A stretch of DNA of 49,428 nt from an uncultured Geobacteraceae bacterium (lineage in GTDB: Bacteria > Desulfobacterota > Desulfuromonadia > Geobacterales > Pseudopelobacteraceae): NCBI GenBank assembly GCA_903876875.1, contig CAIRBT010000091.1, positions 1 to 49,428 on the forward strand, in the 5' to 3' direction. The position numbers and the translations under genes are program-made. This document shows, one piece after another, positions 1-49,428 of the stretch; the stretch's first letter is position 1, and each line of letters opens with the position of its first letter. The notes under the pieces are model-generated. The model was not told where the DNA came from. It was given only the letters and a program-made list of their open reading frames with translations, and did not search any database.

Positions 1-763
1 AACTAATACAGCGTCGATTTATCTTGGCTCCGACATGCGTGGTACAACACCGCACGCTGGTATAAACAATGCTGCAAAATTGCTGAACACATCTGCAAAC
101 GTACCCCTGGTCATTGAATCTGTGTATGCCCAACCGATCGTTTTTGGCACAACCGACGCAGAGCGTATGCGTATTTCTGCCACCGGCAACGTCGGCATTG
201 GGACGGGGCTACCAGGTTATAAACTACATGTGGCTGGTGGTACGATTAGAAACGATCTAGGATCAAACGGTATTAGTTTAGGCTTAACTGGTGGTGGTTC
301 CAATTTACAGATATATCATAGTGCTGGTTCTTCAGTTTATTTTTTGAATTCAGCCAGCGGAGTTTATGAATTTTATAATGCTGGTGGTTCAACTTCAACC
401 GGAACACTTGTCGCTGGAGCCTATACAAGTGGTTCCGACCGCCGCATGAAAAACAATATCGTCAACACCCACTTTGGCATCAACGATGTGATGAAAATTC
501 CGGTGCGTGATTTTACCTATAAAGCCGATGCCACCAATACGCCGACCACCGGTTTTATTGCGCAGGAGCTGTATGATATTTTCCCCAATGCCGTTACCAA
601 ACCCGCCAATGCAGAGGATATGTGGAGCGTGGATTATGGCAAGGTTACGCCGCTGCTGGTGAAAGGGATGCAGGATTTGAAGACGGAGAATGATGGGCTA
701 AAGAGTGAGAATGAGGCGTTGAAGGCGCGGCTGCTGAAGATTGAGAGGGCGCTGCGGTTGTAG
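1..763 (+). CDS. Tail-fibre/surface protein with C-terminal S74 self-cleaving chaperone domain (5' truncated)
   Basis: The frame is open to the left edge, so only the C-terminal part (about 253 residues) is present. The visible part has the Gly/Ser/Thr-rich beta-type sequence of fibre proteins, including ERMRI and GNVGIGT stretches followed by KLHV. From about residue 140 after the Met at position 35 comes an intramolecular chaperone (peptidase S74, endosialidase type). It opens with SDRRMK, which supplies the Ser and the Lys five residues later that form the autocleavage dyad in that family, and continues with GFIAQELYDIFP. A Glu/Lys/Leu coiled coil closes the protein. Such domains trimerise the fibre and then cut themselves off. 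The middle (about 240-410) is AT-richer than the flanks, hinting at acquisition. No other phage gene is visible to the right, so it may be a host surface adhesin. Family assignment is firm, biological role is not. Confidence 0.8.
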   Translation, partial: TNTASIYLGSDMRGTTPHAGINNAAKLLNTSANVPLVIESVYAQPIVFGTTDAERMRISATGNVGIGTGLPGYKLHVAGGTIRNDLGSNGISLGLTGGGSNLQIYHSAGSSVYFLNSASGVYEFYNAGGSTSTGTLVAGAYTSGSDRRMKNNIVNTHFGINDVMKIPVRDFTYKADATNTPTTGFIAQELYDIFPNAVTKPANAEDMWSVDYGKVTPLLVKGMQDLKTENDGLKSENEALKARLLKIERALRL

Positions 764-858
764 ACATAATGGGCAAGCAACGCGTGCCCAACGATATTTC
801 GTCGGGACAACGGTTATGCTGGGCACTGTTCGCTTTGCCCAATCTACCGATTATAAGC

Positions 859-893
859 AGAAGAGGGGGTGCCAAGCCGGCACCCCCTCTTCT
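859..893. terminator. Perfect 15-bp hairpin between convergent genes
   Basis: Arms 859-873 and 879-893 pair perfectly around a 5-nt loop. It lies between the end of the fibre gene and the end of the convergent cytochrome gene, so it can stop transcription from both sides. No long T tract follows on either strand, so efficiency is uncertain. Confidence 0.75.
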
Positions 894-929
894 GTTACGT
901 GTTCATCTACTGATCTGCAACATCACCTG

Positions 930-2780
930 TTAATGCCCGCCGCCACTCAGGAACGCCAGAACCATTAACACTACCAAAGCCAGGCCGGTAAGAACCGCCA
1001 TGAAGCCGAAGCCTTTGAAGATGAAATCCCAGAGTACGCCGCTGGTTTTCTTGCAGGCGAACTGTTCGGTGATTCCGGCCGCTTCGTACCGTTTCCACTG
1101 GTCACCACGCTCTTCGATCATCTCTTCTTTGCCGATCTGGCCATTGAAGATGATAAAGTCCATGGGGAATTTCTCCGGTCGGCCATGGGTATTGAAGAAG
1201 TGAACCGAGAAGATAAAGCCGGTTGCCAACAACGCCTCGTCCGAGTGGACGATGGTTGCCACGTTGAACGCCCACCCTGGCAGGAAGAGACCGAAGAATT
1301 CAGGGAACCAGAGCATCAGACCGGAGCCGCCGATGGCGAACATACCCCAGAAGACCGCGACGAAGTCAAATTTCTCCCAGTAAGTCCATCGCTCAAAGGT
1401 AGGTTTTGGTCCCTTGAAGAAGAACCAGCGCACCATGCAGTAGACGTCCTTGATGTCCCGGATGTTGAAGCAGAGGGAGTCGGGGCCGAAGAGCCGCTGG
1501 AGCGGGTTGCCCGGAATGTCCTTTCTGATGAAGAGGAAATGGAAACTCATGAGGAGAGCCGCACTAAAGTAGACAAAGGTAATTCCGGCGCAGATGCGGT
1601 GAATCTGTCCGGCAACGGCAGAACCGCCATAGAACTGCATCATGAAGTGTGCCCACTGCTGGTCGCTGAATTTGAGCGGCAGACCGGTCAGGGAGAGCCC
1701 CAGGAAGCTGGTAATAACCAGTACATGGAGGAATATATGCAGCTTGTTGAAACGGCGATACTGCTTGTGGGCATCGGGGATAACATGGTGAGCCACACCG
1801 GCCGTTAACATGGCCGCTTTTTCCCGGTTATCGACAAAGCCACGGAACATCCAGAGCAGTGAGTGGATCCAGAACACCGTGAAGGTGGACAACAGCAGGG
1901 TTGTCATGCAGACAAAGGTGTAGTAGAGGATCGGATATTTGTCCCGATCGGTCATTTCGCCATGGGCATAAAACTTGGCAAAAGCCGGGGTCGCCTTGGG
2001 ATGGCAGGTGGCGCACTGCTTCATCATGTTGGCCGGGTTGACGCTTGACAGGGGATCGGATTTTGGCAGAACCGAGTGAGCCGTATGGCAGTCGGCACAG
2101 CCGGCCACCTTGTCGGGGAAGCCGAGGCGATAGTTCTTGCCGTGGTAACTCTCCATGTATGATTTGACCGCCACGTTGGTGACGTTGTTGCGCACCATCA
2201 GTTTTTGGTCACTGTGGCATTTCATGCAGACCTTGGTGTGGAATTCTCGCCCTTTATGATCGTTTGCCACCTTGTCAATGGCATGGAGGTTATGGCAGTC
2301 ATGACAGGCGGCCGAATCCATATTGCCGGCGGCCACCCCTTTGCCATGCACCGACTTACGGTACATCGCTTCCTTGTCATGGCACTGCACGCATTTGGCT
2401 ACGGCAATCCGCTTATCGTTTTTCCAGTAGTTGTGGGTGTGAACGTCGGTGTGGCACTGGGCGCAGGTGACCCCTTTTTCCGCATGGACACTGGCGTAGT
2501 GCTCGGAGTTCTGTTTTTTGTGACACCGTTCGCACTGGACTTTCTGGACCTTGAGCTCCTTGCGCATATGCTTGGCAAGGTCAATAATGTCGATGTGGCA
2601 ACTGGTGCAGGCATTTTTGCCATGGACCGAGGCGGCAAAGGCCTGGATGGTCATTTTGTCACTGTGACAGCCAAGGCAGGTGGCCGGGTCGATGGCCATC
2701 CCCTGTTCGGCGTAGGCTGGTAGGGCAAAGCCGACCGCCAGCAACACCATGCTCATAAATTTGAATACGTTCAGCGGCAT
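930..2780 (-). CDS. cbcL: CbcL-like inner-membrane b/c-type cytochrome (nine c haems plus HydC/FdnI-like b domain)
   Basis: This 616-residue protein starts with a signal peptide (to about residue 24). A periplasmic domain with nine CxxCH motifs follows, first cysteines at about 35, 58, 83, 106, 130, 159, 185, 228 and 256. From about 285 to the C-terminus there are about six membrane segments with histidines suited to two b haems. That architecture, nine-haem cytochrome c fused to a HydC/FdnI-type cytochrome b, is that of Geobacter CbcL. CbcL oxidises menaquinol and passes electrons to periplasmic cytochromes during respiration with low-potential acceptors such as Fe(III) oxides and electrodes. 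The ATG at 2780 is set by an AGGAGG ribosome site at 2789-2794. A small membrane ORF lies 66 bp upstream on the same strand. Assignment is by architecture; exact orthology needs a tree. Confidence 0.82.
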   Translation of the reverse strand: MPLNVFKFMSMVLLAVGFALPAYAEQGMAIDPATCLGCHSDKMTIQAFAASVHGKNACTSCHIDIIDLAKHMRKELKVQKVQCERCHKKQNSEHYASVHAEKGVTCAQCHTDVHTHNYWKNDKRIAVAKCVQCHDKEAMYRKSVHGKGVAAGNMDSAACHDCHNLHAIDKVANDHKGREFHTKVCMKCHSDQKLMVRNNVTNVAVKSYMESYHGKNYRLGFPDKVAGCADCHTAHSVLPKSDPLSSVNPANMMKQCATCHPKATPAFAKFYAHGEMTDRDKYPILYYTFVCMTTLLLSTFTVFWIHSLLWMFRGFVDNREKAAMLTAGVAHHVIPDAHKQYRRFNKLHIFLHVLVITSFLGLSLTGLPLKFSDQQWAHFMMQFYGGSAVAGQIHRICAGITFVYFSAALLMSFHFLFIRKDIPGNPLQRLFGPDSLCFNIRDIKDVYCMVRWFFFKGPKPTFERWTYWEKFDFVAVFWGMFAIGGSGLMLWFPEFFGLFLPGWAFNVATIVHSDEALLATGFIFSVHFFNTHGRPEKFPMDFIIFNGQIGKEEMIEERGDQWKRYEAAGITEQFACKKTSGVLWDFIFKGFGFMAVLTGLALVVLMVLAFLSGGGH

Positions 2781-2846
2781 ATCATAAACCTCCTGTGGGG
2801 CAATTGATTACAAAGCAGGGCAATTTCAGAGTCGCGGAGAGCTGGA

Positions 2847-3161
2847 TTAACGATATGCCACTGGTGGTGCCCGTCCACGATGGGGACCAACCACCGGACT
2901 GGTCAGCGGTCGGGAGGCTCCATCGGAGTTCCCCCCCCAGAAGTGAACCGGCAGAAACGACAGTAACAGAGTGGTCAGACAGAGAAAACTATCCTGTGCC
3001 GAACAGTCGGAAAGGAGTGCCTCGGGAACGGAGTGGAGAGAATCATTCCGGTCATGATGGGTGCGCAGTTGATGGAAATAGAGGGAGAGGGAGAGCTGTA
3101 ACAGTATGGTTACGGCTGATGAAATCAGGAGTAGTTTGCATCCGGTCGGGCATCTCTGCAT
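2847..3161 (-). CDS. Small hypothetical membrane protein upstream of the CbcL-like gene
   Basis: This is a 104-residue frame with an uncleaved signal-like hydrophobic segment (about residues 9-30), a His/Asp-rich stretch after it, a second hydrophobic segment (about 59-76) and a basic, proline-rich tail. I do not recognise a family. Codon choice is ordinary for the window, and an AAGGGA-like ribosome site lies about 8 nt before the ATG at 3161. It sits between a possible promoter (3229-3258) and the cytochrome gene, in the same direction, so co-transcription is likely if it is real. It could also be just a long untranslated leader. Confidence 0.4.
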   Translation of the reverse strand: MQRCPTGCKLLLISSAVTILLQLSLSLYFHQLRTHHDRNDSLHSVPEALLSDCSAQDSFLCLTTLLLSFLPVHFWGGNSDGASRPLTSPVVGPHRGRAPPVAYR

Positions 3162-3228
3162 CTTGGTGATCCCTTGCTGTCAAACAATCCGGCATACGTG
3201 GTGAAGCAATCGGTGAGATACTGATTTC

Positions 3229-3258
3229 TGTATACACCATTATTACCTGTTATCGCAA
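3229..3258 (-). promoter_or_regulatory. Possible sigma-70 promoter for the CbcL-like unit
   Basis: Reading the minus strand, TTGCGA (3258-3253) and TATACA (3234-3229) are separated by 18 nt. Each hexamer matches consensus at four of six positions. It faces the small membrane ORF and the cytochrome gene. Confidence 0.35.
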
Positions 3259-3282
3259 TGAAAATGACGCACGCCCCCTGTT

Positions 3283-3462
3283 TCAGCTATTATAATCGCT
3301 GTGGTACATCATGACCAGGCGGGCACGGTTTTCGAGGCAGAGGGGGCAGAGTTGCCCCCCATCCTGCCAGACCTCGCCCGCCAGCCACTCCCCCGCCTCG
3401 GCATAGAGGGAGTGTGGTGCCGTTTCGTCGAACGGCTTGTTACACAAGGTACATTGTCTCAT
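3283..3462 (-). CDS. 59-residue CxxC...CxxC zinc-ribbon protein
   Basis: Reading the minus strand from the ATG at 3462 gives 59 residues ending at TGA 3285-3283. Two CxxC pairs, C4/C7 and C39/C42, would bind one zinc as a ribbon or rubredoxin-like knuckle. The second pair sits in the sequence CPLCLENRAR. The ATG overlaps the stop codon of the radical SAM gene (ATGA), which argues strongly for a real, translationally coupled gene. Function is unknown. The small size and coupling suggest a partner or accessory of the radical SAM protein. Confidence 0.7.
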   Translation of the reverse strand: MRQCTLCNKPFDETAPHSLYAEAGEWLAGEVWQDGGQLCPLCLENRARLVMMYHSDYNS

Positions 3463-5144
3463 TGATTTTCCCCCGCACTGGCCATGGCCCGTTCATATTC
3501 GCGCCGCAGTGCTCCGCACTCAGCCGTGCCAATAATGCCCCAGGGGAGAGCCTCTGTGGCAGCAATCTCCCGTTGCACGAGATAATCGGTGTCAAGGGCG
3601 CACTGTTTCGCCGCTTTCTTGAGGTTCGCCCCTTCCGACATGGCCACCAGCAGGGGGGTAAGCCGTCGATCCCCCCGGGAGAGCAGTGCCTGAAGATAGG
3701 ATTCCCGCAGGCTCTCGACCTTTAGTTTGACGTTGGAGAGGCGACGCAGACGGTTTTCCAGAATTTTCACCTTCCCCTCCAACCGTTGCAACGGCTCCAT
3801 ACCACACCATTGGAAAGGGGTGAACGGCTTGGGAATAAAGGGATTGACCGATACGGTGATCTCCCCGAGCCGTTTGTTGCTGCGAGCCCGTTCAATGACC
3901 AAGAGGCGGATTTTTTCGATGAGCAGCACCATCTCTTCCAGGTCTGCATCGTTTTCACCCGGCAGGCCGATGATGAAATAGAGCCGGATATTGAGGATGT
4001 CATGGCCGATCAGCCGCCCACAGGCCTCGAGAATCTGTGCTTCCGTGAGGTTTTTCCGGATGATATCCCGCATGCGCTGGGAGCCCCCTTCGGGAGCGAT
4101 GGAGATTGTCTTGTGACCACTGGCAATGAGGGCGGTGAGCATCTCCTCATCTAAACGGTCGATGCGGAGTGAGGAGACCGAAACTTTCCCGCCGCTGGCA
4201 ACAATATGGCTGCAGAGTTTGCCGATGCCGGTGTAATCGGACACCGCCGCCCCCACCAGGCCGATCTTGTTCCGGTGGGTGAGCCCCTCGTTAATCAAGG
4301 GGAGCAGATGCTCCAGCGGCTGCTGGCGAAAGGCACCGTAGATGAAGCCGGAGCTGCAAAATCGGCAGCCACGGGGGCACCCCCGACTGACCTCGATCAA
4401 GAACATGTCACCGAATTCGGTCTGTTCCGTGAGGATGCGGGAGGCGGCCGGTTCGTACTGTTCCAGTCTGACCGGTTCCGGAGCGAGCGGCAGGGGGGCA
4501 CCGTCAATACCCCGGTGGCCGGTGAAAAGAGCGTCCTGATATTCCGGTGTATAAAAGGCGGGAATATACAGACCCGGTATGCGGGCCAGTGCCTCCAACA
4601 GCCCCTGTCGCCCGTTATCCACCGGGGAGAGCAGTGTCTCAAGTATGGCGGGAACGGCGGCTTCCCCCTCGCCGATGCAGATGGCATCAATGAAATCGGC
4701 CACCGGTTCCGGGTTGATGAAGAAGGCCGCACCACCGGCGATAATGAGGGGGTGGCAGTGGTTCCGCTCTGCGGCATGGAGCGGAATGCGGCCATAGCGG
4801 AGCATGAGCGGGATGTTGAGGTAGTCCGGCTCAAAGGAGGTGGAAAAGGCGATAACGTCGAAATCTGCCAGGGGGGTCGAGGTTTCCAGGGAGAGCAGTG
4901 GGGTGCCGCTGCGCCGGTACTCCTCCTCCGCTTCCCGTTCGGGGAAAAAAGCCCGTTCACAGCGAATGCCGTCCGTTCCTGCCAGTATGCCATAGATGGT
5001 CTGGAAGCCAAGACTGCTCATGCCGGTTCGGTAACGGCTTGCCGAGACGAGGCAGACTGCCAGTTCCCCCCCCCGCCGGTAGCGGTGCAGGTGGCTCTCT
5101 GCCCGGAGAATCGTGCGATGGTTGGTGCGAATGTCGTAGCTCAT
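3459..5144 (-). CDS. B12-binding-type radical SAM protein
   Basis: This 561-residue protein has an N-terminal region (about 28-170) resembling a cobalamin-binding fold, including IIAGGAAFFINPEPVADF and IGEGE. It lacks an obvious DxHxxG cobalamin ligand motif. The radical SAM core follows from about 245. The cluster motif CPRGCRFC (C256, C260, C263) would hold the 4Fe-4S cluster that cleaves S-adenosylmethionine, and SIAPEGGS and NIRLYFIIGLPGE are typical later core motifs. The C-terminal part is helical. The substrate cannot be told; relatives in this superfamily include methyltransferases and methylthiotransferases. The start at 5144 has no strong ribosome site, so it is uncertain. It is coupled by ATGA to the zinc-ribbon gene. 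Confidence 0.8.
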   Translation of the reverse strand: MSYDIRTNHRTILRAESHLHRYRRGGELAVCLVSASRYRTGMSSLGFQTIYGILAGTDGIRCERAFFPEREAEEEYRRSGTPLLSLETSTPLADFDVIAFSTSFEPDYLNIPLMLRYGRIPLHAAERNHCHPLIIAGGAAFFINPEPVADFIDAICIGEGEAAVPAILETLLSPVDNGRQGLLEALARIPGLYIPAFYTPEYQDALFTGHRGIDGAPLPLAPEPVRLEQYEPAASRILTEQTEFGDMFLIEVSRGCPRGCRFCSSGFIYGAFRQQPLEHLLPLINEGLTHRNKIGLVGAAVSDYTGIGKLCSHIVASGGKVSVSSLRIDRLDEEMLTALIASGHKTISIAPEGGSQRMRDIIRKNLTEAQILEACGRLIGHDILNIRLYFIIGLPGENDADLEEMVLLIEKIRLLVIERARSNKRLGEITVSVNPFIPKPFTPFQWCGMEPLQRLEGKVKILENRLRRLSNVKLKVESLRESYLQALLSRGDRRLTPLLVAMSEGANLKKAAKQCALDTDYLVQREIAATEALPWGIIGTAECGALRREYERAMASAGENQ

Positions 5145-5161
5145 AGGTGACGGTTAAACAG

Positions 5162-5185
5162 CAAACGCCGCAAAAGCGGCGTTTG
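5162..5185 (-). terminator. Terminator hairpin after sfrA
   Basis: A perfect 10-bp stem (5162-5171 with 5176-5185) has an AAAA loop and lies 30 bp past the sfrA stop codon on the minus strand. Only a short T stretch follows. Confidence 0.65.
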
Positions 5186-5214
5186 GGAAGTTGTTCTCTC
5201 TCATAGTATTCAGG

Positions 5215-7809
5215 TTAGGACTTGGCAAGGGACACATACTGGGGAAAGGCTGCCGTCGTCAGAACCGCTGTTACCGCAACCTCACTGAAGTGGGACGGAA
5301 CAAAGAGGGCACCCTGACGAACCCGGTCGGAGATCAGCACCTTGAGGGAAACGCTCCCCCCTTCGGAGGTGACGGTGACGGCATCGCCGGTGGCGACACC
5401 AACCGCTTTGCCATCGGCGGCGGAAATTTCGACATACGCTTCTCCAACCACCAGCAGATTGTTTTCCGAGTGGGTGGTCAGGGAGCCGTTGTGGTGGAGA
5501 ACCGGCCCTACGGTGAGGGCAAAGGGACGTGCTCCTTTTGCTGGTGTCACCGGTGTCAGGGGGAGACAGACGCTGGTTGCCGTGTAGTGCTTTGTGAAAC
5601 CGGTGGAACGCCCCTCGGCATCGGAACTTTCAACATACACAGTGGTCAGGGTGGCGATCTCGTGACGTACCTTGTCAATGGTCAGCACGGGAGCCGGTTT
5701 TGTCGCAACCAGATTGTACAGGGTTTGGAGGATAGCACCATCGGTACGAGCCGCTCCTGCCGGAGCGGTGGCGGCCGAGAAACATTGAATCCGGTTGTCA
5801 ACCGATGTGAAGGAACCGGCTTTTTCTCCCCCGGTCGCCGCCGGCAGTACCACGTGGGCCAACTCCGCCGCTTCGGTCATGAAAAGATCCTGCACGATCA
5901 GCAGTTCAAGTTTTTGCAGGGCATTCTTCACCCGGGTATGATTCGGCAGGTACTGGAGCGGATTGGTGCCGAGCAGATAGAGTGCTTTTATCTCGCCCGC
6001 TTCGATGGCGTCGATAATCCGGAACAGATCTTTTCCGGCCACCGTCGGAATGGTTGTACCCCAGGCGGCATTGAAGGTGGCTGCGGCATGTTCATAGGTG
6101 TGGTAGCCCGGCAGGTACTCGGGGCAGACCCCCATATCAAGCATCCCCTGGGTGTTATTCTTTTCGTCGAGGGGATAGATGCCCGCTCCCCCCTCGCTCA
6201 CCGCACCGGTCAGCAGGGCCAGATTCACCGCACCGGCAACCGCAGTGGCACTGTCTGCGGAGCGGATAATGTCAGCTCCGTAGATGACCGCCGTCGGACC
6301 TGCGGGATTAATAAGGGCCACAGCAGCCTGGAAATCGGCTTCGGCAACGCCGGTAAGTTCAGTAATTTGGGCAAAGGTTATCCCTTCAAGGGAACCCTTG
6401 AGGGTATCAAGTCCGGTCAGGTCTGTTGCCACGTTTCCGGTTGCCAGCAGAGCCTTGGCGAGGCCTGCCACCAGCCATGCCTCACTGCCGGGGACACACT
6501 GTAGGAATGCGTTGGCATATTTGTTCAGAGAGGTGCCACGACTTCCGGCAACCAGTACTTTGGCATTGTTTTTGGTGGACGCCTGAATGACCCGATAGGC
6601 AAAGCCGGGGGACTCGGCCTTCAGATCGGCACCGAGTACAATGACCGTGGTCGCCTTTTCAATGGCCGCCATACCGGTCGAACCGCCGCTGTAACCAACC
6701 ATACGCCACTGGATCACCTGTGACGGCAGATAGCCGAGACGAGCCTCTGAATCGATATTGTTGCTTCCCAGGGCAGCACGGAAAAATTTCTGGAACAGAT
6801 AGCTCTCTTCGTTGGTGACCCGCGGCGAACCGATTCCGGCAACCGCAGCGCCGCCGGATACGGCGACCAGTCCCTTCAGGCGGGACGCCACCAGTTCCAG
6901 GGCCTGATCCCACGTTGTCTGCTTCAGTGTGCCGCCGCCATCCCTGACCAGCGGTGAGGCCAGTCGGTCCGGCGAGTTGAATGCGGCATAGCCAAAACGG
7001 CCATTGATGCAGAGATTGCCTTTATTGTAGCCGTCGTCGGAACTGGTTACCCGCTCAATACGGCCATCTTTGACATGGTATTCAATGGGGCAGCCGGAGG
7101 AGCAGAAGGAACAGACACCGGCGGTGACCCGGAACGCCCAGGGGCGACCGCGGAATTTGAAGGGTTTGCTGATCAGGGTGCCGGTGGGGCAGGCACCGAT
7201 GCAGTTGCCGCAGAAATCACAGTCAAGTGACTCCCTGGTGAGTGTGTCGATGATGGTATTGTCGCCCCGGTCAACGACTTCAATGGCCTCACGGCCGACC
7301 ACTTCGCGGCAGACCTTGACGCATTTTTCGCAGAGAATACAGCGATTCGGATCGCTCTCCAGCAGTTTCCAGTCATAGCGAATCGGCAGACGCTCAAGGT
7401 TGGCACCGTACGCATTCTTATCAACTTTCAGGGAGTAACAGCTGTCCTGCAGGTCGCACTCACCGGCCGCATCGCAGATGGGGCAGTCAAGGGGGTGGTT
7501 CACCAGCATCAGTTCCAGGGTTTTCTTGCGGGCTTTTTCAAGCTCCGGTGAGGTGGTCGTTACCGTAATACCCTCTTTTACCGGGGTATTGCAGGCGGTC
7601 ATGAAGCGTTCGATCCCCTCGACCTTGACCACACAGATACGGCAGGCGCCGGTTGTGGAAACCTTTTTCAGCCAGCAGAGCGTCGGGATTTTAATACCCA
7701 ATTCCGCCGCCGCTTCCAGGATGGTAGCACCGACAGGCACCGTTACCTGCTGGCCATCAATGGTTAATGTTGCCGTTGTCTTCTTTTCACCGGACTCTGT
7801 ATGTGCCAT
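5215..7809 (-). CDS. sfrA: NADPH-dependent Fe(III) reductase-type oxidoreductase, alpha subunit (SfrA; NuoG-like)
   Basis: This is an 864-residue NuoG-like iron-sulfur protein. The N-terminal 2Fe-2S ferredoxin domain has C45, C56, C59 and C73. A NuoG His/Cys segment (CPICDAAGEC), two 4Fe-4S motifs (CILCEKCVKVC and CDFCGNCIGACP) and a molybdopterin-oxidoreductase Fe4S4 motif (CSFCSSGC) follow, then a long catalytic-type domain. It is paired with a GltD/NuoF-like flavoprotein. That combination and the sizes match SfrAB, the soluble NADPH-oxidising enzyme of Geobacter first described as a cytoplasmic Fe(III) reductase and thought to reoxidise NADPH. The frame is open upstream to 7890, but the ATG at 7809 has a GGAG site about 9 nt away and avoids overlap with sfrB, so I use it. 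No transmembrane segment is seen. Confidence 0.82.
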   Translation of the reverse strand: MAHTESGEKKTTATLTIDGQQVTVPVGATILEAAAELGIKIPTLCWLKKVSTTGACRICVVKVEGIERFMTACNTPVKEGITVTTTSPELEKARKKTLELMLVNHPLDCPICDAAGECDLQDSCYSLKVDKNAYGANLERLPIRYDWKLLESDPNRCILCEKCVKVCREVVGREAIEVVDRGDNTIIDTLTRESLDCDFCGNCIGACPTGTLISKPFKFRGRPWAFRVTAGVCSFCSSGCPIEYHVKDGRIERVTSSDDGYNKGNLCINGRFGYAAFNSPDRLASPLVRDGGGTLKQTTWDQALELVASRLKGLVAVSGGAAVAGIGSPRVTNEESYLFQKFFRAALGSNNIDSEARLGYLPSQVIQWRMVGYSGGSTGMAAIEKATTVIVLGADLKAESPGFAYRVIQASTKNNAKVLVAGSRGTSLNKYANAFLQCVPGSEAWLVAGLAKALLATGNVATDLTGLDTLKGSLEGITFAQITELTGVAEADFQAAVALINPAGPTAVIYGADIIRSADSATAVAGAVNLALLTGAVSEGGAGIYPLDEKNNTQGMLDMGVCPEYLPGYHTYEHAAATFNAAWGTTIPTVAGKDLFRIIDAIEAGEIKALYLLGTNPLQYLPNHTRVKNALQKLELLIVQDLFMTEAAELAHVVLPAATGGEKAGSFTSVDNRIQCFSAATAPAGAARTDGAILQTLYNLVATKPAPVLTIDKVRHEIATLTTVYVESSDAEGRSTGFTKHYTATSVCLPLTPVTPAKGARPFALTVGPVLHHNGSLTTHSENNLLVVGEAYVEISAADGKAVGVATGDAVTVTSEGGSVSLKVLISDRVRQGALFVPSHFSEVAVTAVLTTAAFPQYVSLAKS

Positions 7810-7850
7810 GCCGTCTATCTCCAGTACATTCTTAAATAAGTAATAACGTC

Positions 7851-9881
7851 CTACACCACCACCATTGCCATCCGGTAACAGCGGAGACAACGATCCGCCT
7901 CGATCTGGGCGGTCGTATCGGTGAAGCCGAGTTCAACCTCATGGTAGTTCCCCTTTGCCGCCCGCTGCCGCCCATGAACCTCACGCTGGTTGGCGCGTTC
8001 GGAGGAGTCGAGCCAGGGTACCTTCTCGTTTTTGTCGTAGACGCCCAGATAGGTGAGCAGGTCGTCGAAAATATCCTGTTCCGATAGATAGGCTTTTCCC
8101 TCTTCGATCCACCGCTGGATGACCAGGGCGGCACGGTGGGCATTGCCAATACAGGCAACCACGGTCAACGGGCCGATTTCGGCGTCACCACCGGCAAAAA
8201 CCCCTTCACAGTCGGTGATCAGCGAGCGGGAGAGCATGTTCCCCATGCCATCCTTCAGATCCTTTCCGGCGGCATCTTTGAGAGAGACATGTTTGGTTAC
8301 CACTGTGTTCCACTTGGTGATATCAATGCCCATGTCGGGGGGGATGAAACTGAGATCCGGATCCTGGCCGATGGCCGGAATAACCGTATCGCACTCAACG
8401 ATGAATTCACTGCCCGGAACCGGTTCGGGACGGCGACGGCCGGAAGCATCCGGTTCACCCATGGCCATGCGGACGCACTCAACGCCGATGACCTGTTCCG
8501 AATCGTCCACCACAATTTTGGTCGGCAGTACCTGGAATTCGAAGCGTACCCCCTCTTCATCGGCACCGTCGACTTCCCAGATATCGGCCGGCATCTCCTT
8601 GCGGGAGCGGCGATAGAGCAGGATCGATTCTTCGGCACCTTCACGGAGAGCTACCCGGACACAGTCGATGGCCGTGTTACCGCCGCCGACCACGCAGACC
8701 TTTTTCCCCATGCCGGTGGGGCGCTCCATATAGGCTTCACGGAGGAAGTCGATGCCGCCGGTGAGGAATCCTTTGTACCCCTTGTCCTCGCCTTCAACGC
8801 CCATGGGTTTGGAACGGTGGGCACCGGGGGCAAGAAAGACCGCATTGTACTGCTTTTTCAGCTCGGGGAGGGAGATGTCTTTGCCAACCCGGCAGTTATA
8901 CACGATTTTGACGCCCAGAGCCTGAACGATGTCGATATCACGCTGTAAGATCTGACGCGGCATACGATAGGCCGGAATGCCGACCGCGATCATGCCGCCG
9001 CCGAAGCCTTCGGGCAGTGCCTCATAGATGGTACACTGGTACCCTTCCAGAGCCAGATAATAGGCGCAGGCCACACCGGCAGGCCCGGCCCCCACGATGG
9101 CAACGGTTTTATCTCTTTTCGGCTTGGTATCCGCCGGTGGAGTGATGTTGTGCATCCATTCGTAGTCGGAAGCGGTGCGCTTCAGCACCATGATATTGAT
9201 AGCATCATCAACATTCTTGCGACGGCAGGCGGTTTCGCAGGGGTGGGGACAAACCCGGCCACAGACCGCCGGCATCGGCATGTTTTCCCGAATGGTTGCC
9301 AGTGCTTCGCCGTACTGGTAGTTTTTTATCTCTTCGATATATTTGGGAATGTCGATGTGAGACGGACATTTGTCCATGCAGGGGGCGGTAATCTTATGGA
9401 TATAGGTGTCCGGCACGCTGTCAGACGAGGGGGCGCGCCGTTCATGAATACGAGCTACAAATTGTTCCCGATAGTTGGCCACCGCATCAAAAACCGGCAC
9501 AGTCGCACTCTGGCAGAGGGTGCATTTACAGTTTTTCAGTAATTCGGTGAGGTCGGCAACCGTATCAAGATCCTCTTCCTTGGCCCGTCCGTCCAGGACG
9601 TTCTGGAACAGATCCATCAGAACCTTGGTTCCCTTCTTGCCCGGTGTGCAACGACCGCAGCAGAAGAGGGTCTGAACCCGCTTCATATATTCGGCGGTCA
9701 TGGCCGGAACGTCCACGTCCTTGTCGAACAGGATAATGCCGTCCCATCCCATAAATGCCCGCAGCGGCCGCTCGCCGTCAAAGGCAACTGGCAAACGGTA
9801 ACTTACCGCCTGCGGCTCCCCGGAAACTTTTCTGTTGTCAACTTTGTTCCCGCCCCATGTGGAAAAAACGACCTGTGCCAC
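7851..9881 (-). CDS. sfrB: NADPH-dependent Fe(III) reductase-type oxidoreductase, beta subunit (SfrB; GltD-like flavoprotein)
   Basis: The N-terminal part carries a NuoF-like 4Fe-4S segment (FCCGRCTPGKKGT, then CKCTLC). The rest resembles the small subunit of glutamate synthase. Two cysteine clusters (CMDKCPSH; CGRVCPHPCETAC) bind 4Fe-4S centres, VGAGPAGVACAYYL is the FAD dinucleotide fold, and VVGGGNTAIDCVR is the NADPH fold. It would take electrons from NADPH and pass them to SfrA. GTG at 9881 is the best start because a GGAGG site (9891-9887) sits 5 nt upstream; the upstream GTG at 9896 would place that site inside the coding region. The resulting protein is about 676 residues, close to the roughly 78 kDa reported for SfrB. 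It lies 41 bp upstream of sfrA. Confidence 0.82.
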   Translation of the reverse strand: MAQVVFSTWGGNKVDNRKVSGEPQAVSYRLPVAFDGERPLRAFMGWDGIILFDKDVDVPAMTAEYMKRVQTLFCCGRCTPGKKGTKVLMDLFQNVLDGRAKEEDLDTVADLTELLKNCKCTLCQSATVPVFDAVANYREQFVARIHERRAPSSDSVPDTYIHKITAPCMDKCPSHIDIPKYIEEIKNYQYGEALATIRENMPMPAVCGRVCPHPCETACRRKNVDDAINIMVLKRTASDYEWMHNITPPADTKPKRDKTVAIVGAGPAGVACAYYLALEGYQCTIYEALPEGFGGGMIAVGIPAYRMPRQILQRDIDIVQALGVKIVYNCRVGKDISLPELKKQYNAVFLAPGAHRSKPMGVEGEDKGYKGFLTGGIDFLREAYMERPTGMGKKVCVVGGGNTAIDCVRVALREGAEESILLYRRSRKEMPADIWEVDGADEEGVRFEFQVLPTKIVVDDSEQVIGVECVRMAMGEPDASGRRRPEPVPGSEFIVECDTVIPAIGQDPDLSFIPPDMGIDITKWNTVVTKHVSLKDAAGKDLKDGMGNMLSRSLITDCEGVFAGGDAEIGPLTVVACIGNAHRAALVIQRWIEEGKAYLSEQDIFDDLLTYLGVYDKNEKVPWLDSSERANQREVHGRQRAAKGNYHEVELGFTDTTAQIEADRCLRCYRMAMVVV

Positions 9882-9952
9882 AAAAACCTCCGCCACCGCA
9901 CCCAGATATAGAGTTAACTATTCGCAATTATTGACGAAAAAATATTTCGAGA

Positions 9953-9981
9953 ATTGTATACAGTATGCATGATTATCACAA
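9953..9981 (-). promoter_or_regulatory. Probable promoter of sfrBA
   Basis: On the minus strand TTGTGA (9981-9976) and TACAAT (9958-9953) are spaced 17 nt apart, matching consensus at four and five of six positions. The start would be about 65 nt before the sfrB GTG. The surrounding stretch (about 9900-10010) is AT-rich. A weaker plus-strand pair (TTGACG 9931-9936, TGTATA 9955-9960) could serve the divergent aminopeptidase gene. Confidence 0.45.
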
Positions 9982-10118
9982 TAACACCGTAGAAATCAAG
10001 GAAAAAACAGTCAGTGCTGTTGGAGAAGTCGTCAAGCACTTTTACCTTTGCTGCCGGTTGTGCTATACCGTGGTCTATTCCGTTGATAACCATCTTTTTT
10101 CAGGGAGAATTGCTTACT

Positions 10119-11258
10119 ATGCCCAAACAGGAAATCGGCACTGATCCGTTTCGCTCACTACTCACCATTAATATGGGTATCCAGCGGGGAGAGCGGGTGG
10201 TGGTATTCACCGACAGCATACGTCCCGACGAAATCCCCTCGGCTGTGGATCTTGACCGACGCACCCGGCTTTCGGCAACCGCCGGTGCGCTGGCGCGCTT
10301 TGTCGAACGGGAATACGGCTCCGGTACTTTTATTGAATTCCCCGCCACTGCCGCCTCGGGATGCGAACCGCCCGAAGCGCTCTGGCATGCCGTTTTTGGT
10401 ACGACCATAACGGCAGAACTGGCGGCCAGGGGACTGTTTGCCAAGCTACTGGCAAAGGAGGCGTCCGTGGACGAAGTGGCGCAGGCCCGCACTCTTGTCA
10501 GTGAAAAGCGGCAGGAGGTGGCAGCTATCGTCATTGCCCTCTCCAACAACTCTACCAGTCACACCCGCTTTCGGGCACTGGCCTGCGGAGCTGGCTGCCG
10601 TTTTGCCAGTCTCCCCCACTTCGATCCGGAGATGTTCCATACCTCCATGACCGTTGACTGGCATGCCCTGGCAACCCGCACCGCTCTGCTGGTGGCAGCG
10701 GTGAACGGTGCCGAGTGGGTCAGGGTAACCACCCCCAACGGCACCGATATGATGCTCTGCAAACAGGGACGTTCTGCCAAGGGGGATGACGGTCTGCTTA
10801 CTACGGCGGGGAGTTTCGGCAATCTACCGGCTGGTGAAGCCTATCTGGCTCCTCTGGAAGGGAAAAGCCATGGCATTATGGTTCTGGAATGGGGGCCGAC
10901 CCGGAAATTCGACGAGCCGCTCCGGGTGACCGTGGAGGGGGGAGTCGTGGTACGCATTGAAGGGGACGACCCCCACCGTGCCGGCCTTGAGGCACGTTTT
11001 GCCGGGCAGGCGAACTGTCGGAATATTGCCGAACTGGGTATTGGTACCAACGACAAGGCAACCCGACCGGATAACGTGCTGGAAACGGAAAAAATCCTCG
11101 GCACCATCCATATTGCCCTGGGGGACAACAGCGGCTTCGGCGGCACCGTCAGTGCCCCGTTCCACGAAGATTATGTGTTCTACCGGCCGACACTCACACT
11201 TATCAACGGAGATGGCAGTCTGCGGGTCATTATGACCGATGGTGTGCTTGCTTTGTAA
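10119..11258 (+). CDS. M29-family (AmpS/thermophilic-type) metallo-aminopeptidase
   Basis: This 379-residue cytoplasmic protein has the fold order of M29 aminopeptidases. The C-terminal catalytic half contains PAGEAYLAP (a glutamate metal ligand), a run ending NVLETEKILGTIHIALGD and then GFGGTVSAPFHED, which supply the His, Glu and Asp ligands for two metal ions. It would remove N-terminal residues from peptides. The frame is open from 10014, but the ATG at 10119 is preceded by AGGGAG (10103-10108) and begins the conserved protein, so I choose it. It is a single gene, divergent from sfrBA. The amino-acid preference cannot be read. Confidence 0.75.
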   Translation: MPKQEIGTDPFRSLLTINMGIQRGERVVVFTDSIRPDEIPSAVDLDRRTRLSATAGALARFVEREYGSGTFIEFPATAASGCEPPEALWHAVFGTTITAELAARGLFAKLLAKEASVDEVAQARTLVSEKRQEVAAIVIALSNNSTSHTRFRALACGAGCRFASLPHFDPEMFHTSMTVDWHALATRTALLVAAVNGAEWVRVTTPNGTDMMLCKQGRSAKGDDGLLTTAGSFGNLPAGEAYLAPLEGKSHGIMVLEWGPTRKFDEPLRVTVEGGVVVRIEGDDPHRAGLEARFAGQANCRNIAELGIGTNDKATRPDNVLETEKILGTIHIALGDNSGFGGTVSAPFHEDYVFYRPTLTLINGDGSLRVIMTDGVLAL

Positions 11259-11371
11259 GCGTGCGTGAGAGACATTCCTTGTCACACTCCCCCTGTTTAG
11301 TGACAACTTTCGTCACCTCGCTGTGCCGGCGAGGGTGTCTAAGTCATCGTTATTACAGATTCCGTTACCAT
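11259..11371. other. Intergenic stretch between aminopeptidase and pseudopilin operon
   Basis: It holds only a modest hairpin (CCTCGC 11316-11321 with GCGAGG 11329-11334, 7-nt loop) that might end aminopeptidase transcription. No ORF or RNA gene is visible. Confidence 0.3.
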
Positions 11372-11387
11372 TGGCACAACTCATGCA
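11372..11387 (+). promoter_or_regulatory. Sigma-54 (RpoN) -24/-12 promoter of the pseudopilin operon
   Basis: The sequence TGGCAC-N6-TGCA has GG at 11373-11374 and GC at 11385-11386, the exact 10-nt gap of sigma-54 promoters. One core base differs from TGGCACG-N4-TTGCA (A for the first T of TTGC). It is 62 bp upstream of the first pilin-like gene. Sigma-54 control with PilS/PilR activators is known for type IV pilins, which makes the site credible. Confidence 0.7.
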
Positions 11388-11449
11388 AATCCGTAACACG
11401 CTCATATAACTGCATATAACGGTGCATAGACTGCGAGTGAGAGTGGGGC

Positions 11450-11905
11450 ATGGGTGTGCGAGGAACAAGAACAGTGCCATACGGAGGTTTTTCCCTCCTG
11501 GAATTACTGATATCGCTGGCTATTCTTACCATCAGCTTTCTGGCGATCATTCCCCTTTTGATAGCGTCCATGGGGCTGAATTCCGCTACGGAAATGGCCA
11601 TTGTGGCCCGAAACCTGGCGGCCCAAAAGGTGGAAGAACTGGTGGCGATGCCACAGAGCAGCATAAGCAAACTGCTGGGCACCGGCACCGCCTATGTGGC
11701 ACCAACCGAATACCTCACCCCGGCCGGAAAAATAACCACCTCCAACGACCCCCAGGGGAGGTTCCGGAGAAAGTGGAGCATCATCCCGGTGCCGGTGCGG
11801 GATGCCACAAAGCTCCCGGTTCCCCTGGCACTCTCCGCGCTGGTCGAATATACCTTTAAGGGGGAAACAAAATCACGCTCCTTCACCACCATCTGGAGCT
11901 ACTGA
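11450..11905 (+). CDS. PilV-like minor pseudopilin
   Basis: This 151-residue prepilin has a short basic leader ending in Gly-Gly, then FSLLELLISLAILTISFLA. Prepilin peptidase would cut before Phe, leaving the conserved glutamate at +5 and a hydrophobic helix. The rest is a small globular domain similar to PilV-type minor pilins, which prime pilus assembly together with PilW, PilX and PilY1. It is the first gene after the sigma-54 site, and the PilW-like gene starts 1 nt after its stop codon. Confidence 0.78.
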   Translation: MGVRGTRTVPYGGFSLLELLISLAILTISFLAIIPLLIASMGLNSATEMAIVARNLAAQKVEELVAMPQSSISKLLGTGTAYVAPTEYLTPAGKITTSNDPQGRFRRKWSIIPVPVRDATKLPVPLALSALVEYTFKGETKSRSFTTIWSY

Positions 11906-11906
11906 T

Positions 11907-13004
11907 ATGGGGCGTCCAGGGGAACAGCTCTCCGGTTTCACCCTGGTCGAACTTCTGGTCTCCATGGTTATTTTCTCCATTGTGCTAACCATCTGCTACT
12001 CTACCTATCTTACCATTTCACGTATCGTCACCCGGATTTCCGATAGCAACGCCGTCAGCGACAGGGCGCAACGCTTGATGACCTTCATTGAGGAGGACCT
12101 GCGCGGCGCGGGGTATCTGGTCTCCCCGGACAGTGGTATACCGTACTGTTCCGACCCTGCTGATACCTCATCAGGCACGAAGGTAATAAGCCATTCCCGG
12201 GGGAACCCTTCTGACACCCTCTCCTTCATACATGCTGTTCCGGTCGTGCTGGACGAGTCGTCTCGCAGTTGTATCGATCACCAGAAAGAGTGCCCCCCCT
12301 CGGGAGACCCGACCAGCGGCAGCGCAGCTTCCCGTCAGGACTACTATCTGACGACCCGCTGTGATTCCGGTGCCGGTACCGGTCGGCCAAATTCTATCGC
12401 GGTTGATGCGGTGCATGACTGCTACGACTCCCTGCTGCTGGCTGCCGTCGGTGCCAGTAACAGCAAATCCCTGGTGACATTCCAGACCGCATCCGGCGAT
12501 GGTGCCTGCTATCAGGTAACCGGCATCGACAACGGGATTTTTACCCTCATTCCCGAACTAAAGCAACTGATACCCGATAATTCAACGGTTTTCACCCTGC
12601 GTCAGTATCGCTATGACGTGGTCACCACTCCCGCTGCGGAGGCGCGTACCTTCCGACGTTCCGGCTGGAAATCAGATTGTACCCTTGATCCGGTAGCAAT
12701 GGGCGAACCGACGGGCGACGGGGGAGGGGTCGATGGCCTCAAATTCGAATTCACCTCCTACAATCCGCTCACGGAAAGAATGGAGCTGACTGCGGTGCCC
12801 CCCGCCTCCCTCAAAAACCTCCGCTGCGTTACCGTCTGGCTGCTACTCCGGGCAGAGCGGAAAACGCCCGACTATCTCAATAATAACCGGTACGTGCTCG
12901 GTAACTCGGTGGATCAGACCGTCGTTGGCCCCTTTAATGATTCGTACATTCGTTCCCTTACCTACCGTACGGTGGAGGTGAGAAATTTTAGTTCCGGAAG
13001 TTGA
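11907..13004 (+). CDS. PilW-like minor pseudopilin
   Basis: This is a 365-residue prepilin. The leader MGRPGEQLSG is followed by FTLVELLVSMVIFSIVLT, with Glu at +5 after cleavage, and the long C-terminal part (DRAQRLMTFIEEDLRGAGY) is typical of PilW. The ATG at 11907 has a GGAG site at 11895-11898 and lies 1 nt past the previous stop. The frame is open further upstream, but that part overlaps the PilV-like gene and has no leader. Its last codons contain the ribosome site of the next gene. Confidence 0.8.
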   Translation: MGRPGEQLSGFTLVELLVSMVIFSIVLTICYSTYLTISRIVTRISDSNAVSDRAQRLMTFIEEDLRGAGYLVSPDSGIPYCSDPADTSSGTKVISHSRGNPSDTLSFIHAVPVVLDESSRSCIDHQKECPPSGDPTSGSAASRQDYYLTTRCDSGAGTGRPNSIAVDAVHDCYDSLLLAAVGASNSKSLVTFQTASGDGACYQVTGIDNGIFTLIPELKQLIPDNSTVFTLRQYRYDVVTTPAAEARTFRRSGWKSDCTLDPVAMGEPTGDGGGVDGLKFEFTSYNPLTERMELTAVPPASLKNLRCVTVWLLLRAERKTPDYLNNNRYVLGNSVDQTVVGPFNDSYIRSLTYRTVEVRNFSSGS

Positions 13005-13650
13005 CGTTCCCCGGTGGCTTGGCAACCGCCAGGGCATCGCCCTGATATCTTCGCTGATGCTGACTCTGCTGCTGGCACTGATGGTGGTCGCCCTTACCTA
13101 TCGGGTGATCCCCTTCAGCATCGGCACGCGAGAGGCGATCATTAAAAGCCAGTCCCTGTATGCCGCCGATGCCGGTCTCAGTCAGGCGCGCTACTTCCTG
13201 TACGACCAGGATTGCACCATGACCTCCCTGAACCGGTGGCAATGCGGCAACGGCACCTTTGCCATTACTGAGACTTTTACCGATCTATCCCCTCTGCTGC
13301 AGCGCTCCTTTCCGGCGGTGCTGGGGATCTCGCTCGGGGATAAAACCCTTGCGTACGATACGGGCGCACAAAAAATAACCGGCGGTGCCAATGACAGCTA
13401 CACGTACCATGTCTATGCCAAAACCGCCGGTGCGCCTGACGTTATTAATCTGGTCGCCGTGGCGGAACGACGGGACAGTCCGGTAAAAACCGTTATCGAT
13501 GTGGGAGTGAAATACAATACCCGGTTGGGGGATGATTCTCTCCGGTCTAAAAACCAGGGAGCCGATGGCTGTGGCACCTCGGCAGAAACCCTGGGGGAGA
13601 GCGACACGACGACGCTGACCAATACCATCAGAATCAGTACATCCCCTTAA
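12985..13650 (+). CDS. PilX-like minor pseudopilin with apparent ATT start
   Basis: The conserved N-terminal part typical of PilX (NRQGIALISSL followed by a hydrophobic run and TYRV) lies upstream of the first ATG in frame (13057). Between the in-frame stop at 12979-12981 and that ATG there is no ATG, GTG or TTG. The only start with a ribosome site is ATT at 12985, 6 nt after GGAGG (12974-12978). Beginning there gives about 221 residues and an intact N-terminal segment; beginning at 13057 would cut the membrane helix. PilX-type proteins are non-classical pilins lacking the Glu+5 motif. The gene overlaps the end of the PilW-like gene by 20 bp. The PilX-like family call is fairly safe, the start is inferred. 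Confidence 0.65.
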   Translation: MLVPEVDVPRWLGNRQGIALISSLMLTLLLALMVVALTYRVIPFSIGTREAIIKSQSLYAADAGLSQARYFLYDQDCTMTSLNRWQCGNGTFAITETFTDLSPLLQRSFPAVLGISLGDKTLAYDTGAQKITGGANDSYTYHVYAKTAGAPDVINLVAVAERRDSPVKTVIDVGVKYNTRLGDDSLRSKNQGADGCGTSAETLGESDTTTLTNTIRISTSP

Positions 13651-13662
13651 GGAGGAATCCCC

Positions 13663-16600
13663 ATGGACATCCATCACGGTCGGAGGCGGTTCTCCGCCGT
13701 TCTCGCCGGTTTCCTTGCGCTTATACTGCAGCTGTCCGTCGGGGTGACCACTGCCCAGACAGCAATGACCTCCTTCAATGCCGGCTCCTATATCATCGCC
13801 AGCGATGCCTGCTGGCAACCGAACAACGATCCCGCAACGACTCAAGATCTCCCCGCTTATTGTGATGGCAACAGAAATGACAGTTCTCTCTATCAGCTGT
13901 ACCACCTGCTTTACACGCTGCTTGCTACGGGAGATATGCCTGGAGCCTGTGCCAACGTTGATAAACGTGTGCCGCTACAAAAAGAGCTCTTCGGTTATTG
14001 TAAACAGCTCAGAATCCACTGGCTCATCAATGCCACAAAAAACTCCCCCCAGGGGCTTGACCTACTCCTCACCACGGCCGGAGCGACCGGCATAACGCCG
14101 TTGGTCACCATCTGCAACAGCACCAAAAACGGCAGTATTCCCCCCTTTGACAGCTATGTGACCAGGAGTGACTCCGGGACAGCCACCACCATCGGCTATC
14201 GGGGCGGCCCCTTTGTCATCGACGCCAATGACATTACACCGACAGAAATGGCTGCCGTGGTGGCTCGCTTTCCGGCGGTTAAAATTCATCGGGCCACCAT
14301 ACCTTTTTCCGGAAATGTTACCAGGGTTCTTACCGGTAACCCGCCGAAGATTGCGGTCTTGAGTGAAGGAACCAGTGAGCCGTTTGAAAACTTCCTCCGG
14401 GTGGCCGCTGCTGAAAGTTGGCGGGATAAGAATGTCTTTCAGTATATCACTACCCGTGATGTGCTGGCCGGCTGTCTGGCTGACCCGCTCCCCGCCACCT
14501 GCCGCAGTCGCCGTCCCGACCTTGTCACCCCGTTTGGGCTGCTCTGGAGTTCCCACTGGGATATCGGCGACAGGGGGAGCGACGGCAGTACGCCGACGGC
14601 GGAGGAACAGCAGGCGGTTCTTACCGAAATTCGCAACTTTTTGGGGAGGGGTAATCCGGCACTCTTTGGCTGCGCCGGTATTGGCAGTATGGAAGGGGGG
14701 AGCCAATTCGGTACCAATTTCACCATCGGCGGCGGTGCAATTCCGGCGGGGGGCGTTCTCCTGCCACCCGGTACGGGGGGAGTGGCTGCCCTGCCCCGTG
14801 TCGAAAGCAATGCCGGTTGCTCCGACCGGGGGGGATGCGGGAGCGGCTATCTGGCTGCGGAGCGACCTTCGGCCTGGCTGTCCCAGTGCGGCGGCTGGGA
14901 GTTTGCTCCCGGCTCCGGCACCATCCGGAGTATGCGTCCCGCTCCCCCTACCGGAAACCCCTATACCTCCACCACCCTGGCCGACGACCCGGTGACAACG
15001 GTGGACGACCGGTTTATCGGTTTCGGGGTAAGCCGCCTGCTCCATGACGCCCGGGCACAATCCGGTGACAACTCCCCCCTGGCCGCCGGAGATACCTACC
15101 ACCTGTCAGACTATCTGGTGGGGGGACAGAGTGACGGCTCCCCCACCACGGGGTACCTCTCCTATCTGCCGGGACACAGCTTCATTACCTGTTTGAATGA
15201 GACGACCTCCGGTGTGCCACCGGTACGGACGGTCGATTTCACCTTTGCCGCCCCCCCTGTTCTCCTCACCATAGAAGCGGTTCATGGGGGCTGTACCGGC
15301 GGCATTACCTGCCCCCGTGTCACTTTCAAAAGACAACCGGAACTTTCCGGTGCCGGTTATGCAACCATCGGCTCCACCAGTAGCATGGGCGGGACTGTTC
15401 GTCTCAGTGCGGAGTTTGCCCATTTCGATATGGCCACCAACCGCGTGGCAGGGGTAACGGTTGAGCAGAGCGACCCCACCGGAACGGCTGCCATTCCGAT
15501 CACCGATTTCATTGTGACCGGCGGGACACTTTCCGCCATCACCGACATAACGGCGGGGAGTCCCCCCCGAACGATCTGTAAAGCTGACATGACGGGAGGA
15601 GCCGGTTCTGCGGTTCACTGCCCCCCGGTCGACTATTCCGTGGGACCCTATCAGACCGGTTGCGCCATCGACTGGAGCCACTCCAACAGTTGCGGCAGCA
15701 AATATGCCCTCAACACCCTGGCCGCCCCCCACTTGAGCCTCGGCTCCGCTGAAATCTCCAAAACCCAGCCGATTATCAAGGATAACATCCTCTATCAGGC
15801 CGGTTTTGATTATCCGGGTAACCGTGGCCACCTGAGGATGATCCGGGTGCCACTGCTGCAGACCGACGGCTCATATACTGCATCGACTATCCAGTGGGAC
15901 AGTGCCAACGCCATGCCGGTGGCCGGAACCGGAGGCTTTCCGGTCGCCCCTCTCTCCTCCACCGACACCACATCTCCCCGTCACATCTTTACCAATCTGC
16001 CTGGCGCGACAAACCACCTTGTTTTCGATCCCTCCAGTTTCAAGGCACTTGCGGCTTCGGAGCGGGATGCCCTGCGCAATCAGCTCGGTGCTGCCACCAC
16101 GGAAGCCGCTGCGGTTATTATCAATACGGTGCGGGGGCGCACCGCTGCATCGCTCACCTCCCCCTGCGGTGTCACCGGGTGTGGCGAGGAGGGGAAACGC
16201 CTCTGGGCCATTGAAACATCTACTCCGGCACTGAAAACCCGCTCAAAATTGATTGAGTCCTCCAATGGGGACACTCCACCGGTTGTCGGAAGAGATCGTC
16301 GTGATCGGGTGCTCTTTGCGGGGGGGACGGATGGCATGTTGCACGCATTCCACGGTGGTACCTACGACAGTGTAAGGGATCAGTATCCCGACAACGACAG
16401 CGGGTGGGGTAGCGGCAGGGAACTCTGGGCATATATCCCTGGAACCCTGCTCTCTCGCCTGAAGGAACAGCCCTTTACCACACACGCTGCCAATCAAGCC
16501 GCCTTCCGGCCACAGGTTACGCTTAACGGCTCACCACTGCTGACCATCCAGTCGGTACGGAGTGCAGCGGGACAGACGCTGTCTGCCGACCTTTGGAAAC

Positions 16601-17838
16601 AGCGGGTGCGGCTTGTGGGTACCGGAGCAGATGTGGCGGCTACGGTCGGCACGGTGTTTGCCCTTGATGTCACCGATCAGTACTCCCCCCGTCTGCTCTG
16701 GGAGAATAGTTACCATGACAGCGGCGACGCAAGCGGCTGCGGCGGCAGTCATCGAAATTGCAATATGGGGGAATCTGCGGGGGTCGCCAGCGGTGCGGTA
16801 CTGGTGGGGAAAATCGTCCGGAATTATGTTTTTCTCACCTCCAACTGGACGACCATGAGGAGCGCTGTCACCGGCGCACTCTGCACCGATGTCATGGCGG
16901 CCACTGCGGAGTACCGGTGCGGCTATGGCATCAGTGCCTTTGCCCTGGACAGTGATACGGGCGATGTCATGTGGCAGAGTTCGTACTTCTATCGCGGTTC
17001 GGCCGCCGGGATCAACGCGGTACCGGCCACTCCTGCCCTGATGTCCCGGGATAACAACGGTGTGTATGACTACGTCGTCTTTGGTGACATGCAGGGGAGG
17101 CTCTGGATACTCAACTCCCGGGACGGCAGCAGCCCTTATGGAACGGAACTCCCCGGTACCGGCACTCCAAACCCGGCCGGCCCGTCGGCCTATCAGGTCA
17201 AACGACTTGACAGCAATGGCCTGGACGCAATTCCGGCTGTATTTACCTTTGGGGACGAACCAATCGGTGCCTCGGTGGCCATCTACCGGAACTACATCAT
17301 TCTCGGTACCGGTGGCACAGATTTCGCTTCCAATGCACGGGATTATCGTGTGGAGGTACTCCGCTTCGACCCCCGTACACTCCGCGTCACCAAGGATGAC
17401 AGCAAAACCATTGTCACTGGTGGTTTCAGTGCCGGTGGGGCTATCGTCCATGGAGAAAAAATCTGGGCACAGCCGACCGTTACCAGCGATCAGAAGGTTG
17501 TCATCGCCACGGCCGTCAGCTACTTCACCGTCCAGCCACTCTCCGTCCCGGCAAGTATCGGACGCGTGCTGATTCTCGATCTGACCGTGGGGCGAACCGG
17601 CAGTTATCCCTATAAAAACGTCCAGATGGTTGGTGCCCCTCCGACTTCCGGCGGCACTGCTCCTGCGACGACTAACCCGGCAACTATTTTTTCCGGTGGT
17701 TTTTTCGGGGGGATCGGCATCGACCACCGGCGACTGTACGGGATAACCGGCACGGGGAATGCCATTCAGGCCGGCCCCGGCGGAACCACAAGCGGAACCG
17801 GCAATCCATTCCAGATCATCTGGTGGAGAAAACTATGA
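13663..17838 (+). CDS. PilY1-like pilus-tip adhesin
   Basis: This 1391-residue exported protein has a signal peptide (to about residue 32) and AAGGAGG (13649-13655) before the ATG. The N-terminal two thirds are Cys-, Gly- and Ser-rich and unlike known domains; I see no clear von Willebrand MIDAS motif. From about residue 880 it becomes a PilY1-type beta-propeller: RDRVLFAGGTDGMLHAFHGG, then RELWAYIPGTLL, then VYDYVVFGDMQGRLWILN. The last follows SRDNNG, a reduced version of the calcium loop known in PilY1. PilY1 works with minor pilins at the pilus tip in adhesion, extension and surface sensing. It is flanked by PilX- and FimU-like genes, and its stop overlaps the next ATG (ATGA). The N-terminal part is where specificity would lie. 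Confidence 0.8.
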   Translation: MDIHHGRRRFSAVLAGFLALILQLSVGVTTAQTAMTSFNAGSYIIASDACWQPNNDPATTQDLPAYCDGNRNDSSLYQLYHLLYTLLATGDMPGACANVDKRVPLQKELFGYCKQLRIHWLINATKNSPQGLDLLLTTAGATGITPLVTICNSTKNGSIPPFDSYVTRSDSGTATTIGYRGGPFVIDANDITPTEMAAVVARFPAVKIHRATIPFSGNVTRVLTGNPPKIAVLSEGTSEPFENFLRVAAAESWRDKNVFQYITTRDVLAGCLADPLPATCRSRRPDLVTPFGLLWSSHWDIGDRGSDGSTPTAEEQQAVLTEIRNFLGRGNPALFGCAGIGSMEGGSQFGTNFTIGGGAIPAGGVLLPPGTGGVAALPRVESNAGCSDRGGCGSGYLAAERPSAWLSQCGGWEFAPGSGTIRSMRPAPPTGNPYTSTTLADDPVTTVDDRFIGFGVSRLLHDARAQSGDNSPLAAGDTYHLSDYLVGGQSDGSPTTGYLSYLPGHSFITCLNETTSGVPPVRTVDFTFAAPPVLLTIEAVHGGCTGGITCPRVTFKRQPELSGAGYATIGSTSSMGGTVRLSAEFAHFDMATNRVAGVTVEQSDPTGTAAIPITDFIVTGGTLSAITDITAGSPPRTICKADMTGGAGSAVHCPPVDYSVGPYQTGCAIDWSHSNSCGSKYALNTLAAPHLSLGSAEISKTQPIIKDNILYQAGFDYPGNRGHLRMIRVPLLQTDGSYTASTIQWDSANAMPVAGTGGFPVAPLSSTDTTSPRHIFTNLPGATNHLVFDPSSFKALAASERDALRNQLGAATTEAAAVIINTVRGRTAASLTSPCGVTGCGEEGKRLWAIETSTPALKTRSKLIESSNGDTPPVVGRDRRDRVLFAGGTDGMLHAFHGGTYDSVRDQYPDNDSGWGSGRELWAYIPGTLLSRLKEQPFTTHAANQAAFRPQVTLNGSPLLTIQSVRSAAGQTLSADLWKQRVRLVGTGADVAATVGTVFALDVTDQYSPRLLWENSYHDSGDASGCGGSHRNCNMGESAGVASGAVLVGKIVRNYVFLTSNWTTMRSAVTGALCTDVMAATAEYRCGYGISAFALDSDTGDVMWQSSYFYRGSAAGINAVPATPALMSRDNNGVYDYVVFGDMQGRLWILNSRDGSSPYGTELPGTGTPNPAGPSAYQVKRLDSNGLDAIPAVFTFGDEPIGASVAIYRNYIILGTGGTDFASNARDYRVEVLRFDPRTLRVTKDDSKTIVTGGFSAGGAIVHGEKIWAQPTVTSDQKVVIATAVSYFTVQPLSVPASIGRVLILDLTVGRTGSYPYKNVQMVGAPPTSGGTAPATTNPATIFSGGFFGGIGIDHRRLYGITGTGNAIQAGPGGTTSGTGNPFQIIWWRKL

Positions 17839-18482
17839 ATGGCCGGGCGTTTTCCCTGTTGGAGCTGCTGATGGTCATCTGCATTATCTCCGTGCTTTCT
17901 GGCATCGCCATTCCAGCTTTTATTGCCCAGTTGAACCGTGCCACCGTTGAGGAGAGTGGCCGATGGCTGCAGGAAGCGGTCAAAGCGGCTCAAATTGAGG
18001 CACAGAAGCGAACCTTTGTCGCCATCAGCTCCGCTGCCCCCACGGTTTTTGCCAAACAGGCGGTGTACCTTTCACTGCATCCGGACAGCGGGAGCATCCG
18101 GATAACGGCCTGGCAGGACAGTAACCATGATGCACGTATCACGGACAATGAACTGACTCTGTTACAGGAGGTCTCTCTCAAGGCGGGCACCACCTTCACC
18201 CTGCCGGCAGAGATCAACAAAGTCGCCTGTGGCAATACGGGGAACCGGCCGGGGGGGAGTATTGTCAATTTCAGCACGAGTGGCGGCCCCATCGGCACCA
18301 CACTCGTGCCGCTTGGGACCAGCTATGTGGCCTTTGACGGAGGGGGGGCTATTGACGGTCTGAGGTACAATGCGGTCTACATCAGCGGTAGGGGGGGCGA
18401 CACCTGTGCCGTCACCATAAACCCCCTGGGGCTGACCGCGTTATGCCGGTGGAATAACGGAAAGTGGCTTAAAATACGCTAA
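17835..18482 (+). CDS. FimT/FimU (GspH)-type pseudopilin
   Basis: This is a 215-residue prepilin with a very short leader, MNGRA, then FSLLELLMVICIISVLSGIA, a prepilin helix with Glu at +5. The residue before the cut is Ala rather than the usual Gly, which prepilin peptidases can accept, though less efficiently. The C-terminal region is a GspH/FimT-like domain. The ATG at 17835 overlaps the PilY1 stop (ATGA) and has GGAGA (17825-17829) 5 nt upstream, better than the GTG at 17823. It closes the operon and its stop codon abuts that of the convergent korB-like gene. Confidence 0.75.
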   Translation: MNGRAFSLLELLMVICIISVLSGIAIPAFIAQLNRATVEESGRWLQEAVKAAQIEAQKRTFVAISSAAPTVFAKQAVYLSLHPDSGSIRITAWQDSNHDARITDNELTLLQEVSLKAGTTFTLPAEINKVACGNTGNRPGGSIVNFSTSGGPIGTTLVPLGTSYVAFDGGGAIDGLRYNAVYISGRGGDTCAVTINPLGLTALCRWNNGKWLKIR

Positions 18483-19529
18483 TTACCGGAAACGGGCATT
18501 GAGCCGCTCCAGCGCTTCGCGGGGGGGGCGGAGCTTTTCTGGCGGCAGCTGAACCAGCGGCAGAGCAACCATCTGCTCCTGTTCAACCAGGGTTTGACGT
18601 TCTTCATTTATATAGAGTAATCCGGTAGTAAAATGCTGTCCGCTTCGCTCTTCCTCAAGCAGGGTCATGGCCGCCAGTCGATTGGTTGGATCGTATTCCG
18701 AAGCGGTTTTTTTCAGGCGGATGATTGAGCCATCGTGCAGCGTCACGTCCCGTATGTCCCCCGTTGCGTACTCGGCGTGGATTTCCTCATGATCCAGTGG
18801 AATGAAGCTGATCTCATGCAACGGCAGATCATGCTCTTTTCCCCACAGATAGCTCTTGGTCGAACCTTCGCCATTATTGAAGGTAACGCAGGGGCTCAAG
18901 ACATTCAAAACCGCCGTGCCCCGATGGGCAAAAGCCGCTTTGAGCAGGGTCTGCAGTTGTCGGGAATCCCCTGCAAAAGAGCGGGCAACAAAACCGCACC
19001 CGGCAATGAGTGCCTCCATACAGAGATCGAGGGGGGGGATGTGGTTTACGCCGCCATGGCGGATTTTCTGCCCCAGGTCGGCGGTTGCCGACAGTTGCCC
19101 CTTGGTTAAGCCGTACACACCGTTGTTTTCGATAATGTAGACCATATCCACATTACGGCGCAGCAGATGTTTGAACTGACCAAGGCCGATGGAGCCGGTA
19201 TCGCCGTCGCCGCTGACGCCGATGGCGATCAACTCCCGGTTCACCGTCGTGGCACCGGTGGCCAGGGAGGGCATGCGCCCATGGAGGCCGTTGATGCTGT
19301 GGGAACTGCCGAGGAAGTAGGCCGGGCTTTTACTTGAACAGCCGATACCGCTGATTTTTGCGATACGGGTCGGGTCAAGTGATGATTCGTAGGCAGCACC
19401 GACGATCACGTTGGCAATGGAGTAGTGGCCGCAGCCGTTACAGAGGGTGGAACTGGCACCCTGGTAATCACTTTTGTGCAGGCCAATCCGGTTGACAGGA
19501 ACAGTTTCAGGCGTGGTGGTCGTGGTCAT
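18483..19529 (-). CDS. 2-oxoacid:ferredoxin oxidoreductase, beta subunit (KorB-like)
   Basis: This 348-residue TPP-binding subunit has CNGCGH (C30, C33) and a later cysteine in GIGCSSKSP, which bind the 4Fe-4S cluster. The thiamine diphosphate motif begins GDGDTGSIGLGQ and ends ENNGVYGLTKG. With the alpha subunit it oxidatively decarboxylates a 2-oxoacid (probably 2-oxoglutarate, as in KorAB of the reductive or oxidative TCA cycle) to the acyl-CoA, reducing ferredoxin. The exact substrate is not provable from sequence. The ATG at 19529 follows an AAAGGAA-like site and overlaps the alpha stop (ATGA), so the two are translationally coupled. Confidence 0.8.
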   Translation of the reverse strand: MTTTTTPETVPVNRIGLHKSDYQGASSTLCNGCGHYSIANVIVGAAYESSLDPTRIAKISGIGCSSKSPAYFLGSSHSINGLHGRMPSLATGATTVNRELIAIGVSGDGDTGSIGLGQFKHLLRRNVDMVYIIENNGVYGLTKGQLSATADLGQKIRHGGVNHIPPLDLCMEALIAGCGFVARSFAGDSRQLQTLLKAAFAHRGTAVLNVLSPCVTFNNGEGSTKSYLWGKEHDLPLHEISFIPLDHEEIHAEYATGDIRDVTLHDGSIIRLKKTASEYDPTNRLAAMTLLEEERSGQHFTTGLLYINEERQTLVEQEQMVALPLVQLPPEKLRPPREALERLNARFR

Positions 19530-21373
19530 GGGGTTTCCTTTGTTTCGCACGCCACCAGGCACTCACATATCCAGTGGGGGGTCAGGGGGAGGCCATCGCA
19601 TTTTGCAATTGAGGTGAGCCGTCCGGCAGTGGTCGGGCAGTGCAGTTGAATCAGTCCGTGCATCTGTCCATCCAGATTGTTTTCAACGACGTAGATACGC
19701 CGGTGTGCCGAGATGAAGTCAGTCAGCCGACTCTCAAGGGGTAACGCCCGCAGCCGCAGATAGGAGGAGCGGATACCGGTCGCCGCGAGCAAATCCCGCA
19801 CCTCTTGCATGGCCGCATCGGTGGAGCCATAGGCGATAAGGCCGATGTCTGCACCGGCTACCTGATCGATCACCGGTGCCGGTACCAGTTTGCGTGCATG
19901 GTCATGTTTTTTTGCCAGCCGGCTCAGATTGGCTGACCAATCCTCCGGGCGTTCACTGTAGGCGGCGGCCTCATTGTGCCCCGTGCCACGGGTAAAATAG
20001 GCCGCTTTCTGGTGGGGTGTGCCGGGGAGAGTTCGGTAGCAGATGCCGTCACCATCAACATCGGCGTACCGTTGCCACGCCCCCTGAAGGCGGGTTAGCT
20101 CTTCGGCAGAGAGTACCTTGCCCCGATCGAGCGGTCGGTCAGGATACTCAAAGGGGGGGGTCGGCCAGAGGTTCATCCCCAGGTCAAGGTCACTCAACAC
20201 GATGACAACAGTTTGCAGTCGCTCGGCAAGGTCAAGGGCGGTTCCGCCATACTCAAAGCATTCGGCGATGGTTGCCGGGATCAGGCAGACATGCCTGCCA
20301 TCACCATGTCCCAGGGTGTATGCTGCCAGAATATCATCCTGTGCCACCCGGGTCGGCAGGCCGGTTGAAGGGCCCATGCGCTGAACGTCCCAGATAACAA
20401 CCGGGATTTCAGCAAAATAGGCATAACCGGCAAACTCGGCCATCAGCGACAGTCCGGGGCCTGACGTTGCCGTCATAGCACGGGCACCGGCCCACCCTGC
20501 ACCGACCACCATCCCCATGACCGCCAGTTCATCCTCCGCCTGTACGATTGAGTAGGTTGCCGCACCATCTGCTTCACGGCGCAGTTCAGGAAGATACTCG
20601 CTCAGATTATCCACAATGGAGGTGGAGGGGGTGATGGGGTACCACGCGACAAACTGCACCCCGCCGAAGATCGCACCGAGGGCGGCGGCACAATTGCCGT
20701 CCAGCAGAAACGTACCGTCGGTTGCGGCCATCCGCTCAACCCGATAGGGGGCTTGCGTGGCAATGGTGGTCATTGCCCAGTTATGGGCTTCCTTCACCGT
20801 CCCGTAGTTGAGTGCCAGAGCTTTCTGTTTGCCGCTAAAGTAATATGACAATGCCTCTTCGATATTCTTCAGGTCAATCCGCAACAGATAGGCCAGTACC
20901 CCCACAGAGACCATGTTTGCCACGTAGGGCTTCAGACGGTTCTCCACGCCGGATTGTTTGACCAGTTCATCAACCGGTATTGGATAATAAGTCACATCCT
21001 CACGCCTGGTTGGCAGAGGAAAATCCACTGGATAGAGACAGATACCGCCGGAGGCAAGTTCCCGGATATCGTCATGAAGGGAGGCTCTGTTCATGGCCAC
21101 CAGGATCTGAGCCTGTTCGGTCCGGGCAAGGTAGCCATCCCTGTTCACCCGCATGGTAAACCAGGTGGGGAGCCCCTGAATGTTGGAGGGAAATATGTTT
21201 TTGCCGCTGACCGGAACTCCCATGGTGTGAATGGCACGGAGCAACGTGTTGTTGGCACTTTGGCTGCCGGAACCATTCACCGTGGCGACGGTAAGCGAAA
21301 AATCATTGCAGAGCGGAGCATGACCGACAATAGCGTCAGCTGTCGGTTGTACCGGAACATCGGTGGCGGTCAT
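19526..21373 (-). CDS. 2-oxoacid:ferredoxin oxidoreductase, fused gamma-alpha subunit (KorA-like)
   Basis: This 615-residue protein has an N-terminal gamma-type domain (about 25-190, with GSGSQSANNTLLRA) fused to the pyrimidine-binding alpha domain (about 225-600, with DGNCAAALGA, YPITPSTSI and TSGPGLSLM). This two-subunit organisation is common for KorAB-type enzymes. The ATG at 21373 has GAGG 5 nt upstream. The frame extends to 21439, but that segment overlaps the terminator hairpin of the rubrerythrin gene, so the longer start is rejected. No third (ferredoxin) subunit gene lies next to it. Confidence 0.8.
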   Translation of the reverse strand: MTATDVPVQPTADAIVGHAPLCNDFSLTVATVNGSGSQSANNTLLRAIHTMGVPVSGKNIFPSNIQGLPTWFTMRVNRDGYLARTEQAQILVAMNRASLHDDIRELASGGICLYPVDFPLPTRREDVTYYPIPVDELVKQSGVENRLKPYVANMVSVGVLAYLLRIDLKNIEEALSYYFSGKQKALALNYGTVKEAHNWAMTTIATQAPYRVERMAATDGTFLLDGNCAAALGAIFGGVQFVAWYPITPSTSIVDNLSEYLPELRREADGAATYSIVQAEDELAVMGMVVGAGWAGARAMTATSGPGLSLMAEFAGYAYFAEIPVVIWDVQRMGPSTGLPTRVAQDDILAAYTLGHGDGRHVCLIPATIAECFEYGGTALDLAERLQTVVIVLSDLDLGMNLWPTPPFEYPDRPLDRGKVLSAEELTRLQGAWQRYADVDGDGICYRTLPGTPHQKAAYFTRGTGHNEAAAYSERPEDWSANLSRLAKKHDHARKLVPAPVIDQVAGADIGLIAYGSTDAAMQEVRDLLAATGIRSSYLRLRALPLESRLTDFISAHRRIYVVENNLDGQMHGLIQLHCPTTAGRLTSIAKCDGLPLTPHWICECLVACETKETP

Positions 21374-21407
21374 CGTTACCTCGGGGGGACTTGTTTCAAC
21401 ATAAGTG

Positions 21408-21449
21408 CCCCCACCCCGTGGGAGCCCTCGGGATCGCACGGGGTGGGGG
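21408..21449 (-). terminator. GC-rich hairpin after the rubrerythrin gene
   Basis: A perfect 13-bp stem (21408-21420 with 21437-21449) encloses a 16-nt loop that can itself fold (CCCTCGGG). It lies just past the rubrerythrin stop codon and before the alpha-subunit ribosome site. It may attenuate read-through into the 2-oxoacid oxidoreductase genes rather than end transcription fully. Confidence 0.6.
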
Positions 21450-21455
21450 AGGGGG

Positions 21456-21998
21456 TTAGAAATACCGCTTCAGCAGTCCGGCAAAGGCCTGGCCGTGGCG
21501 GGCTTCATCCTTGCACATTTCATGGACGGTGTCGTGAATGGCATCGTAGTTGAGCTGCTTGGCTTTGGTTGCCAGCTCTTTTTTACCTTTGCAGGCACCA
21601 TTTTCTGCGGCAACACGCATCTCAAGGTTGGTTTTGGTATCAGCGGTTACCACTTCACCCAGCAATTCGGCAAATTTGGCGGCATGTTCAGCTTCTTCAA
21701 AGGCGATCCGCTTATAGGCTTCCGCTACTTCCGGATAGCCTTCGCGATCAGCCTGACGGCTCATGGCCAGATACATGCCGATTTCGGTGCATTCGCCCGC
21801 AAAGTTCATTCTCAGGCCATCGATGATCTCCTGGTCAATGCCTTGAGCCACACCAATTTTGTGCTCATCGGCCCAGGCAAGGTCACCCTGCTCTTTGAGG
21901 TCAAACTTGGAGGCCGGAGCCTTACACTGGGGGCACTCGGCAGGAGGTGCATCCCCTTTGTGGATATAGCCGCAGACACTGCACACAAATTCTTTCAT
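21456..21998 (-). CDS. Rubrerythrin with N-terminal rubredoxin domain (reverse type)
   Basis: This is a 180-residue protein. The N-terminal rubredoxin-like knuckle has C6, C9, C22 and C25 (CSVCG and CPQCK). The ferritin-like diiron domain follows, with Glu ligands in [25 protein letters not shown] and DEARHGQ. This is the reversed domain order compared with classical rubrerythrin. Such proteins reduce hydrogen peroxide in anaerobes using electrons from NAD(P)H-linked rubredoxin reductases. The ATG at 21998 has AAGGAG about 8 nt upstream. It stands next to the oxygen-sensitive 2-oxoacid oxidoreductase, which fits a protective role. Confidence 0.85.
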
Positions 21999-22094
21999 TA
22001 ATATTCTCCTTTTGTATGGAATTTTTTAAGATCATATACCGGTTGCAAAAAAATTCCATCACTTTTTTAACTACCGGACAATGAGTATCCTTTT

Positions 22095-22123
22095 TTGACA
22101 AGCGGCTCTTTGTGCAGTACAAT
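22095..22123 (+). promoter_or_regulatory. Strong sigma-70 promoter of the c-di-GMP cluster
   Basis: A perfect TTGACA (22095-22100), 17-nt spacer and TACAAT (22118-22123, five of six) lie about 36 nt before the response-regulator ATG at 22160. It is the best housekeeping promoter in the window. Confidence 0.75.
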
Positions 22124-22159
22124 CAAGTGCAACAGGCAAAAGCATGAATGGAGTGTACT

Positions 22160-23242
22160 ATGAAGATACTGGTCGTCGATGATGACTTTATGTCCCAAGA
22201 GATGCTCATCACGTTACTTGAAGAGTACGGTGCGTGTGATGGCGCCTCCGATGGGGGAGAAGCACTTGAAAAATATTATGGTGCCCGCAACTCGGGTACA
22301 CCCTATGATCTGATCTGCCTTGATGCTATCATGCCGATTCGTAACGGCAGCGAGGTCCTGGCAGAGATTCGCAGGGCTGAAGCGGAGAGTACCCTTAAAA
22401 GTTGCATTTTTATCATTACCAGCCATGAATCTCCCGAATTGGTGGAAGGCATTGACAAGGCCGATGACTTTATCTCAAAGCCCTGTTCTGCCAATCTTAT
22501 CAGACGGCTTATTGAACGTCATCACCTGCAACATGAAACCTTATTGGAAAAATATCATGTCCTGATAATTTCTGCGGAACCTGAAACACGCCACAAAATA
22601 TCCCGGGCATTATGTAGTCAGAATTTGTTCACCGTTGAGTGCGGTTCCTTTGTTGAAGCCGAACAGGTCGCCAGAATCAACAGTGTGAGTGCCGTTATTG
22701 TTGATATGCTGACAATTACCCGCTCAAAAGACGGTGATCGGCTCGCAGCCTCATCCTTACAGAATATCTATTCGCTGGTGCGGATTAAAATGCAGGGAGA
22801 TAACGTCCTGCCGATTATTATGAAGCAGGAAGAGCGCAGTCAGGGTGTTCTTAATTATATTGAAAGAATCTGTGCCACCTTCCATCCCCGGCGGTTGCGG
22901 CTCCACCGTCGTCACAACCTCTTGCTGCCCGTAATTATACACAGAAACGATGTTCTTGAGCATCATACCTTTACCCACAATATTTCCTGGAGCGGTGCTT
23001 TTATTGTCATGAACAACAGCGGAGAGTTGACTGTCGGTAACAGCATTACGGTAGAATTTCCAACTTTACAGACGACGATCACTGCTGAAATCGTGAGAAT
23101 CAAACCGTGGGGTATCCAGGGTTCCGCCCCCGGATTAGGCGTCAAGTGGTCGTTGTTGGAGGATGAATCCCTCTCCCTGTCAGGCCTGGCGCAGGCGTTA
23201 AAATCCCACGCAGGCAATGACCCTGATCGACTGCTCTGCTGA
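22160..23242 (+). CDS. Response regulator with receiver, degenerate receiver-like and PilZ domains
   Basis: In this 360-residue protein residues 1-120 form a receiver domain (VVDDD acidic pocket, LICLDAIMP phospho-acceptor Asp, TSHE and SKPC with the switch Thr/Ser and Lys). Residues 135-240 look like a second receiver fold (YHVLIISAE, AVIVDML) without clear acidic-pocket residues. The C-terminus is PilZ-like: an Arg-rich RLHRR segment and NISWSGAF, the two c-di-GMP-binding motifs. The protein could join phosphorylation and c-di-GMP reading. ATG at 22160 has GGAG 6 nt upstream; the ATG at 22148 has none. Downstream are a glycosyltransferase and a GGDEF protein. Confidence 0.75.
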   Translation: MKILVVDDDFMSQEMLITLLEEYGACDGASDGGEALEKYYGARNSGTPYDLICLDAIMPIRNGSEVLAEIRRAEAESTLKSCIFIITSHESPELVEGIDKADDFISKPCSANLIRRLIERHHLQHETLLEKYHVLIISAEPETRHKISRALCSQNLFTVECGSFVEAEQVARINSVSAVIVDMLTITRSKDGDRLAASSLQNIYSLVRIKMQGDNVLPIIMKQEERSQGVLNYIERICATFHPRRLRLHRRHNLLLPVIIHRNDVLEHHTFTHNISWSGAFIVMNNSGELTVGNSITVEFPTLQTTITAEIVRIKPWGIQGSAPGLGVKWSLLEDESLSLSGLAQALKSHAGNDPDRLLC

Positions 23243-23264
23243 AACGGAACGAGGGGGAAGTACC

Positions 23265-23960
23265 ATGGCACTTCGGTTTATAACAGCGACAAGAGCGTCT
23301 CTGGACGACTTCCGGCAAACATCCCCGCTCGTGAAGTCATTACTGCGGGTAAGTCGGTATGCCGCTATCGAACTCAATGTGTCTGCAGACAATCGTGCCC
23401 CTCTGGCAGATGTCTATAATCGAGCCATCGGAGAAGCGGAACCGGAGGATACCCTGGTTTTTATCCATGACGACGTCTGGATTGATGACTGGATGATTGC
23501 GTCACGACTGACCGAGGCACTTGCCCGTTATCAGGTGGTTGGCGTTGCCGGCAATCGACGGCGTGAGCCGCGTCAGGAATCATGGTGTCTGCTCAGTGAT
23601 GCCCATTGCCACGATTTGGAATACCTGTCCGGTGCCATCTCCCATGGTAGACCCGAAAAGAGTGAAATAAACTTTTTTGGTGCCGCTCCGGTAGAGGTAA
23701 AGCTGCTGGATGGAGTATTTCTCGCCGTCACGGCAGGCACCTTACAAACGGCGGGGATTCGTTTTGACCCGGCCTTCGGCTTTCATTTTTACGACACGGA
23801 TTTTTGCCGTTCCTGTGAACAGGCGGGCTTGCGAATGGGAACCTGGCCCATCGCGTTGACCCACGAGAGTAAGGGTGTTATCGCCACACCGGAGTGGAAC
23901 GCTGCATTTTCAACCTATCTGATCAAGTGGAATGAGGAGACTCTGTCCGCCGGGAAATAA
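23265..23960 (+). CDS. Glycosyltransferase of the StrF-like GT2 type
   Basis: In this 231-residue soluble protein, NRAPLADVYNRAIGEAE leads to LVFIHDDVWIDDW, a DxD-like metal/nucleotide-sugar site. Later come LDGVFLAV, FDPAFGFHFYDTDFC and the acceptor-side region, as in the StrF-type branch of GT2. The sugar and acceptor are unknown. The start at 23265 is set by a GAGGGGGAAG ribosome site just upstream; the upstream frame (from 23217) overlaps the previous gene. Lying between a PilZ protein and a diguanylate cyclase, it may modify a surface or pilus component under c-di-GMP control, which is inference. Confidence 0.65.
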   Translation: MALRFITATRASLDDFRQTSPLVKSLLRVSRYAAIELNVSADNRAPLADVYNRAIGEAEPEDTLVFIHDDVWIDDWMIASRLTEALARYQVVGVAGNRRREPRQESWCLLSDAHCHDLEYLSGAISHGRPEKSEINFFGAAPVEVKLLDGVFLAVTAGTLQTAGIRFDPAFGFHFYDTDFCRSCEQAGLRMGTWPIALTHESKGVIATPEWNAAFSTYLIKWNEETLSAGK

Positions 23961-23984
23961 GTACCAGTAACGATGGAGGATTCC

Positions 23985-25019
23985 GTGAAAAAAACGCAGA
24001 ACATATCAGCCGCAGAACAGAGACCCCCCGACGAAAAAATCACCGTCGCCGGACAATGGCTACCCACGTCGGAAAAGACTCCCGGGGAGAGAACACTTAT
24101 GAAGGTTCTTATCGCCGATGATGATCCCTCTTCATGCCTGTTACTTGAGTCCTTGCTTATTAAATGGGGGTATGAAGTTACCGTTGCCCATGATGGTGAT
24201 GAGGCCTGGCGCATACTCTGCCTCACTGAGCATCCGCTGCTTGTTATTCTCGACTGGATGATGCCCGGCATCGAAGGGCCGGCAATCGTCAGCCGACTAC
24301 GGGAACGGGAGGGCCCCCTACCACACTATGTGATAATAATCACCTCAAAGGAAAAAGAGAGTGCCACCGTACATGCCCTCAATGCCGGTGCCGACGATTT
24401 TGTTGCCAAGCCCTTCAGCCAGTGTGAGCTGCAGGCACGAGTGGCCGTCGGGTTTCGGGTGAACCATCTGCACATGGTGCTGATGGATAAAATGCAAAAA
24501 CTGGAACAGGCCACCGAAACCATCTCCCGGTTGGCACGAACCGACGAGTTAACCGGTCTCCATAACCGTCGTTCATTTAATGAAAACTTCTCCCTGGCCA
24601 TTAGTACGGCACGCCGTCATAACGTGCCACTTTCTCTTGTCAGCATTGATCTTGACCATTTTAAACGAGTAAATGATGACTATGGTCATCGTGCCGGTGA
24701 TCAGGTCCTGCAAATGTGCGCTTCCCTGCTGTTGGAAATGGTGAGGGAGGAGGATATTGTGGCCAGATGGGGGGGCGAAGAGTTCATAATAGTGCTCTTG
24801 TACACCGATGGTGACTCGGCAATTACACTGGCTGAACGGGTGAGAAGCCGCTTTGAGCAGACTCCCGCCCCCCTCGTTCCCTATGCCATTACCGCCAGTT
24901 TCGGGGTTGCCCAGTTCAAGCAAGAGTGTGAAACTGAGGATGCTTTACTCCGGCGGGTTGATGACGCCCTCTACTCGGCCAAAAGCCAGGGGCGTAACCG
25001 TGTGATTGTGGCCATGTGA
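23985..25019 (+). CDS. Receiver-GGDEF diguanylate cyclase
   Basis: A receiver domain (ADDDPSS, VILDWMMPG, TSKE, AKPFS) is followed by a linker helix and a GGDEF domain. The catalytic motif is RWGGEEF, and REED five residues before it is the inhibitory I-site (RxxD), so activity is probably feedback-regulated. It would make c-di-GMP when phosphorylated, like PleD or WspR. Start choice is open: GTG 23985 has a GGAGG site 5 nt upstream and lies 24 nt past the previous gene, while ATG 24099 (GGGGAGAG upstream) starts right at the receiver domain. The extra 38 residues from the longer start have no recognised domain. Confidence 0.85.
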   Translation: MKKTQNISAAEQRPPDEKITVAGQWLPTSEKTPGERTLMKVLIADDDPSSCLLLESLLIKWGYEVTVAHDGDEAWRILCLTEHPLLVILDWMMPGIEGPAIVSRLREREGPLPHYVIIITSKEKESATVHALNAGADDFVAKPFSQCELQARVAVGFRVNHLHMVLMDKMQKLEQATETISRLARTDELTGLHNRRSFNENFSLAISTARRHNVPLSLVSIDLDHFKRVNDDYGHRAGDQVLQMCASLLLEMVREEDIVARWGGEEFIIVLLYTDGDSAITLAERVRSRFEQTPAPLVPYAITASFGVAQFKQECETEDALLRRVDDALYSAKSQGRNRVIVAM

Positions 25020-25087
25020 TGGTATCATGTTGAAATAGTATTCGGTTTTGATCGCTATTTTTGATAGTATGTGGAAAGGACACGTTT

Positions 25088-26005
25088 ATGAAAACAAAAA
25101 AACCACGAAAACTGATTACCTTTGACTGGGCTATGAAACGTCTGCTGCGGAGTAAAGCCAACTTCGAAATCCTCGAAGGATTCTTAAGTGAACTACTGTG
25201 TGAAGATATATGCATCCTTGAGGTGTTGGAAAGTGAGAGCAACAAGGAACACAAAGATGACAAGTTCAACCGGGTAGATCTCAAGGTTAAAAATGCGGTA
25301 GGTGAGATTGTCGTCATTGAGGTGCAGTACGAGCGTGAATTTGATTATCTGCAGCGTATGCTCTACGGTACTTCACGTGTCATAACAGAACATCAGAAGG
25401 AAAGCGAACCATTTTCAGGGGTGGTAAAAGTCATATCGGTGAACATTCTTTACTTTGACCTTGGGCACGGCAGCGATTATATCTATCACGGAACCACCAG
25501 TTTTACCGGACTGCACGATAAAGATCATCTCCAGTTGAGTAGCAAACAGAAAAAGCTCTATGGCCGTGAGCAGCTCCACCACCTATTCCCGGAATACTAT
25601 CTCATCAGGATTAATAACTTTAATGATAGAGCTGTAACAACTCTGGACGAATGGATTTATTTCCTCAAGAACGAAGAGATCAAAGATGAGTTCAAGGCCA
25701 AAGGATTGCAAAAGGCACGAAAAACGTTTTCTCTGTTAAACCTCCCAGAAAAAGATCGACTGGCGTACGCCCGGTATCAGGACGACTTAAAATATCAAGC
25801 CAGTCTGATAGAGTCCAACTATGGCCTTGGCCGTCTTGAAGGCAGAGAAGAAGGCAGAGAAGAAGGCAGAGAAAAGGGGATCGAGGAAGGTATCGAACGG
25901 GGAAAGATTGAGGTTGCGTATAAACTGATCGCCAAAGGAATGAGTGCAGAAGAAGCAGCGGAGCTTGCCGGAATTGCAGTGAAAATTCTGCGAAGTGGGG
26001 ATTAA
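25088..26005 (+). CDS. Rpn/PD-(D/E)XK nuclease-family transposase-like protein
   Basis: This 305-residue protein is of the Rpn (PF12784, PD-(D/E)XK transposase-like) type. The nuclease core includes a VDLKV aspartate and IEVQ (E-x-Q/K) about 12 residues on. YLIRINNF and DEWIYFLKN are typical of the family. The C-terminus contains a Gly/Glu/Arg repeat (12-bp direct repeats at 25838-25873). Rpn proteins are DNA nucleases that can promote recombination; several have been linked to phage defence, with small in-frame antitoxins made from the 3' end of the gene. The ATG at 25088 follows AAAGGA. The gene is single with no IS end visible. Confidence 0.75.
   Translation: MKTKKPRKLITFDWAMKRLLRSKANFEILEGFLSELLCEDICILEVLESESNKEHKDDKFNRVDLKVKNAVGEIVVIEVQYEREFDYLQRMLYGTSRVITEHQKESEPFSGVVKVISVNILYFDLGHGSDYIYHGTTSFTGLHDKDHLQLSSKQKKLYGREQLHHLFPEYYLIRINNFNDRAVTTLDEWIYFLKNEEIKDEFKAKGLQKARKTFSLLNLPEKDRLAYARYQDDLKYQASLIESNYGLGRLEGREEGREEGREKGIEEGIERGKIEVAYKLIAKGMSAEEAAELAGIAVKILRSGD
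25838..25873 (+). repeat. Three perfect 12-bp direct repeats inside the Rpn gene
   Basis: The 12-bp unit GAAGGCAGAGAA occurs three times in tandem, followed by degraded copies. Each unit encodes Glu-Gly-Arg-Glu in frame, so slippage would change length without a frameshift. The repeat is in the hydrophilic C-terminal linker. Confidence 0.85.
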
Positions 26006-26060
26006 TGATACCCTGTGGTATGTAGCCGTCCCGAAGAGGGCGACCACATCTGACCACCCC

Positions 26061-26083
26061 GCTCTGCCTCTCTGAGGCAGAGC
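26061..26083. terminator. Bidirectional terminator between Rpn gene and response-regulator operon
   Basis: A perfect 10-bp stem (26061-26070 with 26074-26083) with a TCT loop lies between the convergent gene ends at 26005 and 26118. It ends transcription from both directions or blocks collisions. Confidence 0.65.
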
Positions 26084-26117
26084 GTCAGTACCACAAGATG
26101 CCGTTGCCACGGTTGGG

Positions 26118-26651
26118 TCACGTCTGATTCTTGATGCTCTCCAGCTCTTCATCTGAAAGGTCCTCAATCACCAGGCTACCGTCACTGTCTTTGTGCAGAC
26201 GGGTAATACCGGGGTGCAGTCGCTCCAGCTCCTCCCGTTCATCACGCTGAAACGGGGAGAGTGGTGTGGCTCTCAGGTTGGTCTGGCTTTTTGCCAGTGC
26301 CGCCAGGACAATATTCTTCAGTTCGATGTCATTCCAGGGCTTTGTCAACATACGGAACACCTCTACCCTGTTCACCGCATCAAGTGCCAGGTCAAGGTCG
26401 GCATTTCCGGTAAGAAGTATCCTCACGATGGCCGGTCGATGCTGCTTCACCAGAGCCAGAAAATCTATCCCCTGAATCCGGCTCATTTTCTGATCCGAGA
26501 TAACCACTCGAATGTCTCGGTTTCGTATGAGGTGTAAGGCCTCTTCGCCCCCCGGAGCGGTAACAACATCATAGGCGTCGCTTCGGAGACTCCGCACAAG
26601 AGCCGACAGAACGGCGGGTTCATCATCAACAATGAGGATCGTATCCTTCAT
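26118..26651 (-). CDS. Response regulator, receiver domain only, with short C-terminal tail
   Basis: This 177-residue protein has a receiver domain of the type seen in RpfG-like regulators (IVDDEPAVLSAL, VVISDQKMSRIQG, LTGNAD, LTKPW). No HD-GYP or other output domain follows. The acidic C-terminal tail of about 50 residues is of unknown function and may mediate partner contacts. The ATG overlaps the stop of the preceding response regulator (ATGA), so it is the last gene of a translationally coupled signalling operon. It probably acts as a phosphate carrier or by protein contact. Confidence 0.75.
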   Translation of the reverse strand: MKDTILIVDDEPAVLSALVRSLRSDAYDVVTAPGGEEALHLIRNRDIRVVISDQKMSRIQGIDFLALVKQHRPAIVRILLTGNADLDLALDAVNRVEVFRMLTKPWNDIELKNIVLAALAKSQTNLRATPLSPFQRDEREELERLHPGITRLHKDSDGSLVIEDLSDEELESIKNQT

Positions 26652-27052
26652 GGGAGGGGGGTCTCCCCTTTGGAGGTATGAAAGGTCAGTGCTTCGGCAA
26701 CGGTGGCGATTAAAACGGCATCATCCCAGGGTTTCGGAATGAACTTATAGATATGCCCCTGATTGGTTGCTGAAACGATGGACCCCGCATCCGCGTAGCC
26801 GGACAGCACCAGACCGACGGAGTCGGGGGATTGGAGCCGGACAGCGGCCAAAAACTCAACTCCGTTCATTTCCGGCATGCGAAAATCGGAAATAATGACC
26901 GGAAACGGTTCCGTGGTCTCCATCAACTTGAGTGCCTCGCGAGCTGAGGAACAGGTGGTAGTTTCATACCCGCAGGGCCTGAAGAGCCGCTTGAGAGTAC
27001 TTAAAATGTGTGCTTCATCATCGACGATTAAGATACGTGCCTTTGTTGTCAT
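26648..27052 (-). CDS. Single-domain response regulator (receiver)
   Basis: This 134-residue receiver has IVDDE, VIISDFRMPEMNG (phospho-acceptor Asp), LSGYAD and PKPWDD. No output domain is present. The ATG at 27052 overlaps the kinase stop codon (ATGA), while the frame open to 27124 lies inside the kinase gene. It is the direct neighbour and likely target of the upstream sensor kinases. Confidence 0.8.
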   Translation of the reverse strand: MTTKARILIVDDEAHILSTLKRLFRPCGYETTTCSSAREALKLMETTEPFPVIISDFRMPEMNGVEFLAAVRLQSPDSVGLVLSGYADAGSIVSATNQGHIYKFIPKPWDDAVLIATVAEALTFHTSKGETPLP

Positions 27053-29094
27053 GCCAGTTTCTCCATAGAGCCACCGATTGGCAGCATCACCATGAAGGTC
27101 GTACCGACCCCCGGTTCGCTGCAAACCAGTATTTCGCCACCATGTTTTTTTATAATGTCATAGCTGATACTGAGGCCAAGTCCCGTACCCTGTCCAACCG
27201 GCTTTGTGGTGAAGAACGGATCAAAAATCCGGTTGACCACCTCGGTGGGGATTCCGCAACCGCTATCGGTGACCGACAGATGGATGAGATCATCTTTACA
27301 ATAGGTGGCGACGGTGATTGTGCCATGCTCGGTGATGGCATGGGCCGCATTTACCAACAGATTGGCAATAACCTGGTTGATCTGTTGGGAGTTACAGACG
27401 AGCAGCGGTATCTCTTCCAGCTGAAGCTCAAGATCGGCCACGTATTTGATTTCATTGCGGACGATATTGGCAGTACTCCGGATACAGTCATTCAAGTCTG
27501 TTTCCCGCTGACTACTCTCATCGGCTCGGGCAAAATCCTTCAGATCGAGAACGATACGCTTTACCCGCTCCCCCCCTTCCAGTGACTCCATAACCAGTGG
27601 AGCAAGATCCTCCAGCACAAAAGGCATGTCCAGGCGGTCACGTAAAGCCCAGGTTTCCGGCTGTTCGGTGTCGCTCACCACACGTTCCAGGTGTTGTACG
27701 TACTCGTTAATGGAGGTGACATAATTTTTGAGCGTACCAAGGTTACTCATGATAAAACCCATCGGATTATTGATTTCGTGGGCCACCCCCGCTGCCAGTT
27801 GACCAATGGACGCCAGCTTGTCCTGCTGGAGCATGAGGCGATCCTTTTCCCGGTTTTTCGAGACTTCGTCCGTGACCCGTTGTTCAAGTCCGGAGTTCAG
27901 CTCCGCCAACTGTTCCTGCTTGAGCAGCAATTCATCCTGCACCTTCTGGCGTTCTTCTATCTGGTCAAACAGTATTGAGGTTTGGTCAGCCATGGCCACT
28001 TCAAAACGGCGGCGCACCGCAACCTCCTCTGCCAGAGTGCGATTGTTTTTTTCCAGCTCTGCCGTTCGCTCATTAACCTGTGAGGCCAACTGATCCCGAT
28101 AGCGACTCAGCTCCTCCGTTTCCCGCTGACTTTGCTCCCAGCTGCGGATAATGAATCGGGCAAACAGCACCAGGGCAACGGCCAGAAGAGTTGCCAGAGC
28201 CGATATGCGCACAGCATTGGCCAGCCAGGCCTCCCGCAGGCTGCTCACCGGTACCCCCACATTTATATACAACGGATACCGGGCAAGCTTACTGTAGGAA
28301 CAGACCCTCTTGACGCTATCACCGGTACCGCCATTGGTATAGGTTGCTGAGGTAAGCCCCCGCTTAACCAGTGCCGTAAACTCCGTTGACGTCTTATCAC
28401 CGATCTTGAAGAGAGGCGAAGCCGGGTAGCGCACCAAGAGCCCTAACTCACCGTCACGCAGTGTGATGGCACCCCCTTTGTCCAGCGTGAAACTGGCAAA
28501 ATGTTTAATGAAAAAGTCCAACGGTATGTTACCCTGCACCACTCCGGCAAAGGAACCGTCCGGGTTGTTGAGGCGCCGGGCGATCACGATGATCCACCGG
28601 TTGCCAACCCGTCCGAACAGCGGGCGGGAGATGTAGGGAGTCTGCCGGGGTGCGTTACGAAGCGCCGCAAAGTAATCCCGATCAGCCACATTCACCACTG
28701 ACGTGTTCGCACGGTCAATGCCATAGAGAAAATCACCCTTCCTGTTGGTCATACGCAGGCTGTCAATTTCCGGCAGAGCGTTGCGTTGCCGGGCAATGCA
28801 GTCGTTGATGGTTGCCGGTGAAATCCCTCCGGACGCCAGTTCCCGTTCCGCTTCATACTGCACGGCAGTAAGGGCAACGTCGATTTTATCAAAGATGCCG
28901 TCAATGCTGATTTCAACCGCACGGGACAGATTTGCGCCGGTTAGTTCGAGACTTTTGAGAGCGTTTTGCCAATCGGTGAAGAGGGTATAGCCGGTCAGGA
29001 AGAGGATTCCGGCAAGGCACGCCACTACCCCGGTTAAAAGTCGTTTGCGGTAGAGTTGGAATGTTGGCGACGGAGTATGGGGGAGGGAATTCAC
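27049..29094 (-). CDS. Membrane sensor histidine kinase with Cache-like periplasmic domain
   Basis: In this 681-residue protein TM1 is about residues 16-37 and the periplasmic region (about 40-275) is Cache-like, with [19 protein letters not shown], typical of dCache/PDC sensors. TM2 lies about 290-312, then a coiled coil. The transmitter has H-box [10 protein letters not shown]-box [10 protein letters not shown], and ATP lid motifs DSGCGIP and [18 protein letters not shown]. The GTG start at 29094 overlaps the previous stop (GTGA). The transmitter is close in sequence to that of the upstream CHASE kinase, suggesting tandem duplication with different sensors. The ligand is unknown. Confidence 0.85.
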
Positions 29095-31496
29095 GCCCCC
29101 ACCCCGCCGGTTGGCCCGGTGATGGGAAGAGAAATCACAAAGGTTGTTCCGACCCCCACTTCGCTCTGCAAGGAAATTTCCCCCCCATGCTTCTTAACAA
29201 TATCGTAACTGATACTCAAGCCAAGCCCGGTTCCCTTCCCCACCGGTTTGGTGGTGAAAAACGGATCGAAAATACGTCCCTGTATCTCCGGCGGAATTCC
29301 CCGTCCCGTATCCGTAAAGGTCAAAAGTACACGCCCCTGTTCATGGCTGGTGGTGACGGTAATACGTCCGTGTCCGTCAATGGCATGGGCCGCATTGACC
29401 AGAATGTTGGCAATCACCTGATTGATCTGTTGGGGATTGCAGATAACCAACGGTATCTCCTGCAAATCAAGGTTGAGATCGGCAATATAACGGAGCTCAT
29501 TCCGAACGATGTTGGCCGTACTCTGCACACAATGGTTCAAATCCGTCTGCTTGAGGCTATTCTCATCGGTGCGGGCAAAATCCTTCAGATCAAGCACAAT
29601 CCGTTTGACACGTTCCGCCCCCTCAAGTGACTCGGAAATCAGCGGCGGGATATCCTCCAAAATAAACGGCAGGTCGAGTTTCCGGTGCAGCTCTTCAAGG
29701 GAGACAAGTTCCTGTTCACTACAACAGGCCTGGGCGACCTTTTCCAGTGCGGTAAGATACTGCTTTTCAGATTCGGCATAGCTTTGCAGTGTCCCCAGGT
29801 TGCTCATGATAAAGCCGATGGGGTTGTTTATCTCATGGGCCACACCGGCGGCCAGCTGACCGATGGATGCCAGTTTGTCCTGGTGGAGGAGGATTTTGTC
29901 CTTTTCACGGTTTTTTCGCACCTCTTCCGTGACTCGATTCTCCAGTGTTTCATTAAGCATCTGCAGCTGTTGCTGCTTTACAGCCAATGTTTCCTGTGTC
30001 TGCCGCCGGTGCCCTACCTCCTGCTCCAGCATGACCGCCTGATCGTGAAGTGACTTTTCCGTCCGTTTGCGTTCCGTGATGTCATAATTGACGCCAATCA
30101 TCCGGAGCGGATTGCCTGCGGCATCTCGTTGCACCAGAGCCGCCGCCTTGATATAGCGGATCTGCCCCGTGGGCCAGATAACCCTGAATACGGTGTCAAA
30201 CTCCTTTTCGCCCTTCAGGGCCTGGGCAATCTCAAGATTACCCCGCTCCCGGTCATCGGGATGGAGCCCGTTCTGCCACGCCTCGTAGGCACCGGAGAAG
30301 TCTTCTTCATTAACCCCGTACAGGGCAAACATCCACTTGTCCCATACCAGTCGCTGTTCCGGTACCATATAGTCCCAGACACCGATCTGGCCGGAATCAA
30401 CGGCGAGGGAGAGACGGTTGTTCAGGCTGGCTATTTTCTCTTCCCCCTGCTCAATGGCGAGATTGCGGGTTCTCATCATCTGGTGAACCAGATAGGAAAC
30501 CAGCAGGCTGAACAGAAGGCCACTGCAGAGAACCAGAGAGGATTGCCAGGTATTTAATTGGGTATTAAATTCCGGCAGGGTTCTGAAGGTGAATTCCCAG
30601 GCATTACCGTAGGCCTCAACGGTTTTTTTTGAGGTAAACTGAGGGTGCTCTTGGTGCATAACCTCCCGTTTATTGGCCAGATCTGAGCTGAACATCAGAT
30701 TATCGGTGCCCGGTGCCCCGACTCTCACGTCAAAAGCAACGTCTGACGGCAGATTTCCCAGAGTACCGGTTACAAAATCATTCATCCGTATCGGGCTGTA
30801 CACAAAGCCGAGGAAGGCTTCGTGACGCTGTGCTACGCTATCGAGCAGTTTGCCCTGCCGATAGACCGGCAGATACATCAGCATGCCGCTCTGCTTGTCC
30901 TTATCGGTTTCCTGAACCAGAATAATCTTTGCCGCAATGGCGGCAAAATTGCCATCACGGGCCTTGTCCATGGCACTGCGCCGCACCGGTTCGGTATACA
31001 TATCATAGCCGAAAGCCCGCTGATTACGCCAATTGAACGGTTCCAGATACACAACGGAGGTATACACCGGACGCTCCCCCACGGGACGCACCACGTATTC
31101 GGGAAAACCCTCCCCCCGAACCGCCGCGATGTTGGTAGCCTTTTCCTGGGGGGTAAGCCATGCCGAAAAGCCGATGCCAAGTATGCCGGGGTGAAATTCA
31201 TCCAACTGAAGTGAGGTCACGTAATGACGCCAGTCACTACGGGTCACCTCTTCCTTCACGCTGAAGAGCCCTGCCGCACCCCGTAGTACCTGCTCGTGAT
31301 CATGCATTCTCTTGATGAGTCGTTGGCTGATCTCATCGACCCTGTCACTGTAGAGTGTCTGGGAACGTTCTCTCAGGCTGCTATCGAACAAACCCCATAA
31401 AATGAGCGTAAGGCAGAGCGACGATGCCAGAATGGTCAGTGGCAACACGTATGGTACGTTGCGCAACAGCTCAACTTTTTCCCGATAACTCCCCAT
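29091..31496 (-). CDS. CHASE-PAS sensor histidine kinase
   Basis: This is an 801-residue kinase. TM1 is about residues 15-36. The periplasmic CHASE domain (about 70-300) includes [34 protein letters not shown] and the later [11 protein letters not shown]2 follows at about 315-340. A PAS domain begins [13 protein letters not shown] and ends at the PAC-like [11 protein letters not shown]. After a coiled coil comes the transmitter with [16 protein letters not shown], an N-box, and DTGRGIP and [18 protein letters not shown]. The next kinase in the operon shares this transmitter type. The start at 31496 has only a weak AGGG site. Confidence 0.85.
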
Positions 31497-31522
31497 GGCA
31501 CACTACCCTATAGTTCCAACTC

Positions 31523-32170
31523 CTAAACGAGATTTTGCGTGGTGGCATAGTTGATCAAACGTGCCGTGGTATGAAAACCCATTTTAGTAAAAATGCGGCT
31601 TTTATAGGTGCTTACGGTCTTGATGCTTAAGCAGAGTTCCGCCGCGATGTGCTTGAGCCGCTGGCCGGAAGCGAGTCGTTTCATAATTTCCATTTCACGT
31701 TTCGAAAGTGCCACATGATGATGGGGAGGGGGCGGAGTCTCGGGGGTGCTTATGGCTTGATCAATCAAAGTCTCCGCAAGGGGGCGACTCAAGTAGCGCA
31801 TACCGGAGAGAATCTGGGTCACCGCTGAGATCAACTCATCGGAAGCTTCCCGCTTGGTAAGATACCCGGCAGCACCAAGCCGGAACGCACTCAGCGCGAA
31901 CTGCTCTTCGGAAAACATACTCAGCATTAACACCGGCAGCTGGGGCGTCAGTAGCCGAAGTCTTTCAAGAAGAGCCATTCCCCCCATGCCGGGCATGGAG
32001 ATATCAACAATGGCCAGGTCATACATCTGTTGACCTACCATCGGCAGAGCCTCCTCCCCGCTGCCCGCCTCGTCGCAGATAACGGACATCTCAAGGGGAG
32101 ATTGGAGCAGGGTATTGACGAGCCCTCTTCTAAACATTGGATGGTCATCAACCACTAAAATACGTTTCAT
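31523..32170 (-). CDS. NarL/LuxR-type response regulator
   Basis: This 215-residue protein has an N-terminal receiver (VVDDHPMFRRG, LAIVDISMPGM, LMLSMF, GYLTKRE) and a C-terminal LuxR-type helix-turn-helix (about 150-212: LSKREMEIMKRLASG, LCLSIKTVSTYKSRI). It is a DNA-binding transcription factor activated by phosphorylation, most likely by the kinase encoded just upstream, with which it overlaps by ATGA. No target site was identified. Confidence 0.88.
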   Translation of the reverse strand: MKRILVVDDHPMFRRGLVNTLLQSPLEMSVICDEAGSGEEALPMVGQQMYDLAIVDISMPGMGGMALLERLRLLTPQLPVLMLSMFSEEQFALSAFRLGAAGYLTKREASDELISAVTQILSGMRYLSRPLAETLIDQAISTPETPPPPHHHVALSKREMEIMKRLASGQRLKHIAAELCLSIKTVSTYKSRIFTKMGFHTTARLINYATTQNLV

Positions 32171-33384
32171 GGCAGTACCTCCCGTGCCGGTTCGCCCGGA
32201 ATCTGGAGCATCACTTGGGTGCCTCCGCTCTCCAGGTTGCTGACCGTTAGTGAGCCGTTACATAACGCTGCCCGCTCCTGCATTCCCAAAATACCAAAGG
32301 AGTTGGGGCGGCGCTGCTCTTTGTCCGGAATGCCGATGCCGTTGTCTTCGATAGCCAGATACACCACCCCCTGCTCCTGCCAGGCTCGCAGTGTGGCACG
32401 ATAGGCACCGGAGTGACGCATAATGTTGGTAAACGCCTCCTGGGTAATGCGAAAGATGGTCGTGGCAATCTGGAGCGGCAAGCGCTTGGAATCCAGCGTA
32501 CACTCGAGGTTTACCGGGATACAGTTGCGGCGGGAAAAATCGTTAACCAGCCACTCCAGTGCCGCCGCCAACCCCAGTTCATCAAGAACCTGGGGACGCA
32601 GTGCCGCAAGAATCCGTTGTATGGTGGCCAGCGTATGGTCAATCTGCTGCTTAATACCCCCCAATGATTCGTGGAGTTTTGGCTCCTTCACCCGATTCAG
32701 CAGGCTTGAAACATCCAAATTAATAGCACTTAATGACTGTGCCAATTCATCATGGATTTCCCGTGCAATGGAACGGCGTTCATCCTCCCGGAGTTCTTCC
32801 ATGTGGCTACCCAGTTGACGCAACTGGCCGTTAGCCTCCTGCAACTGCTGACGGTGCTGCTCAAGGTCGGCGGTTCGCTGGCTGACCAGCTCCTCCAGTT
32901 GGTGATTCGTCACAACCAGCAGCTGGTGCTTTCGGGCAAGCTCACTGATTTCGGCACGTGCGGCCTCTTCGGCTCCATAATCGGCCACCAGTTCTTCAAC
33001 AACCTCCAGCAACTTTCTGGTGTGCCACGGCTTGGTAAGAAAACGGTGAACGCCCCCTTCATTGATGGCAGAAAGCAATACGGCACGGTCCGTGTAGGCG
33101 GACAGAATGACCCGCCTGACATCGGGCCATGTGGCGGCCACTTCATGGAGAAACTTATCTCCCGTAGTATCCGGCATCAGGTAATCGGAAATAACCAGCT
33201 GGAATTGCCCCTTGGTTTTCAAAATTTCAATGCCTTCTGCGGCACTGGAGGCAGCATAAACCGTATAGGGGTGGGGACGAAGAAACCGCACGATTGACTT
33301 GAGGATGGCAGGATCATCATCCACTATCAAAATGAGAGGTTCCCTGCCGGTATGGTTAGCAGCAATGGACACTTTTCTTGGCAC
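32167..33384 (-). CDS. Cytoplasmic receiver-HisKA_3 sensor kinase (NarX/UhpB-like transmitter)
   Basis: The N-terminal receiver (IVDDDPAILKSIV, LVISDYLMPDTTG, LSAYTD, LTKPW) is followed by a coiled coil (about residues 150-210). The transmitter is HisKA_3-type, with EIHDELAQSLSAINLD holding the phospho-His, and an HATPase (DNGIGIPD, GILGMQERAALCNG). No membrane segment is seen. The open frame extends to 33597, but that would cross the transaldolase terminator (33498-33522), so a nearer start is needed. GTG 33384 and GTG 33372 are candidates, both with weak ribosome sites. It pairs with the LuxR-type regulator downstream (ATGA overlap). Confidence 0.78.
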   Translation of the reverse strand: MPRKVSIAANHTGREPLILIVDDDPAILKSIVRFLRPHPYTVYAASSAAEGIEILKTKGQFQLVISDYLMPDTTGDKFLHEVAATWPDVRRVILSAYTDRAVLLSAINEGGVHRFLTKPWHTRKLLEVVEELVADYGAEEAARAEISELARKHQLLVVTNHQLEELVSQRTADLEQHRQQLQEANGQLRQLGSHMEELREDERRSIAREIHDELAQSLSAINLDVSSLLNRVKEPKLHESLGGIKQQIDHTLATIQRILAALRPQVLDELGLAAALEWLVNDFSRRNCIPVNLECTLDSKRLPLQIATTIFRITQEAFTNIMRHSGAYRATLRAWQEQGVVYLAIEDNGIGIPDKEQRRPNSFGILGMQERAALCNGSLTVSNLESGGTQVMLQIPGEPAREVLP

Positions 33385-33497
33385 CCGTTCATATGAATTT
33401 AACAATTTTGCGTGAATAGTATCACAAGCACACCGATATTCAAGCCCCTTTAACAGCGAATCTCCCGGAACAGGAAAAAAAGTGCCCAAAACAGCAA

Positions 33498-33522
33498 CCG
33501 CCGTCCGGAAACCGGACGGCGG
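33498..33522 (-). terminator. Terminator of the transaldolase gene
   Basis: A perfect 11-bp stem (33498-33508 with 33512-33522) and AAA loop is followed, on the minus strand, by TTGCTGTTTTGGGCAC and a T7 run. Confidence 0.8.
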
Positions 33523-33556
33523 TGAGTGGTGAGCAGAGGGGATGTCACGTTGTGGA

Positions 33557-34201
33557 TTACTTTGGCACGCTTTCCCAGTCTTTGAGGAACTTTTCAATGC
33601 CTGCGTCGGTCAGGGGGTGTTTGGCAAGCTGAATCATGACCGAATAGGGAATGGTGGCGATGTCGGCACCGATGAGGGCGGAGTTGAGCACGTGGATCGG
33701 ATTACGCACGCTGGCCACAATAATCTCTGCCAGATAGCCGTAGTTGTCGAAAATGGTGCGGATCTCTTCGATGATTCCCATGCCGTCCTGTGAAATATCA
33801 TCGAGACGACCGACAAACGGGGACACATAGGTGGCACCGGCTTTGGCGGCCAGCAGTGCCTGCATCGGGGTGAAAATCAGGGTTACGTTGGTTTTGACCC
33901 CTTTTTCGGTCAACGCCTTACACGCTTTGAGTCCTTCCGGTGTCATCGGCAGCTTAATGACGATATTTTTATGGATCTTGACCAGCTCCTTTGCCTCCTT
34001 GATCATTCCCGGTGCATCCAGAGAAATAACTTCAGCAGAAATGGGGCCGTCGACAATGGAAACGATCTCCTTGATAACATCCTTGAATTTACGTCCCGAC
34101 TTGGCAATCAGGGAAGGGTTGGTCGTCACGCCGTCAACCAGGCCAAGTGCATGTGCTTCACGAATTTCTGTAACATCCGCCGTATCGATAAAAAATTTCA
34201 T
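33557..34201 (-). CDS. tal: Transaldolase / fructose-6-phosphate aldolase family
   Basis: This 214-residue short-type transaldolase starts MKFFIDTAD and has GVTTNPSL, the Schiff-base lysine K83 in NIVIKLPMT, and [29 protein letters not shown] further on. It transfers dihydroxyacetone units in the non-oxidative pentose-phosphate pathway; members of this subfamily may instead act as fructose-6-phosphate aldolases. The ribosome site GGAGGAG is just upstream of the ATG. A clear terminator follows. Confidence 0.9.
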
Positions 34202-34214
34202 CTACTCCTCCAGG

Positions 34215-34478
34215 TTATGTTGGTGATATATGGTCCAACTGTTCGCGATATTTTTCGAGACAATCCATTGAACAAAAATGCAGACGTTTCCCTCCATGGT
34301 TTCCGATTACCGCCTGCTCTTCCGACACATACACGCCACAGATTGGATCGCAGAACGTTTCTTCACTATGATCCGGGCTTCGGGGTGAGGAACGGAGCGG
34401 TTTTTTTGCCGAAGTAAACGTTAGAATTATGCGGTAACCGATATACAACAGTAGCCCGATCATTAACAGCCGGATCAT
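34215..34478 (-). CDS. Small membrane-anchored TRASH/YHS-like protein
   Basis: This 87-residue protein has one N-terminal membrane helix (about residues 3-20), a basic linker, and a cysteine domain DPICGVYV...RLHFCSMDCLEKY that resembles the YHS/TRASH metal-binding fold. Four cysteines (about 43, 47, 69, 73) could hold a metal ion. GGGAGG precedes the ATG by 6 nt. Function is unknown; it lies between folK and the transaldolase gene. Confidence 0.7.
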   Translation of the reverse strand: MIRLLMIGLLLYIGYRIILTFTSAKKPLRSSPRSPDHSEETFCDPICGVYVSEEQAVIGNHGGKRLHFCSMDCLEKYREQLDHISPT

Positions 34479-34491
34479 ACAGAGCCTCCCA

Positions 34492-34977
34492 TCAGAGCTT
34501 CACCACAGTTTCATCGGACACAAGGTTGGTGAGCAGCTGCCCAATGGAGATGCCGGAAACGGGGTGCAGCAGTTCCGAGTCGATCTCGGCGAGTGGCTGC
34601 AACACAAAACGCCGCTCCGTCATGCGGGGATGGGGAATAACCAGGTCAGCTTCGGCGATAATCCGGTCGCCAAAAAGCAACAGATCCAGATCCAGAGAGC
34701 GGGGTCCGTTGGGGATTAATCGTTCGCGGCCAAACGTCAGTTCCTCTATGCCAAGCAGAGCCAGCAACAGCTGTCGCGGTTCATGCCGGGTGGAGAGGCG
34801 GAGTACGGCATTAAAAAAAGTGTCCGGTGTCGCTGTGGCGACGGGCGATGTTTCGTAGAACGATGACAGAGCCGTTACCCGGCATCCCGTAAGTTTGCCG
34901 ACTTCAGCGACTCCCCGAAGCAGGTTGAGCTCACGATCACCGACATTTGAGCCGAGTGCTATGTAGGCATCAGTCAT
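34492..34977 (-). CDS. folK: 2-amino-4-hydroxy-6-hydroxymethyldihydropteridine pyrophosphokinase
   Basis: This 161-residue protein begins MTDAYIALGSNVGDRE and has SSFYETSPV, the metal/ATP site GPRSLDLDLLLFGD and the conserved IPHPRMTERRFVLQPL. FolK transfers pyrophosphate from ATP to hydroxymethyldihydropterin in folate synthesis. I use the ATG at 34977, where the family sequence starts; the frame is open to 35007, which would run into a hairpin. No clear ribosome site was seen. Confidence 0.9.
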   Translation of the reverse strand: MTDAYIALGSNVGDRELNLLRGVAEVGKLTGCRVTALSSFYETSPVATATPDTFFNAVLRLSTRHEPRQLLLALLGIEELTFGRERLIPNGPRSLDLDLLLFGDRIIAEADLVIPHPRMTERRFVLQPLAEIDSELLHPVSGISIGQLLTNLVSDETVVKL

Positions 34978-35001
34978 CACCGGCCGATTAAAGCATACTG
35001 A

Positions 35002-35023
35002 TTCCACGGCGTCAACCGTGGAA
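35002..35023 (-). terminator. Short hairpin after the DUF697 gene
   Basis: An 8-bp stem (35002-35009 with 35016-35023) and 6-nt loop lies just past the DUF697 gene. It has no T run, so the termination role is tentative. Confidence 0.35.
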
Positions 35024-35030
35024 TAGTTGG

Positions 35031-35876
35031 TCAGGGTTTTTCCGGTGGTTTTACTTTTCCTGACCGGTACTGCTCTTCAAAGTAACCGCGCACCTTGTTC
35101 GGATCAAAATCAAGGAATGTTCCGCCGGAAGCAAAATGCTGGATAAAGACCCGCCCCACCGCATAGGACAGTGCCCCGTTCACCGCCGGCATGGCAGCAA
35201 TTGAGAACGCTCCGATAAACGGAATGAGTTTTGAGCTGCTTGCCGCCACATAAGCACTATTGATGCCACTTGCCAAAATGGCGATGGCTGATTTTGAACG
35301 TTGGGAATCAAACGGGATTCCATAGAGTTCACAAAGTTTTTTCAACATGAGCAGCTGCATGGCCATGAACCCTGCCATATCGACAAAGGGGAGCGGAATC
35401 AATCCGGTGGCGGCTGACAGGGCTGAATAGGTGTGAACGGTGGACATGGCACTGCGGAATGTCTCATCGACCTCCTCTGACACCGGTTCCGTATCGGTTG
35501 TCGTGGGAGCAGCCGGAGGGGGTGTTTCCGAACTTACTGGTATTTCCAGAGTTACAGGCTCTGGCTCTCGTACTACTGGTTTTGGCTCTGGCACCGGCTC
35601 TGGTTCTGGCTCTGGTGCCGGTTCGGTCACCGGTTCTTGCTCTTGTACCGGTTCCGGTTCGGTGATGGTTACTGGAGGAAGGGGTCGTTCGTGCGCCTCC
35701 GGCACCACTGCAGCAACAGCTGTCTCCTCGATGACCGGCTCATCCACTGCCGCTACCGTCTGGATTACTGACGTTACCTCCTGTGGCACCGGCATTTCCG
35801 CCACCTCTTCAGGGGACATCTCATAAATCCGTTTTCTCGTCCGGGTTATTTTTACCTTTTCGACCGGTTTGGTCAT
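35031..35876 (-). CDS. DUF697 membrane protein with long Pro/Glu-rich N-terminal region
   Basis: This is a 281-residue protein. Residues 1-145 are unstructured and rich in Pro/Glu/Thr/Val (PEPEPEPVPEPKP stretch), ending in an acidic segment. The C-terminal half is a DUF697-like membrane domain: TYSALSAATGLIPLPFVDM, MLKKLCELYGIPF, and two hydrophobic helices around SSKLIPFIGAFSIAAMPAV. DUF697 is often found with GTPases or ATPases. The ATG at 35876 has AGGGAG 7 nt upstream and lies 20 bp after the ParA-like gene, so the two are likely co-expressed. Its job with the ATPase is unknown. Confidence 0.65.
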   Translation of the reverse strand: MTKPVEKVKITRTRKRIYEMSPEEVAEMPVPQEVTSVIQTVAAVDEPVIEETAVAAVVPEAHERPLPPVTITEPEPVQEQEPVTEPAPEPEPEPVPEPKPVVREPEPVTLEIPVSSETPPPAAPTTTDTEPVSEEVDETFRSAMSTVHTYSALSAATGLIPLPFVDMAGFMAMQLLMLKKLCELYGIPFDSQRSKSAIAILASGINSAYVAASSSKLIPFIGAFSIAAMPAVNGALSYAVGRVFIQHFASGGTFLDFDPNKVRGYFEEQYRSGKVKPPEKP

Positions 35877-35896
35877 AGCAACTCCCTGCTCACTGT

Positions 35897-36862
35897 TCAC
35901 GGTGTATCACCTGCCGATTGGGGAGTAATCCCCAGTAATGCCGACACATGGCGGTCGTAATCATCTCTGGCACTGTTACGGGCATAGCGGGAAAATACCG
36001 TTTCCCCGGCAGCCAACACCTTGGAAAATTCACTACTGGTGCGGATCACCGTCAGAGGGAGTTTCGGGTGCCGTTCCTTGATTCTACTCAGGGCGTGATG
36101 GGACACGGTCTCCCGCTGGTCATAGCGGGTATAGATTATGCGTACGGCCGGATGGGGCAGCCCGAAGGTATCGCAGATAGAGGTTATTTCGTCCAAGGTC
36201 AGATCCAGCCCTTTCAGTGAAAAGGCATCGCTCCCCACGGGGACCACGATGGTGTGAGCGGCACAGATGGCAGAAATAACGGCAATCCCCAGGGAGGGGG
36301 GGCAGTCAACGATCACGGTGTCGTACCCCTGGAGTCGCAGCTGATCACAGACCCCCTTAACCGCTTTTTTCTGTGAGCCCGGATTGAGCAGGCTGGCATC
36401 CAGCAGGGCATTTTCAAGGGAGGAGGGGAGAATAGTCAGGTGACTGCTCAGGGGGACCAGCGCGTCGGCCAAAAGCTCTTCCGGACGTTGCCAGATATCG
36501 TAGAAAATAGGGTCATCTTCCTCGGGAACCGCACCCAGAGCCAGACTGGAAGAACCCTGGGGATCAAGGTCAAGCACACAGGTTTTAAACCCGTACTGGG
36601 CGGCGCGGGTGGCGGTGGTGATGGTGCTGGTGGTTTTGCCGATGCCCCCCCGCATGGTGGTATGCACGATGACCCGGAAATGGTAGGAAACGTCCCTCTC
36701 CATAAGAAAACGTCTGACCGCCGTGGGGGTAATGCCATTTGTGGCAGCATTAAGACGTACCAACTCATCCGGCTGAAATTGTTGTTCCAGCTCTCCGATT
36801 GTTGTGCCGTATTTCGCGGCCAGCTCGCGGGTTGTCAACAGCGAATAGGGTTCAGTGGTCAT
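35897..36862 (-). CDS. ParA/MinD-type ATPase with N-terminal helix-turn-helix-like region and Arg in the signature-Lys position
   Basis: This 321-residue protein has an N-terminal part (1-60) with a possible helix-turn-helix (LTTRELAAKYGTTIGELEQQ), as in plasmid-type ParA. The deviant Walker A motif reads RGGIGKTT (residues 71-78). The first lysine of KGGxGKT, which contacts ATP across the dimer interface, is arginine here. Walker A' (CVLDLDPQGSSS) and Walker B (TVIVDCPPSLG) are intact, as is the following LDLTLDE. No ParB gene or parS-like cluster is next to it. It is followed by a DUF697 membrane protein. The ATG at 36862 has GAGGA upstream. A positioning or regulatory role rather than chromosome partition is my inference. 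Confidence 0.75.
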   Translation of the reverse strand: MTTEPYSLLTTRELAAKYGTTIGELEQQFQPDELVRLNAATNGITPTAVRRFLMERDVSYHFRVIVHTTMRGGIGKTTSTITTATRAAQYGFKTCVLDLDPQGSSSLALGAVPEEDDPIFYDIWQRPEELLADALVPLSSHLTILPSSLENALLDASLLNPGSQKKAVKGVCDQLRLQGYDTVIVDCPPSLGIAVISAICAAHTIVVPVGSDAFSLKGLDLTLDEITSICDTFGLPHPAVRIIYTRYDQRETVSHHALSRIKERHPKLPLTVIRTSSEFSKVLAAGETVFSRYARNSARDDYDRHVSALLGITPQSAGDTP

Positions 36863-36887
36863 AGCGTAATTCCTCATTATACTGGTC

Positions 36888-36917
36888 ACAGTACCACCCG
36901 TATTGCGGCACCGTCAA
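36888..36917 (-). promoter_or_regulatory. Possible promoter of the ParA-like/DUF697 pair
   Basis: On the minus strand TTGACG (36917-36912) and TACTGT (36893-36888) are 18 nt apart. The -35 is good, the -10 weak. A start would lie about 20 nt before the ParA-like ATG. Confidence 0.3.
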
Positions 36918-36972
36918 CGTTATTGGATTGTTTTTTGTAACTATACAGCATATGGCGATACTCAAAAGCAAA

Positions 36973-37012
36973 TCCCCCCTCGCCCCCCTTTGCAAAGGGG
37001 GGCGAGGGGGAT
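36973..37012. repeat. Long near-perfect palindrome, REP-like
   Basis: Two 18-base arms (36975-36992 and 36993-37010) meet with no spacer, with one extra C at the left edge. Each arm is C- or G-rich with a TTTG/CAAA core. It lies between the ends of the coiled-coil operon and the ParA promoter, so it may terminate the upstream operon or be a copy of an extragenic palindromic repeat. Confidence 0.65.
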
Positions 37013-37056
37013 GTGCCTTTATAGGTCTTGCATGTAAAAACCGTGCTGAATAGTTG

Positions 37057-37743
37057 CTAATTTTTAACCGGTTGAGTCTGGTTTTGGGGGGTGGTTGCAC
37101 CACGGGCTTTATCAAGTTGACCGTTGAGCCGGCTGTTTTCCCCCTTCAATTCTTCAAGCTTGCGAGCCAACTCGCTCTGCTCGGCTTTCAGTTTTTCAGC
37201 TTTTTTTAACTCGGACGTTAACTGTTCCACCTGTGCTGTCAGAGCTGTTTTTTCTCCTTTGAGCAGCTCGTTTTCCTTGGCTGTTGCCTGGGAAGCGATG
37301 GCCTCCTGGCGAAGGTGTGCCAGTTCGGCTTTACGGTCATCGAACAGTTTCAGCTTGGCACTGACTGCGGCATACTGTTTTTCAATGGCCTCCAGTTCTC
37401 CGGTGGCACGGGTGAATTCAACCCGTGAAAGTGCTGAAATGGTGTATATTTCCACCAACTCCATGGCCTGTTTCACCTCTTTCACACTGTCCGGCCCCAC
37501 GTCGCCAAAGCCGAACATTGATTTACCGGCCTTGAGGCATTCCTCTGCCGCCGCCACCCCGTTGCGTGCCTGCGTCAGATCGGCCAACGCTTCCTTGCTC
37601 CCCTCAACCTTGGCTGCGGTTACGTCAATTGCAACCCGTGCCGCATCAATCTGGGCGCGCAACTGGGCACCGTTACCTGCGGCAAAGGCGGTGGCTGACC
37701 AGACAAAAAGCATCATCATGGTGCCAAAAATAGGTCGTTTCAT
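37057..37743 (-). CDS. Exported coiled-coil protein
   Basis: This is a 228-residue protein with a signal peptide (to about residue 22, ending TAFA) and then an almost wholly helical Ala/Glu/Lys/Leu protein. Strong heptad coiled coils cover about residues 120-215 and the C-terminus is Gln/Pro-rich. GGAGGAA precedes the ATG at 37743, which is 1 nt past the stop of the upstream gene, so the two form an operon. DUF4398-like proteins near the envelope are similar in composition. No OmpA or peptidoglycan-binding domain is present. Function is unknown; a periplasmic structural or tether role is a guess. Confidence 0.65.
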   Translation of the reverse strand: MKRPIFGTMMMLFVWSATAFAAGNGAQLRAQIDAARVAIDVTAAKVEGSKEALADLTQARNGVAAAEECLKAGKSMFGFGDVGPDSVKEVKQAMELVEIYTISALSRVEFTRATGELEAIEKQYAAVSAKLKLFDDRKAELAHLRQEAIASQATAKENELLKGEKTALTAQVEQLTSELKKAEKLKAEQSELARKLEELKGENSRLNGQLDKARGATTPQNQTQPVKN

Positions 37744-37744
37744 A

Positions 37745-38134
37745 TTAGTTTTCCTCCCCTTGACGATAGCGTTCAAGGCGGGCTTCAGCCTTCTTCAGCT
37801 CGGAGCGTCGTATGGCTAACTTTTCCAGCAGCTCCTTTTCCGTCGTCTTAATTTCGGCGGTGTCAAGGCGTGCCGTGGCGGTCTGTACAAAGAGTGCCCC
37901 CAGCTTTTCTTTGCCGGCAGCATAGTTGATTTTGGCGTCAGACACATTGGCTTTGGCGCCATCCAACAGCTCTTTTGCATAGTCCAACACAGAGGAGCCG
38001 GTCATTTTGGCGGCTCGCTGTTCCAGTTGAGTGATCTGCGCTGCTGCGGCATCGCTGTGAACCGGTTCTGCTGCCACGGAAGTTGCTACGAAAGTAAGGA
38101 CGATGAGCGAACTGGTAAAACAGGTACGGGTCAT
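37745..38134 (-). CDS. Exported DUF4398-like coiled-coil protein
   Basis: This 129-residue protein has a signal peptide (to about residue 22) and a single helical domain (about 35-125) with Ala-rich repeats and a long coiled coil ending EARLERYRQGEEN. The pattern is that of DUF4398-type small periplasmic proteins. It is the first gene of a two-gene operon with a promoter at 38169-38196; AGGAG lies about 9 nt before the ATG. Function is unknown. Confidence 0.65.
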   Translation of the reverse strand: MTRTCFTSSLIVLTFVATSVAAEPVHSDAAAAQITQLEQRAAKMTGSSVLDYAKELLDGAKANVSDAKINYAAGKEKLGALFVQTATARLDTAEIKTTEKELLEKLAIRRSELKKAEARLERYRQGEEN

Positions 38135-38168
38135 AATGCGCTACTCCTTTCATCATAGATAAAATTTC

Positions 38169-38196
38169 ATAATATCAAGACGCAAACAAATAGCAA
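38169..38196 (-). promoter_or_regulatory. Sigma-70-like promoter of the coiled-coil operon
   Basis: On the minus strand TTGCTA (38196-38191), a 16-nt spacer and TATTAT (38174-38169) lie about 35 nt before the ATG at 38134. Confidence 0.5.
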
Positions 38197-38402
38197 CATC
38201 TTTCAAACATCTCGGTGAGTCTCATTGGATTTTAAAGGGTAAGAACTCGACACATTAAAGCTATTGCACAAACAAGCATTTGATGTTACTTATTTCTAAT
38301 ATGTAACATCGGTTCGCTATGCCGCTCTGAGAGGGGCATGACACTAAGTCAAGCCATATGATATGTGTGGTACAGGTACATCTGATTGGGGAGAACAGTA
38401 GA

Positions 38403-39968
38403 ATGATACGAAAAAATACCGGCATTGCGGTAAAATTTTCTGTCCCGTTGGTCGTGGTATTGTTTGTGGGACTGCTTGTGGCACTGCCGATTGCCAACTA
38501 TTATTTCACACAAATGAGTGCCAAAGACGATATAAAGAATCTTGAAAAGACCCAGCTTATCGTCTTTTCCGGCCTCAATTCGGTCATGAAAAACTGCACC
38601 GGCGAGAACGTAAAAAAGGGTATTCAAGACATCGTCCAGAGCAACAGCTCACTGGACGTTAAAGTGATCCCCTCGGCACAGATATTTGGCGGCAACCCGG
38701 TGGAGGATGAGACAGAGCGTCAGGTACGCATCTCCGGATTAAAGAATATTGTTTCGACCCCTACTGCGGTCAAGGGGGTATTTCCCTATGTGGCGAAGGA
38801 CGAATGTCTTGGCTGCCATGCTGTGCCGGTCGGTACGGTGTTGGGTGTTATCGATGTCAAGCTTGACAAAAGCGAGAGTAACGGACGGCTGAAAAATCTC
38901 CAGATCCTTATGGTGACGGTCGGCATTCTGGTCTGTCTGCTTCTTATCATCTTCTTCCTGCTGGTTGTCCGGCATGTCATCACCAAGCCGCTGCTATGGC
39001 TGCAAACCGAAATGGTTGATAAAGTAAGTGAAAAGGTTCTCGACTTTCCGCTTCCCTCTCTGCCGAATGATGAACTGGGCACCTTTGGCAGAAGATTTTT
39101 TGCCATGGTCGAATCATTGCGTGAGGTGATACGGCGGATTAATACTGTGGCCAGTCAGGTAAAACAGACGGTGACCTATCTCCAACGTGCGGCCTTTGAA
39201 ATTGCCGAGGGAGCCGAACTGGTGGTGACCGAAGCCAATTCCGTGGCAACGGCAGGGGAGGAGATGTCTGCCACCGCCAACGATATCGCCCGTAATTGCC
39301 ATATAGCGGCCGATGCTTCGGCAAATGCTGCCGTTACCGCTGCCAATGGTAACAAAATTATTCGTGACACCATTGATACCATGGCCAGAATTGCCGAGCG
39401 GGTATCGGTTACCTCCATTTCAGTGAAAACATTGGGGGCACGGTCGGAACAGATTGGTGAAATCATCAGCACTATTGACGAAATAGCCGACCAGACCAAT
39501 CTGCTGGCCTTGAATGCGGCCATTGAGGCTGCGCGGGCCGGCGAGCAGGGGCGTGGCTTTGCCGTGGTTGCCGATGAAGTCCGCAGCCTGGCACTTCGCA
39601 CCACCAATGCCACCAAGGAAATTGCCACCATGATACGGTCCATGCAGGAAGAAACCCAGGCGACGGTGGCGGCAATGGAGAGCGGTCTTGCCATCGTCAA
39701 TGAAGGAACCGCCAAGGCGGAAAGATCGGGGCAGGCCCTTGAGGAGATTCTTTTCGAGGTGAATGAGGTGAACATGCAGATCAGCCAGATCGCCACGGCG
39801 GCTGAGGAACAAACCGCCACCACCAGCGAAATTTCAAGCAACATGCACAAGATCACCACCTTCATTGATGAAGTTTCCCAGGGGAACCAGGAAAATCTGG
39901 TGGCCATCAATCAGCTCAAGGAGGTCATTCGTGAACTCCATGACCATGTGGAGGTCTTTAAAGTCTGA
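38403..39968 (+). CDS. Methyl-accepting chemotaxis protein with c-type haem periplasmic sensor
   Basis: In this 521-residue protein TM1 is about 12-31, a periplasmic sensor spans about 35-165 and TM2 about 168-190. The sensor carries a single CLGCH haem-binding motif (135-139) near its membrane-proximal end, in the pattern of Geobacter chemoreceptors with a PAS-like haem c sensor. A HAMP-like region and the signalling coiled coil follow; the hairpin tip [23 protein letters not shown] is the CheA/CheW-binding site. No C-terminal CheR/CheB pentapeptide is seen. It would sense redox state or a small gas ligand and bias flagellar or pilus movement. The ATG at 38403 has GGGGAG 9 nt upstream. A strong terminator follows. 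Confidence 0.88.
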
Positions 39969-39995
39969 ACCACACCACATTTCGTGCCACACCCC

Positions 39996-40028
39996 CTTCG
40001 CAAGCCCGGCTTGCGAAGGTTTTTTTTT
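39996..40028 (+). terminator. Rho-independent terminator of the chemoreceptor gene
   Basis: An 11-bp stem (39996-40006 with 40010-40020) and 3-nt loop is followed directly by T8. This is the clearest intrinsic terminator in the window. Confidence 0.92.
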
Positions 40029-40144
40029 GTTTTGTAGCAATCTTGCGACAGACAGGCGATGTTACCTGTTGTAAGCTGGCATGTTTATAATTTCAAAACT
40101 ATCATGAATATTACTTTGTGGTCTATGCCACCGGGGAGCGACAG

Positions 40145-42247
40145 ATGGCTTTTTACACAGACCGAAATACGGTAACCGGACACACCAGCAAAATTCTGGT
40201 GGTTGACGATATTCCGAGTAATCTGTTTGTGGTGCAGTCGGCTTTGGAAGATCTGGATGTTGAACTGCTCTTGGCAGAGAGCGGGGAAGCCGCCCTGGAA
40301 ATTCTCATGTCAGAGCCGGAAGTGCCGGCTCTGGCACTGTTAGATGTCCAAATGCCCGGCATTGATGGCTATGAACTGGCTCGGATCATTCGCGAGCAGG
40401 AACGGATGCGGCACATGCCGATCATTTTTCTGTCAGCGTACTTCAATGATATCGAAAGCATTTATGAAGGGTATACCACCGGTGCGGTGGACTGCATGAC
40501 CAAGCCGTTCAGCACGGTGGTGCTGCTGGCAAAGGTAAAGGTTTTTCTGGAAAGGAAGCGCTACGAAGACAAAGTGCTCCAGGACATTACCGCTCGGCTT
40601 AAAGCGGAAGAACAACTCGCCCGAGCCGATGATGAAATTCGTAAACTTTCCCGTGCCATTGACCAATCCACCGTCACGGTTGTTATTACAGACGCTGATG
40701 GCATCATCGAGTTTGTCAACCCCTACTTTACCGAGGTATGCGGGTACACCGCAGAGGAGGTGCTGGGGAAATCCACCCGGCTGCTCAGATCGGGGCTGAC
40801 CCCCCTTAAAACCTACCAGGATCTGTGGACAACCATAAAAGCCGGTAACACCTGGGAGGGGGAGTTTGTTAACCGGCACAAAAATGGCAGATTCTTTAAT
40901 GAACAGGCGGTTATTTCACCTATTCGTGATGAACTGGCGGTCATTACTCACTTTGTGGCAATCAAGGAAGACATCACGCTGCGCAAGAAAATGGAAGCCG
41001 AGCTGATTCAGGCTAAGGAACAGGCTGAAGCTGGCAATCGGGCTAAAAGTGAGTTTCTTGCCACCATCAGCCATGAAATACGCACCCCCATGAATGGTAT
41101 TATCGGCGTAATCCAGATCCTTCAGGAATCGGAGCTGTCGGAAGAGCAGCGGGAGTTCATAGAAATTTCCCAAAAATGCAGCGATCAGATGATGAATATT
41201 ATTGATGATATTTTTGACTATTCAGACATTGAAAAATTCAAACTGACCCAGAAAATTGTCCCCTTCAATCTGGGAGTGATCCTTGCCGATGTGGTGCAGA
41301 TGCAGACCATGGCGGCCCAGGAGAAAGGACTTGCCCTGCATGTGCATCCCGCTGCAGCTGTGCCGCTTTACCTGAAGGGAGACCCCAAGCTCCTCTGCCA
41401 AATCATCACCAATCTGCTCAGTAATGCCATCAAGTTCACCCGGGAAGGGGAAATTGAGATCCATGTTCACGTAGAGATGGATCAGATGGGAGTTGTCGTA
41501 CTGCGCTTTGCAGTGAAAGACACCGGCATCGGCATCGCTGAAGCCACCTGTGCCAAGGTTTTTGAGCCATTTACCCAGGTGGATGGTTCGGCTACCCGCA
41601 GTTACGACGGACTGGGCATGGGGCTGGCAATCTGTCGACAGATAGCCTACCTCATGGGGGGTGACATCGGGGTTGAAAGTAAAGTGGGGAGCGGTTCCAC
41701 CTTCTGGTTTACCGCCATGTTTGAAAAACAGCTGGAGGAGTGTATGGCCACCGAAGTGACGGATGCCACTGCTGCACTTCCCGCACCTCGTGAGCCGGAA
41801 CACCCCCTGTCGGAGGAGGCCGCCCCGTCGGCATCAGCCGGAGGTGTCACCGTCATACCCCACAGCAGTCGTATCCTGCTCGTGGAAGATAACGCAATCA
41901 ACCGGAAGGTTGCCTTGAGTTTGCTGGCCAAGTTGGGGTATACGGCCGATGTGGCTGAAGATGGCCAGGAAGCGGTTAAAGCCCTTGAGTCAGGCGACTA
42001 TGATCTGGTTCTCATGGACTGCCTGATGCCGAATATGGACGGTCTGGCGGCAACGGCTGTTATCCGCGATCCTGATTCGGCGGTGCGCAACCATGACGTG
42101 CCGATTGTGGCGGTCACCGCCAATGTGCTGGATAATGATCGTGAGCAGTGTCTCAAGGTCGGTATGAATGATTACATCCCCAAACCGCTGAAAAAGGATG
42201 TACTGGGCAACGCCCTCACCCGCTGGCTGGGGAAAGAAAAACCGTAA
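40145..42247 (+). CDS. Hybrid histidine kinase: receiver-PAS-HisKA-HATPase-receiver
   Basis: In this 700-residue cytoplasmic protein the N-terminal receiver (about 15-135: VVDDIPSN, ALLDVQMPG, LSAYF, TKPFS) leads to a coiled coil and a PAS domain (about 175-290, with PYFTEVCGYTAEEVLGKS, closing with a PAC segment). HisKA has the phospho-His in FLATISHEIRTPMNGI, and the HATPase has DTGIGIAEA and GLGMGLAICRQI. A second receiver (about 575-695: LVEDNAINR, LVLMDCLMPNMDG, PKPLKKD) closes it. No histidine phosphotransfer domain is present, so an external one is needed. The ATG at 40145 has GGGGAG about 6 nt upstream; the GTG at 40118 is less likely. Confidence 0.85.
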   Translation: MAFYTDRNTVTGHTSKILVVDDIPSNLFVVQSALEDLDVELLLAESGEAALEILMSEPEVPALALLDVQMPGIDGYELARIIREQERMRHMPIIFLSAYFNDIESIYEGYTTGAVDCMTKPFSTVVLLAKVKVFLERKRYEDKVLQDITARLKAEEQLARADDEIRKLSRAIDQSTVTVVITDADGIIEFVNPYFTEVCGYTAEEVLGKSTRLLRSGLTPLKTYQDLWTTIKAGNTWEGEFVNRHKNGRFFNEQAVISPIRDELAVITHFVAIKEDITLRKKMEAELIQAKEQAEAGNRAKSEFLATISHEIRTPMNGIIGVIQILQESELSEEQREFIEISQKCSDQMMNIIDDIFDYSDIEKFKLTQKIVPFNLGVILADVVQMQTMAAQEKGLALHVHPAAAVPLYLKGDPKLLCQIITNLLSNAIKFTREGEIEIHVHVEMDQMGVVVLRFAVKDTGIGIAEATCAKVFEPFTQVDGSATRSYDGLGMGLAICRQIAYLMGGDIGVESKVGSGSTFWFTAMFEKQLEECMATEVTDATAALPAPREPEHPLSEEAAPSASAGGVTVIPHSSRILLVEDNAINRKVALSLLAKLGYTADVAEDGQEAVKALESGDYDLVLMDCLMPNMDGLAATAVIRDPDSAVRNHDVPIVAVTANVLDNDREQCLKVGMNDYIPKPLKKDVLGNALTRWLGKEKP

Positions 42248-42249
42248 TT

Positions 42250-42828
42250 CTACTTATCCGACTCGGTACGTTCCGAGACGATGGTTGCCAGTTTGAGCAG
42301 TCGGGAGCTTATTTCAAGACCGCTCTGCCGGGCGGCGGCCGGATTGATTTCGAAGGAGAGTTTCCGCTCCAGTTGTTTGAACTTGATGATCCCCCCCTTG
42401 GCGATAAAGCCGGGCACTTCACCGATGGTCAGTACCGGTTTCCCCTCAACCGCCTTCAGTACCCGCTTTGTGACCCCCCCCTCGGCCGATTCTCCGAAAT
42501 AAATGAAGTGGCACTGGGACGCCTCGTCGGCCGAAGTTATCCGTATGGTCTTAATGCTGTGGGTAGTAATCATGTTTTTCGCATAGTTTTCAAAGGCTTT
42601 ACCGACCGTACCATTGCCAACTACGCAGGCCCGGAATTCCGCACTGCTGCTGTCAAAGGTAAGGGGGGGCCAGGTCACGTATTTAGTGAAGTTTTCAATA
42701 AAGGCAAACTTGACCTCCTGAAGAGAGGCCGTCGCGGCGTGGGCAGAACTCACCGGAATCACCACCAAAATGGCAAGCTGTAAGGCAACAGCACGTATGA
42801 TGGGCGCACTGCGCCTTAAAATGACCAC
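42250..42828 (-). CDS. YfiR-like periplasmic protein (DUF4154)
   Basis: In this 192-residue protein a signal peptide (to about 31) precedes the DUF4154/YfiR family motifs: VKFAFIENFTKYVTWP near the start, then FIYFGES in the middle, GGIIKFKQLERKLSFEINP and ARQSGLEISSRLLKLA at the end. YfiR holds the membrane enzyme YfiN off by binding its periplasmic domain until redox or envelope stress releases it. Here no diguanylate cyclase is nearby; instead a CHASE8 hybrid kinase and a TonB receptor precede it. The GTG start at 42828 has GGAAGG 5 nt upstream and overlaps the end of the receptor gene by 13 bp, implying coupled translation. Confidence 0.85.
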   Translation of the reverse strand: MVILRRSAPIIRAVALQLAILVVIPVSSAHAATASLQEVKFAFIENFTKYVTWPPLTFDSSSAEFRACVVGNGTVGKAFENYAKNMITTHSIKTIRITSADEASQCHFIYFGESAEGGVTKRVLKAVEGKPVLTIGEVPGFIAKGGIIKFKQLERKLSFEINPAAARQSGLEISSRLLKLATIVSERTESDK

Positions 42829-44828
42829 GTGACCTTCCCATATACACTGCGACGTATCTGTGCAGGCTGGTTGCCAAATATATCTGGCGTGAACTCCAGG
42901 TGATTTGGTTCAAAGAGGTTCTGCCCCACAACGGAAAGCTCCAGGTCAGGAACCGGTTTCCAGGCGACCCGGGCATCCAGTGTTGTATATTCGGGGACAT
43001 CATAGATGGCAGTACTACCATGTATGGTACCGATGTAGCGAAGCCAGAGGGTACACTTCACCTGATGGGGTAATGTCAGAACCGACTTCAGGGAGACCTG
43101 ATTGCCGGGTGCAGTGTCAGCGTACATGGCACGTCTGTCCAGCTCATATGAAGATGAGGAGTTGACCCTCAGATCAAGGTAGGAGTATGCCAGTACAAAG
43201 TCCGTCCAGGTGAGAGGGCGCCAGTTGATGGTCAGTTCCCCGCCTCTGCCGATTGCCGTTGCGGTCGGTGCCATATGCAACTGAACAACTTGATCTACCG
43301 CCGGATCCGCAATTGTGCCCGTCAACGAACGGTAATCATTGTAGAAGAGTGCCAGGTCAAAGGCAAGGGTCGGAATCGGTTGGTAGCGGTAACCGGTCTC
43401 ATAGGCTATCAACGTTTCTACGGGGAGGCTCTGATTTCCCCTCAGGTGTGGATAGTTACCCGCCGAATCTGGCCACATATCGGTAGAAATACTTCTTTCC
43501 GCCCGTGAGGGCGTACGTACGGCTCGTGACACAGCACCCCAGATGGTCTGCCGTTCATTTAGTGTCAGGAGCAGGCGCCCGGTTGGTTGAACTTCCAAGC
43601 CGGTTGAGTCGTTATGTTCAACCCGAGAGCCTGCAATGAAATAGAGCGTGTCGGGTAAAAGTGTTATCTTGTCCTGCACGAAGGCGGTAAACAGTTGATC
43701 TGTACTTCGCGGAGGAATATATACCGGTTGGCCTGAGGACGGATTGTCACTTAACTGATCGGTTATCAACCGGTAGCCGGCACCCCAGATGAGATGATTG
43801 CGAGCACCGAGGGTGAACGTATGCTGTAGCTCTAAATCAGCGGTGTTCCGTTTTTCAGGATCTGATGAGTTAATACGGCTTTCAATAGTTGTCTGATCTA
43901 AAAAAAGTTGCACTGATACATTTGAATTGTCTGCAAGGGATTGGTGCCATCTGCCAAGAATGTTATGGCCATCGAACAAATAATCGGCCACCCGGCTTGT
44001 GTAGGCATCCCCCTGCAGTGTAACGCTGCTCATGGCGTTGAGATCCCAATCACCCCGAAAGCCACTGCGCCAATCGTTCCAGAATGCATTAACGGTATTG
44101 GACGAATCTATGGGGAACTGGGCGTCGCGGTAAAAATATTTGCCATAGAGTCGGAGATAGCCGGTGTCTCCAACCTTTGCACCGTAACGGACACCGGTTG
44201 CCGCTCGCTCTTCGCTCCCGACAGAGGCGGTAACCATGCCGCCAGTGGTGTCTTTGGCATGTTTGGTGGTAATATTAATGACGCCGTTAACGGCGTTGAC
44301 ACCCCATAAAGTAGCCGCCGGGCCACGAATAACCTCAATTTGCTCGATATCTTCCAGCATGGGTTCTTGGACATTCCAATGCACGCCGGAAAACAGAGAG
44401 TTATACAGAGTACGGCCGTCCTGAATAACCAGCAGTTTTGTGGCAAAGCGACCGGCAAAGCCCCGGATGCTGATAGCCCACTTGTTGCCATCCATGCGGG
44501 CAACCTGCACGCCCGGTGCCAACCGCAGGGCATCGGCAAGGGACGTTACCCCGGAATTACGAATGTCTTCGGCGGTAATGACATAGATGGCCGAGGAGGT
44601 GGTAAAAGCCGTTTCCGCCTGTTTTGATGCCGAATAAACCTCAATCTGCATCAAGTCTTCGAGACTCAGCCGCGATAATTGGTCAGCTGAAGCCATTTGA
44701 ATCAGAGGCTCGGCAGACGCCTTCTCTGCCGGATACGCAAGGAAAAGTGACACTGCGGTGATAGCCGTGGCACAGAGTGTGCGGGTTTGCCGAAGAGTTC
44801 GTGGGTAACCGAAAAAATTAATTCTCAT
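42816..44828 (-). CDS. TonB-dependent outer-membrane receptor
   Basis: This 670-residue protein has a signal peptide (to about residue 39), an N-terminal SLEDLMQIEVYSASK motif (the usual TonB-box area), and a plug domain with SGVTSLADALRLAPGVQVAR, ISIRGFAGRFATKLLVIQDG and IEVIRGPAATLWG. A beta-barrel of alternating strands follows and the last residue is Phe, as in outer-membrane barrels. The start at 44828 is chosen for its GAGGAAG site and the signal peptide; the 100 extra codons up to 45128 overlap the kinase gene and have no signal peptide. It lies 10 bp after the kinase stop. The ligand is unknown; in this context it may act as a sensor as well as an importer. Confidence 0.88.
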   Translation of the reverse strand: MRINFFGYPRTLRQTRTLCATAITAVSLFLAYPAEKASAEPLIQMASADQLSRLSLEDLMQIEVYSASKQAETAFTTSSAIYVITAEDIRNSGVTSLADALRLAPGVQVARMDGNKWAISIRGFAGRFATKLLVIQDGRTLYNSLFSGVHWNVQEPMLEDIEQIEVIRGPAATLWGVNAVNGVINITTKHAKDTTGGMVTASVGSEERAATGVRYGAKVGDTGYLRLYGKYFYRDAQFPIDSSNTVNAFWNDWRSGFRGDWDLNAMSSVTLQGDAYTSRVADYLFDGHNILGRWHQSLADNSNVSVQLFLDQTTIESRINSSDPEKRNTADLELQHTFTLGARNHLIWGAGYRLITDQLSDNPSSGQPVYIPPRSTDQLFTAFVQDKITLLPDTLYFIAGSRVEHNDSTGLEVQPTGRLLLTLNERQTIWGAVSRAVRTPSRAERSISTDMWPDSAGNYPHLRGNQSLPVETLIAYETGYRYQPIPTLAFDLALFYNDYRSLTGTIADPAVDQVVQLHMAPTATAIGRGGELTINWRPLTWTDFVLAYSYLDLRVNSSSSYELDRRAMYADTAPGNQVSLKSVLTLPHQVKCTLWLRYIGTIHGSTAIYDVPEYTTLDARVAWKPVPDLELSVVGQNLFEPNHLEFTPDIFGNQPAQIRRSVYGKVTWSF

Positions 44829-44838
44829 AGGCTCTTCC

Positions 44839-47310
44839 TCATGGTGTGGTAAATACATCTTCCCTTGTTGTTGCAAGTTCTTTCTGTAACAGCTGAACGG
44901 CAATGGTACGTAAAGCTTCAATCTCACCGATATCCATCTCTGCAGAGGAGAGTTCCTGGCCACTACGCAGCCGCTCTTCCATTGATTCACATCTGGCTGC
45001 CAGAAAAAGAGCCCCCAGCATGGAACTGGATGTTTTGAGGGTATGGGCGGCTCTGATCGCCTTGTCCCTGTTTTTTCCGGTAAGATTGCTGCGTAAGGTG
45101 CCGACCAGTTGCTGGGAGTCGCCTTCAAACAGGGAGATAATCCGTGTCAAGAGATCCGGTGCTCCCGGGCGCTGCATGGCTCTGATGGCAGTGAGTGGCT
45201 CCTGATCAAGGGTCAGTGCCTGTTCCGGGGTTGTCTCGGAAGGACGCGTGTCAGCGGCTCTTTCGTCCATGTGCGGTGCCTCGCTCTCCTCGGTTTTCGG
45301 TAGCCACAGCAGCAGCGACTCCTTGAGCAGTCGGATGTCCACCGGTTTCTTCAAGTAGTCATCCATGCCGGCGTCAAAGCATGCCTGCTTATCCCTTTCC
45401 ATGGCATTACCGGTGAGGGCAATGATCGGTATGCGTCCGCTTCCCCGCTGCCGTTCCTTCTTCCGATATATTCTGGTAGCTTCATAGCCGTCCATCTCCG
45501 GCATCTGGCAATCCATTAATATGAGGTCAAACGGTTCCCGGTCAATCGCTGCCAGAGCCTCCGTGCCGTTATTTGCCAGGGTGACGGCACTATAGCCAAG
45601 GCAGGCGAGCAGTTCGCTGCATACCTCCCGGTTAATCAGGGAGTCATCCACCACCAGCAACCTGGCTCCATAAGCGACCATTTCGTCAGCGTTGGCATCG
45701 GGGATGGCTGAAGTCGATTCGGGTAATTGCCCGACAAACGGGGTCAGACGGATGGTTACGTGAAAGGTGGTACCAGAACCGTAGGTACTCTCCACCTCAA
45801 TGCCCCCCCCCATAAGTTCAGTCAACTGGCGGGCGATGGACAGACCAAGGCCGGTGCCCCCATAACGGCGTGTAGTGGAGCCGTCGGCCTGGGTAAAGCG
45901 TTCAAACACCAACGGCAGAGCTTCCGGAGTGATGCCGATACCGGTGTCAGAAACGTCAAGCCTGACCATCACATGGTCTGACTCACGGGAAACCACGGAG
46001 GCTCCGACCGTGATCTTGCCCCGCTCGGTGAATTTCAGTGCATTATTAAGCAGATTCAGTAGAATCTGTCGCAGTCGGAACGGATCACCTTCAACTGCCG
46101 TCGGAACATCAGCGGCAATGGTGGCGGCTAATTCAACCTCTTTCCATTCCGCCTGCTCTGAAAATATTTCAACCACATCGTTAAGCAATTCATGGAGATG
46201 AAACGGAGTGATTTCCAGATCGAGTCCCCCCGCTTCAATCTTTGAAAAATCCAGAATATCATTGATAATCTTCAAGAGCGATGTGGAAGAATTTTTGATG
46301 GTTTTGGCCAAATGATGCTGATGGTCGGTGAGTCCGCTCTTGATCAATACATCGGTCATCCCCATGATGCCGTTCATGGGGGTGCGGATTTCATGGCTGA
46401 TGTTGGCAAGAAACTGTGACTTTGCAAGGTTGGCACTCTCGGCGGCGGTTTTCGCACCATTCAGAGCGGTGACGGTCGCTTCCAGCGTGCTGTTGGCGGA
46501 GGAAAGTTCTACCGTTCGCTCTAAAATGGTATCTTCCAGTGAACTGTTGTAGGCCGTAATCTTCTCATCGCGATCATGGAGGGCGGTCAGCAGACTGTTA
46601 AAGCTTTCAATCAGGGTGCCAACTTCGTCGTTGCTCCCCTGGGGCACCCGCAGGGAAAAGTCCGTACTCAGGCTGACGCGGTGAACCGTGTCTGCCAGGC
46701 TGATAATGGGTGTGGTGATGAAACGCTGCAGGCGTTTTGAGAGCAGAAACGTTATTACCAAGGCCAGGAGAAAAACAAGTACAATGCTGACGAAAAAATA
46801 GGCCAGCTGAAAATAGAGTGACGAGGGGTCCAGCTGAATAAGCACTTTGCCAATTGGCTTTCCGTCAAAATTGACCGGCTTTACCGCTTTGTTGTCATCG
46901 GCCCAGATCAGGTCAAGCCACGAGGGGGACAGCTCCCGCAACAGTTGGGCCGGCTCCTTATTTGCCGTGGTAATTTTGCTCCGATAGGAGGCAAAGACAG
47001 CATCATTGCCGTCATATATAATGGCAGAAATAATCTGCTTCTTTTCTTTCAGGCCGTTCAGAACATCCTGTGCGGCACGGGGATCCTCAAAGACAATGGC
47101 TGCGCCGACATTCTGTGCCACGATATCGGCCAGTGAGTTGAGATCCTCCCGGGCTTCCCGGTGCTTCATATAGGTAAAGCTGGCAAGAAGAATCACCGCC
47201 ACCAGCAGAAGTATCACGGTACTCTGTAATACCATGAGCGACTCAACCTTACGCTGTATGGATGTGCCAGTGAACCGTTCTTGTATGTGTGTTTGTATAT
47301 ACCGGTACAT
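44839..47310 (-). CDS. CHASE8-HAMP hybrid histidine kinase with receiver and Hpt domains
   Basis: This is an 823-residue protein. TM1 is about 26-48. The periplasmic domain (about 50-165) has the CHASE8 pattern of YfiN (DIVAQNVGAAIVFEDPRAAQDVLNGLKEK). TM2 at about 168-190 and a HAMP domain follow. HisKA carries the phospho-His in FLANISHEIRTPMNGIMG, and the HATPase carries DTGIGITPE and [13 protein letters not shown] receiver (about 560-680: VVDDSLINR, LILMDCQMPEMDG, KKPVD) and an Hpt domain (AAHTLKTSSSMLGA, His about residue 762) finish it. All four phosphorelay steps are present except the final regulator. The ATG at 47310 has no ribosome site; a promoter directly upstream may give a leaderless transcript. 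Confidence 0.86.
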   Translation of the reverse strand: MYRYIQTHIQERFTGTSIQRKVESLMVLQSTVILLLVAVILLASFTYMKHREAREDLNSLADIVAQNVGAAIVFEDPRAAQDVLNGLKEKKQIISAIIYDGNDAVFASYRSKITTANKEPAQLLRELSPSWLDLIWADDNKAVKPVNFDGKPIGKVLIQLDPSSLYFQLAYFFVSIVLVFLLALVITFLLSKRLQRFITTPIISLADTVHRVSLSTDFSLRVPQGSNDEVGTLIESFNSLLTALHDRDEKITAYNSSLEDTILERTVELSSANSTLEATVTALNGAKTAAESANLAKSQFLANISHEIRTPMNGIMGMTDVLIKSGLTDHQHHLAKTIKNSSTSLLKIINDILDFSKIEAGGLDLEITPFHLHELLNDVVEIFSEQAEWKEVELAATIAADVPTAVEGDPFRLRQILLNLLNNALKFTERGKITVGASVVSRESDHVMVRLDVSDTGIGITPEALPLVFERFTQADGSTTRRYGGTGLGLSIARQLTELMGGGIEVESTYGSGTTFHVTIRLTPFVGQLPESTSAIPDANADEMVAYGARLLVVDDSLINREVCSELLACLGYSAVTLANNGTEALAAIDREPFDLILMDCQMPEMDGYEATRIYRKKERQRGSGRIPIIALTGNAMERDKQACFDAGMDDYLKKPVDIRLLKESLLLWLPKTEESEAPHMDERAADTRPSETTPEQALTLDQEPLTAIRAMQRPGAPDLLTRIISLFEGDSQQLVGTLRSNLTGKNRDKAIRAAHTLKTSSSMLGALFLAARCESMEERLRSGQELSSAEMDIGEIEALRTIAVQLLQKELATTREDVFTTP

Positions 47311-47316
47311 TGTTTG

Positions 47317-47345
47317 GTTTTATTCGTTTGAATAGCTACTGTCAA
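47317..47345 (-). promoter_or_regulatory. Promoter of the YfiR/TonB/CHASE8 operon, possibly leaderless
   Basis: On the minus strand a perfect TTGACA (47345-47340), 17-nt spacer and TAAAAC (47322-47317, weak) end only 6 nt before the ATG at 47310. Transcription would begin at about the ATG, consistent with the missing ribosome site. Confidence 0.45.
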
Positions 47346-47478
47346 TGAAGAACTTCACTTTTACCAATCCTCATTCGTCAACGGTTGTATTTTGAACCGG
47401 TTTGAGGTACTGTATTTGCTTAAGAATGCCGTGGGAGCGGTCTCCGGCACTGTTATGACTCTGATTCAGGAGTAGACC

Positions 47479-48393
47479 ATGAGCGACGATATTAAAAAGC
47501 AGATCAGGGCTCTGCTCATCACGCACAACGCCGTGCTACTTGCCCATAATTATATGCGGGATGAAGTACAGGAGATTGCCGACATAACCGGCGATTCTCT
47601 GGCACTCTCCATTGAGGCCTCGAAAACAGCTGCCGATGTCATCGTCTTCTGTGGTGTCCACTTTATGGCAGAATCGGCGGCCATTCTTTCTCCGGACAAG
47701 AAGGTGCTACTCCCCCGTGCCGATGCTGGCTGTCCCATGGCCGACATGGTGACGCCAAAAGAGCTGGAGGAACTCCGGTCCCGTCATCCGGGCGTGCCGG
47801 TGGTGACCTATGTCAACTCATCGGCGGAGGTCAAAGCCCACTCGGACATCTGCTGCACCTCTGCCAATGCCCTCACGGTGGTGCGTTCCTTGAAAGAGGA
47901 AGAGCTGATTTTCGTACCGGATCGGAATCTTGGTCGCTGGATTGCCACCTTCGTGCCGGAGAAAAAATTTATCTTCTGGGAAGGATTTTGCCCGACCCAC
48001 GAGAGGATGACGCAGGCGGCAGTGGCACAGAAAAAAGCAGAACATCCCGATGCCCTCTTTATCTGTCACCCTGAAAGTGCTCCGAACGTGACCGCCCTGG
48101 CCGACTACGTCTGCTCGACCAGCGGTATGTATGACTATTGCCGAACCAGTCCGGCGAAAAAGTTCATTGTCGGCACCGAGGCCGGTATCCTCTACAAGTT
48201 GCGTCTTGACAGTCCGGATAAGGAGTTCATTCTGGCTTCTCCCGCACTCTTTTGCCCCAATATGAAACTCACGTCGCTGGAGGATATCCTGCTGTCACTG
48301 CAAACCCTGTCACCGGTTGTGACCGTGCCGGAAGATATTCGCCTCCGTGCCAAAGGATCATTGGACCGGATGCTGGCAATCCCCCGGGATTAA
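47479..48393 (+). CDS. nadA: Quinolinate synthase
   Basis: This is a 304-residue protein of normal NadA length. The three cluster cysteines C85 (AGCPMAD), C171 (EGFCPTHE) and C259 (FCPNMKLTS) are present, as are [15 protein letters not shown] and [11 protein letters not shown]. NadA condenses iminoaspartate and dihydroxyacetone phosphate to quinolinate with a 4Fe-4S cluster in de novo NAD synthesis. CAGGAG lies 8 nt before the ATG. The next gene begins 12 nt after its stop, so they are probably co-transcribed, though the functions appear unrelated. Confidence 0.95.
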
Positions 48394-48405
48394 CCACACA
48401 CCACT

Positions 48406-49284
48406 ATGGAACATCTGATAGATATTGCCCTCGGCACCATCTCCCTGCGTCCTTACGTCTTTGCTTTTTTTGGTGCATACTTGCTGGTTTGCGTACCCCA
48501 TATCGGCTGGCGGCGTACCTTCATTTTTACCCTGCTTGGCGGCACCATCTCTTTCGGTTCCAAATGGCTCTCCGTCCATACCGGTTTCCCCTACGGTTGG
48601 TGTTCCTACCTGCTGACCACCAGCCAGGAGGAGCTCTGGATTGCCGGAGTGCCGTTCTTTGACGCCCTTTCACCCGTGTTTCTGGCCTACAGTAGTTATG
48701 CCACCGCCCTGTTCATTCTGTCGCCGCTCAAGGCATCGCGCTGGAATCTGGCAACCCTGGAAACCCGGCGGCTTCGTCGTTCACTCTCGGTGCTGCTGCT
48801 GGCGGCGTGCCTGCAAACCATGCTTGCGGTGGCACTTGATCCGGTGACACTGCAAGGGGAACACTGGTTTCTCGGCCAGATCTACGCCTTCCGCGAGGTG
48901 GGGATCCATTTTGGTGTGCCACTCTCCAACTATGGTGGCTGGTTGCTGACCAGTCTCTGTCTGGTCGGGACATTCCAGGTGATCGACGCCCGGCGTCTTT
49001 CCGAAACAACCCTCGGCCTGGCACCCATTCCCTGCCACTGCCTGCTGGGGCCCTTTCTGTATCTGTCGGTACTCTTCTTCAGCATAAGCACGGCACTGGC
49101 CATCGGCGAACACCTCCTGGCACTCTGTACCGCCCTTATGTATCTACTCCCGCTGGTCATTGTGTTGCTTTCTCTCTTCAAGCGGGTCAACAGCTTTACC
49201 AAGGATCAGTTGGGGGATCATCTGCGGGATTATCCCTGGTCATCGGTGGGCAATAGCATCAAACAGAGAAACCAGCGTCGGTAG
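48406..49284 (+). CDS. CruF-like carotenoid biosynthesis membrane protein (DUF422 family)
   Basis: This 292-residue polytopic protein has about seven hydrophobic helices. Conserved family stretches are TGFPYGWCSY, WIAGVPFFDALSPVFLAYSSYATALF, ALDPVTLQGEHWFL and FREVGIHFGVPLSNYGGWLL. The family includes CruF, the carotenoid 1',2'-hydratase, and related membrane carotenoid proteins; exact activity here is not certain. The ATG at 48406 has no clear ribosome site, and it lies 12 nt after nadA, so translational coupling or a later start is possible. No other carotenoid gene is in the window. Confidence 0.7.
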   Translation: MEHLIDIALGTISLRPYVFAFFGAYLLVCVPHIGWRRTFIFTLLGGTISFGSKWLSVHTGFPYGWCSYLLTTSQEELWIAGVPFFDALSPVFLAYSSYATALFILSPLKASRWNLATLETRRLRRSLSVLLLAACLQTMLAVALDPVTLQGEHWFLGQIYAFREVGIHFGVPLSNYGGWLLTSLCLVGTFQVIDARRLSETTLGLAPIPCHCLLGPFLYLSVLFFSISTALAIGEHLLALCTALMYLLPLVIVLLSLFKRVNSFTKDQLGDHLRDYPWSSVGNSIKQRNQRR

Positions 49285-49328
49285 TAAGCCGACAAAAATA
49301 GCAATTTTGCGTCAATGAAATGAAAAGC

Positions 49329-49357
49329 TGGACAAATGGTACGGCATATACTATAAA
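49329..49357 (+). promoter_or_regulatory. Sigma-70 promoter of the tRNA-Ser gene
   Basis: TGGACA (49329-49334), a 17-nt spacer and TATAAA (49352-49357) lie about 16 nt before the tRNA. Both hexamers match consensus at five of six positions. Confidence 0.75.
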
Positions 49358-49373
49358 GTCAATTCCCTCGTGC

Positions 49374-49428
49374 GGAGAGATGTCCGAGCGGTTGAAGGAG
49401 CACGCCTGGAAAGCGTGTGTACGTTAAT
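49374..49428 (+). tRNA. tRNA-Ser(GGA), 3' part beyond the window
   Basis: The 7-base 5' acceptor strand GGAGAGA, then TG, a D-arm, and an anticodon arm CACGC / loop CTGGAAA / GCGTG are all visible. The anticodon is GGA at 49408-49410. The sequence ends in the variable arm at the window edge. A typical sigma-70 promoter precedes it. Confidence 0.93.

Follow-up and report, generated by a model that had tools for sequence, protein, structure and literature searches.

A ParA-type ATPase with arginine at its signature position and a DUF697 protein with a basic N-terminal tag: a candidate two-gene positioning module

The window analyzed here (the whole stretch of 49,428 nucleotides from an uncultured Geobacteraceae bacterium, contig CAIRBT010000091.1) carries two neighbouring genes on its reverse strand. 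The upstream gene, at 35897..36862, encodes a ParA-type ATPase of 321 amino acids and was delimited from the ORF list, the Pfam AAA_31 domain, an alignment of orthologues and a structure model. Its open reading frame spans 35897-36889; an in-frame GTG at 36889 would extend the protein to 330 amino acids, while the ATG at 36862 is the start conserved among orthologues. The second gene, at 35031..35876 (same strand), encodes a DUF697 protein of 281 amino acids if translation begins at the likely ATG at 35876, as judged from PF05128, the alignment, the start codons and the junction of the two genes. An alternative GTG at 35900 overlaps the parA stop and would make 289 amino acids. The first downstream host gene is folK (34492..35007, reverse strand; Pfam HPPK), which we compared with its neighbours in 30 folK loci of the same genus. 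The 1.5 kb flanks of folK contain a Rossmann-type gene with an AGCGYIG motif in at least 24 of these 30 loci. In two genomes, G000 and G013, it is the ParA-DUF697 pair that stands upstream of folK instead, and other carriers have the pair elsewhere. We leave folK out of the module because the gene upstream of it is a different one in most of the genus. The pair itself occupies different sites in related genomes and hence appears to have been relocated as a unit. Upstream of parA, at 36975-37010, lies a perfect GC-rich inverted repeat of 18 bp, perhaps a dispersed repeat; it could not be made out in the aligned upstream regions of the six other copies from the genus.

The ATPase scores 101.8 bits against AAA_31 (cut-off 27, E 5.5e-29), which places its domain in the ParA/MinD family. 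Its deviant Walker A motif, RGGIGKTT (residues 71-78 from the ATG; 36629..36652, reverse strand), was noticed in the preliminary description of this DNA, and retranslation from ATG 36862 gives the same reading: the signature lysine of ParA/MinD ATPases, the first K of KGGxxK[ST], is replaced by R71. The second lysine and Walker B had been described as intact, and so they are. K76, the Walker A' aspartate (LDLDPQ) and Walker B (VDCPPS) are all in place, and K76, D98, D100 and D186 are invariant in the 14 aligned orthologues (14/14). The structure model (pLDDT 82, pTM 0.87) has Soj and McdA as its nearest folds in Foldseek (Soj 3.5e-16). Longer and weaker alignments of about 360 columns extend to the HTH-bearing plasmid ParA 3ez2 and to Vibrio ParA2. 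The N-terminus had been called a plasmid-type HTH-like region. In the model, residues 9-55 or thereabouts do form a winged-HTH-like unit (helix-helix-strand-strand-helix); against this, residues 1-66 alone have no Pfam match up to E 10. A role as a defence system was rejected: in PADLOC, ParA has a single weak match of 18.9 bits and DUF697 has no match.

The partner scores 39.9 bits against PF05128 (cut-off 27.7) and so belongs to the DUF697 family. It had been described as a membrane protein with a long Pro/Glu tail, and the second half of this description has to be revised, as the Pro/Glu stretch is a linker. In the alignment, partners of this kind have a basic stretch, a linker of variable length, which in the window is Pro/Glu-rich, and a C-terminal DUF697 domain ending in GGTFLDF. 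The basic N-terminal tag, KVKITRTRKRIYE (35820..35858, reverse strand), was recognized from the translation and from tag counts across genomes; it includes KITRTRKRIYE, and most rows of the alignment fit the consensus K-[IV]-x-R-x-R-[KR]-R-x-Y-[ED]. We propose that it is the peptide that contacts ParA. The linker (35496..35780, reverse strand) is rich in Pro, Glu, Val and Thr, with 23 Pro and 19 Glu among its 95 residues (41-135 of the 289-residue ORF); it was drawn from composition, alignment and low model confidence (block means pLDDT 44-68). As for the membrane, the strongest hydrophobic segment has a 19-residue mean of 1.58, which is borderline for a membrane helix, and 44 of 57 DUF697 open frames reach 1.6. 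Judging by hydropathy, we regard membrane association of the window protein as likely. The structure model of the protein is poor (pTM 0.50), with low confidence at the N-terminus. A fold search with this poor model gave no match (best E 0.72), and a search by sequence up to E 1 gave no solved structure for the subfamily.

The ATPase is rare and patchy in its distribution. It was found in 7 of the 98 genomes of the relatives search (its own included), all seven in one genus (7/39), in one of 395 genomes of the phylum, namely the window's own, and in three of 42 genomes of the order of a Thiotrichales match. When genome contigs were scanned, 13 orthologous ParA loci came to light at 44-90% identity, six of them from genomes of the same genus; general ParA proteins at 27-34% identity (L024-L033, 10 of 23 loci) were left out of the orthologue set. 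The six other carriers in the genus have database entries under the names uncultured Geobacteraceae, Desulfuromonadales or Desulfuromonadaceae. Outside the genus, the orthologues come from records named Scalindua, Desulfobacteraceae, Desulfobacterales, Thiotrichales, Thiomargarita, a proteobacterium and a bin labelled Bacteroidales. As every one of the 13 named records is a metagenome bin, single taxonomic assignments may be wrong. Together with the window and G492 these loci make up a set of 15 genomes, and a search for ParA over 43 genomes returned exactly these expected 15. A prophage or viral origin was considered and rejected, as none of the best 80 viral-contig loci listed is above 30% identity.

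The pairing with DUF697 recurs well beyond the window. A DUF697 gene adjoins parA in 14 of the 15 loci (the exception is G486), and within the genus ParA and DUF697 occur in the same 7 of 39 genomes. The association is with one kind of DUF697 protein. Of the 42 DUF697 proteins in ParA genomes 15 are tagged; every one of the 15 genomes has a tagged protein, and each of the 14 genomes searched whole has exactly one (G492 was read for DUF697 within 20 kb around parA). The tagged copy adjoins parA in 12 genomes and lies 1.4 kb away in G490, whereas in G486 and G489 it is found on a different contig. The DUF697 gene directly beside parA is untagged in G489 and G490. The tag pattern was written after the ParA-side proteins had been viewed, and the ParA-free set was read afterwards. 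None of the 32 DUF697 proteins from 28 ParA-free genomes matches it; these genomes were picked by the DUF697 subfamily at E 1e-20, and weaker copies in them fall outside the count. The three plasmid-borne DUF697 proteins examined do not match it either. Since the pattern matches 30 of the 1322 called ORFs in the examined loci, tagged DUF697 included, it rarely matches by chance. A tree of the DUF697 proteins (quick method) puts the tagged ones in one group (SH-aLRT 84), within which four paralogues from the genus nest with degenerate tags (TRKKMF twice, TRKRLYAM and TRKRLRYEM). From this the tag seems to have had a single origin and to have been inherited together with ParA. If it is of one origin, the genome counts are not independent tests; they show shared fate, not independent gains.

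The arginine itself is not a variant of one genome. Of the 15 orthologues, 11 have Arg at the signature position and 4 have Lys. Arginine is carried by all seven members of the genus and by G484, G489, G490 and G492, lysine by G485-G488, and about three changes are needed to account for this distribution on the tree. The three other ParA-like matches of the window genome all have lysine. So do all 80 of the ParA relatives from the best 80 viral-contig loci listed (80/80 by a quick motif reading), from which arginine appears uncommon; this set was chosen by pattern among the matches listed and is not a survey. We nevertheless had to abandon the idea that arginine marks the system out, because each of the four orthologues with lysine has a tagged DUF697 protein as well. 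Moreover, a published table includes family members without the signature lysine, BcsQ with RGGVGTT and McdA with SGGQGKT (passages of PMC9178275), and the McdA of Synechococcus elongatus, which is without it, shows unusually high ATPase activity (a passage of PMC6328274). As BcsQ and McdA also fall outside the signature-lysine definition, we describe the window ParA as a motif variant. Judged on the alignment, the arginine is real and recurrent, yet it is not what defines the system. R71 probably still touches the nucleotide across the dimer, altering the rate rather than abolishing function. That Lys and Arg alternate among orthologues which share one kind of partner amounts to a natural experiment on the role of the signature lysine.

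Is the pair a partition system? The preliminary description saw neither ParB nor parS, and the tests made here agree. No ParB domain was found among the 30 window ORFs scanned with Pfam, a scan that left aside seven kinase/regulator-like ORFs, one pilin-like ORF and small or overlapping ORFs. The parS search, made with a consensus of the chromosomal type only, gave one match in the window with 3 mismatches, where 2.08 such matches are expected by chance. Both components that would define a ParABS system, a partner with a ParB domain and a parS site above chance level, are thus missing from the ORFs and the sequence searched, and by these tests the ParA-DUF697 pair is not a ParABS system. Since the arginine recurs, parA has a DUF697 neighbour in 14 of 15 loci and the searches above found neither ParB nor parS, membrane-linked positioning, which had been suggested at the outset, is a better reading than DNA partition.

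An ATPase with an HTH-like N-terminus and a tagged DUF697 protein thus occur together in 15 of 15 genomes, as neighbours in 12 and at different sites in related genomes. We suggest that they are a cognate ATPase-adaptor pair forming a two-gene positioning module of the ParA/MinD type, with the tagged DUF697 protein as a new class of adaptor. We would put the probability of this reading at roughly 0.55. ATP-bound ParA dimers would bind nucleoid DNA, and the DUF697 domain would sit in or on the membrane, where it may join further DUF697 proteins or the complexes they form. Through its flexible linker the basic tag could then reach the ParA dimer and stimulate ATP hydrolysis, as the N-terminus of ParB, MinE or PomX does. 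Repeated binding and release of ParA would spread or place whatever cargo is bound to DUF697. In the ParB, MinE, ParG and PomX systems the ATPase is activated by basic N-terminal peptides, and N-termini of a similar kind are present in McdB and TlpT (text passages of PMC7993993 and PMC10241942). The DUF697 partner has a peptide of this basic and apparently unstructured kind, tagged copies being present in 15 of 15 genomes and the N-terminus being of low confidence in the model. Many ParA/MinD ATPases are called 'orphans' because their partners are too diverse to recognize (a passage of PMC10241942). Here, each genome has a single likely partner that the sequence itself gives away, and the domain family of this partner hints at a cargo. 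If right, this would open a way to learn how bacteria could bring megasynthase-exporter machines to their place at the membrane, and DUF697, a domain of unknown function, would gain a testable role.

The closest working analogues of the pair are McdAB and PomXYZ. McdA is a close fold match of the window ParA, after Soj. Like the window ParA it has no signature lysine (Ser in S. elongatus McdA, according to passages of PMC6328274), its system likewise does without ParB, and its partner McdB has a basic N-terminal stretch (a passage of PMC7993993). The difference is that here the partner is a DUF697 protein, and the ATPase has an N-terminal HTH and Arg, not Ser. PomX, as described in passages of PMC7993993, also has a basic N-terminal peptide, an Ala/Pro-rich and likely unstructured stretch and a separate scaffold domain; in our case the scaffold is the DUF697 domain, not a coiled coil.

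In combining an RGG P-loop with a role in membrane secretion, BcsQ is the closest known protein. It is ParA-like with arginine at the signature position (passages of PMC9178275) and belongs to a membrane secretion system (passages of PMC7439463); the BcsQ chains matched, of about 240 residues, are shorter than the window ParA. One could therefore imagine that the ATPase aids the folding, assembly or activation of DUF697 complexes, as a regulator of membrane assembly or secretion, with no moving or spacing involved. Exporter genes near DUF697 in 15 of 29 ParA-free regions would suit such a role. Several features make it unlikely, however. The Walker lysine kept in the window ParA is missing in BcsQ (RGGVGTT in the same passages of PMC9178275), and the ATPase scores 41.2 against the BcsQ model TIGR03371, where the cut-off is 157.85 bits. 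The closest folds of the window ParA are Soj and McdA, and the tag resembles an ATPase-activating peptide.

A regulatory switch, in which the HTH-bearing ParA would act on an operator and so control neighbouring genes, with DUF697 either retaining it at the membrane or letting it go, strikes us as improbable. The winged-HTH-like N-terminus of the model would fit, since large ParAs with an HTH can repress their own expression (a passage of PMC9178275), and kinase/regulator-like genes lie near 7 of the 15 tagged loci. On the other hand, a conserved operator upstream of parA was looked for and rejected, because the upstream regions of the seven copies from the genus share little beyond the ribosome-binding-site region. 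The pair also stands in different places with different neighbours, so that no constant target gene is seen. That the pair is what is left of a mobile element's partition system, with DUF697 in the unusual part of centromere-binding partner, is very improbable. Its patchy spread and different sites do look mobile and, like plasmid ParA (3ez2)/RepA and Vibrio ParA2, from which its DUF697 partner sets it apart, the window ParA has an HTH before the ATPase domain and partial profile matches. But its scores against the plasmid models are far below cut-off (NF041546 76.4 of 180 bits, TIGR03453 70 of 348), ParB and parS were not found in the searches above, and there is no orthologue among the best 80 viral-contig loci listed.

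If the pair is a positioning module, what might be positioned? The neighbourhoods of DUF697 genes offer some suggestions, a link that, like the tag, was absent from the preliminary description. In 29 DUF697 regions of the 28 ParA-free genomes, NRPS/PKS genes occur in 18, SPFH genes in 17 and exporter genes in 15, as against 0 of 28 for each in control regions of the same genomes (p 1e-7 for NRPS/PKS and 4e-7 for SPFH, relatedness ignored). The control regions were the start of contig C1 (mean 14.8 kb versus 15.8 kb for the 29 test regions). Neighbouring genes were annotated by BLAST against a small home-made reference set and by motifs, not by curated models, and 20 selected genes were checked with Pfam. 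On plasmids of Skermanella, Azospirillum and a Rhodobacteraceae strain (3 of 18 plasmid matches), DUF697 occurs with ABC transporter and prohibitin genes. Near these genes there is an annotated NRPS in Skermanella and Azospirillum and a large gene of the phosphopantetheinyl-transferase superfamily in the Rhodobacteraceae strain. A recurring arrangement was also seen at L160, L192 and L272-L300, mostly from ParA-free genomes, where DUF697, SPFH/prohibitin and ABC exporter genes, often with a gene for a periplasmic binding protein, lie near NRPS/PKS genes.

The association is weaker in genomes that carry ParA. NRPS genes surround the tagged locus in 3 of 15 (G011, G484 and G487), and the other 12 have no NRPS/PKS in the stretch examined. 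Of the 18 untagged DUF697 regions in these genomes, four have NRPS/PKS genes and four have SPFH genes. In G487 the pair is on one 85-kb contig together with SPFH and exporter genes, several NRPS/PKS genes and two untagged DUF697 genes. Within the genus, an NRPS was found in 3 of 7 ParA carriers versus 1 of 32 others, which is a weak link (p 0.014, relatedness not corrected). Since 12 of the 15 tagged loci are without NRPS/PKS and only 4 of 18 untagged regions have one, cargo stays a guess from gene neighbourhoods.

With this in mind a speculative scheme can be drawn. DUF697 proteins might scaffold NRPS/PKS megasynthases (assembly lines of the antibiotic type), SPFH proteins and exporters at the membrane; a tagged DUF697 protein and its dedicated ParA might space or partition these factories along the nucleoid, and the module might have been re-used for a MotA/ExbB-OmpA energy-transducing complex in a Desulfuromonadales lineage. 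We offer the scheme as a whole tentatively and think it more probably wrong than right; that megasynthase factories are the main cargo of the family is, taken separately, just as doubtful. For cereulide, an NRPS is reported to be tethered to the membrane by its ABC transporter (PMC7527721). A published 95-kb NRPS/PKS cluster lies beside a cyclic-peptide exporter and a prohibitin (passages of PMC12016528) and so resembles the set around DUF697 here; DUF697 does not occur in that paper, and its passages on the cluster name no ParA. In the open-access literature searched, no paper contains both DUF697 and the term 'nonribosomal peptide', and nothing was found there on the ParA-DUF697 pairing; where papers that name both ParA and DUF697 were examined, DUF697 is mentioned incidentally.

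In several genomes, then, NRPS/PKS-SPFH-exporter machines could be the cargo, and a MotA/ExbB-OmpA complex could take their place in the window organism. An NRPS is not supported as cargo there: the search of the window genome for Condensation domains, the one NRPS domain sought, gave none at E 1e-20. Its second DUF697 gene lies divergently beside MotA/ExbB-like and OmpA-like genes, and the OmpA-like protein resembles ZorB (5.9e-16). Within the genus, the MotA/ExbB-like gene was found in five of 39 genomes, each of them one of the seven ParA carriers (p 4e-5, relatedness ignored), and in the four genomes with a DUF697 gene beside it that DUF697 protein groups inside the tagged clade. From these neighbourhoods, a MotA/ExbB-OmpA complex is our best candidate for the cargo in the window organism. 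At the loci concerned (L148, i.e. G000:C8, L165-L167 and L185), the MotA/ExbB-like proteins have 550-575 amino acids and the OmpA/ZorB-like proteins 242-246, and the genes are divergent from the DUF697 paralogue in 4 of 5 genomes.

A few further observations can be mentioned. At L153 (2664-3500), what appears to be a response-regulator receiver domain is fused to a DUF697 domain, the receiver part being recognized by look only. Upstream of the pair in G023, and partly in G007, a same-strand series (L187, 11589-19256) encodes a 1450-residue response-regulator protein, a 792-residue protein with no Pfam match and a second ParA-like protein. In the window itself, a run of pilin-like genes at 11450-18482, with one Pfam N-methylation match (11802-13004), surrounds the gene of a 1391-residue protein with no Pfam match, and a transposase of the PD-(D/E)XK nuclease family lies at 25061-26005 between regulator-like genes.
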